A model generated the notes under the pieces. The model was not told the DNA's origin, ran no database searches, and was given only the letters and a program-made list of their open reading frames with translations. Positions 1 to 64,000 of a stretch of 64,000 bases of DNA are shown here, piece after piece. The first letter of the stretch is position 1; each line of letters starts with the position of its first letter. The position numbers and the translations under genes are program-made. Source of the stretch: Saprospiraceae bacterium (lineage in GTDB: Bacteria; Bacteroidota; Bacteroidia; Chitinophagales; Saprospiraceae); contig JAHDHL010000021.1 in assembly GCA_020631355.1 (NCBI GenBank), positions 1-64,000 of the forward strand, in the 5' to 3' direction.

Positions 1-3000
1 GAATCCTCATCCGTCTCGCCGAAACCGTAATCCTCTGAGGAATCATCCGTGATTTCCGCCCAGTTTCGGAAGTGACGTAATGTTTCGTCAACCACTTCCA
101 GTGTGATGGATACCGTTGCCGTCTGACCCGGATTCAGGTTTGGACGGTTCGCCCAGGTCACCAAACCACCTGCATGGGTTCCTCCGTTCGTAGCAGATAC
201 GAAGACCATCCCTGCGGGAATCCTATCCTGAATGGTATAGTCATAGGATGGTACATCTCCCTGGTTCTTCACCGTGATATCGAAGGTCACCTGACCATTC
301 GCCTGGATGACTAAAGGACCTTGACGGGTCTTGATCAATGCCAAATCGTAGTCAACATCAACTTCTAAATCTTCATAATCATTATCATCCTCATCGCCCG
401 CAGGATTATCCGCGTCTATGTTATTATGATTCGTTACCTGATCGTTCGGTCCTACACCGAAGCCCTGTGCATTATCGTTACCGATATTCGTATCGGGAGT
501 AGAATCCTCATCTGTAGTATTATAATTACCTGAGCCATCACTAATGATTTCAGCCCAGTTTCTATACTGTCGTAATCTTTCGTCTTCTACATTTACTGTT
601 ACTGTACGAGTAATGGTTTGACCAGGAAGAAGGTCTGGCATATTCCAAGTTACATTACCACCTGAATGAGAGCCACCATTAGAAGCAGAAACGAAAGTCA
701 GACCTGCGGGAATCCTATCCCTAATAACATATCCCATTGATGGTACATCACCTTGGTTTTTCACTGTAATTGTGAAAGTTACATTCGTACCAGGTGTCAC
801 GGTCAAAGGTCCCTGACGAGTCTTAATCAATGCTAAATCGTAATTTACATCAACAGTTACAGAAGCGGGATCCGCATCATCCTCATCACCTCCACCATTA
901 TTGATTTCATTATCTACTTCTGTATCATTATTAGGATTTTGGTCCCTATCAGAATCCACATCCGTAGGAGTAAATCCACTTGGGGCATTAGCATTGGATA
1001 TTTCCACCCTATTGGTAATAACTTGATTATTTGCTAAAGGATAATTAGCTCTGAATGTGATGGTTACGGAAGTCGATTGGCCTGCATTCAAAGAACTAAT
1101 TGTACGGGTTGTTTTTCCGCCAGAAGGAGCACTCCAGTTACTGTCTTCCAATGTTAAACCTGCTGGAATATAATCCGTGATTTGAATATTTGAAGCATTC
1201 AATGAACCTTGGTTAAACACTGTAACTGTAAAGGTTACCAATTGATTTGGAGTGATGATACCATTCGCTGGATTGGAAACGACTTTCCTAATTGCCAAAT
1301 CGAAACACTGTACATTCACTTGTGCTACACAAGTAGATGTGTTTCCACATTCATCCCTTACAGTAAGTGTAACAGGTACAACTGTACCACACTGATTTCT
1401 GGAGAATGTGCTAGGAACTACACTAACCAATTCAACAGGTCCTGTATTACAAACATCAGAACTACTATCAAATACATCAGAAGGAGTAATAGAAGCATTC
1501 CCATTATCATCCAACTGAACTGTAATATTCCTACAAACCAATGGAGCTGGACCATTATTATCCACCACTGTGAATGTAGCTGTTCTAGTAACTGTGTTAT
1601 TACAGTTATCTCTGATGGTATATGTTACAGTCATGGCTCCTGTTAGACCACAACCATTAGATAGGTTATTATAATTGTAATTGCTTGTTACGGTTACACC
1701 CGAACAAGCATCAGAAGAACAACCTTGAAGCAATGCAATATTGGCATTGTTCCATGCATTGGCAGCAGCCTGATTTCCTGCTAATCCATTACATTCATGC
1801 GTTTCGTTCTGAGGATTACAAGTAACTACAGGATTCTCATCATCCACTATTTTGGTGACTACATTCGAAGTCAACCATGATGTACAAGGAAGCCTCCTTG
1901 ATTGACGACGATATTGAGTAGTAGCAGAGATGGTACCTGGATCATAGGATGCACCAGTGGCACCTGAGATGGTTGTCCATCCTCCCCAAGTATTGGAACA
2001 ATGGTCTCCTGTTCTTCTTTGCCACCTGTATTCATTCGTACCATAACAAGACCCTGTAGGAGGAGCGGTACTTACGATATTACTTGGATCGAATGCATTA
2101 CAAACCGATTGGTCTCCTGAAATGGAACCCGGATTGTTATAATTCCTAACAGAAGTTTTCGTCACCACATTAGAAGTGAGCCATGGTGCACATGGACTTC
2201 TTCTGGATTGTCTTCTGTATTGATATTGGGTTCCTTCAGGGATGGTACCCGGATCATATGTTGGACTATTGGAACCAGAGATGGTTGTCCAAGCAGACCA
2301 AGCGCCACCACAATTGCTAGAACGTTGTTGCCATTGGTAGGTTGCCGTACCATTAGCACCTCCTGATGGAGAAGCACTATTCGCAATAACACTCGGATTA
2401 TAAGAACCACAAACTTCCTGATCGCCAGATATGGAACCAGGATTCGTGTAATTATTCGTAACTGTCTTAGTAACTATATTGGAATAAATCCAACCACAGG
2501 GTTGAATTCTGACAGCCCTTCGATACTGCATGGATTGGGTGATTGTTGGAGGATCATAACTTGTATACAAGATATCTGTACCATCGGAATCATCCACATA
2601 ACCCGGGATATCCGTCCATGTTGTAGAACCAACTGGTCTTGACTGCCATTTGGAATCTTTCAATTCAGGATAACTGTGCACACCACCAGAAGGATTGGTT
2701 GCTGTTATCACAGAGGGATTAAAAGGCGTACACCCTTCCTCATCAGAGGAAAGGGTTCCTGGATTGGTATAATTGTTTGAGATATGAACATCCCTGATAT
2801 TACTATAGTACCATGTATTACAAGGTGCACATCTTGCCCCTCTCCTAATCCAATTCGATACAGTAGTATAAGGTAGGTTAATATCCTTACTTGTAGCACC
2901 TGCGATATTGGTCCAAACCCAACCATTGGCAGCATTCTTTTCCTGCCATTGATATTGGATATTACCATTCACACATCCTGTGGCGGGTGCTTCGACCCAT

Positions 3001-4589
3001 GTTGGGGGGTCACCACCATTACAATATATATTGTATCCCTGGATGGTACCCGGATTGAAACCCGAATCATCCGTTACATTAATACATACCGTATTGGTAG
3101 TCGTCCAACTGGTACAGAAGTAAGCTGGATTCCCTGTTTCGGGACCCACTGTTTTTGATTGTCTTCTGAAGCAACAGTTTGCATCAGAGGCGGGTACATT
3201 ATAGGTATAACCTGTGGCTCCGGGAATGGTACTCCATGAAGCACCTCCATTACAGCTTTTTTGCCAGCGATGCACATCCCAATCCCCCCAATCATAACTG
3301 GTATAGGATGAACTAGGAGACTGGACATTTTGGATGGTGTAACCATTGAATGGAGCACATACATTTTGGGTGTATCCGATAGAACCCGGATTCAAGTCCC
3401 CAACGATGTGGACATCCCTATCAGAGGTATACTGCCAATTACCACAAGGATAACATCTTGCTCCTCTCCTATACCAATTAGAAGAAGTCGTATAAGGTGG
3501 GTTAAATGTAGCACTTGTAGCTCCTGCAACATCCACCCAGTTCCAATTTGTTGAAGCGTTTTTCTCCTGCCATTGATATTGGATGGTACCACCAAAGCAA
3601 CCAGATGCAGGTGTCTGATTGTTCCAAGCAGGAGGATCAAAAGGTGCACAATTCAGCGACCATGAATGTACCTGCCCAGGATTGAATCCTGATGCATCGC
3701 ATGCAGATTCGAATCTTAGACAAACTCCAGAGGGAACTACTGACTCAGGGCCTGTATTATCACAATGACGGAATCTGATCTGATCAGCTCCGTTTGTTAA
3801 TAAGGTTGTTCCTAGTGAACCAGAAGTATATGAGGAAATCACTCCATCTTGGATATCCGCTGTACAGCCAGGGGATTGACCGACCAAGGAACCATTTCTC
3901 CAATACTCTACATACCAAGATTCGTCATATTGATTATTTGTATTTTCACGACCACAGTATCCATCCCAACTGATATAATTTTGAACAGTTATATTAAGGT
4001 ATGCACTATGGAAAGATGAAGGCAAGCTGATGAATGGACTTGCATTATTATTATTCGCTAATAATCTATAGTTGTACGCATTCAAATCACAACCATCTCC
4101 AGACATGGATGCATTCAGATTCCAAGACCAAGTATTTCCTCCACTACAAGGTACCGGTGGTGGTGGAGTTGGAGTTGGTAATCTTTCACCGATCCGGGGT
4201 TGGTACTGAGGTTGTACAGGATTCCAATAGGAACCAGTATAATTATAGTACCCACTATTCACATTATTTATAATATCCCAAGCACCTGAGCTTGATGGTG
4301 AAGTCCCATTCGAGAAGTACCATACGGCCGCCTGAATATCATTCGTATTATAATATGGTATCCCTGCCAGACAGTCGGAGACACTATTGTTCGTACTGTT
4401 GTTGGATAGACTATATAACAAGTTACCACCTGTTGCAAGATTAATGTCTGCACAGAATACAGTATAATTCCCTCCATCATAAGACATGTTGAAGTTATTA
4501 TATGTACCGTTCTGAGCAGATACAGATAGTGATATGCACAATATAGTGACTAAGAGGAGGGATTGTACTTGTAAAAATCTGGAATTCAT
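1..4589 (-). CDS. Giant secreted surface protein with possible thioester, Ig-like and DUF11 repeats (3' end outside window)
   Basis: The frame is open from an ATG at 4589 to the window edge, giving about 1,529 codons with no stop. A signal peptide ends near VSAQ (residues 23-26). Residues 27-100 hold FCADI (Cys46) and DIQAAVWYF (Gln86), which resemble the Cys and Gln motifs of thioester adhesin domains. A proline-rich linker follows. Residues about 300-905 are several Ig-like repeats of about 90 residues, each with a YQW or YRRQSR segment and a NPGSI(S)GDQ turn. A cysteine-rich HYR-like region follows (about 910-1090). At least three DUF11-type repeats (DLALIKTRQGPL) with acidic DEDD linkers start near 1095. 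DUF11 proteins are typically long cell-surface stalks. A C-terminal T9SS domain would be expected but lies off the window. It lies 59 bp downstream of another secreted protein. The adhesin role is inferred. Confidence 0.85.
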   Translation of the reverse strand, partial: MNSRFLQVQSLLLVTILCISLSVSAQNGTYNNFNMSYDGGNYTVFCADINLATGGNLLYSLSNNSTNNSVSDCLAGIPYYNTNDIQAAVWYFSNGTSPSSSGAWDIINNVNSGYYNYTGSYWNPVQPQYQPRIGERLPTPTPPPPVPCSGGNTWSWNLNASMSGDGCDLNAYNYRLLANNNNASPFISLPSSFHSAYLNITVQNYISWDGYCGRENTNNQYDESWYVEYWRNGSLVGQSPGCTADIQDGVISSYTSGSLGTTLLTNGADQIRFRHCDNTGPESVVPSGVCLRFESACDASGFNPGQVHSWSLNCAPFDPPAWNNQTPASGCFGGTIQYQWQEKNASTNWNWVDVAGATSATFNPPYTTSSNWYRRGARCYPCGNWQYTSDRDVHIVGDLNPGSIGYTQNVCAPFNGYTIQNVQSPSSSYTSYDWGDWDVHRWQKSCNGGASWSTIPGATGYTYNVPASDANCCFRRQSKTVGPETGNPAYFCTSWTTTNTVCINVTDDSGFNPGTIQGYNIYCNGGDPPTWVEAPATGCVNGNIQYQWQEKNAANGWVWTNIAGATSKDINLPYTTVSNWIRRGARCAPCNTWYYSNIRDVHISNNYTNPGTLSSDEEGCTPFNPSVITATNPSGGVHSYPELKDSKWQSRPVGSTTWTDIPGYVDDSDGTDILYTSYDPPTITQSMQYRRAVRIQPCGWIYSNIVTKTVTNNYTNPGSISGDQEVCGSYNPSVIANSASPSGGANGTATYQWQQRSSNCGGAWSAWTTISGSNSPTYDPGTIPEGTQYQYRRQSRRSPCAPWLTSNVVTKTSVRNYNNPGSISGDQSVCNAFDPSNIVSTAPPTGSCYGTNEYRWQRRTGDHCSNTWGGWTTISGATGASYDPGTISATTQYRRQSRRLPCTSWLTSNVVTKIVDDENPVVTCNPQNETHECNGLAGNQAAANAWNNANIALLQGCSSDACSGVTVTSNYNYNNLSNGCGLTGAMTVTYTIRDNCNNTVTRTATFTVVDNNGPAPLVCRNITVQLDDNGNASITPSDVFDSSSDVCNTGPVELVSVVPSTFSRNQCGTVVPVTLTVRDECGNTSTCVAQVNVQCFDLAIRKVVSNPANGIITPNQLVTFTVTVFNQGSLNASNIQITDYIPAGLTLEDSNWSAPSGGKTTRTISSLNAGQSTSVTITFRANYPLANNQVITNRVEISNANAPSGFTPTDVDSDRDQNPNNDTEVDNEINNGGGDEDDADPASVTVDVNYDLALIKTRQGPLTVTPGTNVTFTITVKNQGDVPSMGYVIRDRIPAGLTFVSASNGGSHSGGNVTWNMPDLLPGQTITRTVTVNVEDERLRQYRNWAEIISDGSGNYNTTDEDSTPDTNIGNDNAQGFGVGPNDQVTNHNNIDADNPAGDEDDNDYEDLEVDVDYDLALIKTRQGPLVIQANGQVTFDITVKNQGDVPSYDYTIQDRIPAGMVFVSATNGGTHAGGLVTWANRPNLNPGQTATVSITLEVVDETLRHFRNWAEITDDSSEDYGFGETDED

Positions 4590-4648
4590 AGTAATGTAGT
4601 TAATAGCTACTGAACGTGTTCTTGAATTGATTGGATTCATCATTGGGA

Positions 4649-5770
4649 TTATTTGGTAGTGACAATCATTTCGACGAATACTGATGATGAATCATCAATT
4701 TGGGTATCATCCACATTGAGGCTGATACCCGTTTCGTCGCCTACCTTGAATCCGTATTTGGAGATTTCCTTAGTTTTCCCGTTGGAGTCTTGGAAAACCT
4801 TTTGTAAGGCAATAGAAGTATTGTTATTCAGAATGAACTCTTTCTCATTGATGAGATTCGCTTCGAACCGTACCATACCGTCGGCTCTGAATACTACGTC
4901 GTTCATATTTCCGTTTGTTCTTATCTCGTATGTCAGCTTAATCGAATTGGGGGATTTACCCTCCACAGTCAAATCAATACCATTGTAGGCATTGTTATAT
5001 TGCAGAAACTGATATTTTGTGACAGTCATCGTATTTACGCCCAATGCTCTTGCCATGGGTTCCAATGTGATAGGTTCATCGGATTCGTTGATCTTGTTCA
5101 AAACTCGCAGTTGGGAACTTGCATCGTTATTCGCCACATCCAACTTGAAATTAGCTTCCGGATTATTATCATCATTAAACATGATGGCATGTCTTCTGAA
5201 GACCAATGACCTTTCCATTGTACCATATCTAATTAGATGGTATCTGTTGGGTACATATTCATGTGCGAACGGATACTCATCTGTCCCTCCCTCGATTGTT
5301 CCTTCCTGAACACCAGAGAAAAGAGTGACATTATTCCTCCATGTCAGGGAAGATGTACCGAAAGAGGAATGTACCGTGATGTCAGAATAAGTACCAGAAG
5401 GCAGGCCTGTTGCGACAATGATGTTGTTCTTGTTCAGACAGGAAAGACTTTGGGTCTTACCATTCACCTTGAATTCCACTTGGAATGGTGTATCGGAGGA
5501 TACCTGATTAGCCAGTATGATGATTAGTGCTCCATCATTGGCTCCAGCCTTGGTTTCATTCTTTGCATTGACCCTATTGACAATGATTGCATTTTCTGCG
5601 TGACCTCCATCAAAATTCTCGTAATCATAAACACCATGTTCTTGCTGTCCATTAGATTGGAAAGCACACAGTAAGAATGATAGAGAAAATAGCATGGGGA
5701 GTGCTAATTGCTTGAAACGATAAGAGACATTTGGTGCAGTTGGGTACAAGTTGGTAGAAAGTAATTCCAT
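4649..5770 (-). CDS. Secreted protein resembling the DUF7948 domain
   Basis: This is a 373-residue protein with a long basic N-region and a hydrophobic core (residues about 25-37), cleaved near SNGQ. The body is beta-rich. It contains YNGIDLTVEG and a following KLTYEI segment, and these resemble the DUF7948 domain found at the start of Bacteroidota beta-propeller surface proteins. I see no T9SS sorting domain and no lipobox, so it is probably periplasmic or released. It lies 59 bp upstream of the giant surface protein on the same strand with no clear terminator between, so the two are probably co-transcribed and may work together. The family call is by pattern only. Confidence 0.6.
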   Translation of the reverse strand: MELLSTNLYPTAPNVSYRFKQLALPMLFSLSFLLCAFQSNGQQEHGVYDYENFDGGHAENAIIVNRVNAKNETKAGANDGALIIILANQVSSDTPFQVEFKVNGKTQSLSCLNKNNIIVATGLPSGTYSDITVHSSFGTSSLTWRNNVTLFSGVQEGTIEGGTDEYPFAHEYVPNRYHLIRYGTMERSLVFRRHAIMFNDDNNPEANFKLDVANNDASSQLRVLNKINESDEPITLEPMARALGVNTMTVTKYQFLQYNNAYNGIDLTVEGKSPNSIKLTYEIRTNGNMNDVVFRADGMVRFEANLINEKEFILNNNTSIALQKVFQDSNGKTKEISKYGFKVGDETGISLNVDDTQIDDSSSVFVEMIVTTK

Positions 5771-6082
5771 AATTGATCAAAATCTATGTCTTAATATTGG
5801 GTCGGAAAACAGCCGGAAACGACTAGATAGACCTCACCAACCTGTACTAATACAACTACTGCGCCAAAAGACCATCACATATAAAATATTTTCATATATA
5901 TTAAAAAGTTTTATTCCATGTCACACTATGTCAATAATCCGTTATATTCCGGATTGCATTACATGAACAAATCAGGCACACAATAAACAACTCATTTTCA
6001 ATAATTTAGACATTATTCAAAAAGGATATTATAGTTATATGGAATAGAATGACTAACTTTATGAATCAGCAAATCAATAGTT
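5771..6082. promoter_or_regulatory. Divergent intergenic region between secreted protein and hydroxylase genes
   Basis: This is 312 bp of AT-rich sequence between two divergent starts and must hold both promoters. On the plus strand TAACTTTA at about 6054-6061 is close to the -7 consensus TAnnTTTG, but no convincing TTG partner is present. No exact -7 box was found for the minus-strand gene. No RNA gene or long repeat was seen. Confidence 0.35.
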
Positions 6083-7162
6083 ATGGTCGAGCAGTTTTTT
6101 GGAATTCCTAACATAGATTTTTACTTAGTTATCAGTATTCTGATGTTTTTCGTGATTATCGAAATCATTGGTGGATATTGGAACCGTTCTGAAAGAACCT
6201 TTAGTGATTGGATACAGGAATTTGGCGGATATCTTGTATTGGGTACCTTGATTAAGCCTGCGATAGTGATGACCGTTCTCCTGGTGGGAAATGCATTAAC
6301 ATCATTCGAAACAGCTCCATTATCCGGAAACAGCATCTGGTTGAATCTACTCCTCTACCTTCTATTGGATGATTTATTACAATACTGGTATCACCGGTCT
6401 GCCCACGAATACGAATTCTTATGGAAGCTACACCGCCCGCACCATCAGGCAGAGGAGATGGGTTTCTTTGTTTCTTACCGCAATGCCTTTTTGTATTATA
6501 TCATAATGCCAAATATCTGGTGGGTCGGATTCATTACATTCATGGGAGGAGCCAAAGCCGTGGCCTTGGGATTGGTACTGAAACAATTGATTATCGTGAG
6601 TTCGCACAGCACTCTATCTTATGATAAGATATTATACAAGTATTCCTTTCTACGTCCTGTGGCTTTCATTTGGGAAAGGATATTCATCACACCTGCATTC
6701 CATCATGCACATCATGGAAAAACGAAACGCGATGGCATCAGTGATCCGAATGGTAATTTTGGTAACATGTTTTCTCTTTGGGATCAAATTTTCGGTACGG
6801 CGACCTTTACCAGAAAATTCCCTGAAGCATATGGGTTAGAGAATGACCCCAAAGAGCATTGGTCTGCTTCCTACCTCTACCCTATCCTAGCATCCGACAA
6901 CCCTGAGAGTGAGATTTCCAGAGGATATAAAAAAACGGATACAACAACAATGGAACCCACAACAGTGGAATTGGTCAAGGGTGAAAAATATCTTTGGTGC
7001 CAATGTGGCATGAGTAAGAACCAACCATTTTGTGATAGTGCACATCATGGTACCAAACACAAACCCTTACTCTTTGAAGCCAAGCGAACGGGTAAGGTTC
7101 GGTTGTGTAATTGCAAACTGACCCAAAAAGGACCTTTTTGTGATGATTCACATTTGGCCTGA
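6083..7162 (+). CDS. Sterol desaturase/fatty acid hydroxylase-type membrane oxygenase fused to a CDGSH iron-sulfur domain
   Basis: The first 270 residues are a membrane di-iron oxygenase of the fatty acid hydroxylase superfamily. Hydrophobic segments lie at about 12-30, 50-72, 85-100, 136-155 and 160-175. The histidine clusters HRSAH (104-108), HRPHH (117-121) and HHAHH (207-211) are the expected di-iron ligands. After a short linker, residues 300-359 carry two CDGSH-type motifs: CQC...PFCDSAH (306-321) and CNC...PFCDDSH (342-357). The canonical Gly is Ser in the first and Asp in the second. CDGSH motifs bind a 2Fe-2S cluster with three Cys and one His. The tail could therefore deliver electrons to the di-iron site (inference). 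The substrate is unknown and no partner gene is nearby. A strong terminator follows. Confidence 0.88.
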   Translation: MVEQFFGIPNIDFYLVISILMFFVIIEIIGGYWNRSERTFSDWIQEFGGYLVLGTLIKPAIVMTVLLVGNALTSFETAPLSGNSIWLNLLLYLLLDDLLQYWYHRSAHEYEFLWKLHRPHHQAEEMGFFVSYRNAFLYYIIMPNIWWVGFITFMGGAKAVALGLVLKQLIIVSSHSTLSYDKILYKYSFLRPVAFIWERIFITPAFHHAHHGKTKRDGISDPNGNFGNMFSLWDQIFGTATFTRKFPEAYGLENDPKEHWSASYLYPILASDNPESEISRGYKKTDTTTMEPTTVELVKGEKYLWCQCGMSKNQPFCDSAHHGTKHKPLLFEAKRTGKVRLCNCKLTQKGPFCDDSHLA

Positions 7163-7190
7163 TTTGATGGGAATATCCTGAATGGATAAT

Positions 7191-7218
7191 AAAGCCAGAA
7201 TGACTTCATTCTGGCTTT
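7191..7218. terminator. Bidirectional terminator between convergent genes
   Basis: A perfect 13-bp stem, AAAGCCAGAATGA (7191-7203) pairing with 7206-7218, has a 2-base centre and is followed by TATTATTTT on the plus strand. It lies between the hydroxylase and the minus-strand T9SS gene, and its symmetry and flanking A/T can serve both. Confidence 0.88.
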
Positions 7219-7232
7219 ATTATTTTGTATGT

Positions 7233-9758
7233 CTATTTCTTGATTATCTTTTCTGTCTGCACCAAACGGTCAGCATCAAAGATAACGAGCTGGTACATGC
7301 CATTGGGAAGGGGTTCCACATTCATGGATGTATCATTGCCTACCATTATCAAACGGCCAAAGACATCATAAATCTCAAATCTTGGTTGCTCCACTTCCGT
7401 CTGGATGTTCAATACATCATGTACCGGATTGGGATACACCTTTGCCTCTACTTCGACCACAGACTGGGACTGTCTCAATGCGCAAGGGCTTTGTGATTCA
7501 TAGGCCCCCATATCCACCGTTCCGACAAAACGATTATTACCTGCGATGTCCTTAGTCAATTGGGATGCATTGGCATCATCGCCGGTATTCACAGCAGGTG
7601 AACAAGGGTCTAAGGAATAATCCGGATTGAACATCAAATCCCCATCCACGAATGAGTATAGGTTACTAATACTATTCCCAATCACTGACGAACCTTGAAT
7701 ATAACAATGGTCTGTGGTCAGATTCAACAGATTATTATTGAATGCAACAATGGCCTTATCAAAATTGATATCCTGATGAGCGATGATACTATTGTAGAAA
7801 TCAACTGTAAGTTCATCATTGTTACCCACCTGCATGGTTACAAGGTTCTTATTTTTGGTTTCCCCAAGAATCGTCGTATTGTAAATCTCTGCGGTTTGGT
7901 TCCTATTCGTTGCAATGAAACCTATGGCATTGGCATTCTTGGACGCATTATTGGCAATAATGGAATTCTCAATCAGGGTGTAATTAGAATTATTGATTTC
8001 AATAGCACAACGGGTCAATGAATTATTATCCACAATCCTTGAGCCACTGATGTACATATTGGTCGTGTTGCTATGATACAATGCACTACCGAATTCGGCC
8101 ACATTATTATTAACATCACAAAAATTAATATTGAGAACGGGCGAAGTCGTTGCAAAAAGACCACCTCCATAAATCGCATTATTCTCCTCGATGCGTAGAT
8201 TCATCAAGGTAGCTGTGGAATTAACGACATATAATCCTCCTCCTCTTGACCTACCGAACGAATTGGCATTATCCGCATTACCATCCTTGACGGATAGTCC
8301 TGATATAGAAACATCGGTAGCATCCTTGATTCGAACGACGTGGAATGAATTGCCAGATAATGTTCCATCATTATCAATATCTCCTGATAAAATGGTTTCG
8401 TATAATTCAGGATCATTGGTACCGCCTCCACTTTCATATCCACCGATGATACTTACATCAGATGGAATATCAAAGGTTGCTCCCCTTGATGTGGATGATG
8501 TGGGATAATATGTTCCCTCTGCAATATGAATCGTTTTTCCTGCACCGATTGCTAAGGCATCCTGCAAATCAGTAAAAGCATCATTCCAGGAATTTCCATT
8601 ATTGGCGCCATTAGCAGCCATATCCACATAGATATCTGATGGACCATCATACCTTAATATATAAAGCCCGCCATCTTCCTCAGAAGCAAGAATATTACCT
8701 GATGGTAAAAATGGATTCACTCCCCATACACCTGTTGTACCATTATATCCTGTATTCTGTACCATATCATAATACCCCACCAAAGTTGGAGTAGAAGGAT
8801 TACTGATATCCCAAAGCTGTACACCATCCTCGTAATAAGAGATATAACAGATATCTCCGATTATGAGTGGATTATGTGCAATGTTATTTGTGTGGGTCGG
8901 TGCATCATTCGGTTGTTTGAATGAAACTGAGTTGGTAATATTTCCATTTTCCACATCGGAAACATTTACAATGTATAATGGGAAATTACTCGTCTCAGTA
9001 GCATACACCACATGATTCCCATCATCTGTCATCCATGAACTGTGATTATAACCACCTGTATTCTCTTGGGCAAAAACAGCAATACTATTCAAGTTTCCCA
9101 AATCATATGCCCACATTCCTCCATTCTCGCCACTAGCGCTGTTGCAATAGGCAATATTATTACGAACATATAAATCATGGACATAACCACCATAGGCACC
9201 CAAATTGATGGATGCCAGTAAACTCGGATTTCCAGGATTAGAAATATCGTAAACGATTAGTCCCTGGCTTTCTGTATCAGAACCTGCCACATACAATCTA
9301 TCCTGGGGTTCATCTATGAATATATTGTGTGCCCGACCAAAATCAGTATTCAGTGTTGTCTTGACAATGTTTCCATTGGGTAAGGCACTCATGTCCAATA
9401 TGGTCAATCCCTCCATGGTACCAGCACCATAATCATGGACTCCATAAACGAAGTTGTCATGAGATTTGAAGTCCCTCCAAATGGAACTGAATGTTCCTTG
9501 GAAATCCTGCTTGAGGATCGGTGTGGTTGGGTCGGTCACATCTACTACATGGATTTCAGCGGGTGAACCAATGATACCGTATTCATTACCGGATCCATCT
9601 ACATAATACCAACATTCATTATAGGATAGTCCGCCTCTGGGAACGACACTAGAATCATTCCACTGTCCTAATTTGGACATATTCATGGAAGTATCCTGAG
9701 CAAATGATGATTGTAATGATAGGAAAATGATAAGTGCTAAAAGTACGTGTCTTTTCAT
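7233..9758 (-). CDS. Choice-of-anchor B (LVIVD-type) protein with right-handed beta-helix and T9SS sorting domain
   Basis: This is an 841-residue secreted protein whose signal peptide ends at SFAQ (residue 21). Residues about 30-370 resemble the choice-of-anchor B family, with repeated blades such as IHVVDVTDPTTP, LIVYDISNPGNP and QLWDISNPSTP typical of LVIVD beta-propellers. From about 375 (IYVDMAANGANNGNSWNDAF) to 745 it has right-handed parallel beta-helix repeats rich in Asn and small residues. The C-terminal 80 residues (VYPNPVHDVLNIQ, then a NGMYQLVIF strand) are a type A T9SS sorting domain, so it should be exported and anchored to the cell surface. The substrate is unknown. It stands alone between a shared terminator and a divergent hydratase gene. 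Confidence 0.85.
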   Translation of the reverse strand: MKRHVLLALIIFLSLQSSFAQDTSMNMSKLGQWNDSSVVPRGGLSYNECWYYVDGSGNEYGIIGSPAEIHVVDVTDPTTPILKQDFQGTFSSIWRDFKSHDNFVYGVHDYGAGTMEGLTILDMSALPNGNIVKTTLNTDFGRAHNIFIDEPQDRLYVAGSDTESQGLIVYDISNPGNPSLLASINLGAYGGYVHDLYVRNNIAYCNSASGENGGMWAYDLGNLNSIAVFAQENTGGYNHSSWMTDDGNHVVYATETSNFPLYIVNVSDVENGNITNSVSFKQPNDAPTHTNNIAHNPLIIGDICYISYYEDGVQLWDISNPSTPTLVGYYDMVQNTGYNGTTGVWGVNPFLPSGNILASEEDGGLYILRYDGPSDIYVDMAANGANNGNSWNDAFTDLQDALAIGAGKTIHIAEGTYYPTSSTSRGATFDIPSDVSIIGGYESGGGTNDPELYETILSGDIDNDGTLSGNSFHVVRIKDATDVSISGLSVKDGNADNANSFGRSRGGGLYVVNSTATLMNLRIEENNAIYGGGLFATTSPVLNINFCDVNNNVAEFGSALYHSNTTNMYISGSRIVDNNSLTRCAIEINNSNYTLIENSIIANNASKNANAIGFIATNRNQTAEIYNTTILGETKNKNLVTMQVGNNDELTVDFYNSIIAHQDINFDKAIVAFNNNLLNLTTDHCYIQGSSVIGNSISNLYSFVDGDLMFNPDYSLDPCSPAVNTGDDANASQLTKDIAGNNRFVGTVDMGAYESQSPCALRQSQSVVEVEAKVYPNPVHDVLNIQTEVEQPRFEIYDVFGRLIMVGNDTSMNVEPLPNGMYQLVIFDADRLVQTEKIIKK

Positions 9759-9956
9759 AAAGAATAATCATGTAAGGTTTAAATGAAAATTGATGGGGTA
9801 GAACGAAAGTAAGCATAGCAACAATTAAGATGCCATAGTACACCAATTCATAACAACCTTTATATAGGTTATGACAACTGGCATTCACACATACATAATG
9901 TCATTCATTGCAAAATGTTACTTATTTTGCGACTTCATTTCAAAACATCTTCATCC

Positions 9957-10751
9957 ATGTCAAAGGAACACCAAATCCAAGAGGCGGTCCAACGCATCCA
10001 AAAAGCCATTCAGACCAATCAGACCTGTGCTCCCATCCGGGATATCATTGGTATCGACCCAATCGGATTGGCCTACCAAATCCAAGAAGAAATCACTAGA
10101 CAAAGGGTGGAAAAAGGAGGAAGAATCGTAGGTCGGAAAATAGGCCTTACTTCCTTTGCCGTGCAAAAACAACTGGGTGTGGACCAACCTGACTACGGTA
10201 CATTATTCCATGATATGGAAGTATTGACGGGAGCAACAATTCCTTGGGACCAGCTCATGCAGCCCAAGGCTGAAGCGGAAATCGCATTCGTACTAAAGGA
10301 AGATATCAATACGGACCAATTGGGTATCGTAGATATCATCCATGCCATTGATTATGCCTTGGTTTCCATAGAGGTGGTAGGTAGTCGGATACACAACTGG
10401 GATGTAAAAATCACGGATACCATCGCTGATAATGCTTCTGCCAGTCACTTCGTCTTGGGTCATCGTCCGATGAAACTATTCAAACTGGATTTGATTGAGT
10501 GTGAAATGAGAATGTACAAGAATAACGAACTCGTTTCGCAAGGACGAGGAAAGGATTGTATGGGGTCTCCATTGAATGCTACGCTTTGGTTGGCTCGCCA
10601 GATGGCACAGTTGAATCAGCCACTTTCCAAAGGTGATATCATTTTATCCGGAGCTCTGGGACCAATGTGTAATGTAGAACAAGGTGATACCATCAGAACA
10701 GAGATTGGTGGATTGGGTATGACCGAAGTGACATTCGGAGCATCCTCATAA
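9957..10751 (+). CDS. 2-keto-4-pentenoate hydratase/4-oxalocrotonate decarboxylase family protein (FAH superfamily)
   Basis: This is a 264-residue protein of the MhpD/DmpH branch of the fumarylacetoacetate hydrolase superfamily. I see KIGLTSFAVQKQLGV, the acidic metal-site pattern PKAEAEIAF, a third acidic residue in SIEVVGSR, and IADNASASHFVLG. Family members hydrate 2-oxopent-4-enoates or decarboxylate oxalocrotonates in meta-cleavage pathways and need Mg or Mn. I chose the ATG at 9957 because translation from the in-frame codon 14 residues upstream adds only a poor hydrophobic leader. The gene lies about 2.2 kb from 4-hydroxyphenylpyruvate dioxygenase, but no ring-cleavage dioxygenase is nearby, so the pathway is uncertain. 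A paralogue lies at 35384-36145. Confidence 0.82.
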   Translation: MSKEHQIQEAVQRIQKAIQTNQTCAPIRDIIGIDPIGLAYQIQEEITRQRVEKGGRIVGRKIGLTSFAVQKQLGVDQPDYGTLFHDMEVLTGATIPWDQLMQPKAEAEIAFVLKEDINTDQLGIVDIIHAIDYALVSIEVVGSRIHNWDVKITDTIADNASASHFVLGHRPMKLFKLDLIECEMRMYKNNELVSQGRGKDCMGSPLNATLWLARQMAQLNQPLSKGDIILSGALGPMCNVEQGDTIRTEIGGLGMTEVTFGASS

Positions 10752-10772
10752 ATACCTATTCGAATCATTCAA

Positions 10773-10812
10773 TCCCATGAGGCTTCCAAATGGGACTATC
10801 CTCAATGAGGAT
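10773..10812. terminator. Weak inverted repeats between convergent genes
   Basis: Two short inverted repeats, TCCCAT/ATGGGA (10773-10795) and ATCCTC-AAT-GAGGAT (10798-10812), fill the 72-bp gap between the hydratase and the convergent SUMF1 gene. Neither has a strong T-tract, so this is at best a weak terminator. Confidence 0.4.
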
Positions 10813-10823
10813 GGAAAACATCA

Positions 10824-11525
10824 TTACTCATCCTCATATACACATCTGAATCCCAGATGATTGAGGCCACTATCCCGTGCAGTAGTCTGATACTTAGAGG
10901 GAATATACCCTGAACAATAGCTGATATCACACAGAAAACTCCCTCCTTTGATAATGAATTCATCCTTGGATTTCTCTGTACTCGTCCATTCCCAAACATT
11001 CCCGAATAAATCATGAATTCCGATGGCATTAGGTTGGAACTGACCAATAGGTGCAATCTTTTTGGAGTATCCATCCTTTCCCTCATCCTGATAGGGAAAA
11101 GGGCCCTCCCATACATTACCCTTAATGACCTCCTTACCAGCCAGTATATCCCATTCATTCGCAGTAGGCAGGCGACCATTCTTCCAATTACAATATGCAC
11201 ATGCATCCATGTAACTTACTTGGGTCACAGGATGATTATCAGGAGTAACGCGATGGCCATCCTGTTTTTGCCAATTGGCCTTTTCCCTCATTCCCCACTG
11301 TCCTTTTTGGGTATCAAAAACCCCGGACCATCCTATGGAATCAGCCGTAGTAATATAATCAGGATTCAAATCCGCAAATCTTCTGAATTCCCCCACTGAA
11401 ACCTCATATTCATCTACATGCAGCCCCAATTGATTGACCCATATCATATTATCCATATCCACAGATGTCGAACAGGAGCAAATACACAAAAAACAAATTG
11501 ACCAAAAGTATGTTATTCTTATCAT
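10824..11525 (-). CDS. Formylglycine-generating enzyme (SUMF1/EgtB/PvdO)-like lipoprotein
   Basis: This is a 233-residue SUMF1-domain protein. After a hydrophobic lead rich in Cys (CFLCICSC, lipoprotein-like) comes the family fold: YEVSVGEFRRF, HPVTQVSYMDACAYCNWK, GRLPTANEW, GNVWEG, GIHDLFGNVWEW and a final LGFRC. GGSFLCDISYC holds Cys199 and Cys204. These match the spacing of the two catalytic cysteines of true formylglycine-generating enzymes and are absent from most other SUMF1 proteins. That suggests copper-dependent oxidation of a sulfatase cysteine, but no sulfatase lies in the window and the protein is short for the family. I chose the ATG at 11525 over a TTG at 11540. An alternative is a non-catalytic gliding or anchoring lipoprotein of the same fold. 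Confidence 0.78.
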   Translation of the reverse strand: MIRITYFWSICFLCICSCSTSVDMDNMIWVNQLGLHVDEYEVSVGEFRRFADLNPDYITTADSIGWSGVFDTQKGQWGMREKANWQKQDGHRVTPDNHPVTQVSYMDACAYCNWKNGRLPTANEWDILAGKEVIKGNVWEGPFPYQDEGKDGYSKKIAPIGQFQPNAIGIHDLFGNVWEWTSTEKSKDEFIIKGGSFLCDISYCSGYIPSKYQTTARDSGLNHLGFRCVYEDE

Positions 11526-11598
11526 TCCTCTGAAATTCAATGCAAAATATCAATTAGACATTGGACATACCCAATTCACAACAAAATTTTCATAGGAA

Positions 11599-11627
11599 TT
11601 GCATGTTATAAAACATTCTTATTTTTG
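11599..11627 (+). promoter_or_regulatory. Bacteroidota-type promoter of the marR gene
   Basis: TTG at 11599-11601 and TATTTTTG at 11620-11627, 18 bp apart, match the Bacteroidota -33/-7 consensus (TTG, then TAnnTTTG). The -7 box ends only 4 bases before the ATG at 11632. Transcription would therefore begin at or within a base or two of the start codon, giving a leaderless message. Confidence 0.7.
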
Positions 11628-11631
11628 CACC

Positions 11632-12069
11632 ATGGAAAGAGTTGATGATACTAAAATCTTTGGTACCTACATTGATAGGACAATCAAGATTATCAGACAT
11701 AATTATACCCGTACATTCAAGGAACTACAATTGGATATCACAACGGAACAATGGGTGGTATTGGATTCACTCTATAAAAAAGATGGCCTCTCCCAGAATG
11801 AGATTGCCAATGGTTCGTTCAAGAATGCACCAACCGTTTCACGTATCATAGACCTACTCTGTAAGAAAGGATACACCAAAAGGGTGGCTTCCGAAGAAGA
11901 CAGACGGCGATACCACATCTACCTTACGGCTTCAGGAAAGAAAGTTTATACCACAGCCCTACCCCGTGTAGTCGAACTTCGTAAAAAGGGCTGGGAGGGA
12001 CTCACAGATGAGGATTATGACCATTTCCTTCGTATCATCAACCGAGTATTCTCCAATTTCGAGGAGTAA
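11632..12069 (+). CDS. MarR family transcriptional regulator
   Basis: This is a 145-residue winged-helix protein. The DNA-binding core is visible as TTEQWVVLDSLYKKDGLSQ, NEIANGSFKNAPTVSRIIDLL and the beta-wing RVASEEDRRRYHIYLTASGK, with the DRR signature of MarR proteins. Helices at both ends form the dimer interface in this family. MarR proteins usually repress an adjacent gene and release DNA on binding a phenolic ligand. Its neighbour is 4-hydroxyphenylpyruvate dioxygenase, 103 bp downstream on the same strand, so control of aromatic amino acid breakdown is a fair inference. The ATG at 11632 is preferred because the promoter box lies just before it. An in-frame codon at 11599 would overlap the -33 element. 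Confidence 0.88.
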   Translation: MERVDDTKIFGTYIDRTIKIIRHNYTRTFKELQLDITTEQWVVLDSLYKKDGLSQNEIANGSFKNAPTVSRIIDLLCKKGYTKRVASEEDRRRYHIYLTASGKKVYTTALPRVVELRKKGWEGLTDEDYDHFLRIINRVFSNFEE

Positions 12070-12126
12070 TTCAGAATAATTTGATTGACATTCCCCAATA
12101 GACTACCTATTCCGTACAAAAAGCCA

Positions 12127-12134
12127 TATATTTG
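12127..12134 (+). promoter_or_regulatory. -7 promoter box upstream of hpd
   Basis: TATATTTG matches TAnnTTTG exactly and lies 38 bp upstream of the hpd ATG. No TTG lies at the expected distance upstream, so the promoter may be weak or need an activator. Confidence 0.5.
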
Positions 12135-12172
12135 CCATAGCAACTAATTTTGGTTTCTAAAATATATGGAAT

Positions 12173-13303
12173 ATGTCTTTGATTACCACGTCTCCAAGTA
12201 CCCAGAATACAGATAAGGACTTCATGCCTATCAATGGTACTGATTATGTAGAATTATATGTGAGCAATGCCAAGCAAGCAGCACATTATTACAAATCCGC
12301 ATTCGGATTCAAGTCCTTGGCATATTCAGGATTGGAAACAGGAAATAGGATTTCTGAATCCTATGTTGTGGTACAGGATAAAATCAGATTGGTCCTGACC
12401 TCACCGCTGAATAGTGGTACTGATATCGGAAGACACATCGACAAACATGGTGATGGTGTCAAGGTAACGGCCCTTTGGGTAGATGATGCTACCTACGCAT
12501 ACAATGAAGCCATGAAACGTGGTGCAGAATCGTACATGGAACCCACAGTGGAGGAGGATAAAAACGGCAAAGTGGTACGTTCAGGTATCCACACCTATGG
12601 TGAGGTAGTTCACATTTTTGTGGAAAGAAAAGATTACAATGGCATATTCCTACCTGGATTCAAGGCATGGGACACCCATTACAATCCAGCTTCAGTAGGT
12701 TTGAAATTCGTAGACCACATGGTTGGAAATGTACACTTGGGAAGAATGAACCACTGGGTGAAATTCTATGAGGATGTACTTGGTTTCAAACAAATCATGT
12801 CCTTTGACGACAAGGACATTTCAACCGAATATACGGCCCTGATGAGTAAGGTGATGAGTAATGGGAATGGTAGAATCAAATTCCCCATCAATGAGCCTGC
12901 CGCAGGTCTGAAGAAATCCCAAGTAGACGAGTACCTCGATTTCTATGAGGATGAGGGAGTACAACATATTGCTGTCGCAACGGATAATATCATCCAAACC
13001 GTCACAGAGTTGAGGGACAGAGGAGTCGAGTTTCTAAGGGTTCCTACGACTTATTATGATGTATTGGAAGAAAGAGTAGGCAAGATTGATGAGGATATCG
13101 AGCCACTTAAGGAGTTAGGTATCTTGGTTGACAGGGATGATGAGGGTTACCTTTTACAAATCTTCACCAAAACCGTTCAGGCGCGTCCTACGATGTTTTT
13201 CGAGATCATCCAAAGGAAAGGTGCCACTTCATTCGGGAAAGGCAATTTCAAGGCCTTATTCGAGGCCATAGAGCGTGAGCAGGAACTGAGGGGAACATTA
13301 TAG
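12173..13303 (+). CDS. hpd: 4-hydroxyphenylpyruvate dioxygenase
   Basis: This is a 376-residue enzyme with two vicinal-oxygen-chelate domains (about 22-150 and 178-350). It converts 4-hydroxyphenylpyruvate to homogentisate in tyrosine breakdown. The iron ligands of the 2-His-1-carboxylate triad are visible: His182 in VDHMVGNV, His265 in GVQHIAVATDNI and Glu344 in MFFEIIQRKG. The C-terminal SFGKGNFKALFEAIEREQ is the family signature that closes the active site. Length is normal for bacterial HPPD. The next enzymes, homogentisate dioxygenase and maleylacetoacetate isomerase, are not in the window, so the product may feed pigment formation or genes elsewhere. It lies next to a MarR regulator. 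A long imperfect hairpin follows the gene. Confidence 0.95.
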   Translation: MSLITTSPSTQNTDKDFMPINGTDYVELYVSNAKQAAHYYKSAFGFKSLAYSGLETGNRISESYVVVQDKIRLVLTSPLNSGTDIGRHIDKHGDGVKVTALWVDDATYAYNEAMKRGAESYMEPTVEEDKNGKVVRSGIHTYGEVVHIFVERKDYNGIFLPGFKAWDTHYNPASVGLKFVDHMVGNVHLGRMNHWVKFYEDVLGFKQIMSFDDKDISTEYTALMSKVMSNGNGRIKFPINEPAAGLKKSQVDEYLDFYEDEGVQHIAVATDNIIQTVTELRDRGVEFLRVPTTYYDVLEERVGKIDEDIEPLKELGILVDRDDEGYLLQIFTKTVQARPTMFFEIIQRKGATSFGKGNFKALFEAIEREQELRGTL

Positions 13304-13335
13304 TAAGACTTGTAGTTATCAGGCTTAGATGTTAG

Positions 13336-13390
13336 ACTTGCAGACGCTAGATGTACGGATTCAATATTACAACATCTGGCGTCTACAAGT
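13336..13390. terminator. Long imperfect stem-loop between hpd and a convergent T9SS gene
   Basis: ACTTGCAGACGCTAGATGT (13336-13354) pairs with 13372-13390 with two mismatches around a 17-base loop. It lies between convergent genes and can act as a transcription barrier for both. T-tracts are weak. Confidence 0.65.
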
Positions 13391-13404
13391 TCAGTATCTG
13401 AAAA

Positions 13405-15102
13405 TCAATTCCCACTCATCTTGGCGAACTTCTTCACTACCCTATCCTCACCTGACTGGATAACCATCATATAGTATCCCTTGGCCAAGTGCGAGACATC
13501 TATGGTTTCCAAACGATCACCATCCAAGGAAGACAATATCTCGTTACCTAATGTCTTACCAGTCATATCTATGATGGAAACCTGTACATCAGTTATCTTG
13601 CTTGTAGATAATTCCAAGGTCAGGTAGTCTGAGACAGGATTCGGATATATATCATAGACCTCCAGACCATGCGCATCCGTATTGGTTTCACCAGCCTGTC
13701 GCATGGGAGGTATGTTACTCGTATTGAAATGCCTGAATCCAGTTGCATTGGCAAAATCCCAACTATCATTACAATAGGACCTCACCCTATATACATACTG
13801 GGTATTGGGTTGTAGGTAATGGAGGGTCTTGTAATTATTCAGGGCTCCTACCCTTGTCCAATCCGTGCTGCTGACGGGACGGTAAAGGACATCATACCGC
13901 TCTGCTCCTGGCTGTTCATCCCAAGTGATATTCAGTTTTGATGGATACGATAATTGATGTTGTACATTTTGGGGAGGACCGCATTGTGGGATGCATGCTG
14001 CGCAAGATTCCCAACAAACAGGATCCAAGGTTATCGTCCCTGTCATGTAATGCGTTCTCGAACCATAAAAATCTGGACCCATCACTATACACTCACCCAT
14101 ATTGGCTGTGCTCTCATCAACTTCACCTGAGTTAATAATATAACCATACCTGAACATTCCTGGGTTGATGGTTGGAGTCGTGAACGTATAGATACCGTCG
14201 CCATCGGAATCACTCATATAATTACTTGGCGCAATAGGATATCCCCCGTAGAAATCGCCAATAACCTGAATATTAATATTATCTGTTTCACTGTAAAATG
14301 GATGGGAAAACTGACTCATATCTAACTGGAAAGTAATATTCCCCTCAGAAACATCATTACAGGATTCGCAGGTATTCCAACAAAATAAATCATTGGAGGT
14401 ATCTGTAGGGTAAGAAAGATAATGGTTTAGTTCATTCCCATTCTGAAGAATGCAGGAAGCATCTGTCGTGAATATTTCATCATTAGGTATATTCGTTTCA
14501 GGGAATCCTATATGAAACCGATATTCAGTACTACCAGCAGGTAGGGCCATTGTAATAGAATAAACACCAGTACCCGTAAAATCATACAGGAGATTATCTC
14601 CACTAAAATAATTCCAATCGTTAAAGTCCCCTACGACTATCAGTTCCTCAAATGTATATGGATATTCCGTCATATCTATCTGAAAAGTCACATCCACCAT
14701 GGGTGGTGGTGGTGCATTACACTCGTAACAGTCATTCCAGCAGGCTTCTGTCAGTATGCTATCGGATGCTATTACGAGGTGCCGCCTGTATTGTCCGGTA
14801 TTGAACTGTGTGCAGTATTCCCCTCCTGCAAAACTTTCCTGGTCTGTCAGGTCATCCACAGTAAAGAGGTAATGTATTTCCGGATCGGATATACCTATGG
14901 TCAATTCATATATTCCATCTCCGTCCGTATCGGACATGGGATTCGCTGTACCACTCCAGGCATTGAAAGAACCGCTAACATATACTTGGGTATAAGTACC
15001 TGTGTAGTTATTCATATCCACCTTGAAAGTGATGTTGTTTTGGGCATGAAGCTGAAATATGGAAAAAAATGAAAATAATAGTAGGGGTACAATCTTGTTC
15101 AT
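13405..15102 (-). CDS. T9SS-secreted protein with three glycogen-binding-like E-set repeats and a fibronectin type III domain
   Basis: The protein is 565 residues from the ATG at 15102, which gives a clean signal peptide ending LHAQ. The in-frame codon 36 bases upstream adds a charged leader and is less likely. Three E-set/CBM48-like modules occupy about 22-129, 135-249 and 255-370. Each starts VTFxxDM, carries a GDFNxW or GSFNAW turn and DGDGIYxxT, and ends CWxxCxxC. Fn3 follows (375-465, SYPSKLNITWDE, YVYRVRSYC). Residues 481-565 are the T9SS sorting domain (IYPNPVSDYLTLE). The third E-set repeat is the most diverged. It is the first of four similar genes beside the glucan operon, which suggests surface glucan binding; this is inferred. 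I saw no catalytic domain. Confidence 0.8.
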   Translation of the reverse strand: MNKIVPLLLFSFFSIFQLHAQNNITFKVDMNNYTGTYTQVYVSGSFNAWSGTANPMSDTDGDGIYELTIGISDPEIHYLFTVDDLTDQESFAGGEYCTQFNTGQYRRHLVIASDSILTEACWNDCYECNAPPPPMVDVTFQIDMTEYPYTFEELIVVGDFNDWNYFSGDNLLYDFTGTGVYSITMALPAGSTEYRFHIGFPETNIPNDEIFTTDASCILQNGNELNHYLSYPTDTSNDLFCWNTCESCNDVSEGNITFQLDMSQFSHPFYSETDNINIQVIGDFYGGYPIAPSNYMSDSDGDGIYTFTTPTINPGMFRYGYIINSGEVDESTANMGECIVMGPDFYGSRTHYMTGTITLDPVCWESCAACIPQCGPPQNVQHQLSYPSKLNITWDEQPGAERYDVLYRPVSSTDWTRVGALNNYKTLHYLQPNTQYVYRVRSYCNDSWDFANATGFRHFNTSNIPPMRQAGETNTDAHGLEVYDIYPNPVSDYLTLELSTSKITDVQVSIIDMTGKTLGNEILSSLDGDRLETIDVSHLAKGYYMMVIQSGEDRVVKKFAKMSGN

Positions 15103-15141
15103 GGGTATCTTGTTGTTGAGTTTATAATTTTTATACAAAAT

Positions 15142-15177
15142 AAAAAAAAAGTCGGAATGGGTTGCCCCATTCCGACT
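15142..15177 (-). terminator. Rho-independent terminator after the 15209-16822 gene
   Basis: On the minus strand a perfect 12-bp stem (15166-15177 with 15150-15161, AGTCGGAATGGG arm) and 4-base loop is followed by a run of nine Ts (15142-15150). It separates two T9SS genes into distinct transcripts. Confidence 0.93.
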
Positions 15178-15208
15178 CTAATTGGTCTGATTAATCTAAC
15201 CTAAAGGA

Positions 15209-16822
15209 TTATAACTTAGCGAATTTCTTCACTACCTTATCCTCTCCAGACTGCATGATTAACATGTAGTAACCTTGGTTCAAATTAGAAACATCGAATG
15301 TTTCGATTCTTTGTCCCTCAACCTCAGAGATGGTTTGGTTCATGATCATTCTACCTGTCATATCCACTACTGTGAATTGAACATCAGATGGAACAATTGT
15401 TCCGAACTCAACAGTCAACTCGCTGCTTACAGGATTCGGATACATTTCCATGTACTCACTACTGTTATCCAATTGCATCAATCTTGTCTGAGCCAATGTT
15501 GGAGCATTATTCATGTTGAACTCTCTGATTCCTGTTGCATTGGACACTCCCCAATATCCACAGTAAGATCTTACCCTGTATTGGTATACCTTAGTTGGGT
15601 CAAGGAAATTCAATGTTCTGCTGTTGTTAGCAGTTGTAGCTCTATTCCAAGCAGTTGTACCCTTTTCTCTGTAAAGAACATCATACTTAGTAGCATTCGG
15701 ATCCTCATCCCATACGATTAGACAACCTCCAGGAAGGAAAGTTCCATGTTGTACATTCTGAGGAGCCATACAATCCTCGGCTACCTTGTTGTAAACGAAT
15801 CTCCACCAAGCACCTCCTCCTACTTCAATGTCCAAGAACATGGTCTGAGCATCAGGAGTATGGGATATCAAATAAGTGATTGAAGCAGGAGCAGTAGCTG
15901 GATCTGCCAACTCAGCTCCATTCACCGCCTTAGCTAAACCAGCGTGGGCACCCACACCATTCAGTGTCAATGTACCCATAGCTGCGTCATAAGCCCAAGT
16001 TGCAGTACTATTTCCTGAACCATCATGTGGAGCCACAGGAGCACCACAGGCATCAGCACCACCTTGCCATCCTTCTATCCAAGTAGCACCAGACATGATA
16101 TTTTCGAATGATCCACCACTATTGAATACAATCTTATCATCGAAGTGACAATCTCTTGTTGTAACATCAGCCATACTGTTAGACCACCAAGCACTACTTC
16201 CTTGTGATGGGCCTACAGCCAATGAACCAGTAGCAGGTGCCAACTCCCAAGTTCCTTCCAATACAAACTGTACTGGTGGCGTGTATCTTGTGAATACAAA
16301 TCTCCACCATACACCAGCGGCAGTCTCAATGTCAGTAATCATTGTGTTTCCATCAGGGAAAGAGACTAAATAAGTAACAGATGTGGGAGCATTGGCAGGA
16401 TCCGTCAATTCAGCTCCATTCACAGCCTTAGCCAAACCAACGTGAGCACCTGTACCATTGATGGTCAATGTACCCATACCAGCATCATATGCCCAAGTAG
16501 CAGTACCATTTGCAGAACCGTCATGTGGTGCCACAGGCATACCACACTGCTCAGGATCAGCACCCTGCCAGGTTTCCAACCAAGTATCATTCTGCTGAAC
16601 ATTCATAAATGAACCAGAAGCATCAAATACGAATTGATCGTCAAATAAACAAGCTCTTTGCGTCACAGTACCTCCATCACTGGACCACCAAGAACCGTCA
16701 CCTTGTGCAGGACCTACAGCCAAAGCACCTGGCTGAGGATTCAAGACCCATGTGCCATCTGGTTGTGCGTATGCAAAGCATACCAAAAGCATCAGAGGTA
16801 ATAAAGAAGTAATCTTTTTCAT
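15209..16822 (-). CDS. T9SS-secreted protein with two copies of a Trp-rich repeat module and a fibronectin type III domain
   Basis: This is a 537-residue secreted protein with signal peptide ending AYAQ. Two copies of a module of about 160 residues lie at 22-183 and 190-350. Each has the order GxWxLxPxxGxLAVGPxQG, WWS, ACLFDDQFVF or DCHFDDKIVF, VAPHDGS, ATWAYDAxMGTL, GAHxGLAKAVNGAEL and a final WWRFV. I do not recognise a named family with certainty. Fn3 (about 353-440, YDVLYREKGTTAWNR, YQYRVRSYC) and a T9SS sorting domain (455-537, MYPNPVSSELTVEFG) follow. The same module occurs three times in the next gene, and a diverged copy is in the glycan-binding lipoprotein of the SusCD operon. A role in binding beta-glucan at the cell surface is therefore inferred. 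Confidence 0.8.
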   Translation of the reverse strand: MKKITSLLPLMLLVCFAYAQPDGTWVLNPQPGALAVGPAQGDGSWWSSDGGTVTQRACLFDDQFVFDASGSFMNVQQNDTWLETWQGADPEQCGMPVAPHDGSANGTATWAYDAGMGTLTINGTGAHVGLAKAVNGAELTDPANAPTSVTYLVSFPDGNTMITDIETAAGVWWRFVFTRYTPPVQFVLEGTWELAPATGSLAVGPSQGSSAWWSNSMADVTTRDCHFDDKIVFNSGGSFENIMSGATWIEGWQGGADACGAPVAPHDGSGNSTATWAYDAAMGTLTLNGVGAHAGLAKAVNGAELADPATAPASITYLISHTPDAQTMFLDIEVGGGAWWRFVYNKVAEDCMAPQNVQHGTFLPGGCLIVWDEDPNATKYDVLYREKGTTAWNRATTANNSRTLNFLDPTKVYQYRVRSYCGYWGVSNATGIREFNMNNAPTLAQTRLMQLDNSSEYMEMYPNPVSSELTVEFGTIVPSDVQFTVVDMTGRMIMNQTISEVEGQRIETFDVSNLNQGYYMLIMQSGEDKVVKKFAKL

Positions 16823-16876
16823 AATAAAGTGTTTGATTTAAGAATAATACGTTGTTAGGGGATTATCAACATTCAC

Positions 16877-16902
16877 GACTCGGACGTATAGACATCCGAG
16901 TC
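16877..16902 (-). terminator. Hairpin downstream of the 16916-19075 gene
   Basis: GACTCGGA (16877-16884) pairs with TCCGAGTC (16895-16902), with a 10-base loop. There is no T-tract on the minus strand, so this may be a weak terminator or a 3' stabilising hairpin. Confidence 0.5.
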
Positions 16903-16915
16903 ATGAACTTAGATA

Positions 16916-19075
16916 TTATTTTTGAATCAATAATTTTTCTGTAGCTGTACCTCTATCAGTGGATACCACTATGAAGTATAATCCATTAGATAATTGGGAT
17001 ACATCCAAGTCAGTTCTGTCAGCAAGTACACGCTCACTTTGTAGAACCCTACCAGAGACATCCATTATACTGATAACAGCATCGATGGATTGTTCCATTT
17101 CCAAGTGTACATTCACCACATCCTGAGCAGGATTCGGTTGTACTTCAAATACATCGATACCTATTTGGTCATCCACACTGATTATCAAACAAGCCTCACA
17201 AGAATTCCAACAAACAACATCCAAATCAGTATCAGCCTCTACTTCCAATACCCTGTTGATGAAGATATTACCCATTCCATCATCAGTAGTAACCGTACAG
17301 TCTGCTCCAATTCCGAATTGTTCCTCATCCGTCCATCCGTCAACTGTGAATTTGTACTCTACGGTACCCTCAGAAATCGGAATGGTAAGCTCATATATCA
17401 AATCTCCATCTGTATCATCCATCGGATTACAGGAACCACACCATGAATTAAATGAACCATTAAGGAATACTCCATTTGAAAGGTCACCGGTATATTCATT
17501 CATATCCACCTTGAAAGTTACATCGTAAGTAACCGGAGGTACTACCACATTGGACTTGGTCAGGGTGAATCTCCACCAGCCTTCCCCATTGATAGCTACA
17601 TCTGCAAACATAGTTTGCCCATCAGCAGAGAAAGATATCAGATAAGTAACTGAAGCAGGAGCATCTGTAGGAGATGTCAACTCTGCACCATTCACTGCCT
17701 TTGCCAAACCAAGGTGGGCACCCGTTCCCGTAAGGGTCAGTGTACCTGCCATTTCATCCCATACCCATGTAGCGGCGTTGGAGCCATCATGCGGAGCAAC
17801 AGGAACACTACATCCCTCATCAGTTACTCCTTGCCAAGGTTCAACCCATGTACTACCATCCTGAATGTTCTGGAAAGAACCATCAGCATTGAATACGAAT
17901 TGGTCATCAAATAAACAGTCTCTCGTAGTTACATCACTAGCCGCATTGGACCACCAAGAACCATTTCCTTGTCCAGGACCCACTGCCAATGCACCTGCTT
18001 GTGGAGCCAATCTCCATGTTCCCTCAACGGATATATCCACCTGTACGGATTCCTTTTGGAAGATGAATCTCCACCATCCTGCACCTACATTGATATCAAC
18101 AGTCATGATATTATTATCAGCAGACATTTCAACTTCGTATGTAATGGAAGCAGGAGCATCTCCAGGAGCTGCTAATTCTCCTCCATTATATACTTTAGCC
18201 AAGCCCAAATGTGCACCAATACCATCTACAGTCAATGTACCAGCAGTTTCATCATAGGACCAAGTAGCGGCATTGGAACCATCGTGCGGTGCTACGGGTG
18301 TACCACATTCCTCTGCGGCAACACCTTGCCAGGTTTCCAACCATGTGGAACCATCCTGGATGTTCTGGAAAGAACCATCAGCATTGATAACGAATTCGTC
18401 ATCAAACAAACAAGCTCTTGTGTCCAAGTCGCCCATAGAATTGGACCACCAGGAACCATCTCCCTGAGCAGGTCCGACTGCTAGTGCACCAGCTTGTTGG
18501 GCTAATTTCCAGTTTCCAACAACAGGAGCCGCATCAGGCAAATCCCTTGCAAGGACAAATCTCCACCAACCTGCACCAACATTGATATCAACGGTCATTG
18601 TATTATTATCAGCAGAAAATGCAACTTCATAATCTATTGAAGCTGGTGCATCTCCAGGAGCAGTCAATTCACTCCCATTGATTACCTTAGTCAAACCCAA
18701 GTGGGCACCAATACCATCCAATGTTAGGGTATTCGTACTTGCATCCCAAGCCCAAGTAGCAGCATTGGAGCCATCATGTGGAGCGACAGGTGCACCACAT
18801 TCTTCTGCAGCAACTCCCTGCCAGGTTTCCAACCATGTTTCTCCATCTTGTATATTTTGGAAAGAACCATCTTCATTGAAAACGAATTGATCATCGAATA
18901 GGCAAGCTCTGGTATCCAAGTCTGTCATGGAATTAGACCACCATGAGCCATCACCCTGACCGGGTCCTACACCAAGAGCACCTGCTTGTGGCGCTAGTTT
19001 CCATGTACCTTCAAACTGTGCATTTGAAGTAATGGCTACCAATACCAAAATGATAATTGTAGATATTTTTTTCAT
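16916..19075 (-). CDS. T9SS-secreted protein with three Trp-rich repeat modules and one E-set repeat
   Basis: This is a 719-residue protein with signal peptide ending SNAQ. Three tandem copies of the Trp-rich module (about 22-183, 187-347 and 352-513) repeat at about 495 bp and are close enough in DNA to suggest fairly recent duplication. The hallmarks are AGALxVGPxQGxGSWWSN, CLFDDQFVFNADGSFQNIQ, TWLETWQGVAAEECG, VAPHDGSNAATW, GAHLGL and GWWRF. Next comes one E-set module (about 520-632, GSFNSWCGSCNPMDDTDGD, EYKFTVDGWTDEEQF, VCWNSCEAC) of the type found in the neighbouring genes. A T9SS sorting domain ends the protein (VQPNPAQDVVNVHLE). There is no Fn3 domain here. A glucan-binding role is inferred from context and domain sharing. 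No catalytic residues were recognised. Confidence 0.8.
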   Translation of the reverse strand: MKKISTIIILVLVAITSNAQFEGTWKLAPQAGALGVGPGQGDGSWWSNSMTDLDTRACLFDDQFVFNEDGSFQNIQDGETWLETWQGVAAEECGAPVAPHDGSNAATWAWDASTNTLTLDGIGAHLGLTKVINGSELTAPGDAPASIDYEVAFSADNNTMTVDINVGAGWWRFVLARDLPDAAPVVGNWKLAQQAGALAVGPAQGDGSWWSNSMGDLDTRACLFDDEFVINADGSFQNIQDGSTWLETWQGVAAEECGTPVAPHDGSNAATWSYDETAGTLTVDGIGAHLGLAKVYNGGELAAPGDAPASITYEVEMSADNNIMTVDINVGAGWWRFIFQKESVQVDISVEGTWRLAPQAGALAVGPGQGNGSWWSNAASDVTTRDCLFDDQFVFNADGSFQNIQDGSTWVEPWQGVTDEGCSVPVAPHDGSNAATWVWDEMAGTLTLTGTGAHLGLAKAVNGAELTSPTDAPASVTYLISFSADGQTMFADVAINGEGWWRFTLTKSNVVVPPVTYDVTFKVDMNEYTGDLSNGVFLNGSFNSWCGSCNPMDDTDGDLIYELTIPISEGTVEYKFTVDGWTDEEQFGIGADCTVTTDDGMGNIFINRVLEVEADTDLDVVCWNSCEACLIISVDDQIGIDVFEVQPNPAQDVVNVHLEMEQSIDAVISIMDVSGRVLQSERVLADRTDLDVSQLSNGLYFIVVSTDRGTATEKLLIQK
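17550..19030 (-). repeat. Three tandem ~495-bp coding repeats
   Basis: Three in-frame copies of the Trp-rich module lie head to tail, with period about 495 bp. For example the WKLAPQAG, WKLAQQAG and WRLAPQAG starts fall near 18999, 18505 and 18010. Many blocks are nearly identical in DNA, such as the segments encoding FDDQFVFN and APHDGSNAATW. Confidence 0.75.
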
Positions 19076-19310
19076 TGTAACGATTTGATTAATTAAAACT
19101 ATAATTCCACTGAATACACTGATTGTATTCAGTCAGAATATCATTCAAAATCAACATTAATTTGGTTGGTAGGTAAAAAATGTTCAAGACGTTAAATGGC
19201 AATCAAATCCCAGAAACGAACATATTTTATTTTGTTTGGGCAAAAAACACCTAGGATGCTTTTGGGCATCAATAGCATCAAATTGGTCAGGAAAACATTC
19301 AAATAAATCT

Positions 19311-19355
19311 AAGTTTAGGATGGGAACCCTTTCATGGAATTCCCATCCTAAGCTT
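19311..19355 (-). terminator. Terminator after the 19374-21029 gene
   Basis: A 16-bp stem with one mismatch pairs 19311-19326 (AAGTTTAGGATGGGAA) with 19340-19355 around a 13-base loop. On the minus strand it is followed by a T-rich stretch, AGATTTATTT. Confidence 0.82.
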
Positions 19356-19373
19356 ATGAAAAACAGGCAGGCC

Positions 19374-21029
19374 TTAGTTTACTTTCGCAAACTTCTTCAC
19401 TATTCTCTCATCACCGGATTGCATGATTAACATGTAATATCCTTGGTTCATATTAGAAACATCCATTGTTTCAATCATATGACCTTCCGCATTGGAAATC
19501 ACTTGGTTACTGATGGTTCTACCCATTAGGTCCACTACGGTCAACTGTACATCAGAACGTTGGTCAACATTGAATTCTACAGTCATGTTATCCGTAGCCG
19601 GATTTGGATATACATCCAACATATCAACAGAACCAGCAGCTTCTACATTAGAACCAGCCATTCTTTGTTCTGGCATATTTCCAGTATTGAAGTAGATGAA
19701 ATCAGATGCATTCTCGAAATTCCAAGAACCACAATATGATCTAACTCTGTATACATATACAGTGTTAGGTTGTAGGTAACGAAGTGTTACCTCACTGTTA
19801 TATACACCTCTTCTCATCCAACCTGTAGAATTCAATGGACGATAAATCACATCATAACGAGTTGCGTTAGGATGGTCATTCCAATTGATTCTCAATGCAG
19901 AGGGAGGTAATAATTGGTGTTGGATATTTTCAGGAGCGGAACACATAGGTGCACAAGCCTCACAAGAATTCCAACAAACGACATCTAGTGTAGCATTTCC
20001 ATCCACAGCGTATACACGATTGGTAAATTCTCCAGTAGTTAAGGTACATTCCTCACCTCCTGCAAAATTTTCTTGGTCAGTCCAACCATCTACTGTAAAC
20101 TTATATTCAATGTTTCCTCCAGGAACATTCAATGTGACTTCATATACACCATCACCGTCACCGTCAGTCATTTCATTACAGCCACCACACCAGCCATTGA
20201 AGTTTCCATTCAGGTTAACTGTTGTGAATGTTCCCATATACTGGGACATATCCACTTGGAAAGTAATATCACCATCTGCAGGACCTCCTGTAAATCCACA
20301 AGCGTTACAAGAATTCCAACAAACGACATCTAGTGTAGCATTTCCATCCACAGCGTATACACGATTGGTATAATTTCCTGTAGTTAAGGTACAATCCTCT
20401 CCTCCTAGAAACTGCTCTTGGTCATTCCAAGCATCTACTGTAAACTTATATTCAATATTTCCTCCAGGAACATTCAATGTGATTTCGTATACACCATCCA
20501 TATCAGCATCAGTCATTTCGTTACAGCCACCACACCAGCCGTTGAAGTTTCCGTTCAGGTTGACTGATGTGAAAGTACCAGTGTATTCGGACATATCCAC
20601 TTGGAAAGTAACATCACCATCTGCAGGACCTCCTGTAGCACCACAAGCAGCACATGAATTCCAACAAACAACACCCATATCCACATCACCTTGGACATCT
20701 AGTACACGATTGGTATAATTTCCTGTAGTTAAGGTACAATCCTCCCCTCCTAGGAAATTTTCTTGGTCAGTCCAACCATCCACTGTAAACTTGTACTCTA
20801 CTGATCCAGCAGGAAGTGACAAGGTAGTGGTCCAAACGCCATCTCCATCTGTATCGTCCATTGGGTTGGATGTTCCATCCCAACCATTGAAACCACCATT
20901 AACATATACTGTAGTGTAAGTACCAGTGTACTCCTGCATATCCACAGATAGTGTTACGTTGTTTTGTGCTACTGATTGTGCAGCAAAGCATAACATGAAT
21001 AAAGGAACAAGTAGTAAAATCTTTTTCAT
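19374..21029 (-). CDS. T9SS-secreted protein with three E-set repeats and a fibronectin type III domain
   Basis: This is a 551-residue protein with signal peptide ending SVAQ. Three E-set/CBM48-like modules (about 24-124, 134-233 and 242-345) have the pattern VTFQVDMSEYTGTF, NGNFNGWCGGCNEMTD, DGVYEVTLNVPGGN, EYKFTVDGWTDQENF and a closing VCWNSCEAC. They repeat at exactly 345 bp. Fn3 (about 350-440) and a T9SS sorting domain (about 468-551, DVYPNPATDNMTVEF) follow. E-set modules of this kind bind glucans in glycogen branching enzymes and AMPK; glucan binding here is inferred. The gene lies 104 bp downstream of the GH3 gene with no obvious terminator between, so it may partly share the SusCD operon transcript. 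Confidence 0.82.
   Translation of the reverse strand: MKKILLLVPLFMLCFAAQSVAQNNVTLSVDMQEYTGTYTTVYVNGGFNGWDGTSNPMDDTDGDGVWTTTLSLPAGSVEYKFTVDGWTDQENFLGGEDCTLTTGNYTNRVLDVQGDVDMGVVCWNSCAACGATGGPADGDVTFQVDMSEYTGTFTSVNLNGNFNGWCGGCNEMTDADMDGVYEITLNVPGGNIEYKFTVDAWNDQEQFLGGEDCTLTTGNYTNRVYAVDGNATLDVVCWNSCNACGFTGGPADGDITFQVDMSQYMGTFTTVNLNGNFNGWCGGCNEMTDGDGDGVYEVTLNVPGGNIEYKFTVDGWTDQENFAGGEECTLTTGEFTNRVYAVDGNATLDVVCWNSCEACAPMCSAPENIQHQLLPPSALRINWNDHPNATRYDVIYRPLNSTGWMRRGVYNSEVTLRYLQPNTVYVYRVRSYCGSWNFENASDFIYFNTGNMPEQRMAGSNVEAAGSVDMLDVYPNPATDNMTVEFNVDQRSDVQLTVVDLMGRTISNQVISNAEGHMIETMDVSNMNQGYYMLIMQSGDERIVKKFAKVN
19960..21000 (-). repeat. Tandem 345-bp coding repeats with near-identical stretches
   Basis: The block encoding the CWNSC cap recurs at 19966, 20311 and 20656, exactly 345 bp (115 codons) apart. 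The first two copies share over 60 identical bases in a row across the cap and the following linker. This points to recent duplication or gene conversion. Confidence 0.85.
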
Positions 21030-21133
21030 GATAAAGAATTTTGATTTAAGTAAAACAAAATCTGCAATTAAGGGAGGTGATCCATCATTGCTGATTTCTC
21101 AAAATAATACTGTTTTCCAAATAGGTATGATAA

Positions 21134-23455
21134 TTATTCCTCAAAATACAAATTATCATTGGCTATTAGCTCGAAATCCTGAGTAAGTTTGTCTACCATG
21201 ACAGCAAATTTGCCAGATTCTGTCACCCAGCGTAAATCTCGACCTACAAAAGCCAAATCCCTAGCATCCAAAGTCAACTTTACAGTTTTCTTTTCGCCGG
21301 CTTTCAGGTCAATCTTATCAAAGGCTCGAAGTCTTCTATTGGATGGTGTGATACTTGCCACATAGTCTGTTGTATATAATTGGACAACTTCCTTTCCATC
21401 CCTATCACCTGTATTCGCAACATCAACGGAAACTTCCAATGGGCTCTTTCCATCCCATTTTTCAGTATTCAGTTTCAAGTTGGAATATTCATATGTCGTA
21501 TAGCTTAATCCATATCCGAAAGGATACTGTGGATTTACAGCTTCCATAGAGAAATCGGTGTGTACCATAGCGGTTCTCTTATGATCGTAAGGAACCAATG
21601 AATTCACATGTCTAGGATATGATATTGGTAATCGGCCTGACGGATTCACATCGCCAAATAGTACATCAGCAGTGGCACGCCCTCCTTCATTTCCGGGAAG
21701 GAAAGCCATAATTACACCTTTTACCTTAGGTTCTACAGCACTGAACACCCTAGGACGTCCCTCTGCAAAGACCAATACGATAGGTGTACCTGTCTTGGCT
21801 ATGGCATTCACTAAGTCCAACTGGGCCTTAGGCAGTGCCAAATCCTCAAGGTTACCGACAAACTCGGTATAGGTATGTTCTCCTAAACAAACGATAGCAG
21901 CAGTCTTACCTCTAGCTGCACTTGCAGCAGCAGAGATATTCTTGGCTTCATTAATCGTAGTACCCTCGACATAGGTTACGTTTCCATCACCTACCTTATC
22001 CTTAACTGCATCCAGAATCGTTTTCTTGCCTTCTGTATTCCAGTCAGTCTTATCTCCTTGCCATGTATTGGTCCACCCTCCATTCAGGTAATTCATAGAA
22101 TTGGCCGTAGGGCCTGTCACCAAATACTTACCTGACTTGGATAACGGAAGTACACCATCCTCATTCTTCAATAGTGTGATAACCTCCTGGGCTGCCTTAT
22201 AGGAAGCCTCGGCATGTTCCTCACCACCAAATTTTGGATAATCCTTATAGGATGTTACCGGAGTTTCGAATAATCCCAATTTGATTTTCACCCTTAGGAT
22301 TCTCCTTACTGCATCGTCAATTCTTGACATTGATACCTCTCCATCCTCAACCAATTTCTTCAATGTTTTGGTAAAGGAAAGATCCATTGGTACCATACTC
22401 ATATCAATTCCTGCATTGATGGCCAATTTAATGGCGTCATAATCATTTTCAGCTACTCTATGTCTAGAGTAGAGGTACTTGATATCTTCCCAGTCAGTCA
22501 ATACGATACCATCGAAACCCAATTCATTCTTTAGAAGATCCGTTAGGATTTTCTTATCGGTATGAACAGGAATTCCATTCATTTCTCCGGAACAAATCAT
22601 AATGGTATGGGAACCTGCATCAATAGCTTTCTTGAATCCAGGTACAAAATATTCCCTTAACATGCGTTCTGGAACCCAAGCTTCGGTCCTATCCTTTCCT
22701 GACATGGTCACACTGTAACCCAAGAAGTGTTTCATACAAGAAGCAATCTGTTCCTTATCACCGATTTCGTTATTATCACCTTCATATCCCTTGACCAATG
22801 CCTCACCCATCTTGGAAGAAAGGTGTACATCCTCTCCGAATGTTTCCCACAGTCTTGGCCATCTTGGGTCCTTACCCAAATCCAAAACAGGTGAGAATGT
22901 CCAAGGAATACCTGAAGCTCTGGTTTCATAAGCTGTAACCCGACCTGCAATTTTGGACAACTCAGGATTCCATGTGGCAGCCTGAGCCAATTGTTGTGGA
23001 AACAATGTAGCATCCACAGTATAATTGGTACCATGTATTGCGTCAATTCCGTACAAAACAGGAATCCCAGACGCTTTCTTATTCACTGCATAATCTTGGA
23101 TAGTGGTGATGATTTCTTCCCAATGCTCCTTGGTATATGCATGACCTCCGACATTCAGAATGGATCCTACCTTATAATCTACCAAGACCTCCTGCATCTT
23201 ATCAAGATGTAGTTTATGTGGTTCATCCAATTGATAAGGCTCACCGTATGATAATGCATCAATGGACAATTGCGTCATCTCCCCCACCTTGTCATCCAAG
23301 GTCATTTTGGACATGATACCATCAATCCTTGATTCTACATCGGGATCTAAATTCGCTTTACTACTGGAAGAAGAACTACCACCTGTGCTACTTGAATCAC
23401 AAGAAAAGGCAAGTAGTGCTATCCAACATAGCATTAAACAATTTCTAAAATTCAT
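21134..23455 (-). CDS. bglX: Glycoside hydrolase family 3 beta-glucosidase, lipoprotein
   Basis: This is a 773-residue lipoprotein (lipobox LAFSC, then a Ser-rich linker) of family GH3. The N-terminal TIM barrel includes MTLDDKVGEMTQL, GTNYTVDATLFPQ, TWNPEL, SPVLDLGKDPRWPRLWETFGED and ASCMKHFLGY. The nucleophile Asp is in GIVLTDWED. The C-terminal half has the alpha/beta sandwich (ITLLKNEDGVLPL) and a GEHTYTEFVGNLEDLALP region where the acid/base is expected. A FnIII-like end (YEYSNLKLN, VANTGDRDGKEVVQLY) closes it. It should remove glucose from the non-reducing ends of beta-glucan oligosaccharides made by the GH16 enzyme encoded 24 bp upstream. It is the last catalytic gene of the apparent SusCD operon. 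The symbol is by family resemblance. Confidence 0.93.
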   Translation of the reverse strand: MNFRNCLMLCWIALLAFSCDSSSTGGSSSSSSKANLDPDVESRIDGIMSKMTLDDKVGEMTQLSIDALSYGEPYQLDEPHKLHLDKMQEVLVDYKVGSILNVGGHAYTKEHWEEIITTIQDYAVNKKASGIPVLYGIDAIHGTNYTVDATLFPQQLAQAATWNPELSKIAGRVTAYETRASGIPWTFSPVLDLGKDPRWPRLWETFGEDVHLSSKMGEALVKGYEGDNNEIGDKEQIASCMKHFLGYSVTMSGKDRTEAWVPERMLREYFVPGFKKAIDAGSHTIMICSGEMNGIPVHTDKKILTDLLKNELGFDGIVLTDWEDIKYLYSRHRVAENDYDAIKLAINAGIDMSMVPMDLSFTKTLKKLVEDGEVSMSRIDDAVRRILRVKIKLGLFETPVTSYKDYPKFGGEEHAEASYKAAQEVITLLKNEDGVLPLSKSGKYLVTGPTANSMNYLNGGWTNTWQGDKTDWNTEGKKTILDAVKDKVGDGNVTYVEGTTINEAKNISAAASAARGKTAAIVCLGEHTYTEFVGNLEDLALPKAQLDLVNAIAKTGTPIVLVFAEGRPRVFSAVEPKVKGVIMAFLPGNEGGRATADVLFGDVNPSGRLPISYPRHVNSLVPYDHKRTAMVHTDFSMEAVNPQYPFGYGLSYTTYEYSNLKLNTEKWDGKSPLEVSVDVANTGDRDGKEVVQLYTTDYVASITPSNRRLRAFDKIDLKAGEKKTVKLTLDARDLAFVGRDLRWVTESGKFAVMVDKLTQDFELIANDNLYFEE

Positions 23456-23479
23456 CTTTAAGTAAGATTGGTCGGTTTT

Positions 23480-24682
23480 TTATTGGAATACTCTTATATA
23501 ATCCACAATCATACGTTGTGGGAAAATGGTGGATGCATCTGGACTCCCTGGCCAATCCCCTCCTACTGCAACATTGAAGATGAAGAAGAACGGACCGTTA
23601 TTGAACGGATAAGATTGTCCGGCATTCATTTCTGTTGGATCCACATCATAATACAGTACATCATCCACATAGAATTGGATTAAATCCTCCTCCCAGATGA
23701 TAGAGAATACATGGAACTTTTCAGAATATTTGCTACCATCCGATGTGAACTTTGAACCACCATTGAACTGGTGTTGAGCCACAGAGGAACCATAATGGAC
23801 AGTACCATGCACACGATTGGGTGTATGCCCTACCAACTCCATGATATCAATCTCTCCACAAGCTGGCCAACCCGTAGTTGTGAAATCCTCACCCAACATC
23901 CAAAGTGCAGGCCATAGACCTTGCCCCTCAGGAAGTGCAGCGCGAATGTCCACCCTACCGTATTGGAATTCCCTCTTGTCCATCGTTACCAGTCTGGAAG
24001 AAGTATAGTTGAATCCCGCAAACGGTTCTTCCCTTGCTTCAATCACAAGGTATTCATTGTCATAAATGGACGTATTCTCTGCTTTGTAATATTGCAGTTC
24101 ATTGTTACCCCATCCACTGGAACCATTACCAATTTCATGTGTCCAACTGGTATTATCCAATTGGTCTGCCTGAAACTCGTCAGCCCAAACCAAGTTTCTA
24201 CCTGGATATGATGTAGGCGTAACATATCCCTCCGTAGGTATGATTTCACCACTAGGTATATCATCATTCAAAATGGTAATCGTCGCTCTTTCATTACCCA
24301 AGGTTGCGTTTGTAGGATTCAAGAGTAGGATTTCGAATTCCTCATCCTCCTCTGTGAATTCATCTCCCCTCAATGTTATATTGATGGTTGCCTGAGTCGC
24401 ATTTGCGGGAATGACCAATTCTCCATCCGATGTTCCATTGAAATCGGAACCACCTACAGCGGTTCCATCTATTGTTGCATAACTAACAATGGCATTACCA
24501 GGGTTCTCACCGGTCACGGTGACAACCACTTGTACGGTATTATTGGAATTACCCTCTTGAAACTGTGCATCAGATATACTGAGTACAGGTTTTGGTGTTT
24601 CGGTTTCACCACCTCCATCCTTACAAGCCTGAATGGAGATGATGCCGAAAAATAATAGAAATAAAAAATAATTATTAGTCAT
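23480..24682 (-). CDS. Glycoside hydrolase family 16 endo-beta-1,3-glucanase (laminarinase-like) lipoprotein with Calx-beta domain
   Basis: This is a 400-residue lipoprotein (Cys20 in SIQAC). Residues about 32-142 are a Calx-beta domain (VSYATIDGTAVGGSDFNGTS, ITILNDD). The GH16 catalytic domain runs from about 158 (GRNLVWADEFQ) to the end (RMIVDYIRVFQ). The active-site strand is GEIDIMELVG, with Glu277 as expected nucleophile, Asp279 as helper and Glu282 as acid/base. EIDIME with the extra Met is the laminarinase/lichenase-type bulge. Also visible are GWGNNELQYY, YGRVDIRAALPEGQGLWPALWML and HVFSIIWEEDLIQFYVDD. It should cleave beta-1,3 or mixed-linkage glucan at the cell surface. It is encoded 9 bp downstream of the binding lipoprotein and 24 bp upstream of GH3. 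Confidence 0.93.
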   Translation of the reverse strand: MTNNYFLFLLFFGIISIQACKDGGGETETPKPVLSISDAQFQEGNSNNTVQVVVTVTGENPGNAIVSYATIDGTAVGGSDFNGTSDGELVIPANATQATINITLRGDEFTEEDEEFEILLLNPTNATLGNERATITILNDDIPSGEIIPTEGYVTPTSYPGRNLVWADEFQADQLDNTSWTHEIGNGSSGWGNNELQYYKAENTSIYDNEYLVIEAREEPFAGFNYTSSRLVTMDKREFQYGRVDIRAALPEGQGLWPALWMLGEDFTTTGWPACGEIDIMELVGHTPNRVHGTVHYGSSVAQHQFNGGSKFTSDGSKYSEKFHVFSIIWEEDLIQFYVDDVLYYDVDPTEMNAGQSYPFNNGPFFFIFNVAVGGDWPGSPDASTIFPQRMIVDYIRVFQ

Positions 24683-24691
24683 TAGTACTGA

Positions 24692-25543
24692 TTAAGCAGG
24701 AATAAAAGTAAGGGTGAACCAACCATTGGAAGCACTACCATCACAAGGATCAATTGGTGCTAGCAATACCATTTCAGTATCACTGATACTTACAATCTGG
24801 TAAGTAGGTCCTGAATCCTCAACACCCATCCAAACGCCATCAGGTAGATTGATCTGGAAATCAGAGAATGAAGTTCCGCTAGGAACCAATGCATAGTTCA
24901 CTCCTGTTGGCACTGGGTAATCCGTTAATGGAATGAATCCTGAGCAAGCAGAGAATGTATCTCCATTGTTTACATAGGTCCATCCTAAATCATCGAATCC
25001 AAAGCACCAAGAATCATTTTCTTGGGATGGGTCCAAACCATCCGCAGGTGATGAGTACCATTCACCTGACAATTCGGTTGGTCCAACTTGGATAGAACCA
25101 GCAGCAGATGAAAGTCTCCAACATCTGTTGGTACAACCATTGGTCAGATTACTGTAACTATCATCACATTCGATGGTAGCATCCTCAGCAATATTCACTG
25201 TTTGGGTTGAGAAAGATGTTCCGTTACCACCCGCTTTAATACCATGTAATGTGATGTCATAGGTTCCCATACTTGGGTAAAATACCGTATCATGTTCCAA
25301 AGTGGATTGGTTGGGAGTTCCCGATGTTCCAATCCCCCCCGTGATATCCCAAATGATTTCGGAGAACCCTTCGGAAGTATTAGTGATAATGATCTTATTG
25401 GCATTATCAGGGTCGACACTCATGGTGAATGATGTCGGTTCTGGTAGGCTGCCCAAAACTATACCTTCTTCTTCACGAGGATCACAAGCAACGATGGCCA
25501 GTACTGCGAAAAAGAAGAAAATTGATTTATAACTAAATTTCAT
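24692..25543 (-). CDS. Surface glycan-binding lipoprotein with PKD-like and Trp-rich C-terminal domains (SusE/F position)
   Basis: The protein is 283 residues from the ATG at 25543, giving a clean lipoprotein signal (LAIVAC); the longer frame adds 20 unlikely residues. Residues about 30-125 are PKD-like (FTMSVDPDNANKIIITNTSE, a short IIWDIT, FYPSMGTYDITLHG). From about 130 the pattern CWRLSSAAGSIQVGP, GEWYSS, WCFGFDDLGWTYVNNGDTF and a final GWFTLTFIPA follows the same order as the Trp-rich module of the T9SS proteins at 15209-19075, though diverged. Its position right after SusD is that of SusE/F-type glycan-binding proteins, so binding the locus substrate, probably beta-1,3-glucan, is inferred. 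An inverted repeat separates it from susD. Confidence 0.8.
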   Translation of the reverse strand: MKFSYKSIFFFFAVLAIVACDPREEEGIVLGSLPEPTSFTMSVDPDNANKIIITNTSEGFSEIIWDITGGIGTSGTPNQSTLEHDTVFYPSMGTYDITLHGIKAGGNGTSFSTQTVNIAEDATIECDDSYSNLTNGCTNRCWRLSSAAGSIQVGPTELSGEWYSSPADGLDPSQENDSWCFGFDDLGWTYVNNGDTFSACSGFIPLTDYPVPTGVNYALVPSGTSFSDFQINLPDGVWMGVEDSGPTYQIVSISDTEMVLLAPIDPCDGSASNGWFTLTFIPA

Positions 25544-25579
25544 AATTTGAATGATTTTGTACTTACCAGTAATTTGTTT

Positions 25580-25605
25580 GGGTGCAGGTATTAATATCCG
25601 CACCC
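25580..25605 (-). other. Intercistronic hairpin between susD and the binding lipoprotein gene
   Basis: GGGTGC (25580-25585) pairs with GCACCC (25600-25605). The stem extends over 13 bp with two mismatches and is centred on TTAAT. It lies in the 81-bp gap between two operon genes and lacks a T-tract. It may stabilise the upstream susCD message or partly terminate it. Confidence 0.5.
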
Positions 25606-25624
25606 AATCTTCTGGTATGAATAA

Positions 25625-27139
25625 TTAGTAACCTGGGTTCTGTGTGATTGCACCGTTAGTTACCAAAATTTGAGATTCAGGAATTGGGAATAAATTATGT
25701 ACTCCATCCTGATATCCCAAAGGGCCTAAAACTGTGGCAGCTCTACCTGTTCTCACCAAGTCAAAGAAACGATGTCCCTCCATGGCAAGCTCTACTCTCC
25801 TTTCGTGGTAAATTGCATCCAACAAAGCCTGACCTGAAGCTGTTACATCAGGAAGGATACTGGCATTACCTCCTCTGGCTCTTTCACGCACAAGGTTCAA
25901 TGATGTTCTGGCAGGTCCCTCATTGTTATTATGATAGGCTGCTTCAGCATGCATCAATAAAACATCAGCATATCTGATGACACGGTCATTGGAACCACCA
26001 TTCGGATTAGGATCACCGAAAGGAGCCGTTTCACTTTGATTATCAAAATATTTCTTTGGATAGTAATCATGTGGAAATCCACCAGTAGCTTCCTTAGTGA
26101 ATACACCACGATCACCCATTTCGTCTCCTACTCTGAACAGTGTTGCGGAAAGTCTTGGATCCTCAACATTCGGATTCTCAGCAAAGAACTCATCCACTAA
26201 ATCCTGTGTAGGAAGGTTGAAACCATATCCATTGAACTGTCCTCTTGCTCTTTGGAAAACATTCGTGAATGTTCCCTCATTCTGTGCATTGTACCCCCAG
26301 TTACCACCTGAAGCATTCATATATTGTACTTCGAAAACAGAACCCGGGCCATTCTCTCCAGCAGTCGTAAAGATGGATGCATAGTCATCAGCCAACATGT
26401 ATTCACCTGAAATGATGATATCATTAGCGGTCTGCTCTGCCATGAGGTAATTACGATTCCACAAGTAAGCCTTGGTTAATAATCCACGTGCTGCACCTTT
26501 TGTGATTCTTCCAATCTCATTGGAAGACAATTCACTTCTCAAAGGAAGCACATCGATAGCTTGTGTCAAATCATCAATGATGATATCCCAGATTTCACTA
26601 GCAGGACTTCTTGGCATGGAATATTCACTTGGAGCCAATACATGATCTGCCTTAGGAACATCACCAAACATGGTTACCAGATTAAAGAAAAAGTAACTAC
26701 GGATGAAGCGAGCTTCTCCGAGTACCTGACTCTTGATGGTTTCATCCATATCGATATTCGGGATATTTTCCAAAACGACATTCGCTCTATAAATACCTTC
26801 GAAACTTGCAGTCCATTCGGATGCAATATGCTCGTCATTGGCTTGACCTTGGAATGTTTCCAATAACAATAGACCAAATGCATCATTGTCACCTGAACCA
26901 CCCTTTTGGGAATCATCAGACATGACATCACCCCAGAACCATCTAAAGTGCCCTGCTGGTGTCAATTCGTATTGTAGACTTGCATAAGCTGCATTCACTG
27001 CTGCCCTTGCATCTTCTTCTGATTGATAAAAATTCTCAGATGTATCACCTATGATTGGAGACTTATCCAGGAAATCATCTCCACATCCCATTAGGAAAAA
27101 CATGGAGGTTAGTAGTATGATATTAAGTTTCTTCTTCAT
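25625..27139 (-). CDS. susD: SusD/RagB family nutrient-binding outer membrane lipoprotein
   Basis: The protein is 504 residues from the ATG at 27139. A TTG 9 bases upstream is also in frame, but the ATG gives the typical signal MKKKLNIILLTSMFFLMGC. The N-terminal SusD-like part (FLDKSPI, NFYQSEEDARAAVNAAYASLQ) and TPR-rich core (ARFIRSYFFFNLVTMFGDVP, ITKGAARGLLTKAYLWN) are clear. So is the C-terminal SusD part (DVLLMHAEAAYHNN, LVRERARGG, ERRVELAMEGHRFFDLVRTG, LFPIPESQI). SusD proteins lie on the SusC barrel as a lid and capture oligosaccharides. It starts 9 bp after the susC stop, so the pair is co-transcribed. Confidence 0.96.
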   Translation of the reverse strand: MKKKLNIILLTSMFFLMGCGDDFLDKSPIIGDTSENFYQSEEDARAAVNAAYASLQYELTPAGHFRWFWGDVMSDDSQKGGSGDNDAFGLLLLETFQGQANDEHIASEWTASFEGIYRANVVLENIPNIDMDETIKSQVLGEARFIRSYFFFNLVTMFGDVPKADHVLAPSEYSMPRSPASEIWDIIIDDLTQAIDVLPLRSELSSNEIGRITKGAARGLLTKAYLWNRNYLMAEQTANDIIISGEYMLADDYASIFTTAGENGPGSVFEVQYMNASGGNWGYNAQNEGTFTNVFQRARGQFNGYGFNLPTQDLVDEFFAENPNVEDPRLSATLFRVGDEMGDRGVFTKEATGGFPHDYYPKKYFDNQSETAPFGDPNPNGGSNDRVIRYADVLLMHAEAAYHNNNEGPARTSLNLVRERARGGNASILPDVTASGQALLDAIYHERRVELAMEGHRFFDLVRTGRAATVLGPLGYQDGVHNLFPIPESQILVTNGAITQNPGY

Positions 27140-27148
27140 GATTTTCAA

Positions 27149-30100
27149 TTAAAATGTGAGTTGTAATCCACCAATGAATGATCTAGCCTGAGGATAGAAT
27201 CCTCTATCGATACCTGCAGCTAGTACGCCGCCATAAGCACCGATTTCTGGGTCGAATCCTGAGTACTTGGTGAATGTGAATAAATTATTGGATGAAACAT
27301 AGAATCTAAGATTCTTGATTTTCATTCTCTGCATTACTGATTCAGGTAGTGTATATCCTAACTGGATATTCTTCAATCTCAAGTAAGAACCATCCTCGAC
27401 AAAACGATCAGAAGCTCTGGAGTTGAAGTTCGGATCACTCAAACTTACCCTTGGCTCAGAGTTGGAAGTACCCTCTCCAGTCCATCTATCCAAGATTGAA
27501 TTCGGCCTGTTAGAGAATGCCAAGTCATATCTTACGGATGCATTATAGATGTCATTCCCTGACACACCTTGGAAGAAAATATTCAAATCAAAATCCTTGT
27601 ACTTGAAATTGGTTGTGAATGCATAGGAGAAATCAGGATTAGGATTACCGATTACGGTTCTGTCATTCTGATCAATGACGCCATCATCATTCAAATCCTT
27701 GAAACGAATATCACCCGGTGCCGTAGCTGCTGCCTGGAATGCATGTGCTGCCACTTCTTCTCCATTCTGGAAAATTCCATCAGTCACATATCCAAAGAAA
27801 GAACCCAAAGGCAAACCTACATCCGTGTACGTTACGTTACCACCATGGAACGTTACATTACCAGCAGTAGCTGGTTCTGCACCTGAACCCAATGCTGTAA
27901 CTTCGTTACTGATTTTCGTGATGTTACCACCAATATCATAAGAGAAATCTCCGATTTTATCTCTATAAGTAACAGCCAATTCGATACCATTGTTCCTCAT
28001 GGATGCCACATTTCTGAAAGGAGCCGCAGCACCAACAGTTGCAGGAATCGGAGGATTATAAAGCATATCCTTGGTATTCTTAATGAAATAATCCGATGTT
28101 ACTGTCACCTTACCATTCCATAATTCCATATCTACACCTACATTGAACTGTTCGATGGTTTCCCATTGTAGTTCAGGATTGGCAATCGTCAAAGGCACAC
28201 TACCATTCGTGATGGTCTCATTGTTACCGAAAGAATAGTTCTGACCTGAATTCACAACAGTATAGTATCCATAATTAGGGATACGGTCATTACCATTCCT
28301 ACCCCATCCAGTTCTCAACTTCAGGAAAGTAACGATACCCAAATCCCAATTTTCCTCGGAAGCAAGCCATCCGAATGAGAATGATGGAAAATATCCGAAT
28401 CTGTTGTCAGGACCGAATTTGGAAGAACCGTCTGTTCTCATAATAGCAGTCAAAATATACTTACCATCATAACCATAGTTCACCCTACCGAAGTAACTCA
28501 ATAGTGTCTCCTCCTCACCTACTTCAAATGCACCTTGTGATTCAAGAGGGTCGATTGTGTTGGAAATGAATGCATCCTCAGGGTCGTTAGAGGGCAGGTT
28601 CGTATTGGAGCCACCGCTTCCACGATACGTTCTTGACAATACGGTGTTACCCAAATCCACTGATAACTTATGTACATCATTGAATGTCTTATTATAGGAT
28701 AGGACATTCTCAAACTGGTTAGCTGTCCAAGTGTTGTTGTTCAGAATAACAACATTCACATCCCTGATTTCATGAGCAGGAGCATCCCTTAGGTCAGGGT
28801 CATTACTCAAATTGAAACGAGGTAGGAAGATATCCTGCGTAGCGAAAGTCGCATCCACACTATATGTGGATCTCAATGAAATGTCCTTAGTGAAATCAAA
28901 TTTTCCAAAAATGGAACCTACTACACGGTTACTTGTCCAAGTATCATATGTAAGGTCTATCTGATTTACTGGGTTAGCGATATCCGTATCAGCATAACGA
29001 GAATATGCATAAGTTCCATCAGCCTTGTATACTGGTGTCGTTGGGTCGATATTCAACGCTCTTACTAAAGGTGTAGCAAACTCATTATTTTCAGGAATAG
29101 CACTTCTCTGTAAGTTGGTGAAACCAACATTTGTTCCGACAGTCAACCAATCCTTTACTTTGAAATCAGCATTCAATCTTGCGGTGTATCTGTTGAATCT
29201 TGCTTTCTCACCACCAACGATACCATCCTGTTGGAAGTATCCACCAGAAACGGTAAAGTTTGATTTCTTACCACCACCAGACATTCTGATGTTATGACTT
29301 GATATCGGAGCATTCTCGAAAATGGCATCTTGCCAATCCGTACCCACACCCAATACATCAGGGTTCTGAAATTCTGGCCTTGGAATTTGTCCTGCATTGA
29401 TAAATGCCTCATTCTGGATGATGGCATACTCTCTTGCATTCAATAGGTTCATTTTTTTCCAAGGACTTTGGATACCATAATATCCATCATAGGTTATCTC
29501 ACCCTCCTTTTCGAAGTCACCTGACTTTGTTGTAATCAATACAACTCCGTTCGCACCTCTGGAACCATAGATGGCTGAAGCTGCAGCATCTTTCAGGATA
29601 CTGATGGATTCAATATCATTAGCATTCAAAAAATCCAATCCCTCCACTGGGATTCCATCCACAACATAAAGTGGATCACTTGCACTCAAACTACCTGCAC
29701 CCCTGATTCGTACACTCAATGTACTACCTGGAGAACCTGAGTTCTGTGTAACCGTCACACCGGCAGAACGACCTTGTAAGGCTTGCTCTACCCTTAGTAC
29801 AGGTGTTTGGGTAATTTCATCCGAGGTGATTACAGAAACAGCAGCATTTACCTTACTCCTTTTTTCTGTACCATAACCGATCACCACAATTTCATTAATC
29901 AATGATGCTTCAGGACTCATCACAAGATTGATTTCGGTTTGGTTACCTACTTCGATTTCTTGTGTTGTCATTCCCACATATGAGAAAACCAGTATATCAT
30001 TGTTACTGGAAACCGTCAAGGAAAAATATCCTTCTTCATCTGTGGCCGTACCCTGATTGGGGTTGTCCTTTACACTAACTGTAGCACCAATGATTCCCTG

Positions 30101-30199
30101 TCCATCTTCCGAGGAGGTTACCATACCTGTGACAGTTCTGTCCTGAGAGAACAGGTAGGTGCTTGTTAATAATAAACACATAAGTACTACATACCTCAT
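27149..30199 (-). CDS. susC: SusC/RagA family TonB-dependent outer membrane transporter
   Basis: This is a 1,016-residue outer membrane protein whose signal peptide ends YLFSQ (residue 19). It has a carboxypeptidase-regulatory-like domain (about 21-95, RTVTGMVTSSEDGQGIIGAT, FSYVGMTTQEI). The SusC signature with TonB box follows (NEIVVIGYGTEKR, about 108-120). The plug has RVEQALQGRSAGVTV, VRIRGAGSLSASDPLYVVDG and EAT-type DAAASAIYGSRGANGVVLITTK. A 22-strand barrel runs to the C-terminal RSFIGGLQLTF. It imports oligosaccharides across the outer membrane with energy from TonB. It is first in the operon susC-susD-binding lipoprotein-GH16-GH3, divergent from the regulator. Confidence 0.97.
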   Translation of the reverse strand: MRYVVLMCLLLTSTYLFSQDRTVTGMVTSSEDGQGIIGATVSVKDNPNQGTATDEEGYFSLTVSSNNDILVFSYVGMTTQEIEVGNQTEINLVMSPEASLINEIVVIGYGTEKRSKVNAAVSVITSDEITQTPVLRVEQALQGRSAGVTVTQNSGSPGSTLSVRIRGAGSLSASDPLYVVDGIPVEGLDFLNANDIESISILKDAAASAIYGSRGANGVVLITTKSGDFEKEGEITYDGYYGIQSPWKKMNLLNAREYAIIQNEAFINAGQIPRPEFQNPDVLGVGTDWQDAIFENAPISSHNIRMSGGGKKSNFTVSGGYFQQDGIVGGEKARFNRYTARLNADFKVKDWLTVGTNVGFTNLQRSAIPENNEFATPLVRALNIDPTTPVYKADGTYAYSRYADTDIANPVNQIDLTYDTWTSNRVVGSIFGKFDFTKDISLRSTYSVDATFATQDIFLPRFNLSNDPDLRDAPAHEIRDVNVVILNNNTWTANQFENVLSYNKTFNDVHKLSVDLGNTVLSRTYRGSGGSNTNLPSNDPEDAFISNTIDPLESQGAFEVGEEETLLSYFGRVNYGYDGKYILTAIMRTDGSSKFGPDNRFGYFPSFSFGWLASEENWDLGIVTFLKLRTGWGRNGNDRIPNYGYYTVVNSGQNYSFGNNETITNGSVPLTIANPELQWETIEQFNVGVDMELWNGKVTVTSDYFIKNTKDMLYNPPIPATVGAAAPFRNVASMRNNGIELAVTYRDKIGDFSYDIGGNITKISNEVTALGSGAEPATAGNVTFHGGNVTYTDVGLPLGSFFGYVTDGIFQNGEEVAAHAFQAAATAPGDIRFKDLNDDGVIDQNDRTVIGNPNPDFSYAFTTNFKYKDFDLNIFFQGVSGNDIYNASVRYDLAFSNRPNSILDRWTGEGTSNSEPRVSLSDPNFNSRASDRFVEDGSYLRLKNIQLGYTLPESVMQRMKIKNLRFYVSSNNLFTFTKYSGFDPEIGAYGGVLAAGIDRGFYPQARSFIGGLQLTF

Positions 30200-30237
30200 A
30201 AAAATTGATTTGATTGTTATCTTAATAGTGATGTTAC

Positions 30238-30245
30238 CAAAAGTA
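30238..30245 (-). promoter_or_regulatory. -7 promoter box of the susC operon
   Basis: On the minus strand TACTTTTG (plus-strand CAAAAGTA) matches TAnnTTTG, 38 bp upstream of the susC ATG. No TTG lies at standard spacing, which fits a promoter that depends on an activator such as the divergent regulator. Confidence 0.55.
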
Positions 30246-30402
30246 TGATTTTCTGCAATTAAATTTCAGCCGACCAAATTAAATTCTAAAAAGAACGAAC
30301 TGAACAAATAAATAGCGTCGTTCAAAGCTACTTTACAACAAATGATTTCTCACCATTACTATATACTACAAAAATACTCACTACACAACTACATCATATA
30401 TT

Positions 30403-33357
30403 TTGCAAAATAAGCACCTAAACACTACGTTATTACTACTCAAGTCCCAAAATTATCATAATTTCATACTACACATACATATATGGATTATTAAAAAGCA
30501 CCTACTCATATTACTTTTTTCTTTCTTGTTCAAAACAGTGGTTTTTGGACAAGAATCTTATCTGGGTACACCATTCATACAATCATACAGTAAGGACGAT
30601 TATGCCTCCGGACTTCACAATTGGGAAATCGGACAAGATAAGAGAGGTATCATGTACTTTGCTAATGATGCCGGACTATTGGTTCATGATGGTCGATTCT
30701 GGAACACCTATTCCATTCCGAACAGAACGACTTTCCGTTCATTGGTCATTGCACCCAATGGCATCATCTATGGTGGAGCACAGAATGAGATAGGTTATTT
30801 CAAACCCAATGACAATGGATTGTGGATTTTCCATTCCCTTAAAGAGAAAATTCCTGAACAACACAGGGAATTCGAGGATGTTTGGGATATCATATTCCTT
30901 AATGACGCCATATTCTTCAGGTCTTCAGGTAAAGTTTTTAAATATGAGAACGATACCTTCGATGTAACAGAACAACTGGACGTACAATTTATTGGTAAGG
31001 TCGGTAATGAAATATGTGTACATGATGTACAGGAAGGCACTTATTTCCTTAGGAACGGAGAATATGTGGATAGTCCTATTGGCCAACATTTAATTGGTAA
31101 TGAAGTGGAGGGTGTCATCCCAATGGATGGAGGATACATCGTACCAACTAAGGAAAAGGGTATCTTCTACATTTATAATGGAGAGAAAAGACCTTGGAAT
31201 CCTACCATCCAAACCTATCTGAAAGAAAACAAGATAGAATCCATTGCCCAATTACCCAATGAACAATATGGAATAGGTACCATATATGGGGGTTTATTAA
31301 TTGTCAATAAGGAAGGTGAGGTACTACAGCACATCGACAAGGAGGACGGACTTCCGAGCAATAGTATCCTAAGTCAGTATATTGACAAGGACAATAATCT
31401 TTGGATTGGACTGGACAAGGGTATTGCCTATTTGCAGGTCAATTCAGAATTCACTAGAATATTTCCGGATGGTTCATTGGAGGGTGCCGGATATACAGCC
31501 AAGGTTCACAAAGGAATTCTTTACCTTGGCACCAATAATGGTTTGTATGCCACACCATTAGAAAAGAATACGAATCAGTTCAATTATTCAACACGGTTCC
31601 GACTCGTATCCGGAACCAAGAACCAAACATGGGGATTGGATATCGTTAATGATCAGTTGATTCTTTCCCATAGCGACGGAGCCTCCATTATTGAGGAGTA
31701 TACTTCTCGGCCACTGGTCAATTCTTATGGTTATTGGTTATTCAATGAATTGGAACATACGGAACATCCCATTGTCGCAGGAACCTACGAGGGGATCTCT
31801 TTCTACAATAAGGGGAACAATGCCCCGTCACTCATCATGGATTTTAAAGGATTCAATGAGTCTTCTCGTTTTGTCGAGGAAGATCGTGACGGTAATATAT
31901 GGGTTGCCCATCCTTACAAAGGAATCTATAGGATTAGTACCTCTAAAGGAATCAGTACAGGAGTAGTTACATTATTGGGTCAGGCCGATGGTCTTCCATC
32001 CAATTTACATAACCACTTATTCAAAATCGGGGATGAGATTATTTTTTGTGGCGAATACGGAACATATAACTATGACCCACAACAACGAAAATTCATACCC
32101 AATACTTCCTTTAATGAAATTTTTGGGGAACAGACCAAAATCAGAAGACTTTCAGAAACGGAAAATGGAAACATCTGGTTCATTACGGATAAAGAAGTGG
32201 GGTTTCTCAACATTGATGACCTTGGTGTAGACAAGAAAATCAATAAGGTTGTTTATCCTGAGTTACAGGACTTGCTCATTGGAGGATTCGAAAGTATGTA
32301 TCCATATAATGAGAAAAATGTATTCATCGGAGCTGAGAAAGGATTCATCCACTTCCAACCCAAGAAAAGTGTAGCAACTGATAGTTTCTTTGAAATCATC
32401 ATGCATGAGATTGCTATCACCCAGCCCACTAGAATCCCCATATTCCACGGAAATTATTGGAAGGGAGAATGGGTTCAATCCGTCATTGATGCCAATGGTT
32501 ATCTCCCCTACTCCAATAATGCATTATCATTCCATTATTCCGCTACCAGTTTTGAGCACCAAGAGTATCTAAAATTCAGATATCAATTACAAGGATATCA
32601 TGATGAATGGTCTGATTGGTCATCACAACGAGACAAGGAGTACACGAATTTATCACCCGGCCAGTATGTCTTCATGGTCCAAGCCAAGGATTACCAAGGC
32701 ATTGAGACCCCTGTATATGTATATGTTTTCACTGTTGCCCCTCCTTGGTATCTTAGTACTTGGGCCTTTATTCTTTATGGCTTACTACTCTTGGCTTTGG
32801 TTTATCTACTGACCAAGTTCCTCAACAAACGTTATCAGGATCTTGAGGAAGACCACGAAAAAATCCTACAACAAACACAGGAAGAAATCAACAAACTGAA
32901 AAGTGAGAAGATGGAACTGGAACTTGAGCACAAGAAAAGGGCGCTTGTATCCTCCACACTCCTATTGGTCAAGAAAAATGAAACCTTGGCTGAAATCAAG
33001 GATGAATTATCCCATTTGAAAAAAGAAACAATTAATTCAAAACTCAAACCCAAAATCAATAAACTCATCCACAAACTCCAACAAAACGAGATATTGGATG
33101 AGGGTTGGGAACAATTCATGTTGCACTTCAATGAATTACATGGTGATTTCCTTAAGAGACTCAAAAAACAGTATCCTAGCTTGACTCCTAAGGACCTCAA
33201 ACTCTGTGGTTACCTTAGAATGAACCTGAATACAAAGGAAATTGCATCCCTAATGAACGTGAGTGTCAGGGGTGTGGAGGCCAGTAGGTACAGGTTAAGG
33301 AAAAAGATTGATCTGGATAGTTCTGAGAATCTGACCGAGTTCTTTATGAATTATTAA
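30403..33357 (+). CDS. Propeller/Y_Y_Y-domain regulator with LuxR-type helix-turn-helix (glucan locus regulator)
   Basis: This is about 984 residues. A signal-like hydrophobic stretch (KKHLLILLFSFLF) is followed by regulator propeller repeats (LHNWEIGQDKRGIMYFAN, EDGLPSNSILSQYIDKDNNLWIGLDKG, ENGNIWFITD). A Y_Y_Y domain follows (about 730-790, LKFRYQLQGYHDEWSDW, FMVQAKD), then one membrane helix (about 795-815) and a coiled coil (825-900). The cytoplasmic end is LuxR-like (LTPKDLKLCGYLRMNLNTK, EIASLMNVSVRGVEASRYRLRKK). Unlike hybrid two-component regulators it has no kinase or receiver domain, so sensing in the periplasm is passed straight to DNA binding. It is divergent from susC and probably controls that operon. 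The start is uncertain: the first possible codon is TTG at 30403, and no in-frame ATG precedes the signal peptide. Confidence 0.85.
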   Translation: MQNKHLNTTLLLLKSQNYHNFILHIHIWIIKKHLLILLFSFLFKTVVFGQESYLGTPFIQSYSKDDYASGLHNWEIGQDKRGIMYFANDAGLLVHDGRFWNTYSIPNRTTFRSLVIAPNGIIYGGAQNEIGYFKPNDNGLWIFHSLKEKIPEQHREFEDVWDIIFLNDAIFFRSSGKVFKYENDTFDVTEQLDVQFIGKVGNEICVHDVQEGTYFLRNGEYVDSPIGQHLIGNEVEGVIPMDGGYIVPTKEKGIFYIYNGEKRPWNPTIQTYLKENKIESIAQLPNEQYGIGTIYGGLLIVNKEGEVLQHIDKEDGLPSNSILSQYIDKDNNLWIGLDKGIAYLQVNSEFTRIFPDGSLEGAGYTAKVHKGILYLGTNNGLYATPLEKNTNQFNYSTRFRLVSGTKNQTWGLDIVNDQLILSHSDGASIIEEYTSRPLVNSYGYWLFNELEHTEHPIVAGTYEGISFYNKGNNAPSLIMDFKGFNESSRFVEEDRDGNIWVAHPYKGIYRISTSKGISTGVVTLLGQADGLPSNLHNHLFKIGDEIIFCGEYGTYNYDPQQRKFIPNTSFNEIFGEQTKIRRLSETENGNIWFITDKEVGFLNIDDLGVDKKINKVVYPELQDLLIGGFESMYPYNEKNVFIGAEKGFIHFQPKKSVATDSFFEIIMHEIAITQPTRIPIFHGNYWKGEWVQSVIDANGYLPYSNNALSFHYSATSFEHQEYLKFRYQLQGYHDEWSDWSSQRDKEYTNLSPGQYVFMVQAKDYQGIETPVYVYVFTVAPPWYLSTWAFILYGLLLLALVYLLTKFLNKRYQDLEEDHEKILQQTQEEINKLKSEKMELELEHKKRALVSSTLLLVKKNETLAEIKDELSHLKKETINSKLKPKINKLIHKLQQNEILDEGWEQFMLHFNELHGDFLKRLKKQYPSLTPKDLKLCGYLRMNLNTKEIASLMNVSVRGVEASRYRLRKKIDLDSSENLTEFFMNY

Positions 33358-33503
33358 TTCAAACAAGCCCTACCCACCCAATCCGAACACCAATTATTCA
33401 TTGGCACTTGCTCCCGTTATCCTAATTTTTGTTTATCCATTCCGAATTTCTCGCAATTTAGTGTAATTTAAACACTTATTATTCAACCAATCCTTACATC
33501 ACT

Positions 33504-35339
33504 ATGGGTTTATCTACTCCTGATATCATATTTTTCATTGGATACATTTGTATCATGGTTGGCTTTGGAATCTGGATTTCCAATAAGGATAAGGGCAATC
33601 AAACATCAAAGGATTACTTCCTTGCCAGTAAGTCACTTCCTTGGTGGGCTGTAGGTGGCTCCCTTATTGCTTCCAACATTTCAACGGAACAAATATTAGG
33701 CATGAATGGCTCAGCCTTTGCTATTGGGCTGGCCATATCAGCATATGAACTCATGGCTGCCATTACCTTGATTCTGGTGGCCAAATACTTCTTACCTGTT
33801 TTCATTAAGGAGGGCATTTATACCATGCCCCAATTCCTTGAACAAAGATACAATGGTACAGTACGCTCAATCATGGCGTTCATCTGGGTAGCCCTCATTA
33901 TATTCGTTAACATTACCTCTATCTTTTATCTGGGAGGATTGGCCATCGAAAACATTACAGGTTGGCCATTGATCTATGGAATCATTGGATTGGCGCTTTA
34001 TTCAGCAGCTTTCTCCATTTTCGGTGGTTTGAAAGCAGTAGTTTGGACAGATGTGGCTCAGGTAGTCGTATTGGTTATTGGGGGATTGGTAGCGAGTTAT
34101 ATGGTGGTTTCTTTCGTTGGAGGCGGAGGTTATATCGCAGGCCTGAAACAGTTATTTGCCGAAGCACCTGAGAAATTCGATATGATTTTTGAAAAAACCA
34201 CAACATACATTAATATTCAAACAGGAGAAGAAGAATCAGCCTACAAGCACCTTCCGGGTATTTCCGTACTTATCGGAGGAATGTGGATTGCCAATCTTTA
34301 CTATTGGGGAAACAACCAATACATCATACAAAGAGCATTGGCTTCCAAATCCATAAAAGAAGCACAAAGAGGTGTAGCTTTTGCTGCAGCACTGAAAATG
34401 CTGATGCCACTCATCGTAGCTATTCCAGGTATCGCGGCCTTTGTCATACTACAAGACCCTGCTGCCTATGGTTTTGAGGGAACAGGTATCAACAAGGCGG
34501 ATGAAGCATTTCCTTGGGTTCTGAACAACTTTGTTCAGGATGGCTTGAAAGGATTGGTATTTGCAGCCTTGGTGGCAGCAATCGGTTCTTCTATCAGTTC
34601 GATGGTCAATAGTGTATCTACCATGTTTACCCTTGATATTTACAGACCTTTATTTTATAAAGGGAATGATGAGGCATTCGAAAATGACAAACACCTTGTT
34701 ACCGTGGGTAAGATTGTTGCGACGGCTTGTTTGGTCATTGGAATCCTAGTAGCACCTTTCCTTGGGAGCTTGGAACAAGTCATCCAGTTCATTCAGGAAT
34801 TCACCGGATTCCTGAGTCCGGGTGTTCTGGTCGTATTCATTCTGGGTATGTTCTGGAAAAGAGCAAATGCCAATGCAGCACTGATTGTGGTGATTTCATC
34901 CATTCCATTATCATTCATACTAAAATTCCTAGATGCGCAAGCTATTCTACCCATGCCTTTCCTTGATAGAATGGGTTTGTCTTTCCTCATACTTACGACA
35001 ATGATGGTTGGATTCTCCCTATTCTTCAATAATAAACCAAAGGAGGGACCTTCTGATTTCGCTTTGAGAATGATTGTTCTTGTAGCTCTTATCCTTATTT
35101 CAGTACCATCAGGATTCAAGTTCGTATTGGACCAACCATCTGACACGCCAGCCTGGATGGGTTATCTTATCCTCGCCTTATCAGCAGTGGTATTCGCAAT
35201 GATTCTTATGGAAAAGAATGAGGATGATCCCAAAGCAATACAAACAGACAATAGTCTATTCAAAACAGATTTGGTATTCAATACCTCTGCTATGATCGTT
35301 GTCGCTATATTGGCTATTACATATTGGACACTTTGGTAA
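33504..35339 (+). CDS. Sodium/solute symporter, SGLT-like (SSS family)
   Basis: This is a 611-residue inner membrane protein with 13-15 hydrophobic segments. SSS-family marks include DYFLASKSLPWWAVGGSLIASNIS, split here as DYFLASKSLPWW and GGSLIASNISTEQ, then MPQFLEQRYN, SAAFSIFGGLKAVVWTDVAQ and GLVFAALVAAIGSSISSMVNS, the usual sodium-site region. This subgroup (sodium/sugar cotransporters of Bacteroidota) often takes up glucose or galactose. It lies 146 bp after the regulator on the same strand and divergent from the SusCD operon. Uptake of glucose released by GH3 is a reasonable inference. Length and topology are normal. Confidence 0.9.
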   Translation: MGLSTPDIIFFIGYICIMVGFGIWISNKDKGNQTSKDYFLASKSLPWWAVGGSLIASNISTEQILGMNGSAFAIGLAISAYELMAAITLILVAKYFLPVFIKEGIYTMPQFLEQRYNGTVRSIMAFIWVALIIFVNITSIFYLGGLAIENITGWPLIYGIIGLALYSAAFSIFGGLKAVVWTDVAQVVVLVIGGLVASYMVVSFVGGGGYIAGLKQLFAEAPEKFDMIFEKTTTYINIQTGEEESAYKHLPGISVLIGGMWIANLYYWGNNQYIIQRALASKSIKEAQRGVAFAAALKMLMPLIVAIPGIAAFVILQDPAAYGFEGTGINKADEAFPWVLNNFVQDGLKGLVFAALVAAIGSSISSMVNSVSTMFTLDIYRPLFYKGNDEAFENDKHLVTVGKIVATACLVIGILVAPFLGSLEQVIQFIQEFTGFLSPGVLVVFILGMFWKRANANAALIVVISSIPLSFILKFLDAQAILPMPFLDRMGLSFLILTTMMVGFSLFFNNKPKEGPSDFALRMIVLVALILISVPSGFKFVLDQPSDTPAWMGYLILALSAVVFAMILMEKNEDDPKAIQTDNSLFKTDLVFNTSAMIVVAILAITYWTLW

Positions 35340-35383
35340 TCATTTAAATCGTACCTTAGTCATCCAATCGAAATGTAATATTT

Positions 35384-36145
35384 ATGGATATCCAACATTT
35401 GGCACAAATCATAGATGATGCCGCAAAGAATGCCATAGCCATTCCACAATTGAGCATTGATCATCCTTTTGATGAAACAACAGCCTATGATATTCAGGCT
35501 GCCTCAATCCAAAGGCGCATCCAAAGGGGGGAACAACTGGTAGGGCTCAAGATGGGCTTCACTTCATATGCCAAAATGGAACAGATGGGTGTCCATGATA
35601 TGATATGGGGTAGATTGACTGACCAAATGCTAATCCAGAATGGTGAAACCATATCATTGGATACAATGATACATCCTAGGGCAGAGCCAGAAATCTGCTT
35701 CAGAATCAGTAAGGATGTAGATAAGCAACTGACCATGGATGATATTCCTGAATATGTGGATGGAATTGCGGCAGCTATCGAAATCATAGATTCTCGTTAT
35801 CAGAACTTCAAATTCTCATTAGAGGATGTCATTGCAGACAATTGTTCTTCTACAGGCTTCGTGGTTGGGGAATGGCATCCTATTGATACTCCTCTTTCCA
35901 ATCTTAGCATGAATTTATCATTTGATGGGAAACTGCAACAAGAGGGGAATTCGGATGCCATTTTGGGAAATCCTTGGCAATCATTACTCGATGCCAGTCG
36001 ATTAGCAATCAAATACGGTGAATCCATAAAAAAAGGAGCTTACATTATGGCTGGAGCAGCCACACCCGCAACTTATATCAAGGAAGGAATAATGGTTCAG
36101 GCAGAGGTAGAACGTCTGGGTTCCGTATCATTCAACGTAAAATAA
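35384..36145 (+). CDS. 2-keto-4-pentenoate hydratase/oxalocrotonate decarboxylase family protein, second copy
   Basis: This is a 253-residue FAH-superfamily protein and a diverged paralogue of the product at 9957-10751. It keeps LVGLKMGFTSYAKMEQMGV, the acidic metal site HPRAEPEICF, AIEIIDSRYQNF, IADNCSSTGFVVGEW and IMAGAATPATYI. Compared with copy one, the metal site has Pro-Glu in place of Ala-Glu, and EIIDSRY is closer to DmpH-type oxalocrotonate decarboxylases. It lies 44 bp after the symporter on the same strand, so co-transcription is likely and its substrate could come from the imported compound. No other meta-cleavage gene is adjacent. Confidence 0.8.
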   Translation: MDIQHLAQIIDDAAKNAIAIPQLSIDHPFDETTAYDIQAASIQRRIQRGEQLVGLKMGFTSYAKMEQMGVHDMIWGRLTDQMLIQNGETISLDTMIHPRAEPEICFRISKDVDKQLTMDDIPEYVDGIAAAIEIIDSRYQNFKFSLEDVIADNCSSTGFVVGEWHPIDTPLSNLSMNLSFDGKLQQEGNSDAILGNPWQSLLDASRLAIKYGESIKKGAYIMAGAATPATYIKEGIMVQAEVERLGSVSFNVK

Positions 36146-36272
36146 TTATCAATACACCAAACTTATTAACTCATCTGATAAATTATAACATTCATCATTA
36201 AACTACTGATACTCATCTAAGGTTAAAAAAATTCGTACAACCTAGGTCATTCTGTTATTGTCATTCAACCAG

Positions 36273-36288
36273 TAGGTCTTTTGACCTA
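36273..36288. promoter_or_regulatory. Short inverted repeat upstream of the S9 peptidase gene
   Basis: TAGGTC (36273-36278) and GACCTA (36283-36288) are perfect 6-bp arms around TTTT, 26 bp upstream of the ATG at 36315. A further TAGGTC lies at 36243-36248. It may be an operator or a small leader hairpin. No exact -7 box was found nearby. Confidence 0.35.
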
Positions 36289-36314
36289 TCTTATTGATTA
36301 ACAAAACCAGAATC

Positions 36315-38303
36315 ATGAAAAGACCTATTTTATTTCTACTCACACTATTTATGATTACAAACTTAACAGCTCAAGAAAAAAAGGAACTTCCTGGCAATAC
36401 GAGTCTACCATCCTCAAAGGACGACTTAGCCCAATTAGCAGCCAAGGACCAAGGAACATACAGGTATTCTGTCGAAGACTATTTCCAGAAACCCAAACAG
36501 TCATCGTTCCAGTTCTCACCTAATGGAAATTATTTTTCATATAGGGAAAAGGATGATAATAAGAAGAACCATGTATATGTAAAGAATACCCGTACCGATG
36601 AGGTATTCAAGGCTATAGAGGAAACAGAAGAATTGGTCAGGGGATATGGCTGGGCCAATGACAACCGTCTAATCTATATCAGTGACAAGGGCGGTGATGA
36701 GAACTATCAGCTCTTTGCTGTGGATTTGGATGGTAAGAACCCCAAGGCACTCACACCATTTGATGGTGTAAGGGTAGGTATCATCAATAGTCTGAAAGAG
36801 CAACCCGACTACATGATCGTTTCTATGAATAAGAATAATCCTCAAATATTCGAACCATATAAAATCAATATCAATACTGGGGATTTGGAACAATTGTATG
36901 AGAACAATGATGTAGCCTCCCCTATCGCTGGATATGATTTTGATAAAAGTGGTAATCTGAGGGCTTTCACCAAACAACAGAATGGAACAGAGTATGTACT
37001 TTACTATAGGGTTGAAAAAGATGGGGAATTCGAACCTGTCGTTAAGACCACATGGAAAGACAATTTCTATATCATGGGATTTGACCACAGTACCAAGAAT
37101 CCTCATGATGCTTATGTGATGTCCAATCTGGAAAGTAATACCAATGAAGTCCTCCTCTATGACTTTCAGAAGAAAAGTACGATTAGGAAGGTATACAGCA
37201 ACCCTACTTTTGATGTTGGAGGAATGGCTCGTTCTAGAAAAAGGAATTATGAGATTGATTACTTCTACTATAATGGCGAAAAATCCCACATCGAGCCAGT
37301 AAGTGATTATTACAAGAATCTGCATTCCAAATTCAGGAAACAATTCGGTAATATGGATTTTTCGATTTCCGATTATACCGACAATGAGGATAAGTACCTG
37401 ATTTATGTCAGTAGTGATAAGGTGTATGGCATGTACTATCTCTACGATGTAAGAAAGGATAACTTCAAGAAGTTACTGAATCTTATGCCACAACTGGCAG
37501 AGGAGGATATGGCAGAGATGCGTCCCATCAAATTCAAGAGTAGGGATGGACTTGACCTATACGGTTACATTACAATACCTAATGGAGCGAGTAAGGATAA
37601 GCCCGTTCCGATGATAGTCAATCCTCATGGTGGCCCTTATGGCCCCAGGGATTCTTGGGGATTCAATCCTGAAACACAGTTGTTTGCCAGTCGTGGATAT
37701 GCCACACTACAAATCAATTATAGAGGGAGTGGTGGATATGGTAAGGAATTCTCCATGGCAGGTAATAAGCAGATTGGTCGTAGAATGTTGGATGACCTAG
37801 AAGATGGCGTAGCATATGCAAAATCCTTAGGATTCATAAGTGAGGATAAGGTTGCTATCTATGGAGCCAGCTATGGTGGTTTGGCTACCCTGGGTAGTTT
37901 GGTCAAAACCCCGGACCTCTATGTCTGTGGTGTTGATTATGTTGGCGTTTCCAATCTGTTTACTTTCTTCAATTCTTTCCCTCCTTACTGGAAACCATTC
38001 CTTGGACAGGTTTATGAACAATGGTATAACCCTGAAAGTGAGGAAGATAAGAAAATAATGAAAGAGGTTTCCCCTGCATTGAACGTGGATAAGATTACCA
38101 AACCCTTGTTTGTAGTACAAGGAGCTAATGATCCGAGGGTAAACATTGATGAATCCGACCAAGTTGTATCCAATTTAAGGGAAAGGGGTGTCGATGTTCC
38201 CTACATGGTCAAATATGACGAGGGACATGGTTTCGGACATGAGGAAAACAGAATTGAACTATATAAGTCGATGATGGGATTCTTTGCAATGCATCTTAAA
38301 TAG
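36315..38303 (+). CDS. S9 family (prolyl oligopeptidase-like) serine peptidase
   Basis: The protein is 662 residues from the ATG at 36315, with signal peptide ending LTAQ. An in-frame ATG 21 bases upstream adds MINKTRI and is less likely. An N-terminal beta-propeller (about 60-390, FSPNGNYFSYREKDD, GWANDNRLIYISDKGGDENYQLF) precedes an alpha/beta hydrolase domain (about 400-660). Catalytic residues by motif are Ser about 518 in GASYGGLAT, Asp about 605 in GANDPRVNI and His about 638 in DEGHGF. NPHGGPYGPRDSWGF and QINYRGSGGYG are typical of S9 acylaminoacyl/dipeptidyl peptidases. It is probably periplasmic and degrades peptides. It stands alone and ends at a strong terminator. Confidence 0.92.
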   Translation: MKRPILFLLTLFMITNLTAQEKKELPGNTSLPSSKDDLAQLAAKDQGTYRYSVEDYFQKPKQSSFQFSPNGNYFSYREKDDNKKNHVYVKNTRTDEVFKAIEETEELVRGYGWANDNRLIYISDKGGDENYQLFAVDLDGKNPKALTPFDGVRVGIINSLKEQPDYMIVSMNKNNPQIFEPYKININTGDLEQLYENNDVASPIAGYDFDKSGNLRAFTKQQNGTEYVLYYRVEKDGEFEPVVKTTWKDNFYIMGFDHSTKNPHDAYVMSNLESNTNEVLLYDFQKKSTIRKVYSNPTFDVGGMARSRKRNYEIDYFYYNGEKSHIEPVSDYYKNLHSKFRKQFGNMDFSISDYTDNEDKYLIYVSSDKVYGMYYLYDVRKDNFKKLLNLMPQLAEEDMAEMRPIKFKSRDGLDLYGYITIPNGASKDKPVPMIVNPHGGPYGPRDSWGFNPETQLFASRGYATLQINYRGSGGYGKEFSMAGNKQIGRRMLDDLEDGVAYAKSLGFISEDKVAIYGASYGGLATLGSLVKTPDLYVCGVDYVGVSNLFTFFNSFPPYWKPFLGQVYEQWYNPESEEDKKIMKEVSPALNVDKITKPLFVVQGANDPRVNIDESDQVVSNLRERGVDVPYMVKYDEGHGFGHEENRIELYKSMMGFFAMHLK

Positions 38304-38322
38304 ATTTCTCCCTAATTCCATG

Positions 38323-38361
38323 ACTAAAGGCCCTTTGTCTGTCAGACAAAGGGCCTTTAGT
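38323..38361 (+). terminator. Terminator after the S9 peptidase gene
   Basis: A near-perfect palindrome of 39 bases, with the arm ACTAAAGGCCCTTTGTCTG at 38323-38341, forms a stem of up to 19 bp. It isolates the upstream gene from the replication module that follows. Confidence 0.88.
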
Positions 38362-38971
38362 GTATATTATGATTGGTTCTCCCCTACCCTATTGCGTCAA
38401 ATTTATTAAAACCATCCATTTTTAGTTTATAGGATACTTTTTCATTAGCAATTAGGGCAGTTCTGAACAACCCCTATTGCGTCAAATTGGTAACTCCCAT
38501 TGTTTCACCATTCTTCCTAGAAATCCCCATGCATGAAAAAGTACTTGATACCAATAAAAAAGAAAGCCGTTGTATATATTCGATTTTCTAAAAACCTGAT
38601 GCCATAATATTCAACTAAATTGGTCGCGAATCCTCGCAATTACTGATACAAGTAAAACCTTAAATAAGGTTCCGTGTGTTTAAGTATAAAATCAAACACA
38701 CAAATACGCATTTAATTATAAATTGAAACAAGTATTTACTGCAATACTTTTTAATTTTAAATACTGATAACAGTATTCACTTTATTACTTTTTTAATTTA
38801 ATTAGTAAATAATGTTTTATGCTTATACTTTTTTGATTAAAAACTTTTATATTTGTTTCAGTATTTATGGTAACAATTAAATACGCTCATGCTTAAATCA
38901 GTTTTTACGCTAAAATTTAAATACTGTTTTAAGTAAATACATAAAAGAGTAAACCATCAAATAAGTATTTC
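38362..38971. promoter_or_regulatory. Intergenic region upstream of parA: two iteron cores and candidate centromere/operator
   Basis: This gene-free stretch of 610 bp becomes very AT-rich. Two copies of the iteron core TATTGCGTCAAAT lie at about 38390 and 38475. From 38730 to 38969 the hexamer AGTATT or its complement AATACT occurs at least seven times. Two pairs form perfect inverted repeats: AAGTATT/AATACTT (38730-38749) and AATACTG/CAGTATT (38760-38777). TATATTTG at 38848-38855 matches the -7 promoter consensus for parA. Clustered short repeats in AT-rich DNA upstream of a small ParA gene are the usual place for the parS/parH centromere and autoregulatory operator. Confidence 0.6.
38848..38855 (+). 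promoter_or_regulatory. -7 promoter box of the parA operon
   Basis: TATATTTG matches TAnnTTTG exactly, 116 bp upstream of the parA ATG. It lies among the AGTATT repeats, so a repressor bound there would block it. No TTG is present at the ideal spacing. Confidence 0.45.
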
Positions 38972-39610
38972 ATGATTGTTTCAGTTACAAGTCTCAAAGG
39001 AGGGGTAGGGAAGTCTACATTATCAACCAATTTAGCCGTCTGTTTTGCCCACATGGGATACAAAGTTGCCATCGTTGATACGGATACGAACATGAGTTCT
39101 GTGCACTGGTCGGGTCTACGAGGCGATGAGAAGCCTTCTGTGGCCGTTTTTGGCATCACAGATAGCGATGCCTTACGAAAGAACGTCAAGAAGCTACAGG
39201 ACGATTATGAATTGGTCATAATTGACGGAAAACCGACCATCTCGAAATTGGTAAGTACCATTATCATGTTGGGGGATGTTGTTCTCATCCCATTGAAGCC
39301 ATCAGGATTGGACATTTGGGCTACCGAACAGTTCCTAGAAAAGTACGAACAAGCCAAGACTTTGAAGGATGTAAAAGCATTTTTTGTGCTCAATGAATAT
39401 GATCCAACACTAAATCTAAGTAAGGAAACAAAAGAAGCATTAAAGGATTTAGAAATACCCACTTTGGAAACTACTTTAAAATCCAGGGTGTCCTATAAGG
39501 AAGCAATTGTAGTGGGAGAGGGTGTTTATGAATATCAGGATAAGAAAGCAAAAAAGGAAATCAGGGACCTAACAGAAGAAGTTCTAAAGTTACTTCAAGA
39601 GAACGCATAA
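38972..39610 (+). CDS. parA: ParA/ParF-type partition ATPase
   Basis: This is a 212-residue deviant Walker ATPase. The P-loop is KGGVGKST (9-16) with the signature lysine. VDTDTNMSSVHW follows, and the Walker B-like region is LVIIDGKPT. It lacks the N-terminal helix-turn-helix of type Ia ParA proteins. The size and the small basic partner gene 11 bp downstream fit a type Ib (ParF/ParG-like) system. Such ATPases form ATP-dependent gradients or polymers on the nucleoid and move plasmids apart. It is encoded on the same strand as its partner, the iterons and the initiator gene, which is the order of a stable low-copy replicon. MinD-like function is less likely because there is no C-terminal membrane-targeting helix. 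Confidence 0.93.
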   Translation: MIVSVTSLKGGVGKSTLSTNLAVCFAHMGYKVAIVDTDTNMSSVHWSGLRGDEKPSVAVFGITDSDALRKNVKKLQDDYELVIIDGKPTISKLVSTIIMLGDVVLIPLKPSGLDIWATEQFLEKYEQAKTLKDVKAFFVLNEYDPTLNLSKETKEALKDLEIPTLETTLKSRVSYKEAIVVGEGVYEYQDKKAKKEIRDLTEEVLKLLQENA

Positions 39611-39621
39611 AGGATTAGATT

Positions 39622-39972
39622 ATGGCAAAGAAAAGATTAAACCTAAGGTCAACCATGAATAAGAATCAGGAAACTGAGCTTCCCAAAAAGGTTGAATTAA
39701 GAAAGAGTACGAAGAACTTAGAGGAGGTTAAGGAAAAGGTTGAAGCCATCCATAAGGAAGAAGTTGCTGCACCCCAGGCTCCAGAGCCTGCCAAGAAGAA
39801 AACCAGAAGTCCGAGGAAAGCGTCCAAACTAACTACCGATAAGGAGGAAATCGTCAGGATTACCATTGACCTGCCCAAGGACCTGCATAAGAAACTGAAG
39901 ATATACGCAGTCATGAATGAAGTGACGATAAGGAATCATGTGGTCTCGCTACTCAGGAAAAACCTGAAATAG
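39622..39972 (+). CDS. ParG-like ribbon-helix-helix centromere-binding protein
   Basis: This is a 116-residue, highly basic protein. The first 70 residues are rich in Lys, Glu, Ala and Pro and look disordered. The last 42 residues form a ribbon-helix-helix: strand IVRITIDLP, helix DLHKKLKIYAVMN, turn, helix TIRNHVVSLLRKNL. This is the architecture of ParG and similar type Ib partition proteins. There the folded end binds the centromere and represses the operon, and the floppy tail stimulates the ATPase. The ATG is 11 bp after the parA stop, so translation is probably coupled. The role is inferred from fold and position. Confidence 0.82.
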   Translation: MAKKRLNLRSTMNKNQETELPKKVELRKSTKNLEEVKEKVEAIHKEEVAAPQAPEPAKKKTRSPRKASKLTTDKEEIVRITIDLPKDLHKKLKIYAVMNEVTIRNHVVSLLRKNLK

Positions 39973-40819
39973 TCTATTGCGTCTAAATCGTATCCGCGCA
40001 ACTAATAAAAACTTTTCTTTTAGGTCATATAAGGAATAAAAATCATATAGATTTATCAAATCACCTGAGCTATTAGGTTTGTTTTTTTCTACATGATAAG
40101 TATTTCTTATACATAAAGTACTTTCTTCTCTCTCCGTGAGCCTACTATTCATATAGGATTCAGCGATTTCTTGCGTCAGAACAGTACTCCAGATCCATAT
40201 AATAACGTCAGGAAAGTATCATTTTCCTTTTCCATTGCGTCACGCTTTGTTCCTAAAGCGTCATGAATTTTCATATCTCTTTGTTGGCTAGCCTATTGCG
40301 TCGGTTTGTTACAGAATTGCAGGTAATAGGGTATACTTCTTCTTTTCTATTGCGTCTGAATGGTATCAATTATCCGTGATTATTCCATTTTTTGTGTCTA
40401 TTGCGTCTGCGGATGTGATTTTGGGGTGGTTTTTACTAATTTGACGCAATAGTTTTCATTGGATTTTCCCCTTATGATGCCTATTGCGTCTGAATAGTAC
40501 TAAATTTTAACATTTTGGGGCTTAATATTACATCTGGATAGCTATTGCGTCTGAATAGTATCTGTTTGATACCCTTATCACTTACTATTTTGACGCAATG
40601 TCATTGTTTGTCGCCCATTGAATTCAGCCTATAACGTCAGAATAGTACAAATCAAGAGTCCAGACGCTTTAGGTTCAGCATACATATTGTAACTAGCTTG
40701 TTATCGTGATACCTAAAGCGTCTAAATAGTATCATAATATACGATGATAAATATCGATTTAATTATGATATTGCGTCCATAAACGCAACTGACGCAATAG
40801 TTAAAGAAAATCTTTCCTT
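39973..40819 (+). other. Candidate origin of replication (oriV) region
   Basis: This is an 847-bp gene-free stretch that combines the iterons, an AT-rich block (39990-40140) and the start of a Rep_3-type initiator gene. That is the standard composition of iteron-controlled plasmid origins. No convincing DnaA box was found: TTATCCGTG at about 40371 has two mismatches to TTATCCACA. Activity is inferred. Confidence 0.72.
39974..40800. repeat. Iteron array (candidate replication origin)
   Basis: About 17 copies of an iteron lie between the ParG-like gene and the initiator gene. The best copies read CTATTGCGTCTGAATAGTAT, for example at 40347, 40481 and 40542. Other forward copies start near 39974, 40168, 40202, 40232, 40252, 40292, 40398, 40628, 40712 and 40768. 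Inverted copies (GACGCAATAG or similar) lie at 40443, 40592, 40662 and 40791. Core variants are ATTGCGTC, AAAGCGTC and ATAACGTC. Spacing is irregular, from about 20 to 85 bp. The last pair (40770-40800) is an inverted pair just before the initiator ATG. An AT-rich stretch at 39990-40140 could be the unwinding element. Confidence 0.88.
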
Positions 40820-42313
40820 ATGAAGCCATCAATGGCTGAGTTGCAAAGAATTGTAACACTCTCAAATGACTTAGCAAAGAATCCGCCTACTCAACTTAAA
40901 AAAGTGGAGTATCAGGCTTTGCTTATTCTTGTTTCCTGTATTGATAGTATGGAGAAACCTGTTTTCTCTTTGGATGATATCAAGCAGGAGATAGATGACT
41001 TGGGTATTACGGATCCTAATGAGCAAATGCGTTATTTGGAACTGTTCATTACAAAACAGAATACATTCAGAATACCTTTCAAGGAATATGCCAAGTACTT
41101 CTCTGATGGCAGAACTGCCAGAGGAGGGGTAGCCAAACGGGCCCTGGATGCTGCATTGTCCCTGAATAATCGTGACCTTACATTCAATAATACAGATAGT
41201 GAGGGAAGTCTGAAATGGTTCCAGGCTGTTTATCGGGATAAGAAGACGGATGAACTGGTTTTTGTGATTACTTCCCTAATCAAGCCATTCCTGATGGGAC
41301 TCCAAAAGGACTTCCTACAAATGTTGGCTGCCAGTACAATGGATTTTGATGGAAAACATTCGATTCCCATTTTTCTATACATGAAAAGTAAACTCTATGC
41401 AGGTAATGATGAAATAAGGGGAAAGGAAAGTGTTTTGGAATTCAGGCGTAGATTCGGATTGGATAAAATCAAAACCTATGACAGATTCTACGAATTGGAG
41501 CGTAGGGTATTGAAAGTAGCATCCGAGGATTCGAAGAAAAGTGGGGATATTGCCTTTACCTTTGAGGGCAGAGCAACACGAACAGGAACGAAGAAGATAA
41601 CCGAAATCCACTATCATATATTTAGGATTGGAGGTGCCTTGGCAGCCGCAAAGCGAAGCTTGTTTGGAGGTAATCATAAGGAGAAGTTGGGACAATTGAC
41701 CCGTTCCCAAAAATTAGCCTACGATTATCTGGCGGAGAAGGATGTGAATAAGGCGTTCATAGTGGATAAGATGTTCCCTCATCCCAAATTACAGTATGAA
41801 CCATTGGTTGGGTATGAGGATATCTATTTTGACCTGGTTTGGAAATTCTTTCTCAAAAAGACAAAATCCAAGAATCTTGCGGGAGCATTCGTAACCTGGT
41901 GGAAAAGAGGACGCTTGACAGAGGATAGTTTGCATGCCAAGATGATAGAGGCTGTTCAGCATAAGAAGAAAACCTTACCTCCGGGTGTATTGGAGAATAG
42001 GGAATCTGCTAAGAATATGACCGTAGAGGAATTCAGGGAGTTCATCAGAGGTCAGAAATTGGGGCAACCCAAAGGGAAACGCCCACTGAATATCCAGAGT
42101 CCGGACCACCAGATGAGTAGGGTAGGGAAGCCACCATTCAGATTGGAGGCATTCAAGAAAAAGTATCCTAGTATTTATGCTCAGATAGAGGAGGAACGCA
42201 CACAGGCATTCATGAAGGATTATAAGGACTTTCTGAATAATGGGCGGGTAAGGAAAATGCTGACAGACAGCATTGCTTCCCATTGTGAACAATATTATCT
42301 AAAACAAAAGTAA
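40820..42313 (+). CDS. Rep_3 family plasmid replication initiator protein
   Basis: This is a 497-residue protein. The first 280 residues have the paired winged-helix pattern of Rep_3/RepB initiators: LKKVEYQALLILVSCI, IPFKEYAKYF, LVFVITSLIKPFLMGLQKDF, SIPIFLYMKSKLY, then the second domain with EFRRRFGLDKIKTYDRFYEL, RRVLKVASED and EIHYHIFRIGG. Initiators of this family bind iterons as monomers to start replication and as dimers to inhibit it. About 215 further residues (from HKEKLGQLTRSQK) are basic, unusually long for the family and of unknown role. Iterons run up to 20 bp before the ATG, so the protein probably represses its own gene. Confidence 0.92.
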   Translation: MKPSMAELQRIVTLSNDLAKNPPTQLKKVEYQALLILVSCIDSMEKPVFSLDDIKQEIDDLGITDPNEQMRYLELFITKQNTFRIPFKEYAKYFSDGRTARGGVAKRALDAALSLNNRDLTFNNTDSEGSLKWFQAVYRDKKTDELVFVITSLIKPFLMGLQKDFLQMLAASTMDFDGKHSIPIFLYMKSKLYAGNDEIRGKESVLEFRRRFGLDKIKTYDRFYELERRVLKVASEDSKKSGDIAFTFEGRATRTGTKKITEIHYHIFRIGGALAAAKRSLFGGNHKEKLGQLTRSQKLAYDYLAEKDVNKAFIVDKMFPHPKLQYEPLVGYEDIYFDLVWKFFLKKTKSKNLAGAFVTWWKRGRLTEDSLHAKMIEAVQHKKKTLPPGVLENRESAKNMTVEEFREFIRGQKLGQPKGKRPLNIQSPDHQMSRVGKPPFRLEAFKKKYPSIYAQIEEERTQAFMKDYKDFLNNGRVRKMLTDSIASHCEQYYLKQK

Positions 42314-42315
42314 AA

Positions 42316-42345
42316 TCTAAACACATCGAATCCGATGTGTTTAGA
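42316..42345 (+). other. Hairpin between rep and the KilA-N gene
   Basis: A perfect 13-bp stem (TCTAAACACATCG at 42316-42328 with 42333-42345) and AATC loop lie 3 bp after the rep stop and 16 bp before the next ATG. It is followed by A-rich, not T-rich, sequence. It may be an attenuator, an RNA processing site or a protein-binding palindrome. Confidence 0.6.
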
Positions 42346-42361
42346 AAAATGAGAGGGATTC

Positions 42362-43225
42362 ATGGCCAAGAAGAACACTACCATCTTCATTAAGGAAATC
42401 GAAACTAAGATCAGGGTCAATAAGAATGATTCTGGTGATGATTTCATATGTATCACTGATATTTCCAAGTATGCGAATCCGGATCGTCCTGAGAATCCTA
42501 TTCAGAATTGGATGCGTAATGCCTCCACGCTTGATTTTTTGAAGGAATGGGAATCCATGTACAATGATGATTTTAATCACATCGAATTCGATGGGATTAG
42601 AATTAAGGCGGGGACACCTGCTTTTGGTATGACTCCGACACAATGGGTGAATCGAACGAATGCGATTGGCATTTATTCCAAAAGAGGGCGATATGGAGGA
42701 ACCTATGCCCATAAGGATATTGCATTCGAATTTTGTTCTGCCATTTCTCCTAAATTCAAACTGATGATCATCAGGGATTATCAACGGTTGAAAAAGGATG
42801 AAGCCATGCGATTGGGTAGTGTCTGGACTATCCGGCGTGAACTGGCCAAGGCTAATTACGCCCTACTTACAGAATCTATCAAGAATAATCTTATTCCGGA
42901 CGAATTAATCAGCTCTGGAAAGGAAGGTATCTATTTCGCCTCTGAAGCTGATTTATTGAATAATATTGTTTTTGGAATTACTTCCAAGCAATTCAAGTTG
43001 GATAACAGTGATAAGAAAGGAAATTTGCGTGATCATGCAAGTACGGTTGACTTATTGATTCTGGCCAACTTGGAAGCCCTCAATTCTCGTCTTATCAAAT
43101 GGGATTGTGATCAGGCCCAACGTTTCGAACTCCTGACCGAAGCGGCAAAGGATTTCCGGAAAATTCTTACAAAGAATAATGCTATTAAAAGATTATCAGA
43201 TCGCCAAGATCAATTATTAGGTTAG
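42362..43225 (+). CDS. KilA-N domain DNA-binding protein
   Basis: This is a 287-residue protein. The N-terminal KilA-N domain (about 10-150) shows ITDISKYANPDRPENPIQNWMRNASTLDFL (here ITDISKYANPD and IQNWMRNASTLDFL), FGMTPTQWVNRTNAIGIYSKRGRYGGTYAHKDIAFEFCSAIS (FGMTPTQWV, GGTYAHKDIAFEF) and FKLMIIRDYQRLK. The C-terminal half is helical with no named domain recognised. KilA-N proteins are DNA-binding proteins common in phages, plasmids and Bacteroidota mobile DNA, often of unclear role. The gene is 48 bp after rep on the same strand and ends before two terminators. It is therefore part of the replication module, perhaps as regulator or copy-control factor; this is inferred. Genomic or phage-remnant origin is an alternative. 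Confidence 0.88.
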   Translation: MAKKNTTIFIKEIETKIRVNKNDSGDDFICITDISKYANPDRPENPIQNWMRNASTLDFLKEWESMYNDDFNHIEFDGIRIKAGTPAFGMTPTQWVNRTNAIGIYSKRGRYGGTYAHKDIAFEFCSAISPKFKLMIIRDYQRLKKDEAMRLGSVWTIRRELAKANYALLTESIKNNLIPDELISSGKEGIYFASEADLLNNIVFGITSKQFKLDNSDKKGNLRDHASTVDLLILANLEALNSRLIKWDCDQAQRFELLTEAAKDFRKILTKNNAIKRLSDRQDQLLG

Positions 43226-43359
43226 TAGTACACACTATGTGCTGGAAAACGAAAATTAGCAATCTACTCATATTTTATTTTCTTCCAAGAAAATTACGAA
43301 TGAGTAATATGTCCAAAAAAAATTAAATTTTTCGGGCCAACCTTAAAACTTTTTCGAAG

Positions 43360-43389
43360 AACAACTCGTTATAATAGTAGTTGTTTTTT
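43360..43389 (+). terminator. Terminator after the KilA-N gene
   Basis: AACAACT (43360-43366) pairs with AGTTGTT (43379-43385), followed by TTTT. This is the first of two terminators closing the replication module. Confidence 0.7.
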
Positions 43390-43405
43390 GGGGTTATATT
43401 TTTTT

Positions 43406-43441
43406 GCGTGTGCTCACATCTCTGTGACACACGCTTTTTTT
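43406..43441 (+). terminator. Strong terminator between the KilA-N and histidine kinase genes
   Basis: GCGTGTG (43406-43412) pairs with CACACGC (43428-43434), with an inner CAC/GTG pair, followed by seven Ts. It marks the right edge of the replication module on the plus strand. Confidence 0.88.
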
Positions 43442-43455
43442 ATGCCCAACAACAA

Positions 43456-45114
43456 CTATCCAGCCACCTCATCCAAAATCAATTGGACTTCAGCCTTGAG
43501 TTTATCAGAAGTAAATGGTTTGGTAACATAAGCATTCATCCCCGCCTCAAAAGCCCTACGCCTTTCTTCTTGCAAAGCAGATGCCGTCATTGCAATGATA
43601 GGTATGGAACGATTCGGATTCTGAGACTCCGTTCGAATACCGTGCGTGGATTCTATTCCGTTCATCACTGGCATATGGATATCCATCAATACCAAATCAT
43701 ACTGATTATCCCTAGAAAGCTCCAAGCCAATCTTACCATTCCCTGCAATATCAAAAACACATCCCCAATTCTTCAGCATGATAGAAATGATACGTTGATT
43801 GAATTCATCATCCTCAACCACCAAAACCTTCATTCCATTCAAATCCTTACGGGATTCGGCGGTATTCGAAAATTGGATATTAGAAATGGACTCACCTGAA
43901 TCTTTCAGAGGAAGTTGGAAAACTACCTCTGTACCTTTCCCTACTTCTGATTTCACATGGATTTCTCCACCCATCAGTCCTACCAATTCCTTGACAATAG
44001 CCAAACCGAGTCCCGTACCACCAAATCGACGATTCATACCTGATTCGGCTTGTTTGAACTTATCAAAAATCACATCAATCTTCTCTGGCGCAATCCCCAA
44101 GCCTGTATCCCGAACGGTAAAAGCACAATACAACACGTCATCATCACGACGCATTACCCTAACGCCTACACCCACCTCACCATGCTTGGTAAACTTGACG
44201 GCATTACTCATCAGATTAATTAGCACCTGATTCAGACGGGTAGGGTCGCCAATCACATAATTCGGAAAAGCATCAGAATCATCCACCAACAAGCGAATGT
44301 CCTTATCCCTAATCTTATTCTCATAAATCCGGAGAACACTGGAAACCAAATATTTCAAATCGAATTTCTTCTCCTCGAATGTAAGTTCACCAGCTTCGAT
44401 TTTTGACAAATCAAGGATATTATCCAATAAATTCAAAAGGAGATTGGAGGAATATGTAAGTGAAGTGAGGTGTTCCTCTTGTACAGGATTCAAATCCGTA
44501 TTGGATAACACCTGAATGGTTCCGATGACGGCATGCATAGGATTCCTAATCTCATGACTCATGGTAGCCAAGAACTGTTTCTCCGCTTCCTGCGCCCGAA
44601 TTCGCCTTTCTGTTTCCAGAAACAATTCCCTATGGGACATGGCCCCCTCAATGGAAACAGCAAATTTCTTTACCACATTCAACAATTGGTTCAATTCCAT
44701 ATCGGAAAAGCCTCCTTCCTTGAATGTAGTCATCTTAAGAAATCCGAATTCTTTGAGACGATATATCACATAAGCTGCTCCCTCCACATCCTTTTCCTGA
44801 ACAATCTTGGGATAATCCGCTTCGGAGGCATCCATTTTGAAGAAAGGCTTATTCACCAAACGCCCCAGTATATAGTCTGTATCATGTAATACATCTTTCT
44901 TGTAGACCCTGGCGCTTGGAGATGCAAAGGCTAAACCACAGGTATTATCCGAGGGGTCATTGACCCACACGGAAGCTACGGCCACTCGTTTCCTTGCCAT
45001 GAGCAAGGTGAGGAATTTCTCACAATTCTCATGTAAATCCAAGGAAGACCCTACGGCTAGGGACAACTCATACAAGAGAGAGATGTCCTGAATGATTTTA
45101 CTCTTATCAAGCAT
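43456..45114 (-). CDS. Hybrid sensor histidine kinase with receiver domain
   Basis: This is a 552-residue cytoplasmic protein without membrane segments. Residues about 8-160 are GAF-like (LYELSLAVGSSLDLHENCEKFLTLL). The HisKA H-box is FLATMSHEIRNPMH with His187. The ATPase domain has the N-box (about 295-310), DTGLGI, FDKFKQA and GGTGLGLAIVKEL. The C-terminal receiver (428-552) has EDD at 444-446, Asp478 in LVLMDIHMPVMNG, MTAS and KPF, so phosphotransfer residues are all intact. It is 47 bp downstream of a FIST-domain gene on the same strand, which probably provides its input. The output partner (Hpt protein and response regulator) is not in the window. Confidence 0.93.
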   Translation of the reverse strand: MLDKSKIIQDISLLYELSLAVGSSLDLHENCEKFLTLLMARKRVAVASVWVNDPSDNTCGLAFASPSARVYKKDVLHDTDYILGRLVNKPFFKMDASEADYPKIVQEKDVEGAAYVIYRLKEFGFLKMTTFKEGGFSDMELNQLLNVVKKFAVSIEGAMSHRELFLETERRIRAQEAEKQFLATMSHEIRNPMHAVIGTIQVLSNTDLNPVQEEHLTSLTYSSNLLLNLLDNILDLSKIEAGELTFEEKKFDLKYLVSSVLRIYENKIRDKDIRLLVDDSDAFPNYVIGDPTRLNQVLINLMSNAVKFTKHGEVGVGVRVMRRDDDVLYCAFTVRDTGLGIAPEKIDVIFDKFKQAESGMNRRFGGTGLGLAIVKELVGLMGGEIHVKSEVGKGTEVVFQLPLKDSGESISNIQFSNTAESRKDLNGMKVLVVEDDEFNQRIISIMLKNWGCVFDIAGNGKIGLELSRDNQYDLVLMDIHMPVMNGIESTHGIRTESQNPNRSIPIIAMTASALQEERRRAFEAGMNAYVTKPFTSDKLKAEVQLILDEVAG

Positions 45115-45161
45115 ACTACTACTTAAATAAGCTTCGATTCATTTTGTTTATGCACCCGTAT

Positions 45162-46286
45162 TTATCCGGGTATATTATTGAAAACACCGACAACCAATGT
45201 CTTATTGAAAAAGACCAGATAGTCATTCCCATACGAGGATATTTCACCTAGGCTCAATACACCCTCTGAAACGATTCCCTTATTGGAATGATCCAATGTT
45301 TCCCTGATGGCTCCTAGCTCATCCGTAAAATTGTCTTCCAAGAACAATGTCCTTGAAATACAATCGACGACCAATGCTTCAGTCAGTGTTCCTGGATTGT
45401 GCTCTGTTGCCTGTTCAACTGCAGAATGTGCTGCAGAAACGAGATGCTCATTCACACCTTTCATGATATAGAGAACAGTATTCTCCGGAACATCACCCAC
45501 ACAAATCAGTTCACCGTTCTCTCCCTTAAAGAGAGGGTCCCGAACCACTTCTTCCTGCCCTTCCTTGAACATTCCAAAAGGATATCCCTTGGCTATATCA
45601 AAAAAGTTATCATCATTGATTTCTTGACCAGAATCCTCTTTGATGTATTCCTTATACACCTCAAAGGCATTTTGCCAATTCAACTCAAAAATGGTGTTCT
45701 GATCTGTTTTCGTCGCAACAAAAGGACCCGCAATTTTTTGCCATCCGTGTTTAACACCTAAACCTGCACTCATATTCGTGATACAGATGATAGCAGCATC
45801 TTCGAAGAAACCCTCATTATTGAATAAACAGGGTTGCTGTTTTAAGCTGAGGCTTCCTGCGCCCCCACCTATGAAACCAAGATCATTACCGAAATGGTTG
45901 TGTAGGTACTCCAAACAACCAGAGATATTGGTTGTCAAACCATCCACGAATAAAAATGCAGCTGGTTTCACATTCCTATCAAATGTACTCAGGACATCCG
46001 GCAGATTGAATTGTCCACTACTGACATGCTTCATGAGAACAGGAGGAAACAAGGTTGGTATTTTCTTGATGATGCAACCTGTCTTGTAGGTATTCATCTC
46101 ATGGATGATACTCGGAAAAACACCTCCGAAAAAGTGAATGTCCAATTCATCCAAGGCTTTGACCAATGATGGGTAGTCAATGGTCGTTTCCTCGCCAAAT
46201 GCGAGGAAAATAGCATCATTTTTTTGGGGGTTGAGGGTTTTAACGTCACCTACTATGTCTTCTAATTGGTGTGCTTCACAATACAT
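45162..46286 (-). CDS. FIST domain sensor protein
   Basis: This is a 374-residue soluble protein with FIST N (about 20-215: AIFLAFGEETTIDYPSLVKAL, FFGGVFPSIIHE, FVDGLTTNISGCLEYL, FIGGGAGSL) and FIST C (about 225-355: FEVYKEYIKED, FDIAKGYPFGMF, SAVEQA, VDCISRTLFLEDNF, EGVLSLGEI). FIST domains sense small ligands, possibly amino acids, and are often paired with kinases or cyclases. The gene lies directly upstream of the hybrid kinase, so the two probably form a sensor-kinase operon with the signal detected in the cytoplasm. No signal peptide was seen. Confidence 0.9.
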   Translation of the reverse strand: MYCEAHQLEDIVGDVKTLNPQKNDAIFLAFGEETTIDYPSLVKALDELDIHFFGGVFPSIIHEMNTYKTGCIIKKIPTLFPPVLMKHVSSGQFNLPDVLSTFDRNVKPAAFLFVDGLTTNISGCLEYLHNHFGNDLGFIGGGAGSLSLKQQPCLFNNEGFFEDAAIICITNMSAGLGVKHGWQKIAGPFVATKTDQNTIFELNWQNAFEVYKEYIKEDSGQEINDDNFFDIAKGYPFGMFKEGQEEVVRDPLFKGENGELICVGDVPENTVLYIMKGVNEHLVSAAHSAVEQATEHNPGTLTEALVVDCISRTLFLEDNFTDELGAIRETLDHSNKGIVSEGVLSLGEISSYGNDYLVFFNKTLVVGVFNNIPG

Positions 46287-46420
46287 AGCTTGATTGACTT
46301 TTTTATTAATTACGGAAATATAGACGCTTTGTTCCTATTATTTATGATTTTATACGATTATCATTCCAATATTTGTAATTTGACGAATTATCGTGACAAT
46401 CATAAATTCATCTCAAAACC

Positions 46421-46948
46421 ATGTTTGGTACAAAAGGACTACAATTATCTTTTATTTGTTCTACAATCTTCTTCTTGGTCATCCAATTGTGGGCTTGTAA
46501 GCCCCAACAGATTAACCACCCCGTAGAACTGGACAAGGAAGCATTGGCATTCTCAAAAAGTGTTGTACAAACATATTTTGATAAGGATTGTGATACATAC
46601 TATGGAATGCTGAGCCCAGAATTGTTTGCATTGGATGGCGACGGGCTCATCAGTAAGGAATCCCTTGCAGACCGTTATTGCAGCAATGTCGAAAAAGCAA
46701 TCAGGGATAATGAGAAAAACTTCACTGATTACATCAAGGATTTTGAATTAGAAGTAATCGACATTCCAACCCTTGAGAACAAGTATAATATGAAAATGCC
46801 TGACTACTACTCAGCTGACCCATCGGATTTCCTATTCAGTGGAAGCAAAAGGAGAGTAGAGTCAAGCTCCATGTATATATGGGATGATATGTTCCTATTC
46901 CTTGTGAGAAAGGAAAATGGCAAATGGGTAGTAAAGGGAGGAATATGA
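46421..46948 (+). CDS. Hypothetical lipoprotein
   Basis: This is a 175-residue protein with a lipoprotein signal (hydrophobic core, LWAC with Cys26). The body has FSKSVVQTYFDKDCDTYYGML and a C-terminal MFLFLVRKENGKWVVKGG. The final strand is like those of NTF2/SnoaL-fold small lipoproteins, but I cannot assign a family. The stop overlaps the ATG of the glycosyltransferase by 4 bp (ATGA), so the two are translationally coupled. Confidence 0.75.
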   Translation: MFGTKGLQLSFICSTIFFLVIQLWACKPQQINHPVELDKEALAFSKSVVQTYFDKDCDTYYGMLSPELFALDGDGLISKESLADRYCSNVEKAIRDNEKNFTDYIKDFELEVIDIPTLENKYNMKMPDYYSADPSDFLFSGSKRRVESSSMYIWDDMFLFLVRKENGKWVVKGGI

Positions 46949-47823
46949 AAGTAAGTGGTTGTTCATTCATTAAGGATGCAATCCTGTACGACTATCCCAT
47001 CCTTGAAGCCATACAATCCATTCTTCCACTTTGTGATGAATTCATTATAACTGTCGGAGCGTCATCCGACAAGACTATGGAACTCATCCAATCCATTGAA
47101 CATCCCAAAATCAAAATCATTCCCACAATCTGGGATGAATCATTAAGAAAAGGAGGTAAGGTCCTAGCGGTGGAAACAGATAAGGCCCTGCAACATGTGA
47201 GTCCTGATAGTGATTGGATTTTTTATATCCAAGGAGATGAAGTCGTTCATGAGTCGGATTGGGATACCATCCGAAAAGGGATGCAACATCATCTTGAAAA
47301 TACAAGAGTAGATGGTCTCTTGTTCCAATACCACCATTTTTTCGGCTCCTATGATTATGTAGGCATCTCATCTAATTGGTATCCGCATGAAATCAGAATC
47401 ATTAGGAATGACAAGACCATATATTCATACGGTGATGCACAAGGATTCAGAAAAGGAACTGATGAAAAATTGAATGTAGTACCCATTCCTGCACATATTT
47501 ATCATTATGGTTGGGTAAAGGACCCCAGAACCATGCAAAAAAAGAGGGAGAACTTCAGTAAGTATTGGTATGATGATGAATGGATAGAAAAAAACATGGT
47601 TCCCATTGACGCCTTTGATTATGGAAGTGTAGTTCATAAAATGGATAAGTTCAAAGGGACACATCCATTGGTCATGAAAGATAGAATCCAACAGAAAAAT
47701 TGGCAATTCGAATCTGATCTCTCATTTGAACGTACACCCATCAAGGAAAAAGCCAAATCATTCCTAAAACATTACCTGGGAATGGACTTTTCATATAAGA
47801 ATTATAAAATCATCAAACCTTAG
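46945..47823 (+). CDS. Glycosyltransferase family 2
   Basis: This is a 292-residue cytoplasmic GT-A protein. GCSFIKDAILYDYPILEAIQ, CDEFIITVGASSDKTMELI and DSDWIFYIQGDEVV (the aspartate region for sugar-nucleotide binding) are visible. The ATG at 46945 is preferred because GGGAGGAA lies 6-13 bases upstream and it overlaps the previous stop as ATGA. An in-frame ATG at 46924 lies inside the upstream gene. Acceptor and sugar are unknown. It is close in sequence style to small GT2 enzymes acting in surface glycan or glycolipid synthesis. The APH-fold kinase gene starts 2 bp after its stop. Confidence 0.88.
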   Translation: MKVSGCSFIKDAILYDYPILEAIQSILPLCDEFIITVGASSDKTMELIQSIEHPKIKIIPTIWDESLRKGGKVLAVETDKALQHVSPDSDWIFYIQGDEVVHESDWDTIRKGMQHHLENTRVDGLLFQYHHFFGSYDYVGISSNWYPHEIRIIRNDKTIYSYGDAQGFRKGTDEKLNVVPIPAHIYHYGWVKDPRTMQKKRENFSKYWYDDEWIEKNMVPIDAFDYGSVVHKMDKFKGTHPLVMKDRIQQKNWQFESDLSFERTPIKEKAKSFLKHYLGMDFSYKNYKIIKP

Positions 47824-47825
47824 TC

Positions 47826-48746
47826 ATGTCTCATCATCATCAAGGTGAATTACGGGGGATTCCACCAGCAGAAGTGGATATCTCACCTGCACTCATCCAA
47901 CAACTTCTGAGGGAGCAATTCCCTGAACATGCTGAGAAAGATATTTGGTACCTAAGCGCTGGCTGGGACAATGATATGTATAGGGTAGGGAATGAATTAA
48001 TGGTCAGGATTCCAAGAAGATTCATAGCCGTTGAACTCATTGAGAATGAACAAAGATACCTCCCTTTATTGCGCTCCCGAATTGATTCCCGAATCAATAT
48101 GCCTGTCCCAATATCCAATGGGCAACCCAGTGACATATTCCCATGGCCCTGGACCATCCTCAAATGGCAAGAAGGAAAGATGGCTTTCCAATCGGCTCCA
48201 CTGTCGAACCAGATCGAACCTCTTGCCGATTTCCTCCAACAACTACACCAACCCGCTCCGCCCGATGTACCGCAAAGCGAGGTAAGGGGTATTCCATTAA
48301 AAGAACGGGAAGCATCATACTCACAACAATTGGATCTCCTCAAAAAATCATCGAATCTCATCACTCCGAACGTCACTAAGATTTGGAATGAGGCTGTCAA
48401 TACGAAAGTTCCGAAAGAGAGAAAATGGATGCATGGAGATTTGCATCCTAGGAATGTATTGGTTCATCAGGGAAGAATCAATGCCCTGATAGATTGGGGA
48501 GACCTGAATGCAGGTGATGTAGCAACCGACTTATCATGTGTCTGGATGCTGTTCGAACAACAAGAGGATAGGAAAAGATTCTTCGATTACTATACAACGG
48601 ACAAAGCTACCATCAAAAGGGCTTTGGGCTGGGCCATTGTCTTTGGAGCCATATTCCTAGAAGTCGGATTAGGCAACAGACCAGAATATCATCAAGTAGG
48701 AAAGCAGACACTGGAAAGGGTACATGCAGATTATGGAATCTTTTGA
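47826..48746 (+). CDS. Aminoglycoside phosphotransferase (APH)-fold small-molecule kinase
   Basis: This is a 306-residue protein kinase-like enzyme. Visible are YLSAGWDNDMYRVGNELMVRIPRR (split: LSAGWDNDMYRVG and MVRIPRR, glycine loop and lysine-equivalent region), the catalytic loop WMHGDLHPRNVLV and the metal-binding IDWGDLNAGD. These are the marks of the APH/choline kinase family, which phosphorylates aminoglycosides, macrolides, sugars or choline. Nothing here shows an antibiotic substrate. The ATG is 2 bp after the glycosyltransferase stop, so they are co-translated and may act on related sugars or alcohols. Confidence 0.87.
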   Translation: MSHHHQGELRGIPPAEVDISPALIQQLLREQFPEHAEKDIWYLSAGWDNDMYRVGNELMVRIPRRFIAVELIENEQRYLPLLRSRIDSRINMPVPISNGQPSDIFPWPWTILKWQEGKMAFQSAPLSNQIEPLADFLQQLHQPAPPDVPQSEVRGIPLKEREASYSQQLDLLKKSSNLITPNVTKIWNEAVNTKVPKERKWMHGDLHPRNVLVHQGRINALIDWGDLNAGDVATDLSCVWMLFEQQEDRKRFFDYYTTDKATIKRALGWAIVFGAIFLEVGLGNRPEYHQVGKQTLERVHADYGIF

Positions 48747-48803
48747 CAACACTATGATTCCCCTCTTGTTCGTATATTAATTTTATAAGGAAATCCGATT
48801 CCA

Positions 48804-50390
48804 ATGAAGACATTATCCGTTCCATACTTTTATATCATTATTATATCTCTAATCGCTTGCCAGAGTACTTCTGACCATGATTCACCAGCAATGAAAGATT
48901 CCATCAACATCCATCCTGAAATTACTATTGACGAAATAAGGACATCCTTGGAAAACAAGGAATATTCCATTAGTCAATTGACCCAGTTCTACCTCAATAG
49001 AATTGAGGCCATAGACAAGAATGGCCCAAAATTGAATGCGGTACTCACCATTAATCCTGATGCGATGACCATTGCCCAACAATTGGATGAAGAAATGGAA
49101 CAAGGACAAATAAGAGGACCACTACACGGCATTCCAGTGCTACTCAAGGATAACATTGACACCCATGATAAGATGCCCTGTACTGCAGGAGCGATTCCCA
49201 TGAAAAATTCATTCCCTCTAAAAGACAGCCCCTTGGCTTCACAACTAAGGGATGCAGGAGCTGTCATATTAGGCAAAACCAATCTCAGTGAATGGGCCAA
49301 TTTCCATTCTAGTTTCTCATCCAGTGGTTGGAGTGGTTTGGGAGGACAAACGAATAATCCATACGAGTTAAGCCGGAATCCTTGTGGTTCCTCTGCAGGC
49401 TCAGGAGTTGCTGTATCAGCGAATCTTTGTGTCATAGCCATTGGAACAGAAACCAATGGTTCCATTGTCTGTCCATCCAATAACAATGGTATTGTAGGAA
49501 TCAAACCAACGGTAGGACTTATCAGTCGAAGTGGTATCATACCCATATCATTCACCCAGGATACCGGCGGCCCCATGAGTAGAACAGTCACGGATGCAGC
49601 TATCTGTTTGGGTACATTGACCCAAGAAGACCCTAACGATACCAAGACTACACAAGAGGGTAGGAAACCACAAAAGGACTACACCCCGAACCCTGCTGTG
49701 AAGGACCTGAGTGGAAAAAGGATAGGATATTTCAAAAAGCCACTGAACGGGAATGTGAGAATGACCCAAATCATGGACCAAACAGTCAAGGATTTTGAAG
49801 CACTGGGCGCAACCATTATTGAGATTGACCATATCATGGATGATGATGTAGGGAACAAGTCATATGAGGTGTTATTATATGAATTCAAGGATGGTCTGAA
49901 TAAATATTTTGAATCACTTGGCGAAAATGGAGCAGTAAAGAGTTTGGAAGATCTGATAGAACAAACCTTTTCAGATGATACGGAAATGCAGTATTTCGAC
50001 CATGAATTACTAAAGATTTCGCAATCCAAGGGAGATTTGAATGATAAGGAATATCAGGAAGCATTGGCATTTATTATGAATAAAAGCCGAAAAGAGGGTA
50101 TTGATAAAGTAATGAATGAACATAATCTGGATGCCATCATTACTCCTACCGGAAGTCCGGCCTGGAAAACAGACCTTACGAATGGAGACAACTTCGGTGG
50201 TATATTCAGTTCTTCACCTGCTGCCATTTCAGGTTATCCGAGTATTACACTCCCGATGGGACAGATGGATGGTTTACCCGTGAATGTATCCATATTCGGT
50301 AGGGCCTGGACAGAAGCAGAATTGATTCAGATTGCATATTGTTACGAACAAAAGACCCAACATCGATTCAGCCCAACGTATAAGCCGTAA
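48804..50390 (+). CDS. Amidase signature family lipoprotein
   Basis: This is a 528-residue lipoprotein (Cys19 in SLIAC) with an amidase signature domain. The Ser-cisSer-Lys triad is visible: Lys115 in PVLLKDNIDT, the cis-Ser in NPCGSSAGSG (about 196) and the nucleophile Ser220 in GTETNGSIVCPS. The Gly before Gly-Ser-Ser is replaced by Cys in CGSSAG. GLISRSGIIPISFTQDTGGPM is also typical. It should hydrolyse an amide bond in the periplasm or at the surface; the substrate is unknown. It lies 57 bp after the kinase and ends at a strong terminator. Confidence 0.92.
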   Translation: MKTLSVPYFYIIIISLIACQSTSDHDSPAMKDSINIHPEITIDEIRTSLENKEYSISQLTQFYLNRIEAIDKNGPKLNAVLTINPDAMTIAQQLDEEMEQGQIRGPLHGIPVLLKDNIDTHDKMPCTAGAIPMKNSFPLKDSPLASQLRDAGAVILGKTNLSEWANFHSSFSSSGWSGLGGQTNNPYELSRNPCGSSAGSGVAVSANLCVIAIGTETNGSIVCPSNNNGIVGIKPTVGLISRSGIIPISFTQDTGGPMSRTVTDAAICLGTLTQEDPNDTKTTQEGRKPQKDYTPNPAVKDLSGKRIGYFKKPLNGNVRMTQIMDQTVKDFEALGATIIEIDHIMDDDVGNKSYEVLLYEFKDGLNKYFESLGENGAVKSLEDLIEQTFSDDTEMQYFDHELLKISQSKGDLNDKEYQEALAFIMNKSRKEGIDKVMNEHNLDAIITPTGSPAWKTDLTNGDNFGGIFSSSPAAISGYPSITLPMGQMDGLPVNVSIFGRAWTEAELIQIAYCYEQKTQHRFSPTYKP

Positions 50391-50415
50391 TGGGATTATT
50401 GGATTCTGATAAACA

Positions 50416-50446
50416 ACAAAGGCGGCTCTAAAAGAGCCGCCTTTGT
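50416..50446. terminator. Strong terminator between amidase and carbonic anhydrase genes
   Basis: A perfect 14-bp GC-rich stem (ACAAAGGCGGCTCT at 50416-50429 with 50433-50446) and AAA loop lie between convergent genes. Confidence 0.9.
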
Positions 50447-50470
50447 AATGCAATATGGGAATATTTCCAA

Positions 50471-51037
50471 TTAAAGGAAATCCACCTTACCAGTGTCAAG
50501 GTTGTAGTAAGCAGGGAAGATTTTCACTCCACCAGACTCAACACCATTTTTGATGATAGCTGATCTATTCATTAAATCATCGGCTGTCATCTGTGCATTC
50601 TTTCTTACTACATCATTCACTTCCGCACCTGAGCCACAAGCAGAAATGGCTGGGGTGATATGCGATAGTAAATGATTGATATTATAACCGTTGTCACCAC
50701 CATTGATTGCAGCAGTAACGGCACCACAACTCTGGTGACCCAATACTACGATAGCTTTTGTTCCGCAATGAGCCACAGCATATTCAATACTTCCGATAGA
50801 AGAACTATTGGCTACATTACCGGCTACACGAACCACAAACAACTCACCCAATCCTGTATCGAATGCCAATTCAGGCACCACACGACTGTCAGCACAACTT
50901 AAAATGATAGCATAAGGCGCTTGTCCTCCAACAAGGGATTCTCTCCTACTACTATCCTGTAATTTACCATCTAGATGGTCTTTCACGAATCTGGCATTTC
51001 CTGCCTTGAGTCTTTCGATTACTTCCTCTACTGTCAT
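50471..51037 (-). CDS. Beta-class carbonic anhydrase
   Basis: This is a 188-residue enzyme that interconverts CO2 and bicarbonate. The zinc ligands are Cys48 (in SCADSR), His101 and Cys104 (in LGHQSCGAV), with the Asp50-Arg52 dyad. It is near minimal length for the beta class and has no signal peptide, so it is cytoplasmic. It is divergent from a SulP transporter 459 bp away. Together they could supply and trap bicarbonate, as in other bacteria where SulP and carbonic anhydrase genes are neighbours; this is inferred. Confidence 0.95.
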   Translation of the reverse strand: MTVEEVIERLKAGNARFVKDHLDGKLQDSSRRESLVGGQAPYAIILSCADSRVVPELAFDTGLGELFVVRVAGNVANSSSIGSIEYAVAHCGTKAIVVLGHQSCGAVTAAINGGDNGYNINHLLSHITPAISACGSGAEVNDVVRKNAQMTADDLMNRSAIIKNGVESGGVKIFPAYYNLDTGKVDFL

Positions 51038-51496
51038 AATGATTTATTGTATAATGAGATGGAAAATGGTTAGGAATAACCTTACTAAAAATGCTAAAAT
51101 AACGTAAGAATCAAAAAGTAAGCAATAAAACAACATCCTGATTTATTGTTTCAGACTAATATTACCTAACAGTGGATTCCCAAAAAGAAAAATTTACAAA
51201 TCATATTGATTAGCGTTGTAAACATTTTTTATAAATTACGAGTCATACGATATTCTTAGTCTCTTTTTTGAACAAAATAAAACATACCCCTATTCCATTA
51301 ACGTAGAGTAATATCAATGTTATACTACCCAAACATACCAACAAGAATTGACTCTTATTGGTATTGTATATGGATATCAAAATCATTGATATCCTTTGGC
51401 GAATAACAAGTTGTCCAAAAGGAAAGAAAAGAAGACAACAAATCAGGTATCAGTAGATGGTGATTGATAATGATATAACGCTTTTAACTTACTATT
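51038..51496. promoter_or_regulatory. Divergent regulatory region between carbonic anhydrase and SulP genes
   Basis: This is 459 bp of AT-rich sequence without a gene. It holds a perfect 9-bp inverted repeat, GGATATCAA/TTGATATCC (51372-51380 and 51386-51394). CCTTTGG and CCAAAAGG flank the next 15 bases (51392-51422), a possible operator for the SulP gene. No exact TAnnTTTG box was found for either gene. Confidence 0.4.
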
Positions 51497-53356
51497 ATGA
51501 AAAAATTATTAGGACTGGATTTTTCTAATATCCAAGGCGATTTACTTGGAGGTCTTACGGCAGGTATCGTAGCATTGCCACTCGCCCTTGCTTTCGGTTT
51601 GCAGTCAGGTATGGGAGCGGACGCAGGTTTGTACGGTGCTATTTTCATTAGTTTCTTTGCTGCATTATTCGGTGGTACCAATACCCAGATTTCTGGTCCT
51701 ACTGCTCCGATGACAGCAGTCAGTATGCTGGTAATCGCAGGTATCATAGCTGCAAATGAGGGTAGCCTTGAAAAAGCCATTCCTGCTATTCTGATGGTAT
51801 TCATACTAGCAGGTTTGTTCCAAATCCTATTCGGAATACTCCGATTGGGTCAGTACATACGATATATCCCCTATCCTGTGGTATCAGGTTTTATGACAGG
51901 AATTGGTGTCATCATCATTATCACACAATTCCTTCCCATGGTAGGTTATTACCCAAAGGAGGATACTGATTTTGTGGCCGAATTTAAGCCACAAGCAGAA
52001 GAAATCATCCTTGACCGTATTCTGAAAGAGGAAGCCAAAGAAGGCATATTGGTTTTGGAATCATTCGAGGAAACAGTCGTAAGAGCTGAAAAAATATCTG
52101 AGGAGGATATCATGAGGGAAGCCAAGTCATTGGCAGGAGGGGCTTCCGCAGGAGTTAATGGTTCCTTGAGAGTAATGGGCCGAGCTATCAAAAACACAGA
52201 TAAGACTGCATTGATTCTCTGTCTCATCACCATATTCATCATATATGGATTCAAACGGATTACCAAGACCATTCCGAGTACATTGGTTGCCCTATTATTG
52301 GTAACACTTGGGGCCTATTTTCTGGCTCCGGGATATCGAACCATCGGAGACATCCCCAGTGGACTTCCAATGCCTAAAATGGAAATCTTTACCAGTTTTA
52401 GTTTTATGCAGGTAATACCCTATATATTCATGGCATTGTCCCTTGCTGCATTGGGTGCCATAGATTCACTATTGACCTCCATTGTTGCGGATAATATGAC
52501 CAAGACCAAACACAATCCGAATAAGGAATTAATCGGACAGGGTATCGGAAATACCATTGCGGCAATATTCGGGGGTATCCCGGGTGCAGGAGCAACCATC
52601 AGAACCGTAGTGAACATTGATTCGGGAGGTAAAACCAAATTATCTGGAATGATTGCGGGTTTACTATTATTGGTCATCCTATTGGTATTGGGACCTTTGG
52701 CATCCTTGATTCCCGCAGCTGTCCTTGCCGGAATCCTGATTACTGTCGGTATAGGTGTAATGGATTATAAAGGACTCAAGCACATCAGACAATTGCCGAT
52801 GAGTGAGGTAGCCGTCATGCTCATTGTTCTTTTGATTACCGTATTTTATGATTTGATTGCGGCTGTAGCTATCGGTATGGTACTGGCATCGATTCTATTC
52901 ATGAAGAAGATTGCAGATTTCATTGACCATAGAACCAAGACTGCACCCCTTGAGGAATTCTCCTTAGAAATTCCTTGGTCTGATGAGGGGGATACCATGG
53001 CCAAGTTTGGAAAGAAAGTATACATCAAACACTTGGATGGACCATTATTCTTTGGTTTTGCATCTCGTTTCCAGGATATGATTAAGGCATTACCCAATTT
53101 GAAAATTGTTATCATACGAATGGACCGTGTACCTTATGTGGACCAATCCGGTTTATATGCCATGGAGGATGCTGTGATGTATTTACAAGGTCAGGGAATC
53201 AAGGTAGTGTTCACGGATGTACACGGACAACCAAAGGATATGCTAGAGACATTCAAAATAATTCCGGAATTAGTGGATGAAAAATACTGCTTTAAGGATT
53301 TTGCAGCTTGCTCCCAGTGGTTGGAAACAGAACTCAAGAGTTCTAATGCAGCTTAA
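51497..53356 (+). CDS. SulP family anion transporter with STAS domain (possible bicarbonate transporter)
   Basis: This is a 619-residue membrane protein. The SulP core starts at IQGDLLGGLTAGIVALPLAL and includes TNTQISGPTAPMTA and YIPYPVVSGFMTGIGVIII. The STAS domain is at about 505-612 (VPYVDQSGLYAMED). Between about 151 and 235 a hydrophilic, Glu/Lys-rich insertion (from YYPKEDTDFVAEF) interrupts the membrane domain and is not usual for the family. SulP proteins carry sulfate, bicarbonate or other anions, often with sodium. The divergent carbonic anhydrase gene favours bicarbonate. A terminator follows. Confidence 0.9.
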   Translation: MKKLLGLDFSNIQGDLLGGLTAGIVALPLALAFGLQSGMGADAGLYGAIFISFFAALFGGTNTQISGPTAPMTAVSMLVIAGIIAANEGSLEKAIPAILMVFILAGLFQILFGILRLGQYIRYIPYPVVSGFMTGIGVIIIITQFLPMVGYYPKEDTDFVAEFKPQAEEIILDRILKEEAKEGILVLESFEETVVRAEKISEEDIMREAKSLAGGASAGVNGSLRVMGRAIKNTDKTALILCLITIFIIYGFKRITKTIPSTLVALLLVTLGAYFLAPGYRTIGDIPSGLPMPKMEIFTSFSFMQVIPYIFMALSLAALGAIDSLLTSIVADNMTKTKHNPNKELIGQGIGNTIAAIFGGIPGAGATIRTVVNIDSGGKTKLSGMIAGLLLLVILLVLGPLASLIPAAVLAGILITVGIGVMDYKGLKHIRQLPMSEVAVMLIVLLITVFYDLIAAVAIGMVLASILFMKKIADFIDHRTKTAPLEEFSLEIPWSDEGDTMAKFGKKVYIKHLDGPLFFGFASRFQDMIKALPNLKIVIIRMDRVPYVDQSGLYAMEDAVMYLQGQGIKVVFTDVHGQPKDMLETFKIIPELVDEKYCFKDFAACSQWLETELKSSNAA

Positions 53357-53385
53357 GTATCATTTATGGAATGATACAATGGTTT

Positions 53386-53420
53386 CAAAATGGCATTCGA
53401 CTTCATCGAATGCCATTTTG
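53386..53420 (+). terminator. Terminator after the SulP gene
   Basis: A perfect 15-bp stem (CAAAATGGCATTCGA at 53386-53400 with 53406-53420) and 5-base loop end in a T-rich right arm. Confidence 0.88.
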
Positions 53421-53535
53421 CTTTGGACGGGATTATCATTAATTTCATGTAGCCCTTTCAGGAATTAATTACCCCTTTTCCATTGTTCTGATATAACATT
53501 ACAATTCAATCTTTTATCGAATTAGAACCATTTAA

Positions 53536-54162
53536 GTGAGAAATATTTATTTGATTCTTATCATCTGTATCATGGCTTGCCAGCAACATCCTGCTGCTGA
53601 TTATTCCTCCTATCTACCAACCAGCCAATTCAAAATAAGGGGCGATTTCAATGGTGACGGCAATGAGGACATTCTCTATCAGGACAACATTGATGGTAAA
53701 GGAATATCCATTGATAGTTTCCCTTCACATCATGAACATGATATTGATTTGATTTATGAGTTCTTCAACCAACAATCCTCTAATGTGACCCTAACACTTC
53801 TGGGAGAAAAAGGAACGGATACCCTCAAATTGGGCATCGGATTGGGCTTGAATTATCTGAATAACCTTGGGGATTTGAATGGAGACGGACAGGAGGAAAT
53901 CGCATTGGTGGTGGATTATTGTGATTACAGTTCTGTGAATAGTTGCCAGATATATTCCCTATGTGGGAATCGATGGGAGGAATTGTTTTCATTTGGCATT
54001 CATGAGAATGCTTTCTATTATGATGATGAGGATGACTTTCTTGAACATGAGATACCACAATTCCTAGAGCAGAAAGGCAACAAATGGTTTTTCAAGGATT
54101 ATTATGATGATGTTCTTGAAGAAGTCGAAATGCAAAGACTCATCATTCCTGATTGTTCATAA
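53536..54162 (+). CDS. Hypothetical lipoprotein with calcium-binding FG-GAP/dockerin-like loops
   Basis: This is 208 residues from a GTG start at 53536, which gives a short lipoprotein signal (MRNIYLILIICIMAC). No ATG precedes it in frame; a TTG at 53551 is less likely. Two loops, GDFNGDGNED and GDLNGDGQEE, look like calcium-binding FG-GAP/EF-type loops, and the rest is acidic. The function is unknown. It stands alone between two terminators. Confidence 0.72.
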   Translation: MRNIYLILIICIMACQQHPAADYSSYLPTSQFKIRGDFNGDGNEDILYQDNIDGKGISIDSFPSHHEHDIDLIYEFFNQQSSNVTLTLLGEKGTDTLKLGIGLGLNYLNNLGDLNGDGQEEIALVVDYCDYSSVNSCQIYSLCGNRWEELFSFGIHENAFYYDDEDDFLEHEIPQFLEQKGNKWFFKDYYDDVLEEVEMQRLIIPDCS

Positions 54163-54196
54163 AATGATGATTGGAAACATTCGTACACCCCAATTG

Positions 54197-54240
54197 ATAC
54201 AAAAAGTGATAGAAACTAAAGTTTCTATCACTTTTTGTAT
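54197..54240 (+). terminator. Long perfect hairpin after the 53536-54162 lipoprotein gene
   Basis: A 21-bp perfect stem (54197-54217 with 54220-54240) and 2-base centre; the right arm contains TTTTT. It is probably a terminator. Confidence 0.85.
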
Positions 54241-54513
54241 GCCAAGTCATCACTTTGTTCGCAAAGTATTGATAGTTAGTAATTTATTGATAAAAACCAT
54301 TCATTTCAGGAACTGTAAACCATATGGTTCGGTTTTGATAGTATACAACCCAAACAACTTCCCATCTGACATTTTCTGATTGTTTTTCAACTAGCTAGTT
54401 AATTCTGAATACACTATCTGGCTTATCAGCCAGATAGCAACCATTGTGTATCAACAACCAATGGATAAGCACCAAAAAATTGCAACAAAACAAAACATTT
54501 TGTATTAAACAAT

Positions 54514-54544
54514 TTGTTTCATTAATCAAATTGTTGTATATTTG
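54514..54544 (+). promoter_or_regulatory. Promoter of the glucosaminidase gene with overlapping inverted repeat
   Basis: TTG (54514-54516) and TATATTTG (54537-54544), 20 bp apart, are an exact Bacteroidota promoter. ACAATTTG (54509-54516) and CAAATTGT (54527-54534) form a perfect 8-bp inverted repeat that covers the -33 element and spacer, the position of a repressor operator. The leader to the ATG is about 37 bases. Confidence 0.75.
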
Positions 54545-54587
54545 TAATGTGGGACTACAACATATACATACTATTTAAAATCTATTA

Positions 54588-55508
54588 ATGTCCAAGAGAA
54601 TGAATCATACTAACATCCATAACGAGGTGAACAAAGCATTTCCTGTATTACACAAAGGAATGAATAAGGGATACGAATATACCCGCCAATACAATCCTGA
54701 ATTGGCTGATCTGATCCGTCAGATGTTCCTTATCTTCATGAAGCCCCTAACAGCTTTGAGGGCGAAACTCTATCGGATTTTCCTGAAGCCATTCAAGAAA
54801 GTGGAGAACAGTAGGATTCCCGTATTCAGGCTCTTGGTTATTGGTATTGGATTCTTCCTTTTTTCCCAGAAAGACATCTCATTTTCAGTCAATATGAGTA
54901 ATTCGGGAAGTATGATAACCCAATCATCCGAAACGGAAATATTCGACCTGAATAAGGAGGACGGACTCAGTATGATAGAAGACGACGACGATGTCCCCAA
55001 AGCAGTGGGAACCAGTCTCAGCCAACCCAGTGACTATGCTCCTGTCAATGTCAAACAATTGGAAGATAGATATTCACCAAAGGAATACATCAACAGATTC
55101 AAGGGCGTAGCCATTTCGGAAATGAAAAAATTCGGTATTCCAGCCAGTATCACACTGGCTCAAGGACTCGTTGAGAGTAGGGCAGGAAACAGTAAGTTAG
55201 CTGTACAAAACAACAATCATTTCGGTATCAAATGTTTCAGTAAGAAATGTGGAAAGGGGCATTGTACGAATCACTTTGATGATAACCACAAGGATTTCTT
55301 CCGTAAGTACGATTCCGTTTGGGAATCTTTCCGTGACCATTCCAAAATCCTACAAAAGGATCGTTATAAGAAGTTGAAAAAGCACGGTAGGGACTATAAG
55401 AAATGGGCCAAAGGACTCAAGCAGGCAGGGTATGCCACAGATAAGCGATATGATAAGAAGTTGATTGCTACAATCCAGAAATACAAACTATATGAATATG
55501 ATAAATAA
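54588..55508 (+). CDS. Membrane-anchored N-acetylglucosaminidase (GH73-type peptidoglycan hydrolase)
   Basis: This is a 306-residue protein with about 80 cytoplasmic residues, one membrane helix (VFRLLVIGIGFFLF, about 82-96) and an acidic linker. The C-terminal domain is a glucosaminidase (about 165-305). It has YINRFKGVAISEMKKFGIPASITLAQGLVESRAGNS (YINRFKGVAISEMKK; the likely catalytic Glu is in GLVESRAGNS), NNHFGIKC, a Cys-rich KCGKGHC insert, and FRKYDSVWESFRDHSKIL. It should cut peptidoglycan glycan chains in the periplasm. The long N-terminal cytoplasmic part is unusual. Confidence 0.88.
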   Translation: MSKRMNHTNIHNEVNKAFPVLHKGMNKGYEYTRQYNPELADLIRQMFLIFMKPLTALRAKLYRIFLKPFKKVENSRIPVFRLLVIGIGFFLFSQKDISFSVNMSNSGSMITQSSETEIFDLNKEDGLSMIEDDDDVPKAVGTSLSQPSDYAPVNVKQLEDRYSPKEYINRFKGVAISEMKKFGIPASITLAQGLVESRAGNSKLAVQNNNHFGIKCFSKKCGKGHCTNHFDDNHKDFFRKYDSVWESFRDHSKILQKDRYKKLKKHGRDYKKWAKGLKQAGYATDKRYDKKLIATIQKYKLYEYDK

Positions 55509-55511
55509 AAC

Positions 55512-55548
55512 ACATGAGGACTTGCGGCTTTGCCGCAAGTCCTCATGT
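55512..55548. terminator. Strong terminator after the glucosaminidase gene
   Basis: A perfect 17-bp stem (55512-55528 with 55532-55548; loop TTT) lies 4 bp after the stop codon. Confidence 0.9.
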
Positions 55549-55567
55549 AAGGAGAAAACCAAAACGT

Positions 55568-55602
55568 GCGCATTGGGACTTTAAATCCCAATGCGCTTTT
55601 TT
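55568..55602. terminator. Second terminator between convergent genes
   Basis: GCGCATTGGGA (55568-55578) pairs with TCCCAATGCGC (55586-55596), followed by TTTTTT. It serves the plus strand and may also stop the minus-strand LamG gene. Confidence 0.87.
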
Positions 55603-56614
55603 ATGCCTTGGGTTGAACAATGACAACTCTTTTAGTGATATCATCAATCTGAACGAGATAGATTCCGGATGGAATATCATTCAGATTGATTTCCTTGGTT
55701 TCATTAGCATTCAAATCAAATCGGATAATTTGTTCTCCGATTGAATTATAAAGTACAAGATTCTTCAAATGATTATCAGATTGGTTTCTTATGGAAAATC
55801 GTCCATCATTCGGATTCGGGAATATCTGAATATCCTCATCTTTCAGTTGATTGACTAAGGTTGTGCTTCTTTCAGTATTATCATAAAGTTCAAGAATTCT
55901 CTTGGCACTTAACCCACAATCATACATCCTGAATTCATCCATCGCCCCATGAAAGTGATCAGAGGAATCATTCGTTCCATTATTCAAATATCTGGCGCCG
56001 ATTCTAAAATTATACTCATTGACCAAATCATGCTTGTTATCCTTATGAATGGTAGTTTCCAATACGCCATTGACATACATACTATATTCCAAATCGGACC
56101 TGACAATGACGATATGATACCATTCCCCAAGTTCGGAAACGAATGAGGATATGAACTGTTGTCCTGTTTGATAACTCCACATTTCATCATTACTCCCAAA
56201 GGCATCCCTGTAATAGAACCTGTTAGAATTAGAACTTACCTGAGCATTACCAAAGATTTGTGCCCCATAGCGCATTGAAGTATCTCCCCACCTTTCTTTT
56301 CCAAAGAATTGGTAGTTGCCATAACTGTATTGCTTGTACCAAAATGAGACTGTAAAATCGGATAAACCCAAGTTGAAATCATCACTGGAGCTCTCTATAA
56401 AATCATCAATCCCATCAAATTCATAGGCGCTATCGGGATTTCCGAATCGATCTGAGGTCAGTTGGATGTCACCATGTGCAATACCATTGTTTTCATTACC
56501 ACTGACATCAAGGGCATTCCCATCAAATGGATAATATACAATAGCACACTCCTCTGTTTGCGCAGAAGCAAATCCCAGTATCCAACATAAAAGAAAGACT
56601 AAGTTGTATTTCAT
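55601..56614 (-). CDS. LamG (concanavalin-like) domain protein with T9SS sorting domain
   Basis: This is a 337-residue protein with signal peptide ending ASAQ. Residues about 22-250 are a LamG/concanavalin A-like jelly roll (IVYYPFDGNALDVSGNENNG, FTVSFWYKQYSYG, GEWYHIVIVRSD, YVNGVLET, GAMDEFRMYDCGLS). The C-terminal 75 residues are a T9SS sorting domain (QIFPNPNDGRFSIRN, SGIYLVQIDD). It is exported to the surface. LamG domains bind carbohydrates or proteins; the ligand is unknown. It lies 24 bp downstream of the thioesterase gene on the same strand. Confidence 0.88.
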   Translation of the reverse strand: MKYNLVFLLCWILGFASAQTEECAIVYYPFDGNALDVSGNENNGIAHGDIQLTSDRFGNPDSAYEFDGIDDFIESSSDDFNLGLSDFTVSFWYKQYSYGNYQFFGKERWGDTSMRYGAQIFGNAQVSSNSNRFYYRDAFGSNDEMWSYQTGQQFISSFVSELGEWYHIVIVRSDLEYSMYVNGVLETTIHKDNKHDLVNEYNFRIGARYLNNGTNDSSDHFHGAMDEFRMYDCGLSAKRILELYDNTERSTTLVNQLKDEDIQIFPNPNDGRFSIRNQSDNHLKNLVLYNSIGEQIIRFDLNANETKEINLNDIPSGIYLVQIDDITKRVVIVQPKA

Positions 56615-56638
56615 TGTATTATATTTCCTTTCAAATTA

Positions 56639-57076
56639 CTAATAATATCCGATATCTGCTGTTAAGGCAATTTGGCTTTTCATAAAGGAACCTGAGCCAA
56701 ATCCTACTTCTTTTCCTTTCTCATTGACGATGGTAGCCTCTGCCAACCATAGGTTCTTGGATTGGAATTTCAATTGGCCCGTAGCAATCAACTGGCCGGA
56801 TGTAACAGGTCTAAGAAAGTGGATATTGAATGAGGAGGTCAGTACGAACACTTCCTCAACGACTGAGTTGGCTGCAAAGAAAGCCACATCATCCAACAAC
56901 TTAAAATACACGGAGCCATGTAGGGCATTCAAGGCATGGAAATAATTCGAATCCGTTTGGTAGGAGATGGTTGCCTTACCCTCTCCAACCTCCAATTGAA
57001 TACTTGGATACATCAGTTTATTGACTTTGGATTCATGGTACATTCGTTCCAACTTACGAAAATGGGTACTTGTCAT
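56639..57076 (-). CDS. PaaI-type hotdog-fold thioesterase
   Basis: This is a 145-residue hotdog protein. ALHGSVYFKLLDDVAFFAANS is the family helix region, with HG and Asp in positions used by PaaI-type thioesterases. SFNIHFLRPVTSGQLIATGQL and GSGSFMKS follow. Such enzymes hydrolyse acyl-CoA. The ATG is 3 bp after the stop of the upstream alpha/beta hydrolase gene, so the two are co-translated and may act in lipid turnover (inference). Confidence 0.87.
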   Translation of the reverse strand: MTSTHFRKLERMYHESKVNKLMYPSIQLEVGEGKATISYQTDSNYFHALNALHGSVYFKLLDDVAFFAANSVVEEVFVLTSSFNIHFLRPVTSGQLIATGQLKFQSKNLWLAEATIVNEKGKEVGFGSGSFMKSQIALTADIGYY

Positions 57077-57079
57077 CGG

Positions 57080-58054
57080 TCAGTATTTTGAATGGGAATT
57101 AATGAATGCAAGTCCGATTTCCTCCGACCAATATGTCCCCTTGGATGGCTGTACGAATCCTACATGACCTCCATACTTGGGGGTCATCATCTGAACGAAT
57201 TCATTCTGATTGACTTCCTCATGCGGATAGCATAAATCGGAAAGGAATGGATCATCCAAAGCATTCACCAATAGGGTAGGTACTCGAATATCAGGTATGA
57301 ATTGTGCGCTACTACATTGGGTGTAATAATCCTCGGCGTCCTTGAATCCTCCAATCGGGCCTGTGAATACATCATCAAAATCGTAAAGGGTCTTGACTCT
57401 TTCCAATTTCTCATCCGTATAAATATCAGGGAACTGTTCGGCTTTTAATTTCACTTTCTTCCTTAGTGAATGTAGGAAACGGAACTCATAAATGAAGTTA
57501 GAATAATGCTTGATTTTTTGTGAACAGGAAGACAGGTGTGTAGGTACGGAAAACACTGCGATAGAACGGATTTTATCCAAAATCCGTTCTCCTTTCTGTC
57601 CTCCATATACAAGGGACAGATTACCCCCCAATGAAAAACCCAAAATGGCCATTTCATCATAATCCTTTTCAACATGCTGGACAACGGTTTCCAAATCATC
57701 AGTAGCTCCACTGTGGTAGACCCTTATTTGGCGGTTCATTTCCCCGCTGCATGTCCTGTAATTCATTGCAGCTACATCCCAACCATTCTGGAAAAGATGA
57801 TGTGCCAAGGCCAGGATATATTTAGCATGCGCACTACCCTCCAAACCATGGCACAACACAGCCACCCTTTGATGACCATTCCGCAAGCGGTCCACATCAA
57901 GAAAATCATTATCAAGGGTAGAAATCCTTTCTCTTTGATAAGGGACATCATAAGTCTGCCTGAATAGGGTAGTAAAAACCGTATTCAGGTGACCACTTCT
58001 GAACAAGAAACTAGGTTGGTATTCCGGAAACTGGAAGTTATCTTTTTTTGCCAT
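57080..58054 (-). CDS. YheT family alpha/beta hydrolase
   Basis: This is a 324-residue cytoplasmic hydrolase. Family marks are RSGHLNTVF near the start, VLCHGLEGSAHAKYI, MNYRTCSGEMN and the nucleophile elbow GFSLGGN. The acidic residue is in NALDDPFL and the His in KYGGHVGF. YheT/ABHD1-3 proteins are carboxylesterases or phospholipases of poorly known substrate. It is the first gene of a pair with the thioesterase. Confidence 0.9.
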   Translation of the reverse strand: MAKKDNFQFPEYQPSFLFRSGHLNTVFTTLFRQTYDVPYQRERISTLDNDFLDVDRLRNGHQRVAVLCHGLEGSAHAKYILALAHHLFQNGWDVAAMNYRTCSGEMNRQIRVYHSGATDDLETVVQHVEKDYDEMAILGFSLGGNLSLVYGGQKGERILDKIRSIAVFSVPTHLSSCSQKIKHYSNFIYEFRFLHSLRKKVKLKAEQFPDIYTDEKLERVKTLYDFDDVFTGPIGGFKDAEDYYTQCSSAQFIPDIRVPTLLVNALDDPFLSDLCYPHEEVNQNEFVQMMTPKYGGHVGFVQPSKGTYWSEEIGLAFINSHSKY

Positions 58055-58108
58055 AACTTATAATTGGTGCAAATGTAACCATTATAAGCCAAGCTTGTTT
58101 TGAATGGA

Positions 58109-59806
58109 TTACCAACCACCAACACCGCCGCCACCAGAACCACCAGAAAATCCACCTCCTCCAGCAAAACCACCACCAGCAGCTCCTGTATCAGACGGAG
58201 AAACGGCGGAGTAAGCATACTGACGTGAAAAATCGTTGAAGAATATTTGGGTATACAATATGGAATTCATATCCACTCCATTGGCCCATTCCATATCATA
58301 GGTTGACTTTTCCAAAACATCCCTGAATTGGTTGGACCATAATTCGGATACTCCTAATGCATAGGCATAAGGCAAAAATGATTCGAAATGTGCCGTCGTT
58401 CTTTCTGGTCTTCGACCATCATCATCAAATTTTCCAACCAATCCCAAATAATTCTTGAATCCCTTAATCCTTGATTTGAGTTCCAGTCTTTCGACAGTCG
58501 GTTGCTGAATGAGATAGATATATAGGAATAGGCCAACGAGTGAAACAATGATGAATCCTACTATTGCAATGATATTCAACCCATTCGTATAAGTACTATT
58601 CTCCATAGCTATCATGGCTGCTATCACAGCAAACAATGAAATCAGCATGGGTGCCCAGACGAATTTGAGATTATGTCCCTCCATGATGAAATCATTGTAT
58701 TGATTAGAGAGGGATTTTTTGAATGCCGCCAATGCTAATTTCACATCAGAATTGTACTTACCATTAATAACGATTTCATTACTGTTCTCGAACAATTTAG
58801 AATGCAATTGATATTCCTCGTCCGGTAAATGGGCATCTGCCTTTTGGGTTTCAACCAATTTGAATTCCTTTTCTTCTCCCTCAACATTTTGAATCTTCAG
58901 GTAACCTTTGGTAGCCAAGGAAATGATAGAAGCGGTGTAGCTTCGAGTTATATCCTTACTACTGGTATGGATATAACTGACAGAAGCGGGCGACAAGTCA
59001 TTCGGAGATTCATAAATCATTCCTGATGGTGGTACTTTTGGGTCTTGTCCGTATTTCCACCAAGTATATACATAATATGGTACCAGTACAATCATTCCCA
59101 AAAGAATACATAATATCGTTCCGTATTGGGATAACCAACTCGGTGGGTCCACCACTCCTTTTTCAAAGGAAATATCAATGGTCATTCCTTCATTAGGAGA
59201 TAATAACCTTTTTAGATTGAGCGTATAATTATTCCCTACATCTGTCATGGTGTAGGTTTCATTGGTAGCCCCCATTGCACCTACATACACTGTTTGTTCA
59301 GATAGGGGAGCATCATTAGGCAAGAATAACTTAACAGATGAATCATCTATAAAAAATGGAATATCTGTCCTGATGACATCCCATATCAAGAAGTCATATG
59401 TATCTGCGGATTCTATCTGATTGGGTATCTGATAGTGAATCATGTAAGTATGCACTCCCTTTTCAAGAAACACATCAGCATCGCCAATCCGAATGATTTG
59501 GTCTTTCCCTTTACCTATGATATTATAAGGTTCCTCTTGGTCATCACGAGTAATTTCCAAGATATCGTACCTCATATTAATAGTGCCCGTTTTGAGTTCT
59601 CGTTTAGTTGGAATCGAGCGGGTTATCCCTCTTTTGATGAGTCCGTTTCCTGTAACATCCACCTTAATGAATTCCCTGATTTCTATAGAACGGTCCTCTT
59701 TAATGATAAGGATAACATCATAATCAAGTATACGATCCTGTTGAGCGGATAAGATAGAGGACATACATACCAGAATCAGTATAATGCAATTGGTGATGAA
59801 TTTCAT
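58109..59806 (-). CDS. DUF2207 family membrane protein
   Basis: The protein is 565 residues from the ATG at 59806, which gives a clean signal peptide (LSAQ). The frame can extend 18 residues further but without a good start context. The extracytoplasmic DUF2207 domain (about 25-225: ILDYDVILIIKEDRSIEIRE, GITRSIPT, YMIHYQIPNQIE, FLIWDVIRTDIPF) is followed by membrane segments near 232-252 and two more near 385-440. A Gly-rich tail ends the protein (GGGFAGGGGFSGG). The function is unknown; the family is widespread in bacterial envelopes. It lies 54 bp upstream of the YheT gene on the same strand. Confidence 0.9.
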   Translation of the reverse strand: MKFITNCIILILVCMSSILSAQQDRILDYDVILIIKEDRSIEIREFIKVDVTGNGLIKRGITRSIPTKRELKTGTINMRYDILEITRDDQEEPYNIIGKGKDQIIRIGDADVFLEKGVHTYMIHYQIPNQIESADTYDFLIWDVIRTDIPFFIDDSSVKLFLPNDAPLSEQTVYVGAMGATNETYTMTDVGNNYTLNLKRLLSPNEGMTIDISFEKGVVDPPSWLSQYGTILCILLGMIVLVPYYVYTWWKYGQDPKVPPSGMIYESPNDLSPASVSYIHTSSKDITRSYTASIISLATKGYLKIQNVEGEEKEFKLVETQKADAHLPDEEYQLHSKLFENSNEIVINGKYNSDVKLALAAFKKSLSNQYNDFIMEGHNLKFVWAPMLISLFAVIAAMIAMENSTYTNGLNIIAIVGFIIVSLVGLFLYIYLIQQPTVERLELKSRIKGFKNYLGLVGKFDDDGRRPERTTAHFESFLPYAYALGVSELWSNQFRDVLEKSTYDMEWANGVDMNSILYTQIFFNDFSRQYAYSAVSPSDTGAAGGGFAGGGGFSGGSGGGGVGGW

Positions 59807-60042
59807 GTGTATGGTGTGGTTTTCTTGCAATTCTTTGGAATATACTAAGTAAACCATCAATAATGATGGTAAAATCGGATGAATTCCTGATGATTCTCGT
59901 CCAACTATGTAGAATCATCCTGATATCTTGACGAATTGTATCAGTACGGACAATCATTCATTTAACCAAGATGAATGTATCTTGTTGTAGAAATGTAGGT
60001 TTCGCCTACATTATTATGAATCATAAAATTTGTAGTTCTAGA

Positions 60043-60807
60043 ATGAGAATCATCAACTTTATATTATTCGGCAGCATTCTTTTATTGAGCTGTCAATCAC
60101 CAAAAGAAAATCCTGAAATGGAAGAATCTAAATCCAATGAGTCAACTGAGGTCAGCACTCCCAGTTTGAAAAGTATCCTAGATGAGAAAAAGGCAGCTTT
60201 CAATGAAAGAGCTGATGAGGATGTCAAAAAACTATATGCCCAGGGAATAGAGGAAGTAGCATCTAGTGGCATTACGGATGATGCCGAACAAAAAGGAGAT
60301 AAGGCACACGATTTCACATTGAAGAATGCGAAAGGAGAGGACATACAACTGAGTGAATTATTAAAGGATGGCCCTGTGGTCCTCACTTGGTATAGGGGAG
60401 GTTGGTGTCCTTATTGTAATCTTACCCTGGCCCGTTATCAGGAGGAACTTCCCCGATTCAAGGAATTCGGGGCACAACTTGTGGCATTAACTCCAGAATT
60501 ACCGGATAAATCCTTGAACACAAAAGAAAAGAACGAATTGGAGTTCGAGGTTCTGAGTGATGTCGGACATCAAGTAGCCCGTAAATATGGTGTGGTTTAT
60601 AAACTCATGCAGGGCGTAGCGGATCGTTACCAATCAGGATTCGGAATGCATGAATACAATGGTGACGAAAGCAATGAATTACCTCTTGCAGCTACCTACG
60701 TCATAGATACAGATGGTATCATACAATATGCTTTCCTTGATGCTGATTACCGCAACAGGGCAGAGCCGGAGGATATTCTCAATGCACTGAAAGAATTGAA
60801 TAAGTAG
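60043..60807 (+). CDS. Peroxiredoxin-like (AhpC/TSA) thiol lipoprotein
   Basis: The protein is 254 residues from the ATG at 60043, with lipoprotein signal LLLSC. The upstream in-frame start at 59971 adds a Cys-rich leader that does not fit. After a Glu/Ser linker and a helical stretch, the thioredoxin fold starts near 110 (KAHDFTLKNAKGEDIQLSELL). The active site is YRGGWCPYCN, with a CxxC in place of the single peroxidatic Cys with Thr of classic AhpC. It should reduce peroxides or disulfides in the periplasm. The stop is 6 bp from that of the convergent FG-GAP gene, leaving no room for a terminator. Confidence 0.88.
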   Translation: MRIINFILFGSILLLSCQSPKENPEMEESKSNESTEVSTPSLKSILDEKKAAFNERADEDVKKLYAQGIEEVASSGITDDAEQKGDKAHDFTLKNAKGEDIQLSELLKDGPVVLTWYRGGWCPYCNLTLARYQEELPRFKEFGAQLVALTPELPDKSLNTKEKNELEFEVLSDVGHQVARKYGVVYKLMQGVADRYQSGFGMHEYNGDESNELPLAATYVIDTDGIIQYAFLDADYRNRAEPEDILNALKELNK

Positions 60808-60813
60808 AATTCC

Positions 60814-63800
60814 CTACCAAGAAAACACTTGCAATTGGTCATTGTTATTCGTGACAATGACCAATTCCTTATCAGGTGTTTTCAGACTGACCATATCCTT
60901 TACATCATTTGGGATATAGAAGCCACTCTCTGCTACATCCATGACCTCAAATTCGTGGTCAGGTGTACCCAAGAGAATACAACCAATGGAAGCATCCGCA
61001 CGTGAGGTTTCCACCTCTGTCTGGTACATATTGCCTCCTAGGATATAATCGGGTATTCCATCCTTATTCACATCTTTTTCCAAAATGGCATTCACGGGAG
61101 CCATCTGTGCCGCTCTGGGTAGGATTTTGATATGGAATGAATTTCCATCCCGTTCCAAGATGATGCTTTCGAACAGGTGGGCCTCATAGTGTAACTTGTC
61201 ATTCATTCCCTCTCCCAATATGGTATTCAAATCCGAATTGGCGAATTCCTCGAATGTAGGAAACTTATCCTTGATGAAAGGCATTTGTTCTGATGAACAT
61301 TCCCTTCCTCGAACAGGGACAAGTGACTCTTTGTATTCTTTGGCCAATACGACATCAAAGGAACCATTGGCATCATAATCGCCACAAAAAACATGGAATG
61401 GTTTATCTATTGATGTTTCGAATTTGTGATTCAATCCAACATTCCCAATCATGAAATCAGTATCACCATCCTGGTCGTAATCCGTAGGAATGATTTCATT
61501 CCACCAACCACGGGTTTGGGTCAGTCCGTAATCCTCTGTGGCATTCACTAATATTCCATTATCATTCCTAAAAATAGTAATGGGCATCCATTCTCCCACG
61601 AGGATTAGATCATCATCATTATCACCATCAATATCATTCCATAAAGAATGGGTAACCATACCTACTAAGGTAAGTCCTTGTTGTTGGCTGAAAGCTGCAT
61701 CCTGAAAATTACCATTATTATTCAATAACAAATAACTTGGAGTAGGATAAGGGTAGTGGTCAGGAAAGATACGTCCACCTACGAATAGGTCAATATCACC
61801 ATCCTTATCAAAATCATTAGCAGAAACATGTTGGCAGGAAGACAACATGGAGGGCAGGGCACTTGATGCTAGGGTAAACTGTCCAGCACCATCATTCTCA
61901 TATAATCTATCCTGATAATTCCCGGCTTTGGGGATAAATGCAGCACCACCGCTTGTAATGAACAAATCCAAGTCTCCATCTCCATCAGCATCAAAAAAGA
62001 CAGAACCCAAATCTTCATATACGGCATCTTTCTCCAATTGGGGTTGGTCAGAGACAGAGAAAGTACCATCCGTATTCTGGAAGTATAACTTACCCGCTTG
62101 TCCTGCGGCACCTCCTACATAAAAGTCTTCCAATCCATCGCCATTGGCATCACCCTTTGAGACGAAAGGACCATTATGTGATTGTTTATGGGGTAATAAT
62201 ACCTGTACCTTATAATCCTCACTGACGTTTTCCACATGTTTGAAATTAGGTTGTAATAACCCATTAGCATTTGTAAAAAGTGTCTGGGATGATTGTGTGG
62301 ATAATGTAGGTTCCTTGGATGTTCGATAATCTACTTTCAGGGTTTGGTTCGCCTTGATATCCTCAAAAATATTATACTTTCCATCACTCCAAGTCACCTT
62401 AATACTTTCGACCCCATCTGCATTACCAATACCTATGATTGGGGTCATACTACTTCCGGAGAAATAACCCCTAGTATGTAAGATTTCAGTAAACTGGATC
62501 GTTCCATCCTTAGCTAGTACCTCTACCTTAGCATTCTGGGGCAAGTATCCTTCCAGTTTGAGTTTGATATGATGATTGGTGGATTGATTTTCATAAATAA
62601 ATGGTTTCGAATCCTGATTATGGGTGATGATATCCCAATCCCCATCATTGTCTAAATCCGCCATGGCGGCACCATTGGAAAAGCCATCTGTAGCTAAGCC
62701 CCATTTACTAGATACATCCTCGAATTCCAGATTCCCCTTATTCCTAAAACAATAATTCGGAATGGGAACGGATGGAATGACTGACATGGTTTCTTCCAAA
62801 GTCAGCCTGCGACCCAGTTCCTGACTTTTCAATTCCAACTTATCCTTATAATCCCTATTCGTAACATCGTACTTGATACCATTGGTTACATATACATCTT
62901 TCCAACCATCATTATCCAAATCAGCCATGAGGCAAGCCCAACTCCAATCCGTCTTATCCAAGTTACACATCTGGGATACTTCGGAGAACTTACCCCTTCC
63001 ATTATTGAGCTGGACCATATTATGCATGTATTGGAAATTGTATCCCATATTATTCATGGCATCGAATTTCTTGGCATCAATCATGGCCATGGTAATCTTA
63101 CTCCTCTTGTGGTCATCGGGAGCCATATCCAGTATCATCATATCTGACTGACCATCATTATTGATATCTGCCACATCAACTCCCATACTATAAAATGTGG
63201 TATGGGAAAACCATTCGGAGGTCGCCTCAGAAAAGGTTCCATCCCTATTATTCTTGTAGGCATAATCAGGAGAATTGAAATCATTCCCTACAAAAATATC
63301 CGTCCAACCGTCCCCATCCAGATCCGCTGTAACCAATCCCAGACCGAAACCAAGGTCATTCCTAATTCCCGCCTTATCCGTTACGTTAACGAATGTCCCA
63401 TTCTGGTTTTCATACAGGTGATCCCTTGCTTGGTACTTTGTACCCATTTCGTCAGCGTAGACAACCTCAAGGTCATATATTAAACTCGTCAGGGAAAAAT
63501 CAACTGGTGTATTCATGACATACACATCCAAATCACCATCCCTATCATAATCGAAAAAGCTACAATTGGTAGAATTGAAAGCATCGGCCAATCCTAATTC
63601 CAGTCCTTTTTCTGTAAAGGTCATGTCCCCATTATTCACATAGAGTAGGTTGGCTTTTTGGTCAGGTTCCCATCCAGAGCGACAGACGTATATATCCTGG
63701 AATCCATCCCCATTAACATCTGCCATGGCGACTCCTGTCTTGAATCCCAAAGAACCCTGGACACCCGCGGACTCAGTGATATCCTCGAATTGAAATCCTC

Positions 63801-64000
63801 CCTTATTGAGGTAAAGTTTATTAGAACCGAGATTGCTATTGAAATAGATATCAACCCATCCATCATTATTAATATCACCTACAGCTACTCCTGCTCCTGC
63901 ATACAAGTGCATGAATGTGAAATAATTAATTTCATTTGTTTCGTTAATGTCATTGGAGAAACTGATATTCGTTTCATCTTCTGTTAACAATCTAAATGAT
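60814..64000 (-). CDS. FG-GAP/VCBS repeat protein with UnbV (ASPIC) domain (5' end outside window)
   Basis: More than 1,060 residues are visible. The frame stays open to the window edge, and reading continues upstream as SFRLLTEDETNISF, so the TTG at 63990 is not the start and the signal peptide lies outside. At least ten FG-GAP-type blades with calcium loops are seen (GDINNDGWVDIYF, ADVNGDGFQDIYV, DYDRDGDLDVYV, DLDNDGDWDIITH, DKDGDIDLFVG). A UnbV/ASPIC domain (KLKLEGYLPQNAKVEV, SGSSMTPIIGIG, VTWSDGKYNIF) sits at about codons 480-560 of the visible part. Such CRTAC1-like proteins are surface or periplasmic beta-propellers common in Bacteroidota, often near SusCD genes. The function is unknown. 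Confidence 0.87.
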   Translation of the reverse strand, partial: SFRLLTEDETNISFSNDINETNEINYFTFMHLYAGAGVAVGDINNDGWVDIYFNSNLGSNKLYLNKGGFQFEDITESAGVQGSLGFKTGVAMADVNGDGFQDIYVCRSGWEPDQKANLLYVNNGDMTFTEKGLELGLADAFNSTNCSFFDYDRDGDLDVYVMNTPVDFSLTSLIYDLEVVYADEMGTKYQARDHLYENQNGTFVNVTDKAGIRNDLGFGLGLVTADLDGDGWTDIFVGNDFNSPDYAYKNNRDGTFSEATSEWFSHTTFYSMGVDVADINNDGQSDMMILDMAPDDHKRSKITMAMIDAKKFDAMNNMGYNFQYMHNMVQLNNGRGKFSEVSQMCNLDKTDWSWACLMADLDNDGWKDVYVTNGIKYDVTNRDYKDKLELKSQELGRRLTLEETMSVIPSVPIPNYCFRNKGNLEFEDVSSKWGLATDGFSNGAAMADLDNDGDWDIITHNQDSKPFIYENQSTNHHIKLKLEGYLPQNAKVEVLAKDGTIQFTEILHTRGYFSGSSMTPIIGIGNADGVESIKVTWSDGKYNIFEDIKANQTLKVDYRTSKEPTLSTQSSQTLFTNANGLLQPNFKHVENVSEDYKVQVLLPHKQSHNGPFVSKGDANGDGLEDFYVGGAAGQAGKLYFQNTDGTFSVSDQPQLEKDAVYEDLGSVFFDADGDGDLDLFITSGGAAFIPKAGNYQDRLYENDGAGQFTLASSALPSMLSSCQHVSANDFDKDGDIDLFVGGRIFPDHYPYPTPSYLLLNNNGNFQDAAFSQQQGLTLVGMVTHSLWNDIDGDNDDDLILVGEWMPITIFRNDNGILVNATEDYGLTQTRGWWNEIIPTDYDQDGDTDFMIGNVGLNHKFETSIDKPFHVFCGDYDANGSFDVVLAKEYKESLVPVRGRECSSEQMPFIKDKFPTFEEFANSDLNTILGEGMNDKLHYEAHLFESIILERDGNSFHIKILPRAAQMAPVNAILEKDVNKDGIPDYILGGNMYQTEVETSRADASIGCILLGTPDHEFEVMDVAESGFYIPNDVKDMVSLKTPDKELVIVTNNNDQLQVFSW

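What the first reader, a model, noticed from the sequence alone, without database searches (positions are those of the whole stretch)
38390..43441. Complete plasmid-type replication and partition core inside a metabolic gene region
ParF-like ATPase, ParG-like protein, iterons, Rep_3 initiator and KilA-N protein lie on one strand between two strong terminators, flanked on both sides by ordinary Bacteroidota genes (S9 peptidase, glucan locus, FIST/kinase pair). No transposase, integrase or attachment repeat surrounds it. The simplest reading is that the window is the origin of a megaplasmid or chromid that carries a glucan locus and HPPD. An integrated plasmid core is the alternative.
Basis: partly seen in the sequence, partly recalled or inferred. 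Interest (0 to 1): 0.78.

Follow-up and report, generated by a model that had tools for sequence, protein, structure and literature searches.

The report
Plasmid core with in-gene DNA palindrome
The region is most likely the replication and partition core of a large bacterial plasmid, and one of its genes belongs to a family that keeps a mirror-image DNA site inside its own coding sequence, which suggests that the protein may recognise the very gene that makes it.

Summary
In detail: ParF-type ATPase, RHH-like partner, 14 iteron-like sites, Rep_3 initiator and KilA-N protein lie on one strand at 38.97-43.23 kb. The window is part of a 96,129-bp contig (C119) of a 6.16 Mb draft genome; dnaA is on another contig. 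The module, iterons included, recurs on a circularly overlapping 14.4 kb contig and a 33.5 kb contig of congeners; a more distant one sits on a closed 102 kb circle in the family; named plasmids pHALHY03 and pAUEb hold the same gene set. C119 is most likely a plasmid of at least 96 kb, but it is not closed, has no GC-skew minimum at the origin, and is not shown to be a chromid. The surprise is the KilA-N gene (PADLOC family PDC-S22): a 24-bp DNA palindrome lies inside its coding sequence. In 67 non-redundant family genes the same codons form a palindrome (mean 10.9 of 12 pairs; next best column 5.5) although the arms differ; arm shuffles give 7.5, synonymous redraws 7.2. Best reading: a cis-acting, gene-specific DNA site, probably bound by the protein itself. 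Binding and function are untested.

The parts
38323..38361 (.). strong inverted repeat (19-bp arms) between the S9 peptidase gene and the module, terminator-like
38389..38495 (+). two extra iterons upstream of parA (38389, 38474); CTATTGCGTC is not found upstream of parA in the two congener loci
38711..38799 (.). AT-rich 41-bp repeat, 2.2 copies, upstream of parA: candidate centromere or operator (inferred)
38972..39610 (+). parA, ParF-type partition ATPase
39622..39972 (+). small partner with ribbon-helix-helix-like C-terminus (ParG-like by position)
39974..40800 (.). origin region with 14 iteron-like sites, consensus CTATTGCGTCAAAATAGTAT, core conserved in two congeners
40770..40798 (.). inverted pair of iteron cores just upstream of rep, present in all three species: candidate Rep operator (inferred)
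40820..42313 (+). rep, Rep_3 initiator (two winged helices plus a C-terminal extension of about 230 aa)
42319..42342 (.). palindrome upstream of kilA-N (11 of 12 pairs), 4 mismatches from the palindrome inside the gene
42362..43225 (+). KilA-N domain protein, PADLOC family PDC-S22
42575..42598 (.). 24-bp palindrome inside the kilA-N coding sequence (11 of 12 pairs; codons for NHIEFDGI), at the family-wide fixed position
43373..43442 (+). conserved 25-bp core plus hairpin and T run (terminator or small RNA); also on three related rep contigs and, in congeners, on other contigs

Best explanation
Contig C119 is most likely a low-copy iteron plasmid of at least 96 kb. Rep would bind the iterons at 39.97-40.80 kb to open the origin and would repress itself through the inverted iteron pair before rep; ParA and its partner would segregate the plasmid (inferred from family knowledge). 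The companion KilA-N gene (PDC-S22) carries a palindromic DNA site inside its own coding sequence. Shown: in 60 of 67 non-redundant family genes the same 24 bp form a palindrome with at least 10 of 12 pairs, the arms differ between genes, and base changes are compensated across the centre, so selection acts on the DNA. Inferred: the site is bound by the KilA-N protein itself, as a dimer and with gene-specific sequence, either to control its own expression (somewhat more likely) or to mark its own replicon as self.
For: Plasmid: orthologous module with conserved iteron core on two other contigs and purifying selection (rep pN 0.12-0.16 vs pS 0.74-0.86); one of these contigs has its first 55 bases repeated near its end; a contig closed by an exact 99-base repeat carries a related module; same gene set on named plasmids. 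Shared non-module genes: 2 of 4 DNA-matched ones of G001:C22 match C119 best, 1 of 3 blocks in the first 20 kb of G003:C216, and three scattered parts of C119 match G001:C324, which starts with its own ParA pair. Palindrome: mean 10.91 of 12 in 67 genes, next column 5.52; 44 of 49 genes not used in the discovery have 10 or more; arm shuffle 7.51, maximum 8.09 of 2000; synonymous redraw 7.16, maximum 7.58 of 200; gene L187, which lacks the in-gene site, has an 11-of-12 palindrome at -43.
Against: C119 is not closed; its S9 peptidase gene is chromosomal in congener G001 and the glucan locus sits among chromosome-like genes in G006 and G007 (by eye), so part of C119 was moved from, or is, chromosome. 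No skew signature. Palindrome: no binding or function was measured; 7 of 67 genes have fewer than 10 pairs, L182 and L187 only 4 and 3, and L182 has no upstream palindrome of 10 or more. Upstream copies are the exception: own site within 5 mismatches in 4 of 67 genes, own-site best mismatch averages 11.0 against 11.3 for other genes' sites (lowest control value 2). The KilA-N model is of low confidence (pLDDT 60.3).
Confidence: 0.7

Rival explanations
1. C119 is chromosome, with a plasmid core integrated between the S9 peptidase and the kinase-FIST pair.
For: The S9 gene is chromosomal in G001 and the glucan locus looks chromosomal in G006 and G007 (by eye); G006:C717 has a related ParA and a Rep_3 protein beside an ABC-F-like gene, so integration may occur (by eye); C119 is not closed.
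Against: Module intact and under purifying selection; no integrase or transposase in the scanned proteins and no direct-repeat border at E 1e-5; no relative seen with the two flanks adjacent; scattered gene sharing with other rep- or par-bearing contigs.
Confidence: 0.12
2. C119 is a chromid: a plasmid-type replicon carrying core genes, with chromosomal composition.
For: GC 0.404 against a mean of 0.408 for 20 chromosome samples; a gene that is chromosomal in a congener; relative G024:C34 carries methionine-synthase-like and sulfate-assimilation-like genes (by eye), and Saprospira plasmids carry pyrF and, in one, guaA.
Against: Dinucleotide distance 48.1 against 14.6 (sd 5.0, max 31.5) for chromosome sets, though the stretch 30.4-64 kb is ordinary (20.9 vs 20.2, sd 9.1); no tRNA or rRNA; close module in only 2 of 8 congeners.
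Confidence: 0.1
3. The in-gene palindrome acts as an RNA hairpin in the kilA-N message.
For: A 24-nt palindrome could fold with a short loop (reasoning, not computed).
Against: Unpaired positions show no excess of G.T (15) over A.C (18; 40 others); the two centre-most pairs, which would be loop, are symmetric in 0.91 and 0.94 of genes, though this part is also the mostly conserved Glu-Phe codons.
Confidence: 0.07
4. The palindrome is the site of another protein, such as the 'recombinase family protein' that lies near kilA-N on several plasmids.
For: Such a gene lies next to or within about 2 kb of kilA-N on pPAU1, pAUEb, an Aureispira sp. CCB-E plasmid and two Saprospira plasmids.
Against: No recombinase family among the 50 scanned C119 proteins; the site is a fixed part of the kilA-N gene and its arms vary by gene.
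Confidence: 0.13

Closest known systems
Haliscomenobacter hydrossis plasmid pHALHY03 (NC_015513, 92 kb) and Aureispira anguillae pAUEb (87 kb)
   Same: ParA, small partner, Rep initiator (hhalign probability 99.7 for both) and KilA-N protein on one circular replicon (partner of pHALHY03 94.9)
   Different: Rep aligned only over about 220 columns at 18 and 21% identity; gene order and strand differ; IS elements present
Rep_3 iteron initiators: mini-F RepE, pi (R6K), pPS10 RepA
   Same: two winged-helix domains (Foldseek E 7.5e-6 RepE, 7.8e-6 pi, 0.026 RepA N-terminal domain), iterons, inverted half-sites before rep
   Different: 497 aa with a long C-terminal extension; iterons mostly 40-60 bp apart (about 22 in classical ones, recalled)
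ParF/ParG of TP228 (plasmid name recalled)
   Same: ParF is one of the two best solved relatives of the ATPase (E 2.9e-28); small RHH-like partner downstream
   Different: the partner has no detectable sequence match to ParG
BstA with its aba element (PMC8585504; passages read)
   Same: KilA-N(-like) N-terminal domain; phage and plasmid homes; a short DNA element within the protein's own locus, specific to each homologue
   Different: aba is 63 bp across the gene start with direct repeats; here a 24-bp palindrome about 200 bp inside the gene; our proteins match PDC-S22, and defence was not tested
PADLOC PDC-S22
   Same: 7 of 7 KilA-N proteins and 10 of 10 viral ones match over most or all of the model
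   Different: a candidate family only (reading of 'PDC' recalled); the palindrome is not described in the papers found

Membership tests
Rep_3 iteron plasmid | Rep_3 initiator with WH1 and WH2 | tested here: met
   Pfam over both cut-offs; fold matches RepE and pi
Rep_3 iteron plasmid | iterons next to rep, conserved between relatives | tested here: met
Rep_3 iteron plasmid | autonomous replication | not testable with these tools
   only circular relatives were seen
ParF-type partition cassette | small ParA-family partition ATPase | tested here: met
   NF041546 over cut-off, ParF in PDB
ParF-type partition cassette | RHH centromere-binding partner and centromere repeats | tested here: inconclusive
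   Arc-like PHROG hit only; 41-bp repeat, 2.2 copies
chromid | plasmid-type replication and partition | tested here: met
chromid | composition close to the chromosome | tested here: inconclusive
   GC equal; dinucleotide distance above all chromosome sets for whole C119, ordinary for 30.4-64 kb
chromid | carries core genes found on chromosomes of related species | tested here: inconclusive
   S9 peptidase is chromosomal in G001, glucan genes look so in G006 and G007; no tRNA, rRNA or dnaA on C119; core-gene content not tested systematically
PDC-S22 | match to the PADLOC model over most of its length | tested here: met
   E 4.2e-106, residues 3-282, model 3-277 of 281
PDC-S22 | anti-phage activity | not testable with these tools
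BstA | member of the BstA family | tested here: inconclusive
   PADLOC returned only PDC-S22 and weak PDC-S13; whether that library holds a BstA model was not checked, and no direct comparison was made

The most novel reading that the evidence does not exclude
PDC-S22 KilA-N proteins are replicon guards of plasmids, phages and satellites. Each recognises a gene-specific palindrome that is written into its own coding sequence, so that the gene is its own self-mark; the protein blocks replication of competing DNA that lacks the mark, and the mark can diversify because the amino acids it encodes are free to change as reverse-complement codon pairs.
Probability: 0.25. Interest if true: 0.9.

Novelty: new variant of a known kind. 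Interest (0 to 1): 0.74.

Why it matters
The plasmid itself is a new member of a known kind; with its relatives it suggests that Saprospirales plasmids near 100 kb carry polysaccharide and other metabolic loci that sit on the chromosome elsewhere. The KilA-N result is different: a DNA site kept at one fixed place inside the coding sequence of a mobile-element gene family, with compensatory changes that reach the amino-acid level, gives a testable handle on a defence candidate of unknown mechanism. It predicts each protein's target sequence from its own gene, which one binding assay can check.

Tried and rejected
GC-skew minimum at the origin: not there. End overlap of C119: none exact. Its left end matches repeats of contigs C21 and C107 (up to 91%), and C21 is one open frame from end to end, so it may be the missing middle of the left-end gene, but no exact overlap joins them. 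That C119's two end genes are halves of one gene stays unproven.

The hairpin element at 43373-43442 was considered as a plasmid-specific site (dif-like, or a small RNA). It lies on four rep contigs (C119, G001:C22, G003:C216, G006:C717) and on one further contig in each of nine genus genomes, there next to a methylmalonyl-CoA-mutase-like gene (named by eye) in 8 of 9; in G005 the element is at the contig start and that side is unseen. The family search drew 150 genomes with strict filters: strong hits only in G000, G001 and G006 (same genus), two more weak hits in G000 and G001, and one weak hit in each of 10 other genomes. Many weak hits share TTTTTTGGGGTTA plus a hairpin and T run, so it is at least a terminator type; the 13-mer was absent from 384 kb of chromosome samples; no Rfam match. 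Left as a side observation.

KilA-N structure prediction: too weak to use. A BstA identity was considered and is not claimed. The genes next to kilA-N on a Saprospira plasmid and on pAUEa were tested as hidden Rep proteins, and a gene on a Pontibacter plasmid by Pfam only: no match. KilA-N is not always beside Rep: an annotated Rep lies within about 5 kb in 3 of the 14 named plasmid loci viewed (several views are cut by the record start or end). In G024 it is 41-59 kb away on the circle, and in G006:C717 none was seen in the 9 kb read.

Papers: searches were seen as listings; passages were read of PMC12456017, PMC8653839, PMC3156403, PMC8585504 and PMC12813430. That the in-gene palindrome is not in print rests on searches of the open-licence library only (listings cut at 8-10 rows; one search had 665 hits at two of four terms).
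Full report
Setting. The window is bases 1-64000 of contig C119 (96,129 bp, two 100-N gaps beyond the window) in a 6.16 Mb, 142-contig genome. Two named relatives found by Rep are Saprospiraceae metagenome-assembled genomes. dnaA gives one match in the genome, on contig C66. C119 has no tRNA and no Rfam match at gathering level.

The module. parA 38972-39610, partner 39622-39972, origin with iterons 39974-40800, rep 40820-42313 and kilA-N 42362-43225 are real and on one strand. The ATPase is of the ParF type. The partner is a small protein with a ribbon-helix-helix-like tail (the tail of the pHALHY03 protein aligns with it). Rep has both Rep_3 winged helices; the predicted model (pLDDT 72.5) matches RepE and pi, and more weakly the N-terminal domain of pPS10 RepA. 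Rep is longer than these, and the extension aligns in G024 and G022; the named plasmids' Rep proteins aligned only in the N-terminal part.

Origin. ATTGCGTC occurs 15 times in the window against 1.11 expected; CTATTGCGTC occurs 10 times on C119 and 10 times on all other contigs together. The iteron core is unchanged in G003 and G001, whose Rep proteins are 83 and 76% identical. All three have an inverted core pair just before rep, which in known Rep_3 plasmids is where Rep represses itself (family knowledge; not tested). No exact DnaA box (consensus recalled) was found in the three origins, only one-mismatch sites. In the three species all four genes are open and evolve under purifying selection; dS is saturated, so only proportions are given.

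Plasmid or chromosome: for a plasmid. (a) Congener contig G001:C22 (14,469 bp) carries the orthologous module, and its first 55 bases recur at 14,366, leaving a 49-base tail; closing it there puts two genes (SRPBCC-like, then a DUF; named by eye) in the order seen on G003:C216. (b) Family relative G024:C34 has an exact 99-base terminal repeat, hence a circle of 102,227 bp, with related ParA, partner, Rep and KilA-N genes plus polysaccharide and sulfur genes (by eye). (c) Plasmids pHALHY03, pAUEb and one of Aureispira sp. CCB-E carry ParA, Rep and KilA-N; PMC3156403 states three plasmids for H. hydrossis (passages). (d) C119 shares accessory genes with rep contigs of congeners: a fatty-acid-hydroxylase-family gene and a glucosaminidase gene with G001:C22 (2 of 4 non-module genes with DNA matches; the glucosaminidase also matches four other contigs less well), and an FAA-hydrolase gene with the first 20 kb of G003:C216 (1 of 3 blocks; families). 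(e) G001:C324, which begins with another ParA pair, matches C119 at 10.8-13.3, 51.5-53.2 and 75.6-82.8 kb and C85 once, with a few weak hits elsewhere. The control contig G001:C308 shows a collinear block on C114.

Against, or open. In the same control the S9 gene beside that block matches C119, so the gene beside our module is chromosomal in G001. The glucan locus lies among chromosome-like genes in G006 and G007 (by eye). C119 does not close; both ends run into giant repeat genes. There is no skew minimum at the origin. Whole-contig dinucleotide usage is outside 500 chromosome resamples (48.1 vs at most 31.5), but 30.4-64 kb is ordinary; four of five 19-kb windows of C119 have tetranucleotide correlations below the chromosome mean of 0.961, the lowest 0.856, against a chromosome minimum of 0.890. 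The close module is present in 2 of 8 congeners, all fragmented assemblies in which plasmids are easily lost. I put an extrachromosomal replicon at about 0.85 and call it a plasmid, not a chromid.

The KilA-N gene. It matches PADLOC's PDC-S22 at 4e-106. Relatives occur on 26 plasmid records, in 14 phage records, Staphylococcus phage EW and Streptococcus satellite phages among them, and in 180 viral-contig stretches, of which the best 80 were fetched.

The palindrome. A palindrome before kilA-N (42319-42342), also found in G001, led to a second one inside the gene (42575-42598). All 20 genes first examined (the window, five other held genomes, fourteen named plasmids) have a palindrome of 9 to 12 of 12 pairs about 190-250 bases into the gene. 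With the 80 viral loci there were 100 genes; 33 were dropped as redundant at 80% identity, leaving 67. At one alignment column the mean is 10.91 pairs and 60 of 67 genes have at least 10; the columns average 3.18 and the next best is 5.52. Distribution: 12 pairs in 30 genes, 11 in 19, 10 in 11, 9 in 5, 4 in 1, 3 in 1. In the 49 genes that played no part in the discovery: mean 10.84, 44 of 49 at 10 or more, other columns at most 5.55; with 60% clusters 25 of 30. The peptide patterns used to fetch the viral loci do not touch these codons.

Why it is DNA-level selection. The 67 genes have 55 different 24-mers and 50 different octapeptides. Re-dealing the right arms among genes gives 7.51 (sd 0.17, maximum 8.09 of 2000); redrawing synonymous codons from each gene's own usage gives 7.16 (maximum 7.58 of 200). 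Residues around the mostly conserved Glu-Phe change as reverse-complement codon pairs: Ile..Asp (ATC/GAT), Leu..Glu (CTC/GAG), Val..Asp (GTC/GAC), Val..His (GTG/CAC), Gly..Ala (GGC/GCC), Thr..Gly (ACC/GGT). Unpaired positions show 15 G.T, 18 A.C and 40 others, so no sign of RNA wobble pairing. Symmetry may extend to about 16 pairs, but the outer part was not compared with the controls. Related sequences share ancestry, so the shuffles are a guide, not an exact probability.

Second copies. A copy of the gene's own site with at most 5 mismatches lies just upstream in 4 of 67 genes: G001, L185, C119, G003; a palindrome of 10 or more pairs lies within 120 bases upstream in 8 of 67. For most genes there is none: the own-site best mismatch averages 11.0 against 11.3 for other genes' sites. 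L187, with 3 of 12 in the gene, has an 11-of-12 palindrome at -43, which speaks for a site needed in cis rather than a protein feature; L182, with 4 of 12, has no such substitute.

Mechanism. Most likely the KilA-N protein, whose domain is of a DNA-binding kind, binds its own palindrome as a dimer. Two functions fit. Autoregulation fits the upstream copies at -36 to -43. Self-recognition fits the gene-specific arms, the mobile-element homes and the precedent of BstA, a KilA-N-like phage-defence protein whose 63-bp DNA element aba overlaps the start of its own gene and counteracts only the cognate protein (PMC8585504, passages). I favour autoregulation slightly; both are inferred.

Verdict. The noteworthy result is the palindrome inside the KilA-N gene.

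Noticed in passing
window 43373-43442; L053-L062, L111, L113: A conserved element (GCATAGTTGTTTTTTGGGGTTATATTTT plus a 12-bp hairpin, 130 of 130 cells paired over 11 sequences, three pairs with changes on both sides, and a T run) sits on four rep contigs and on one other contig in each of nine genus genomes, next to a methylmalonyl-CoA-mutase-like gene in 8 of 9. A shorter form, TTTTTTGGGGTTA plus hairpin, occurs elsewhere in the family: five times in L111, and near radA-like genes (by eye) in L110, L114 and L120; no Rfam match.
   Followed up: partly
G000:C21 (L091), G000:C107 (L092), window 3-4691: Contig C21 (12,749 bp) is one open frame with neither start nor stop, made of repeats like those at the left end of C119 and in C107; probably the middle of a giant surface-protein gene.
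   Followed up: partly
L123, L129 (Saprospira plasmids): 53-55 kb Saprospira plasmids carry pyrF (and guaA in the stretch viewed of one of them) beside kilA-N, and a glucosaminidase gene like that at window 54588-55508.
   Followed up: no
G001:C324 (L043): A second, different ParA plus small-partner pair at the end of a contig whose other genes match scattered parts of C119: perhaps a second plasmid type sharing cargo.
   Followed up: partly
G006:C717 (L058): A ParA 80% identical to that of C119 with a very different Rep_3 protein and no ATTGCGTC in the stretch compared, which contains an assembly gap: partition and replication modules seem to have been exchanged.
   Followed up: partly
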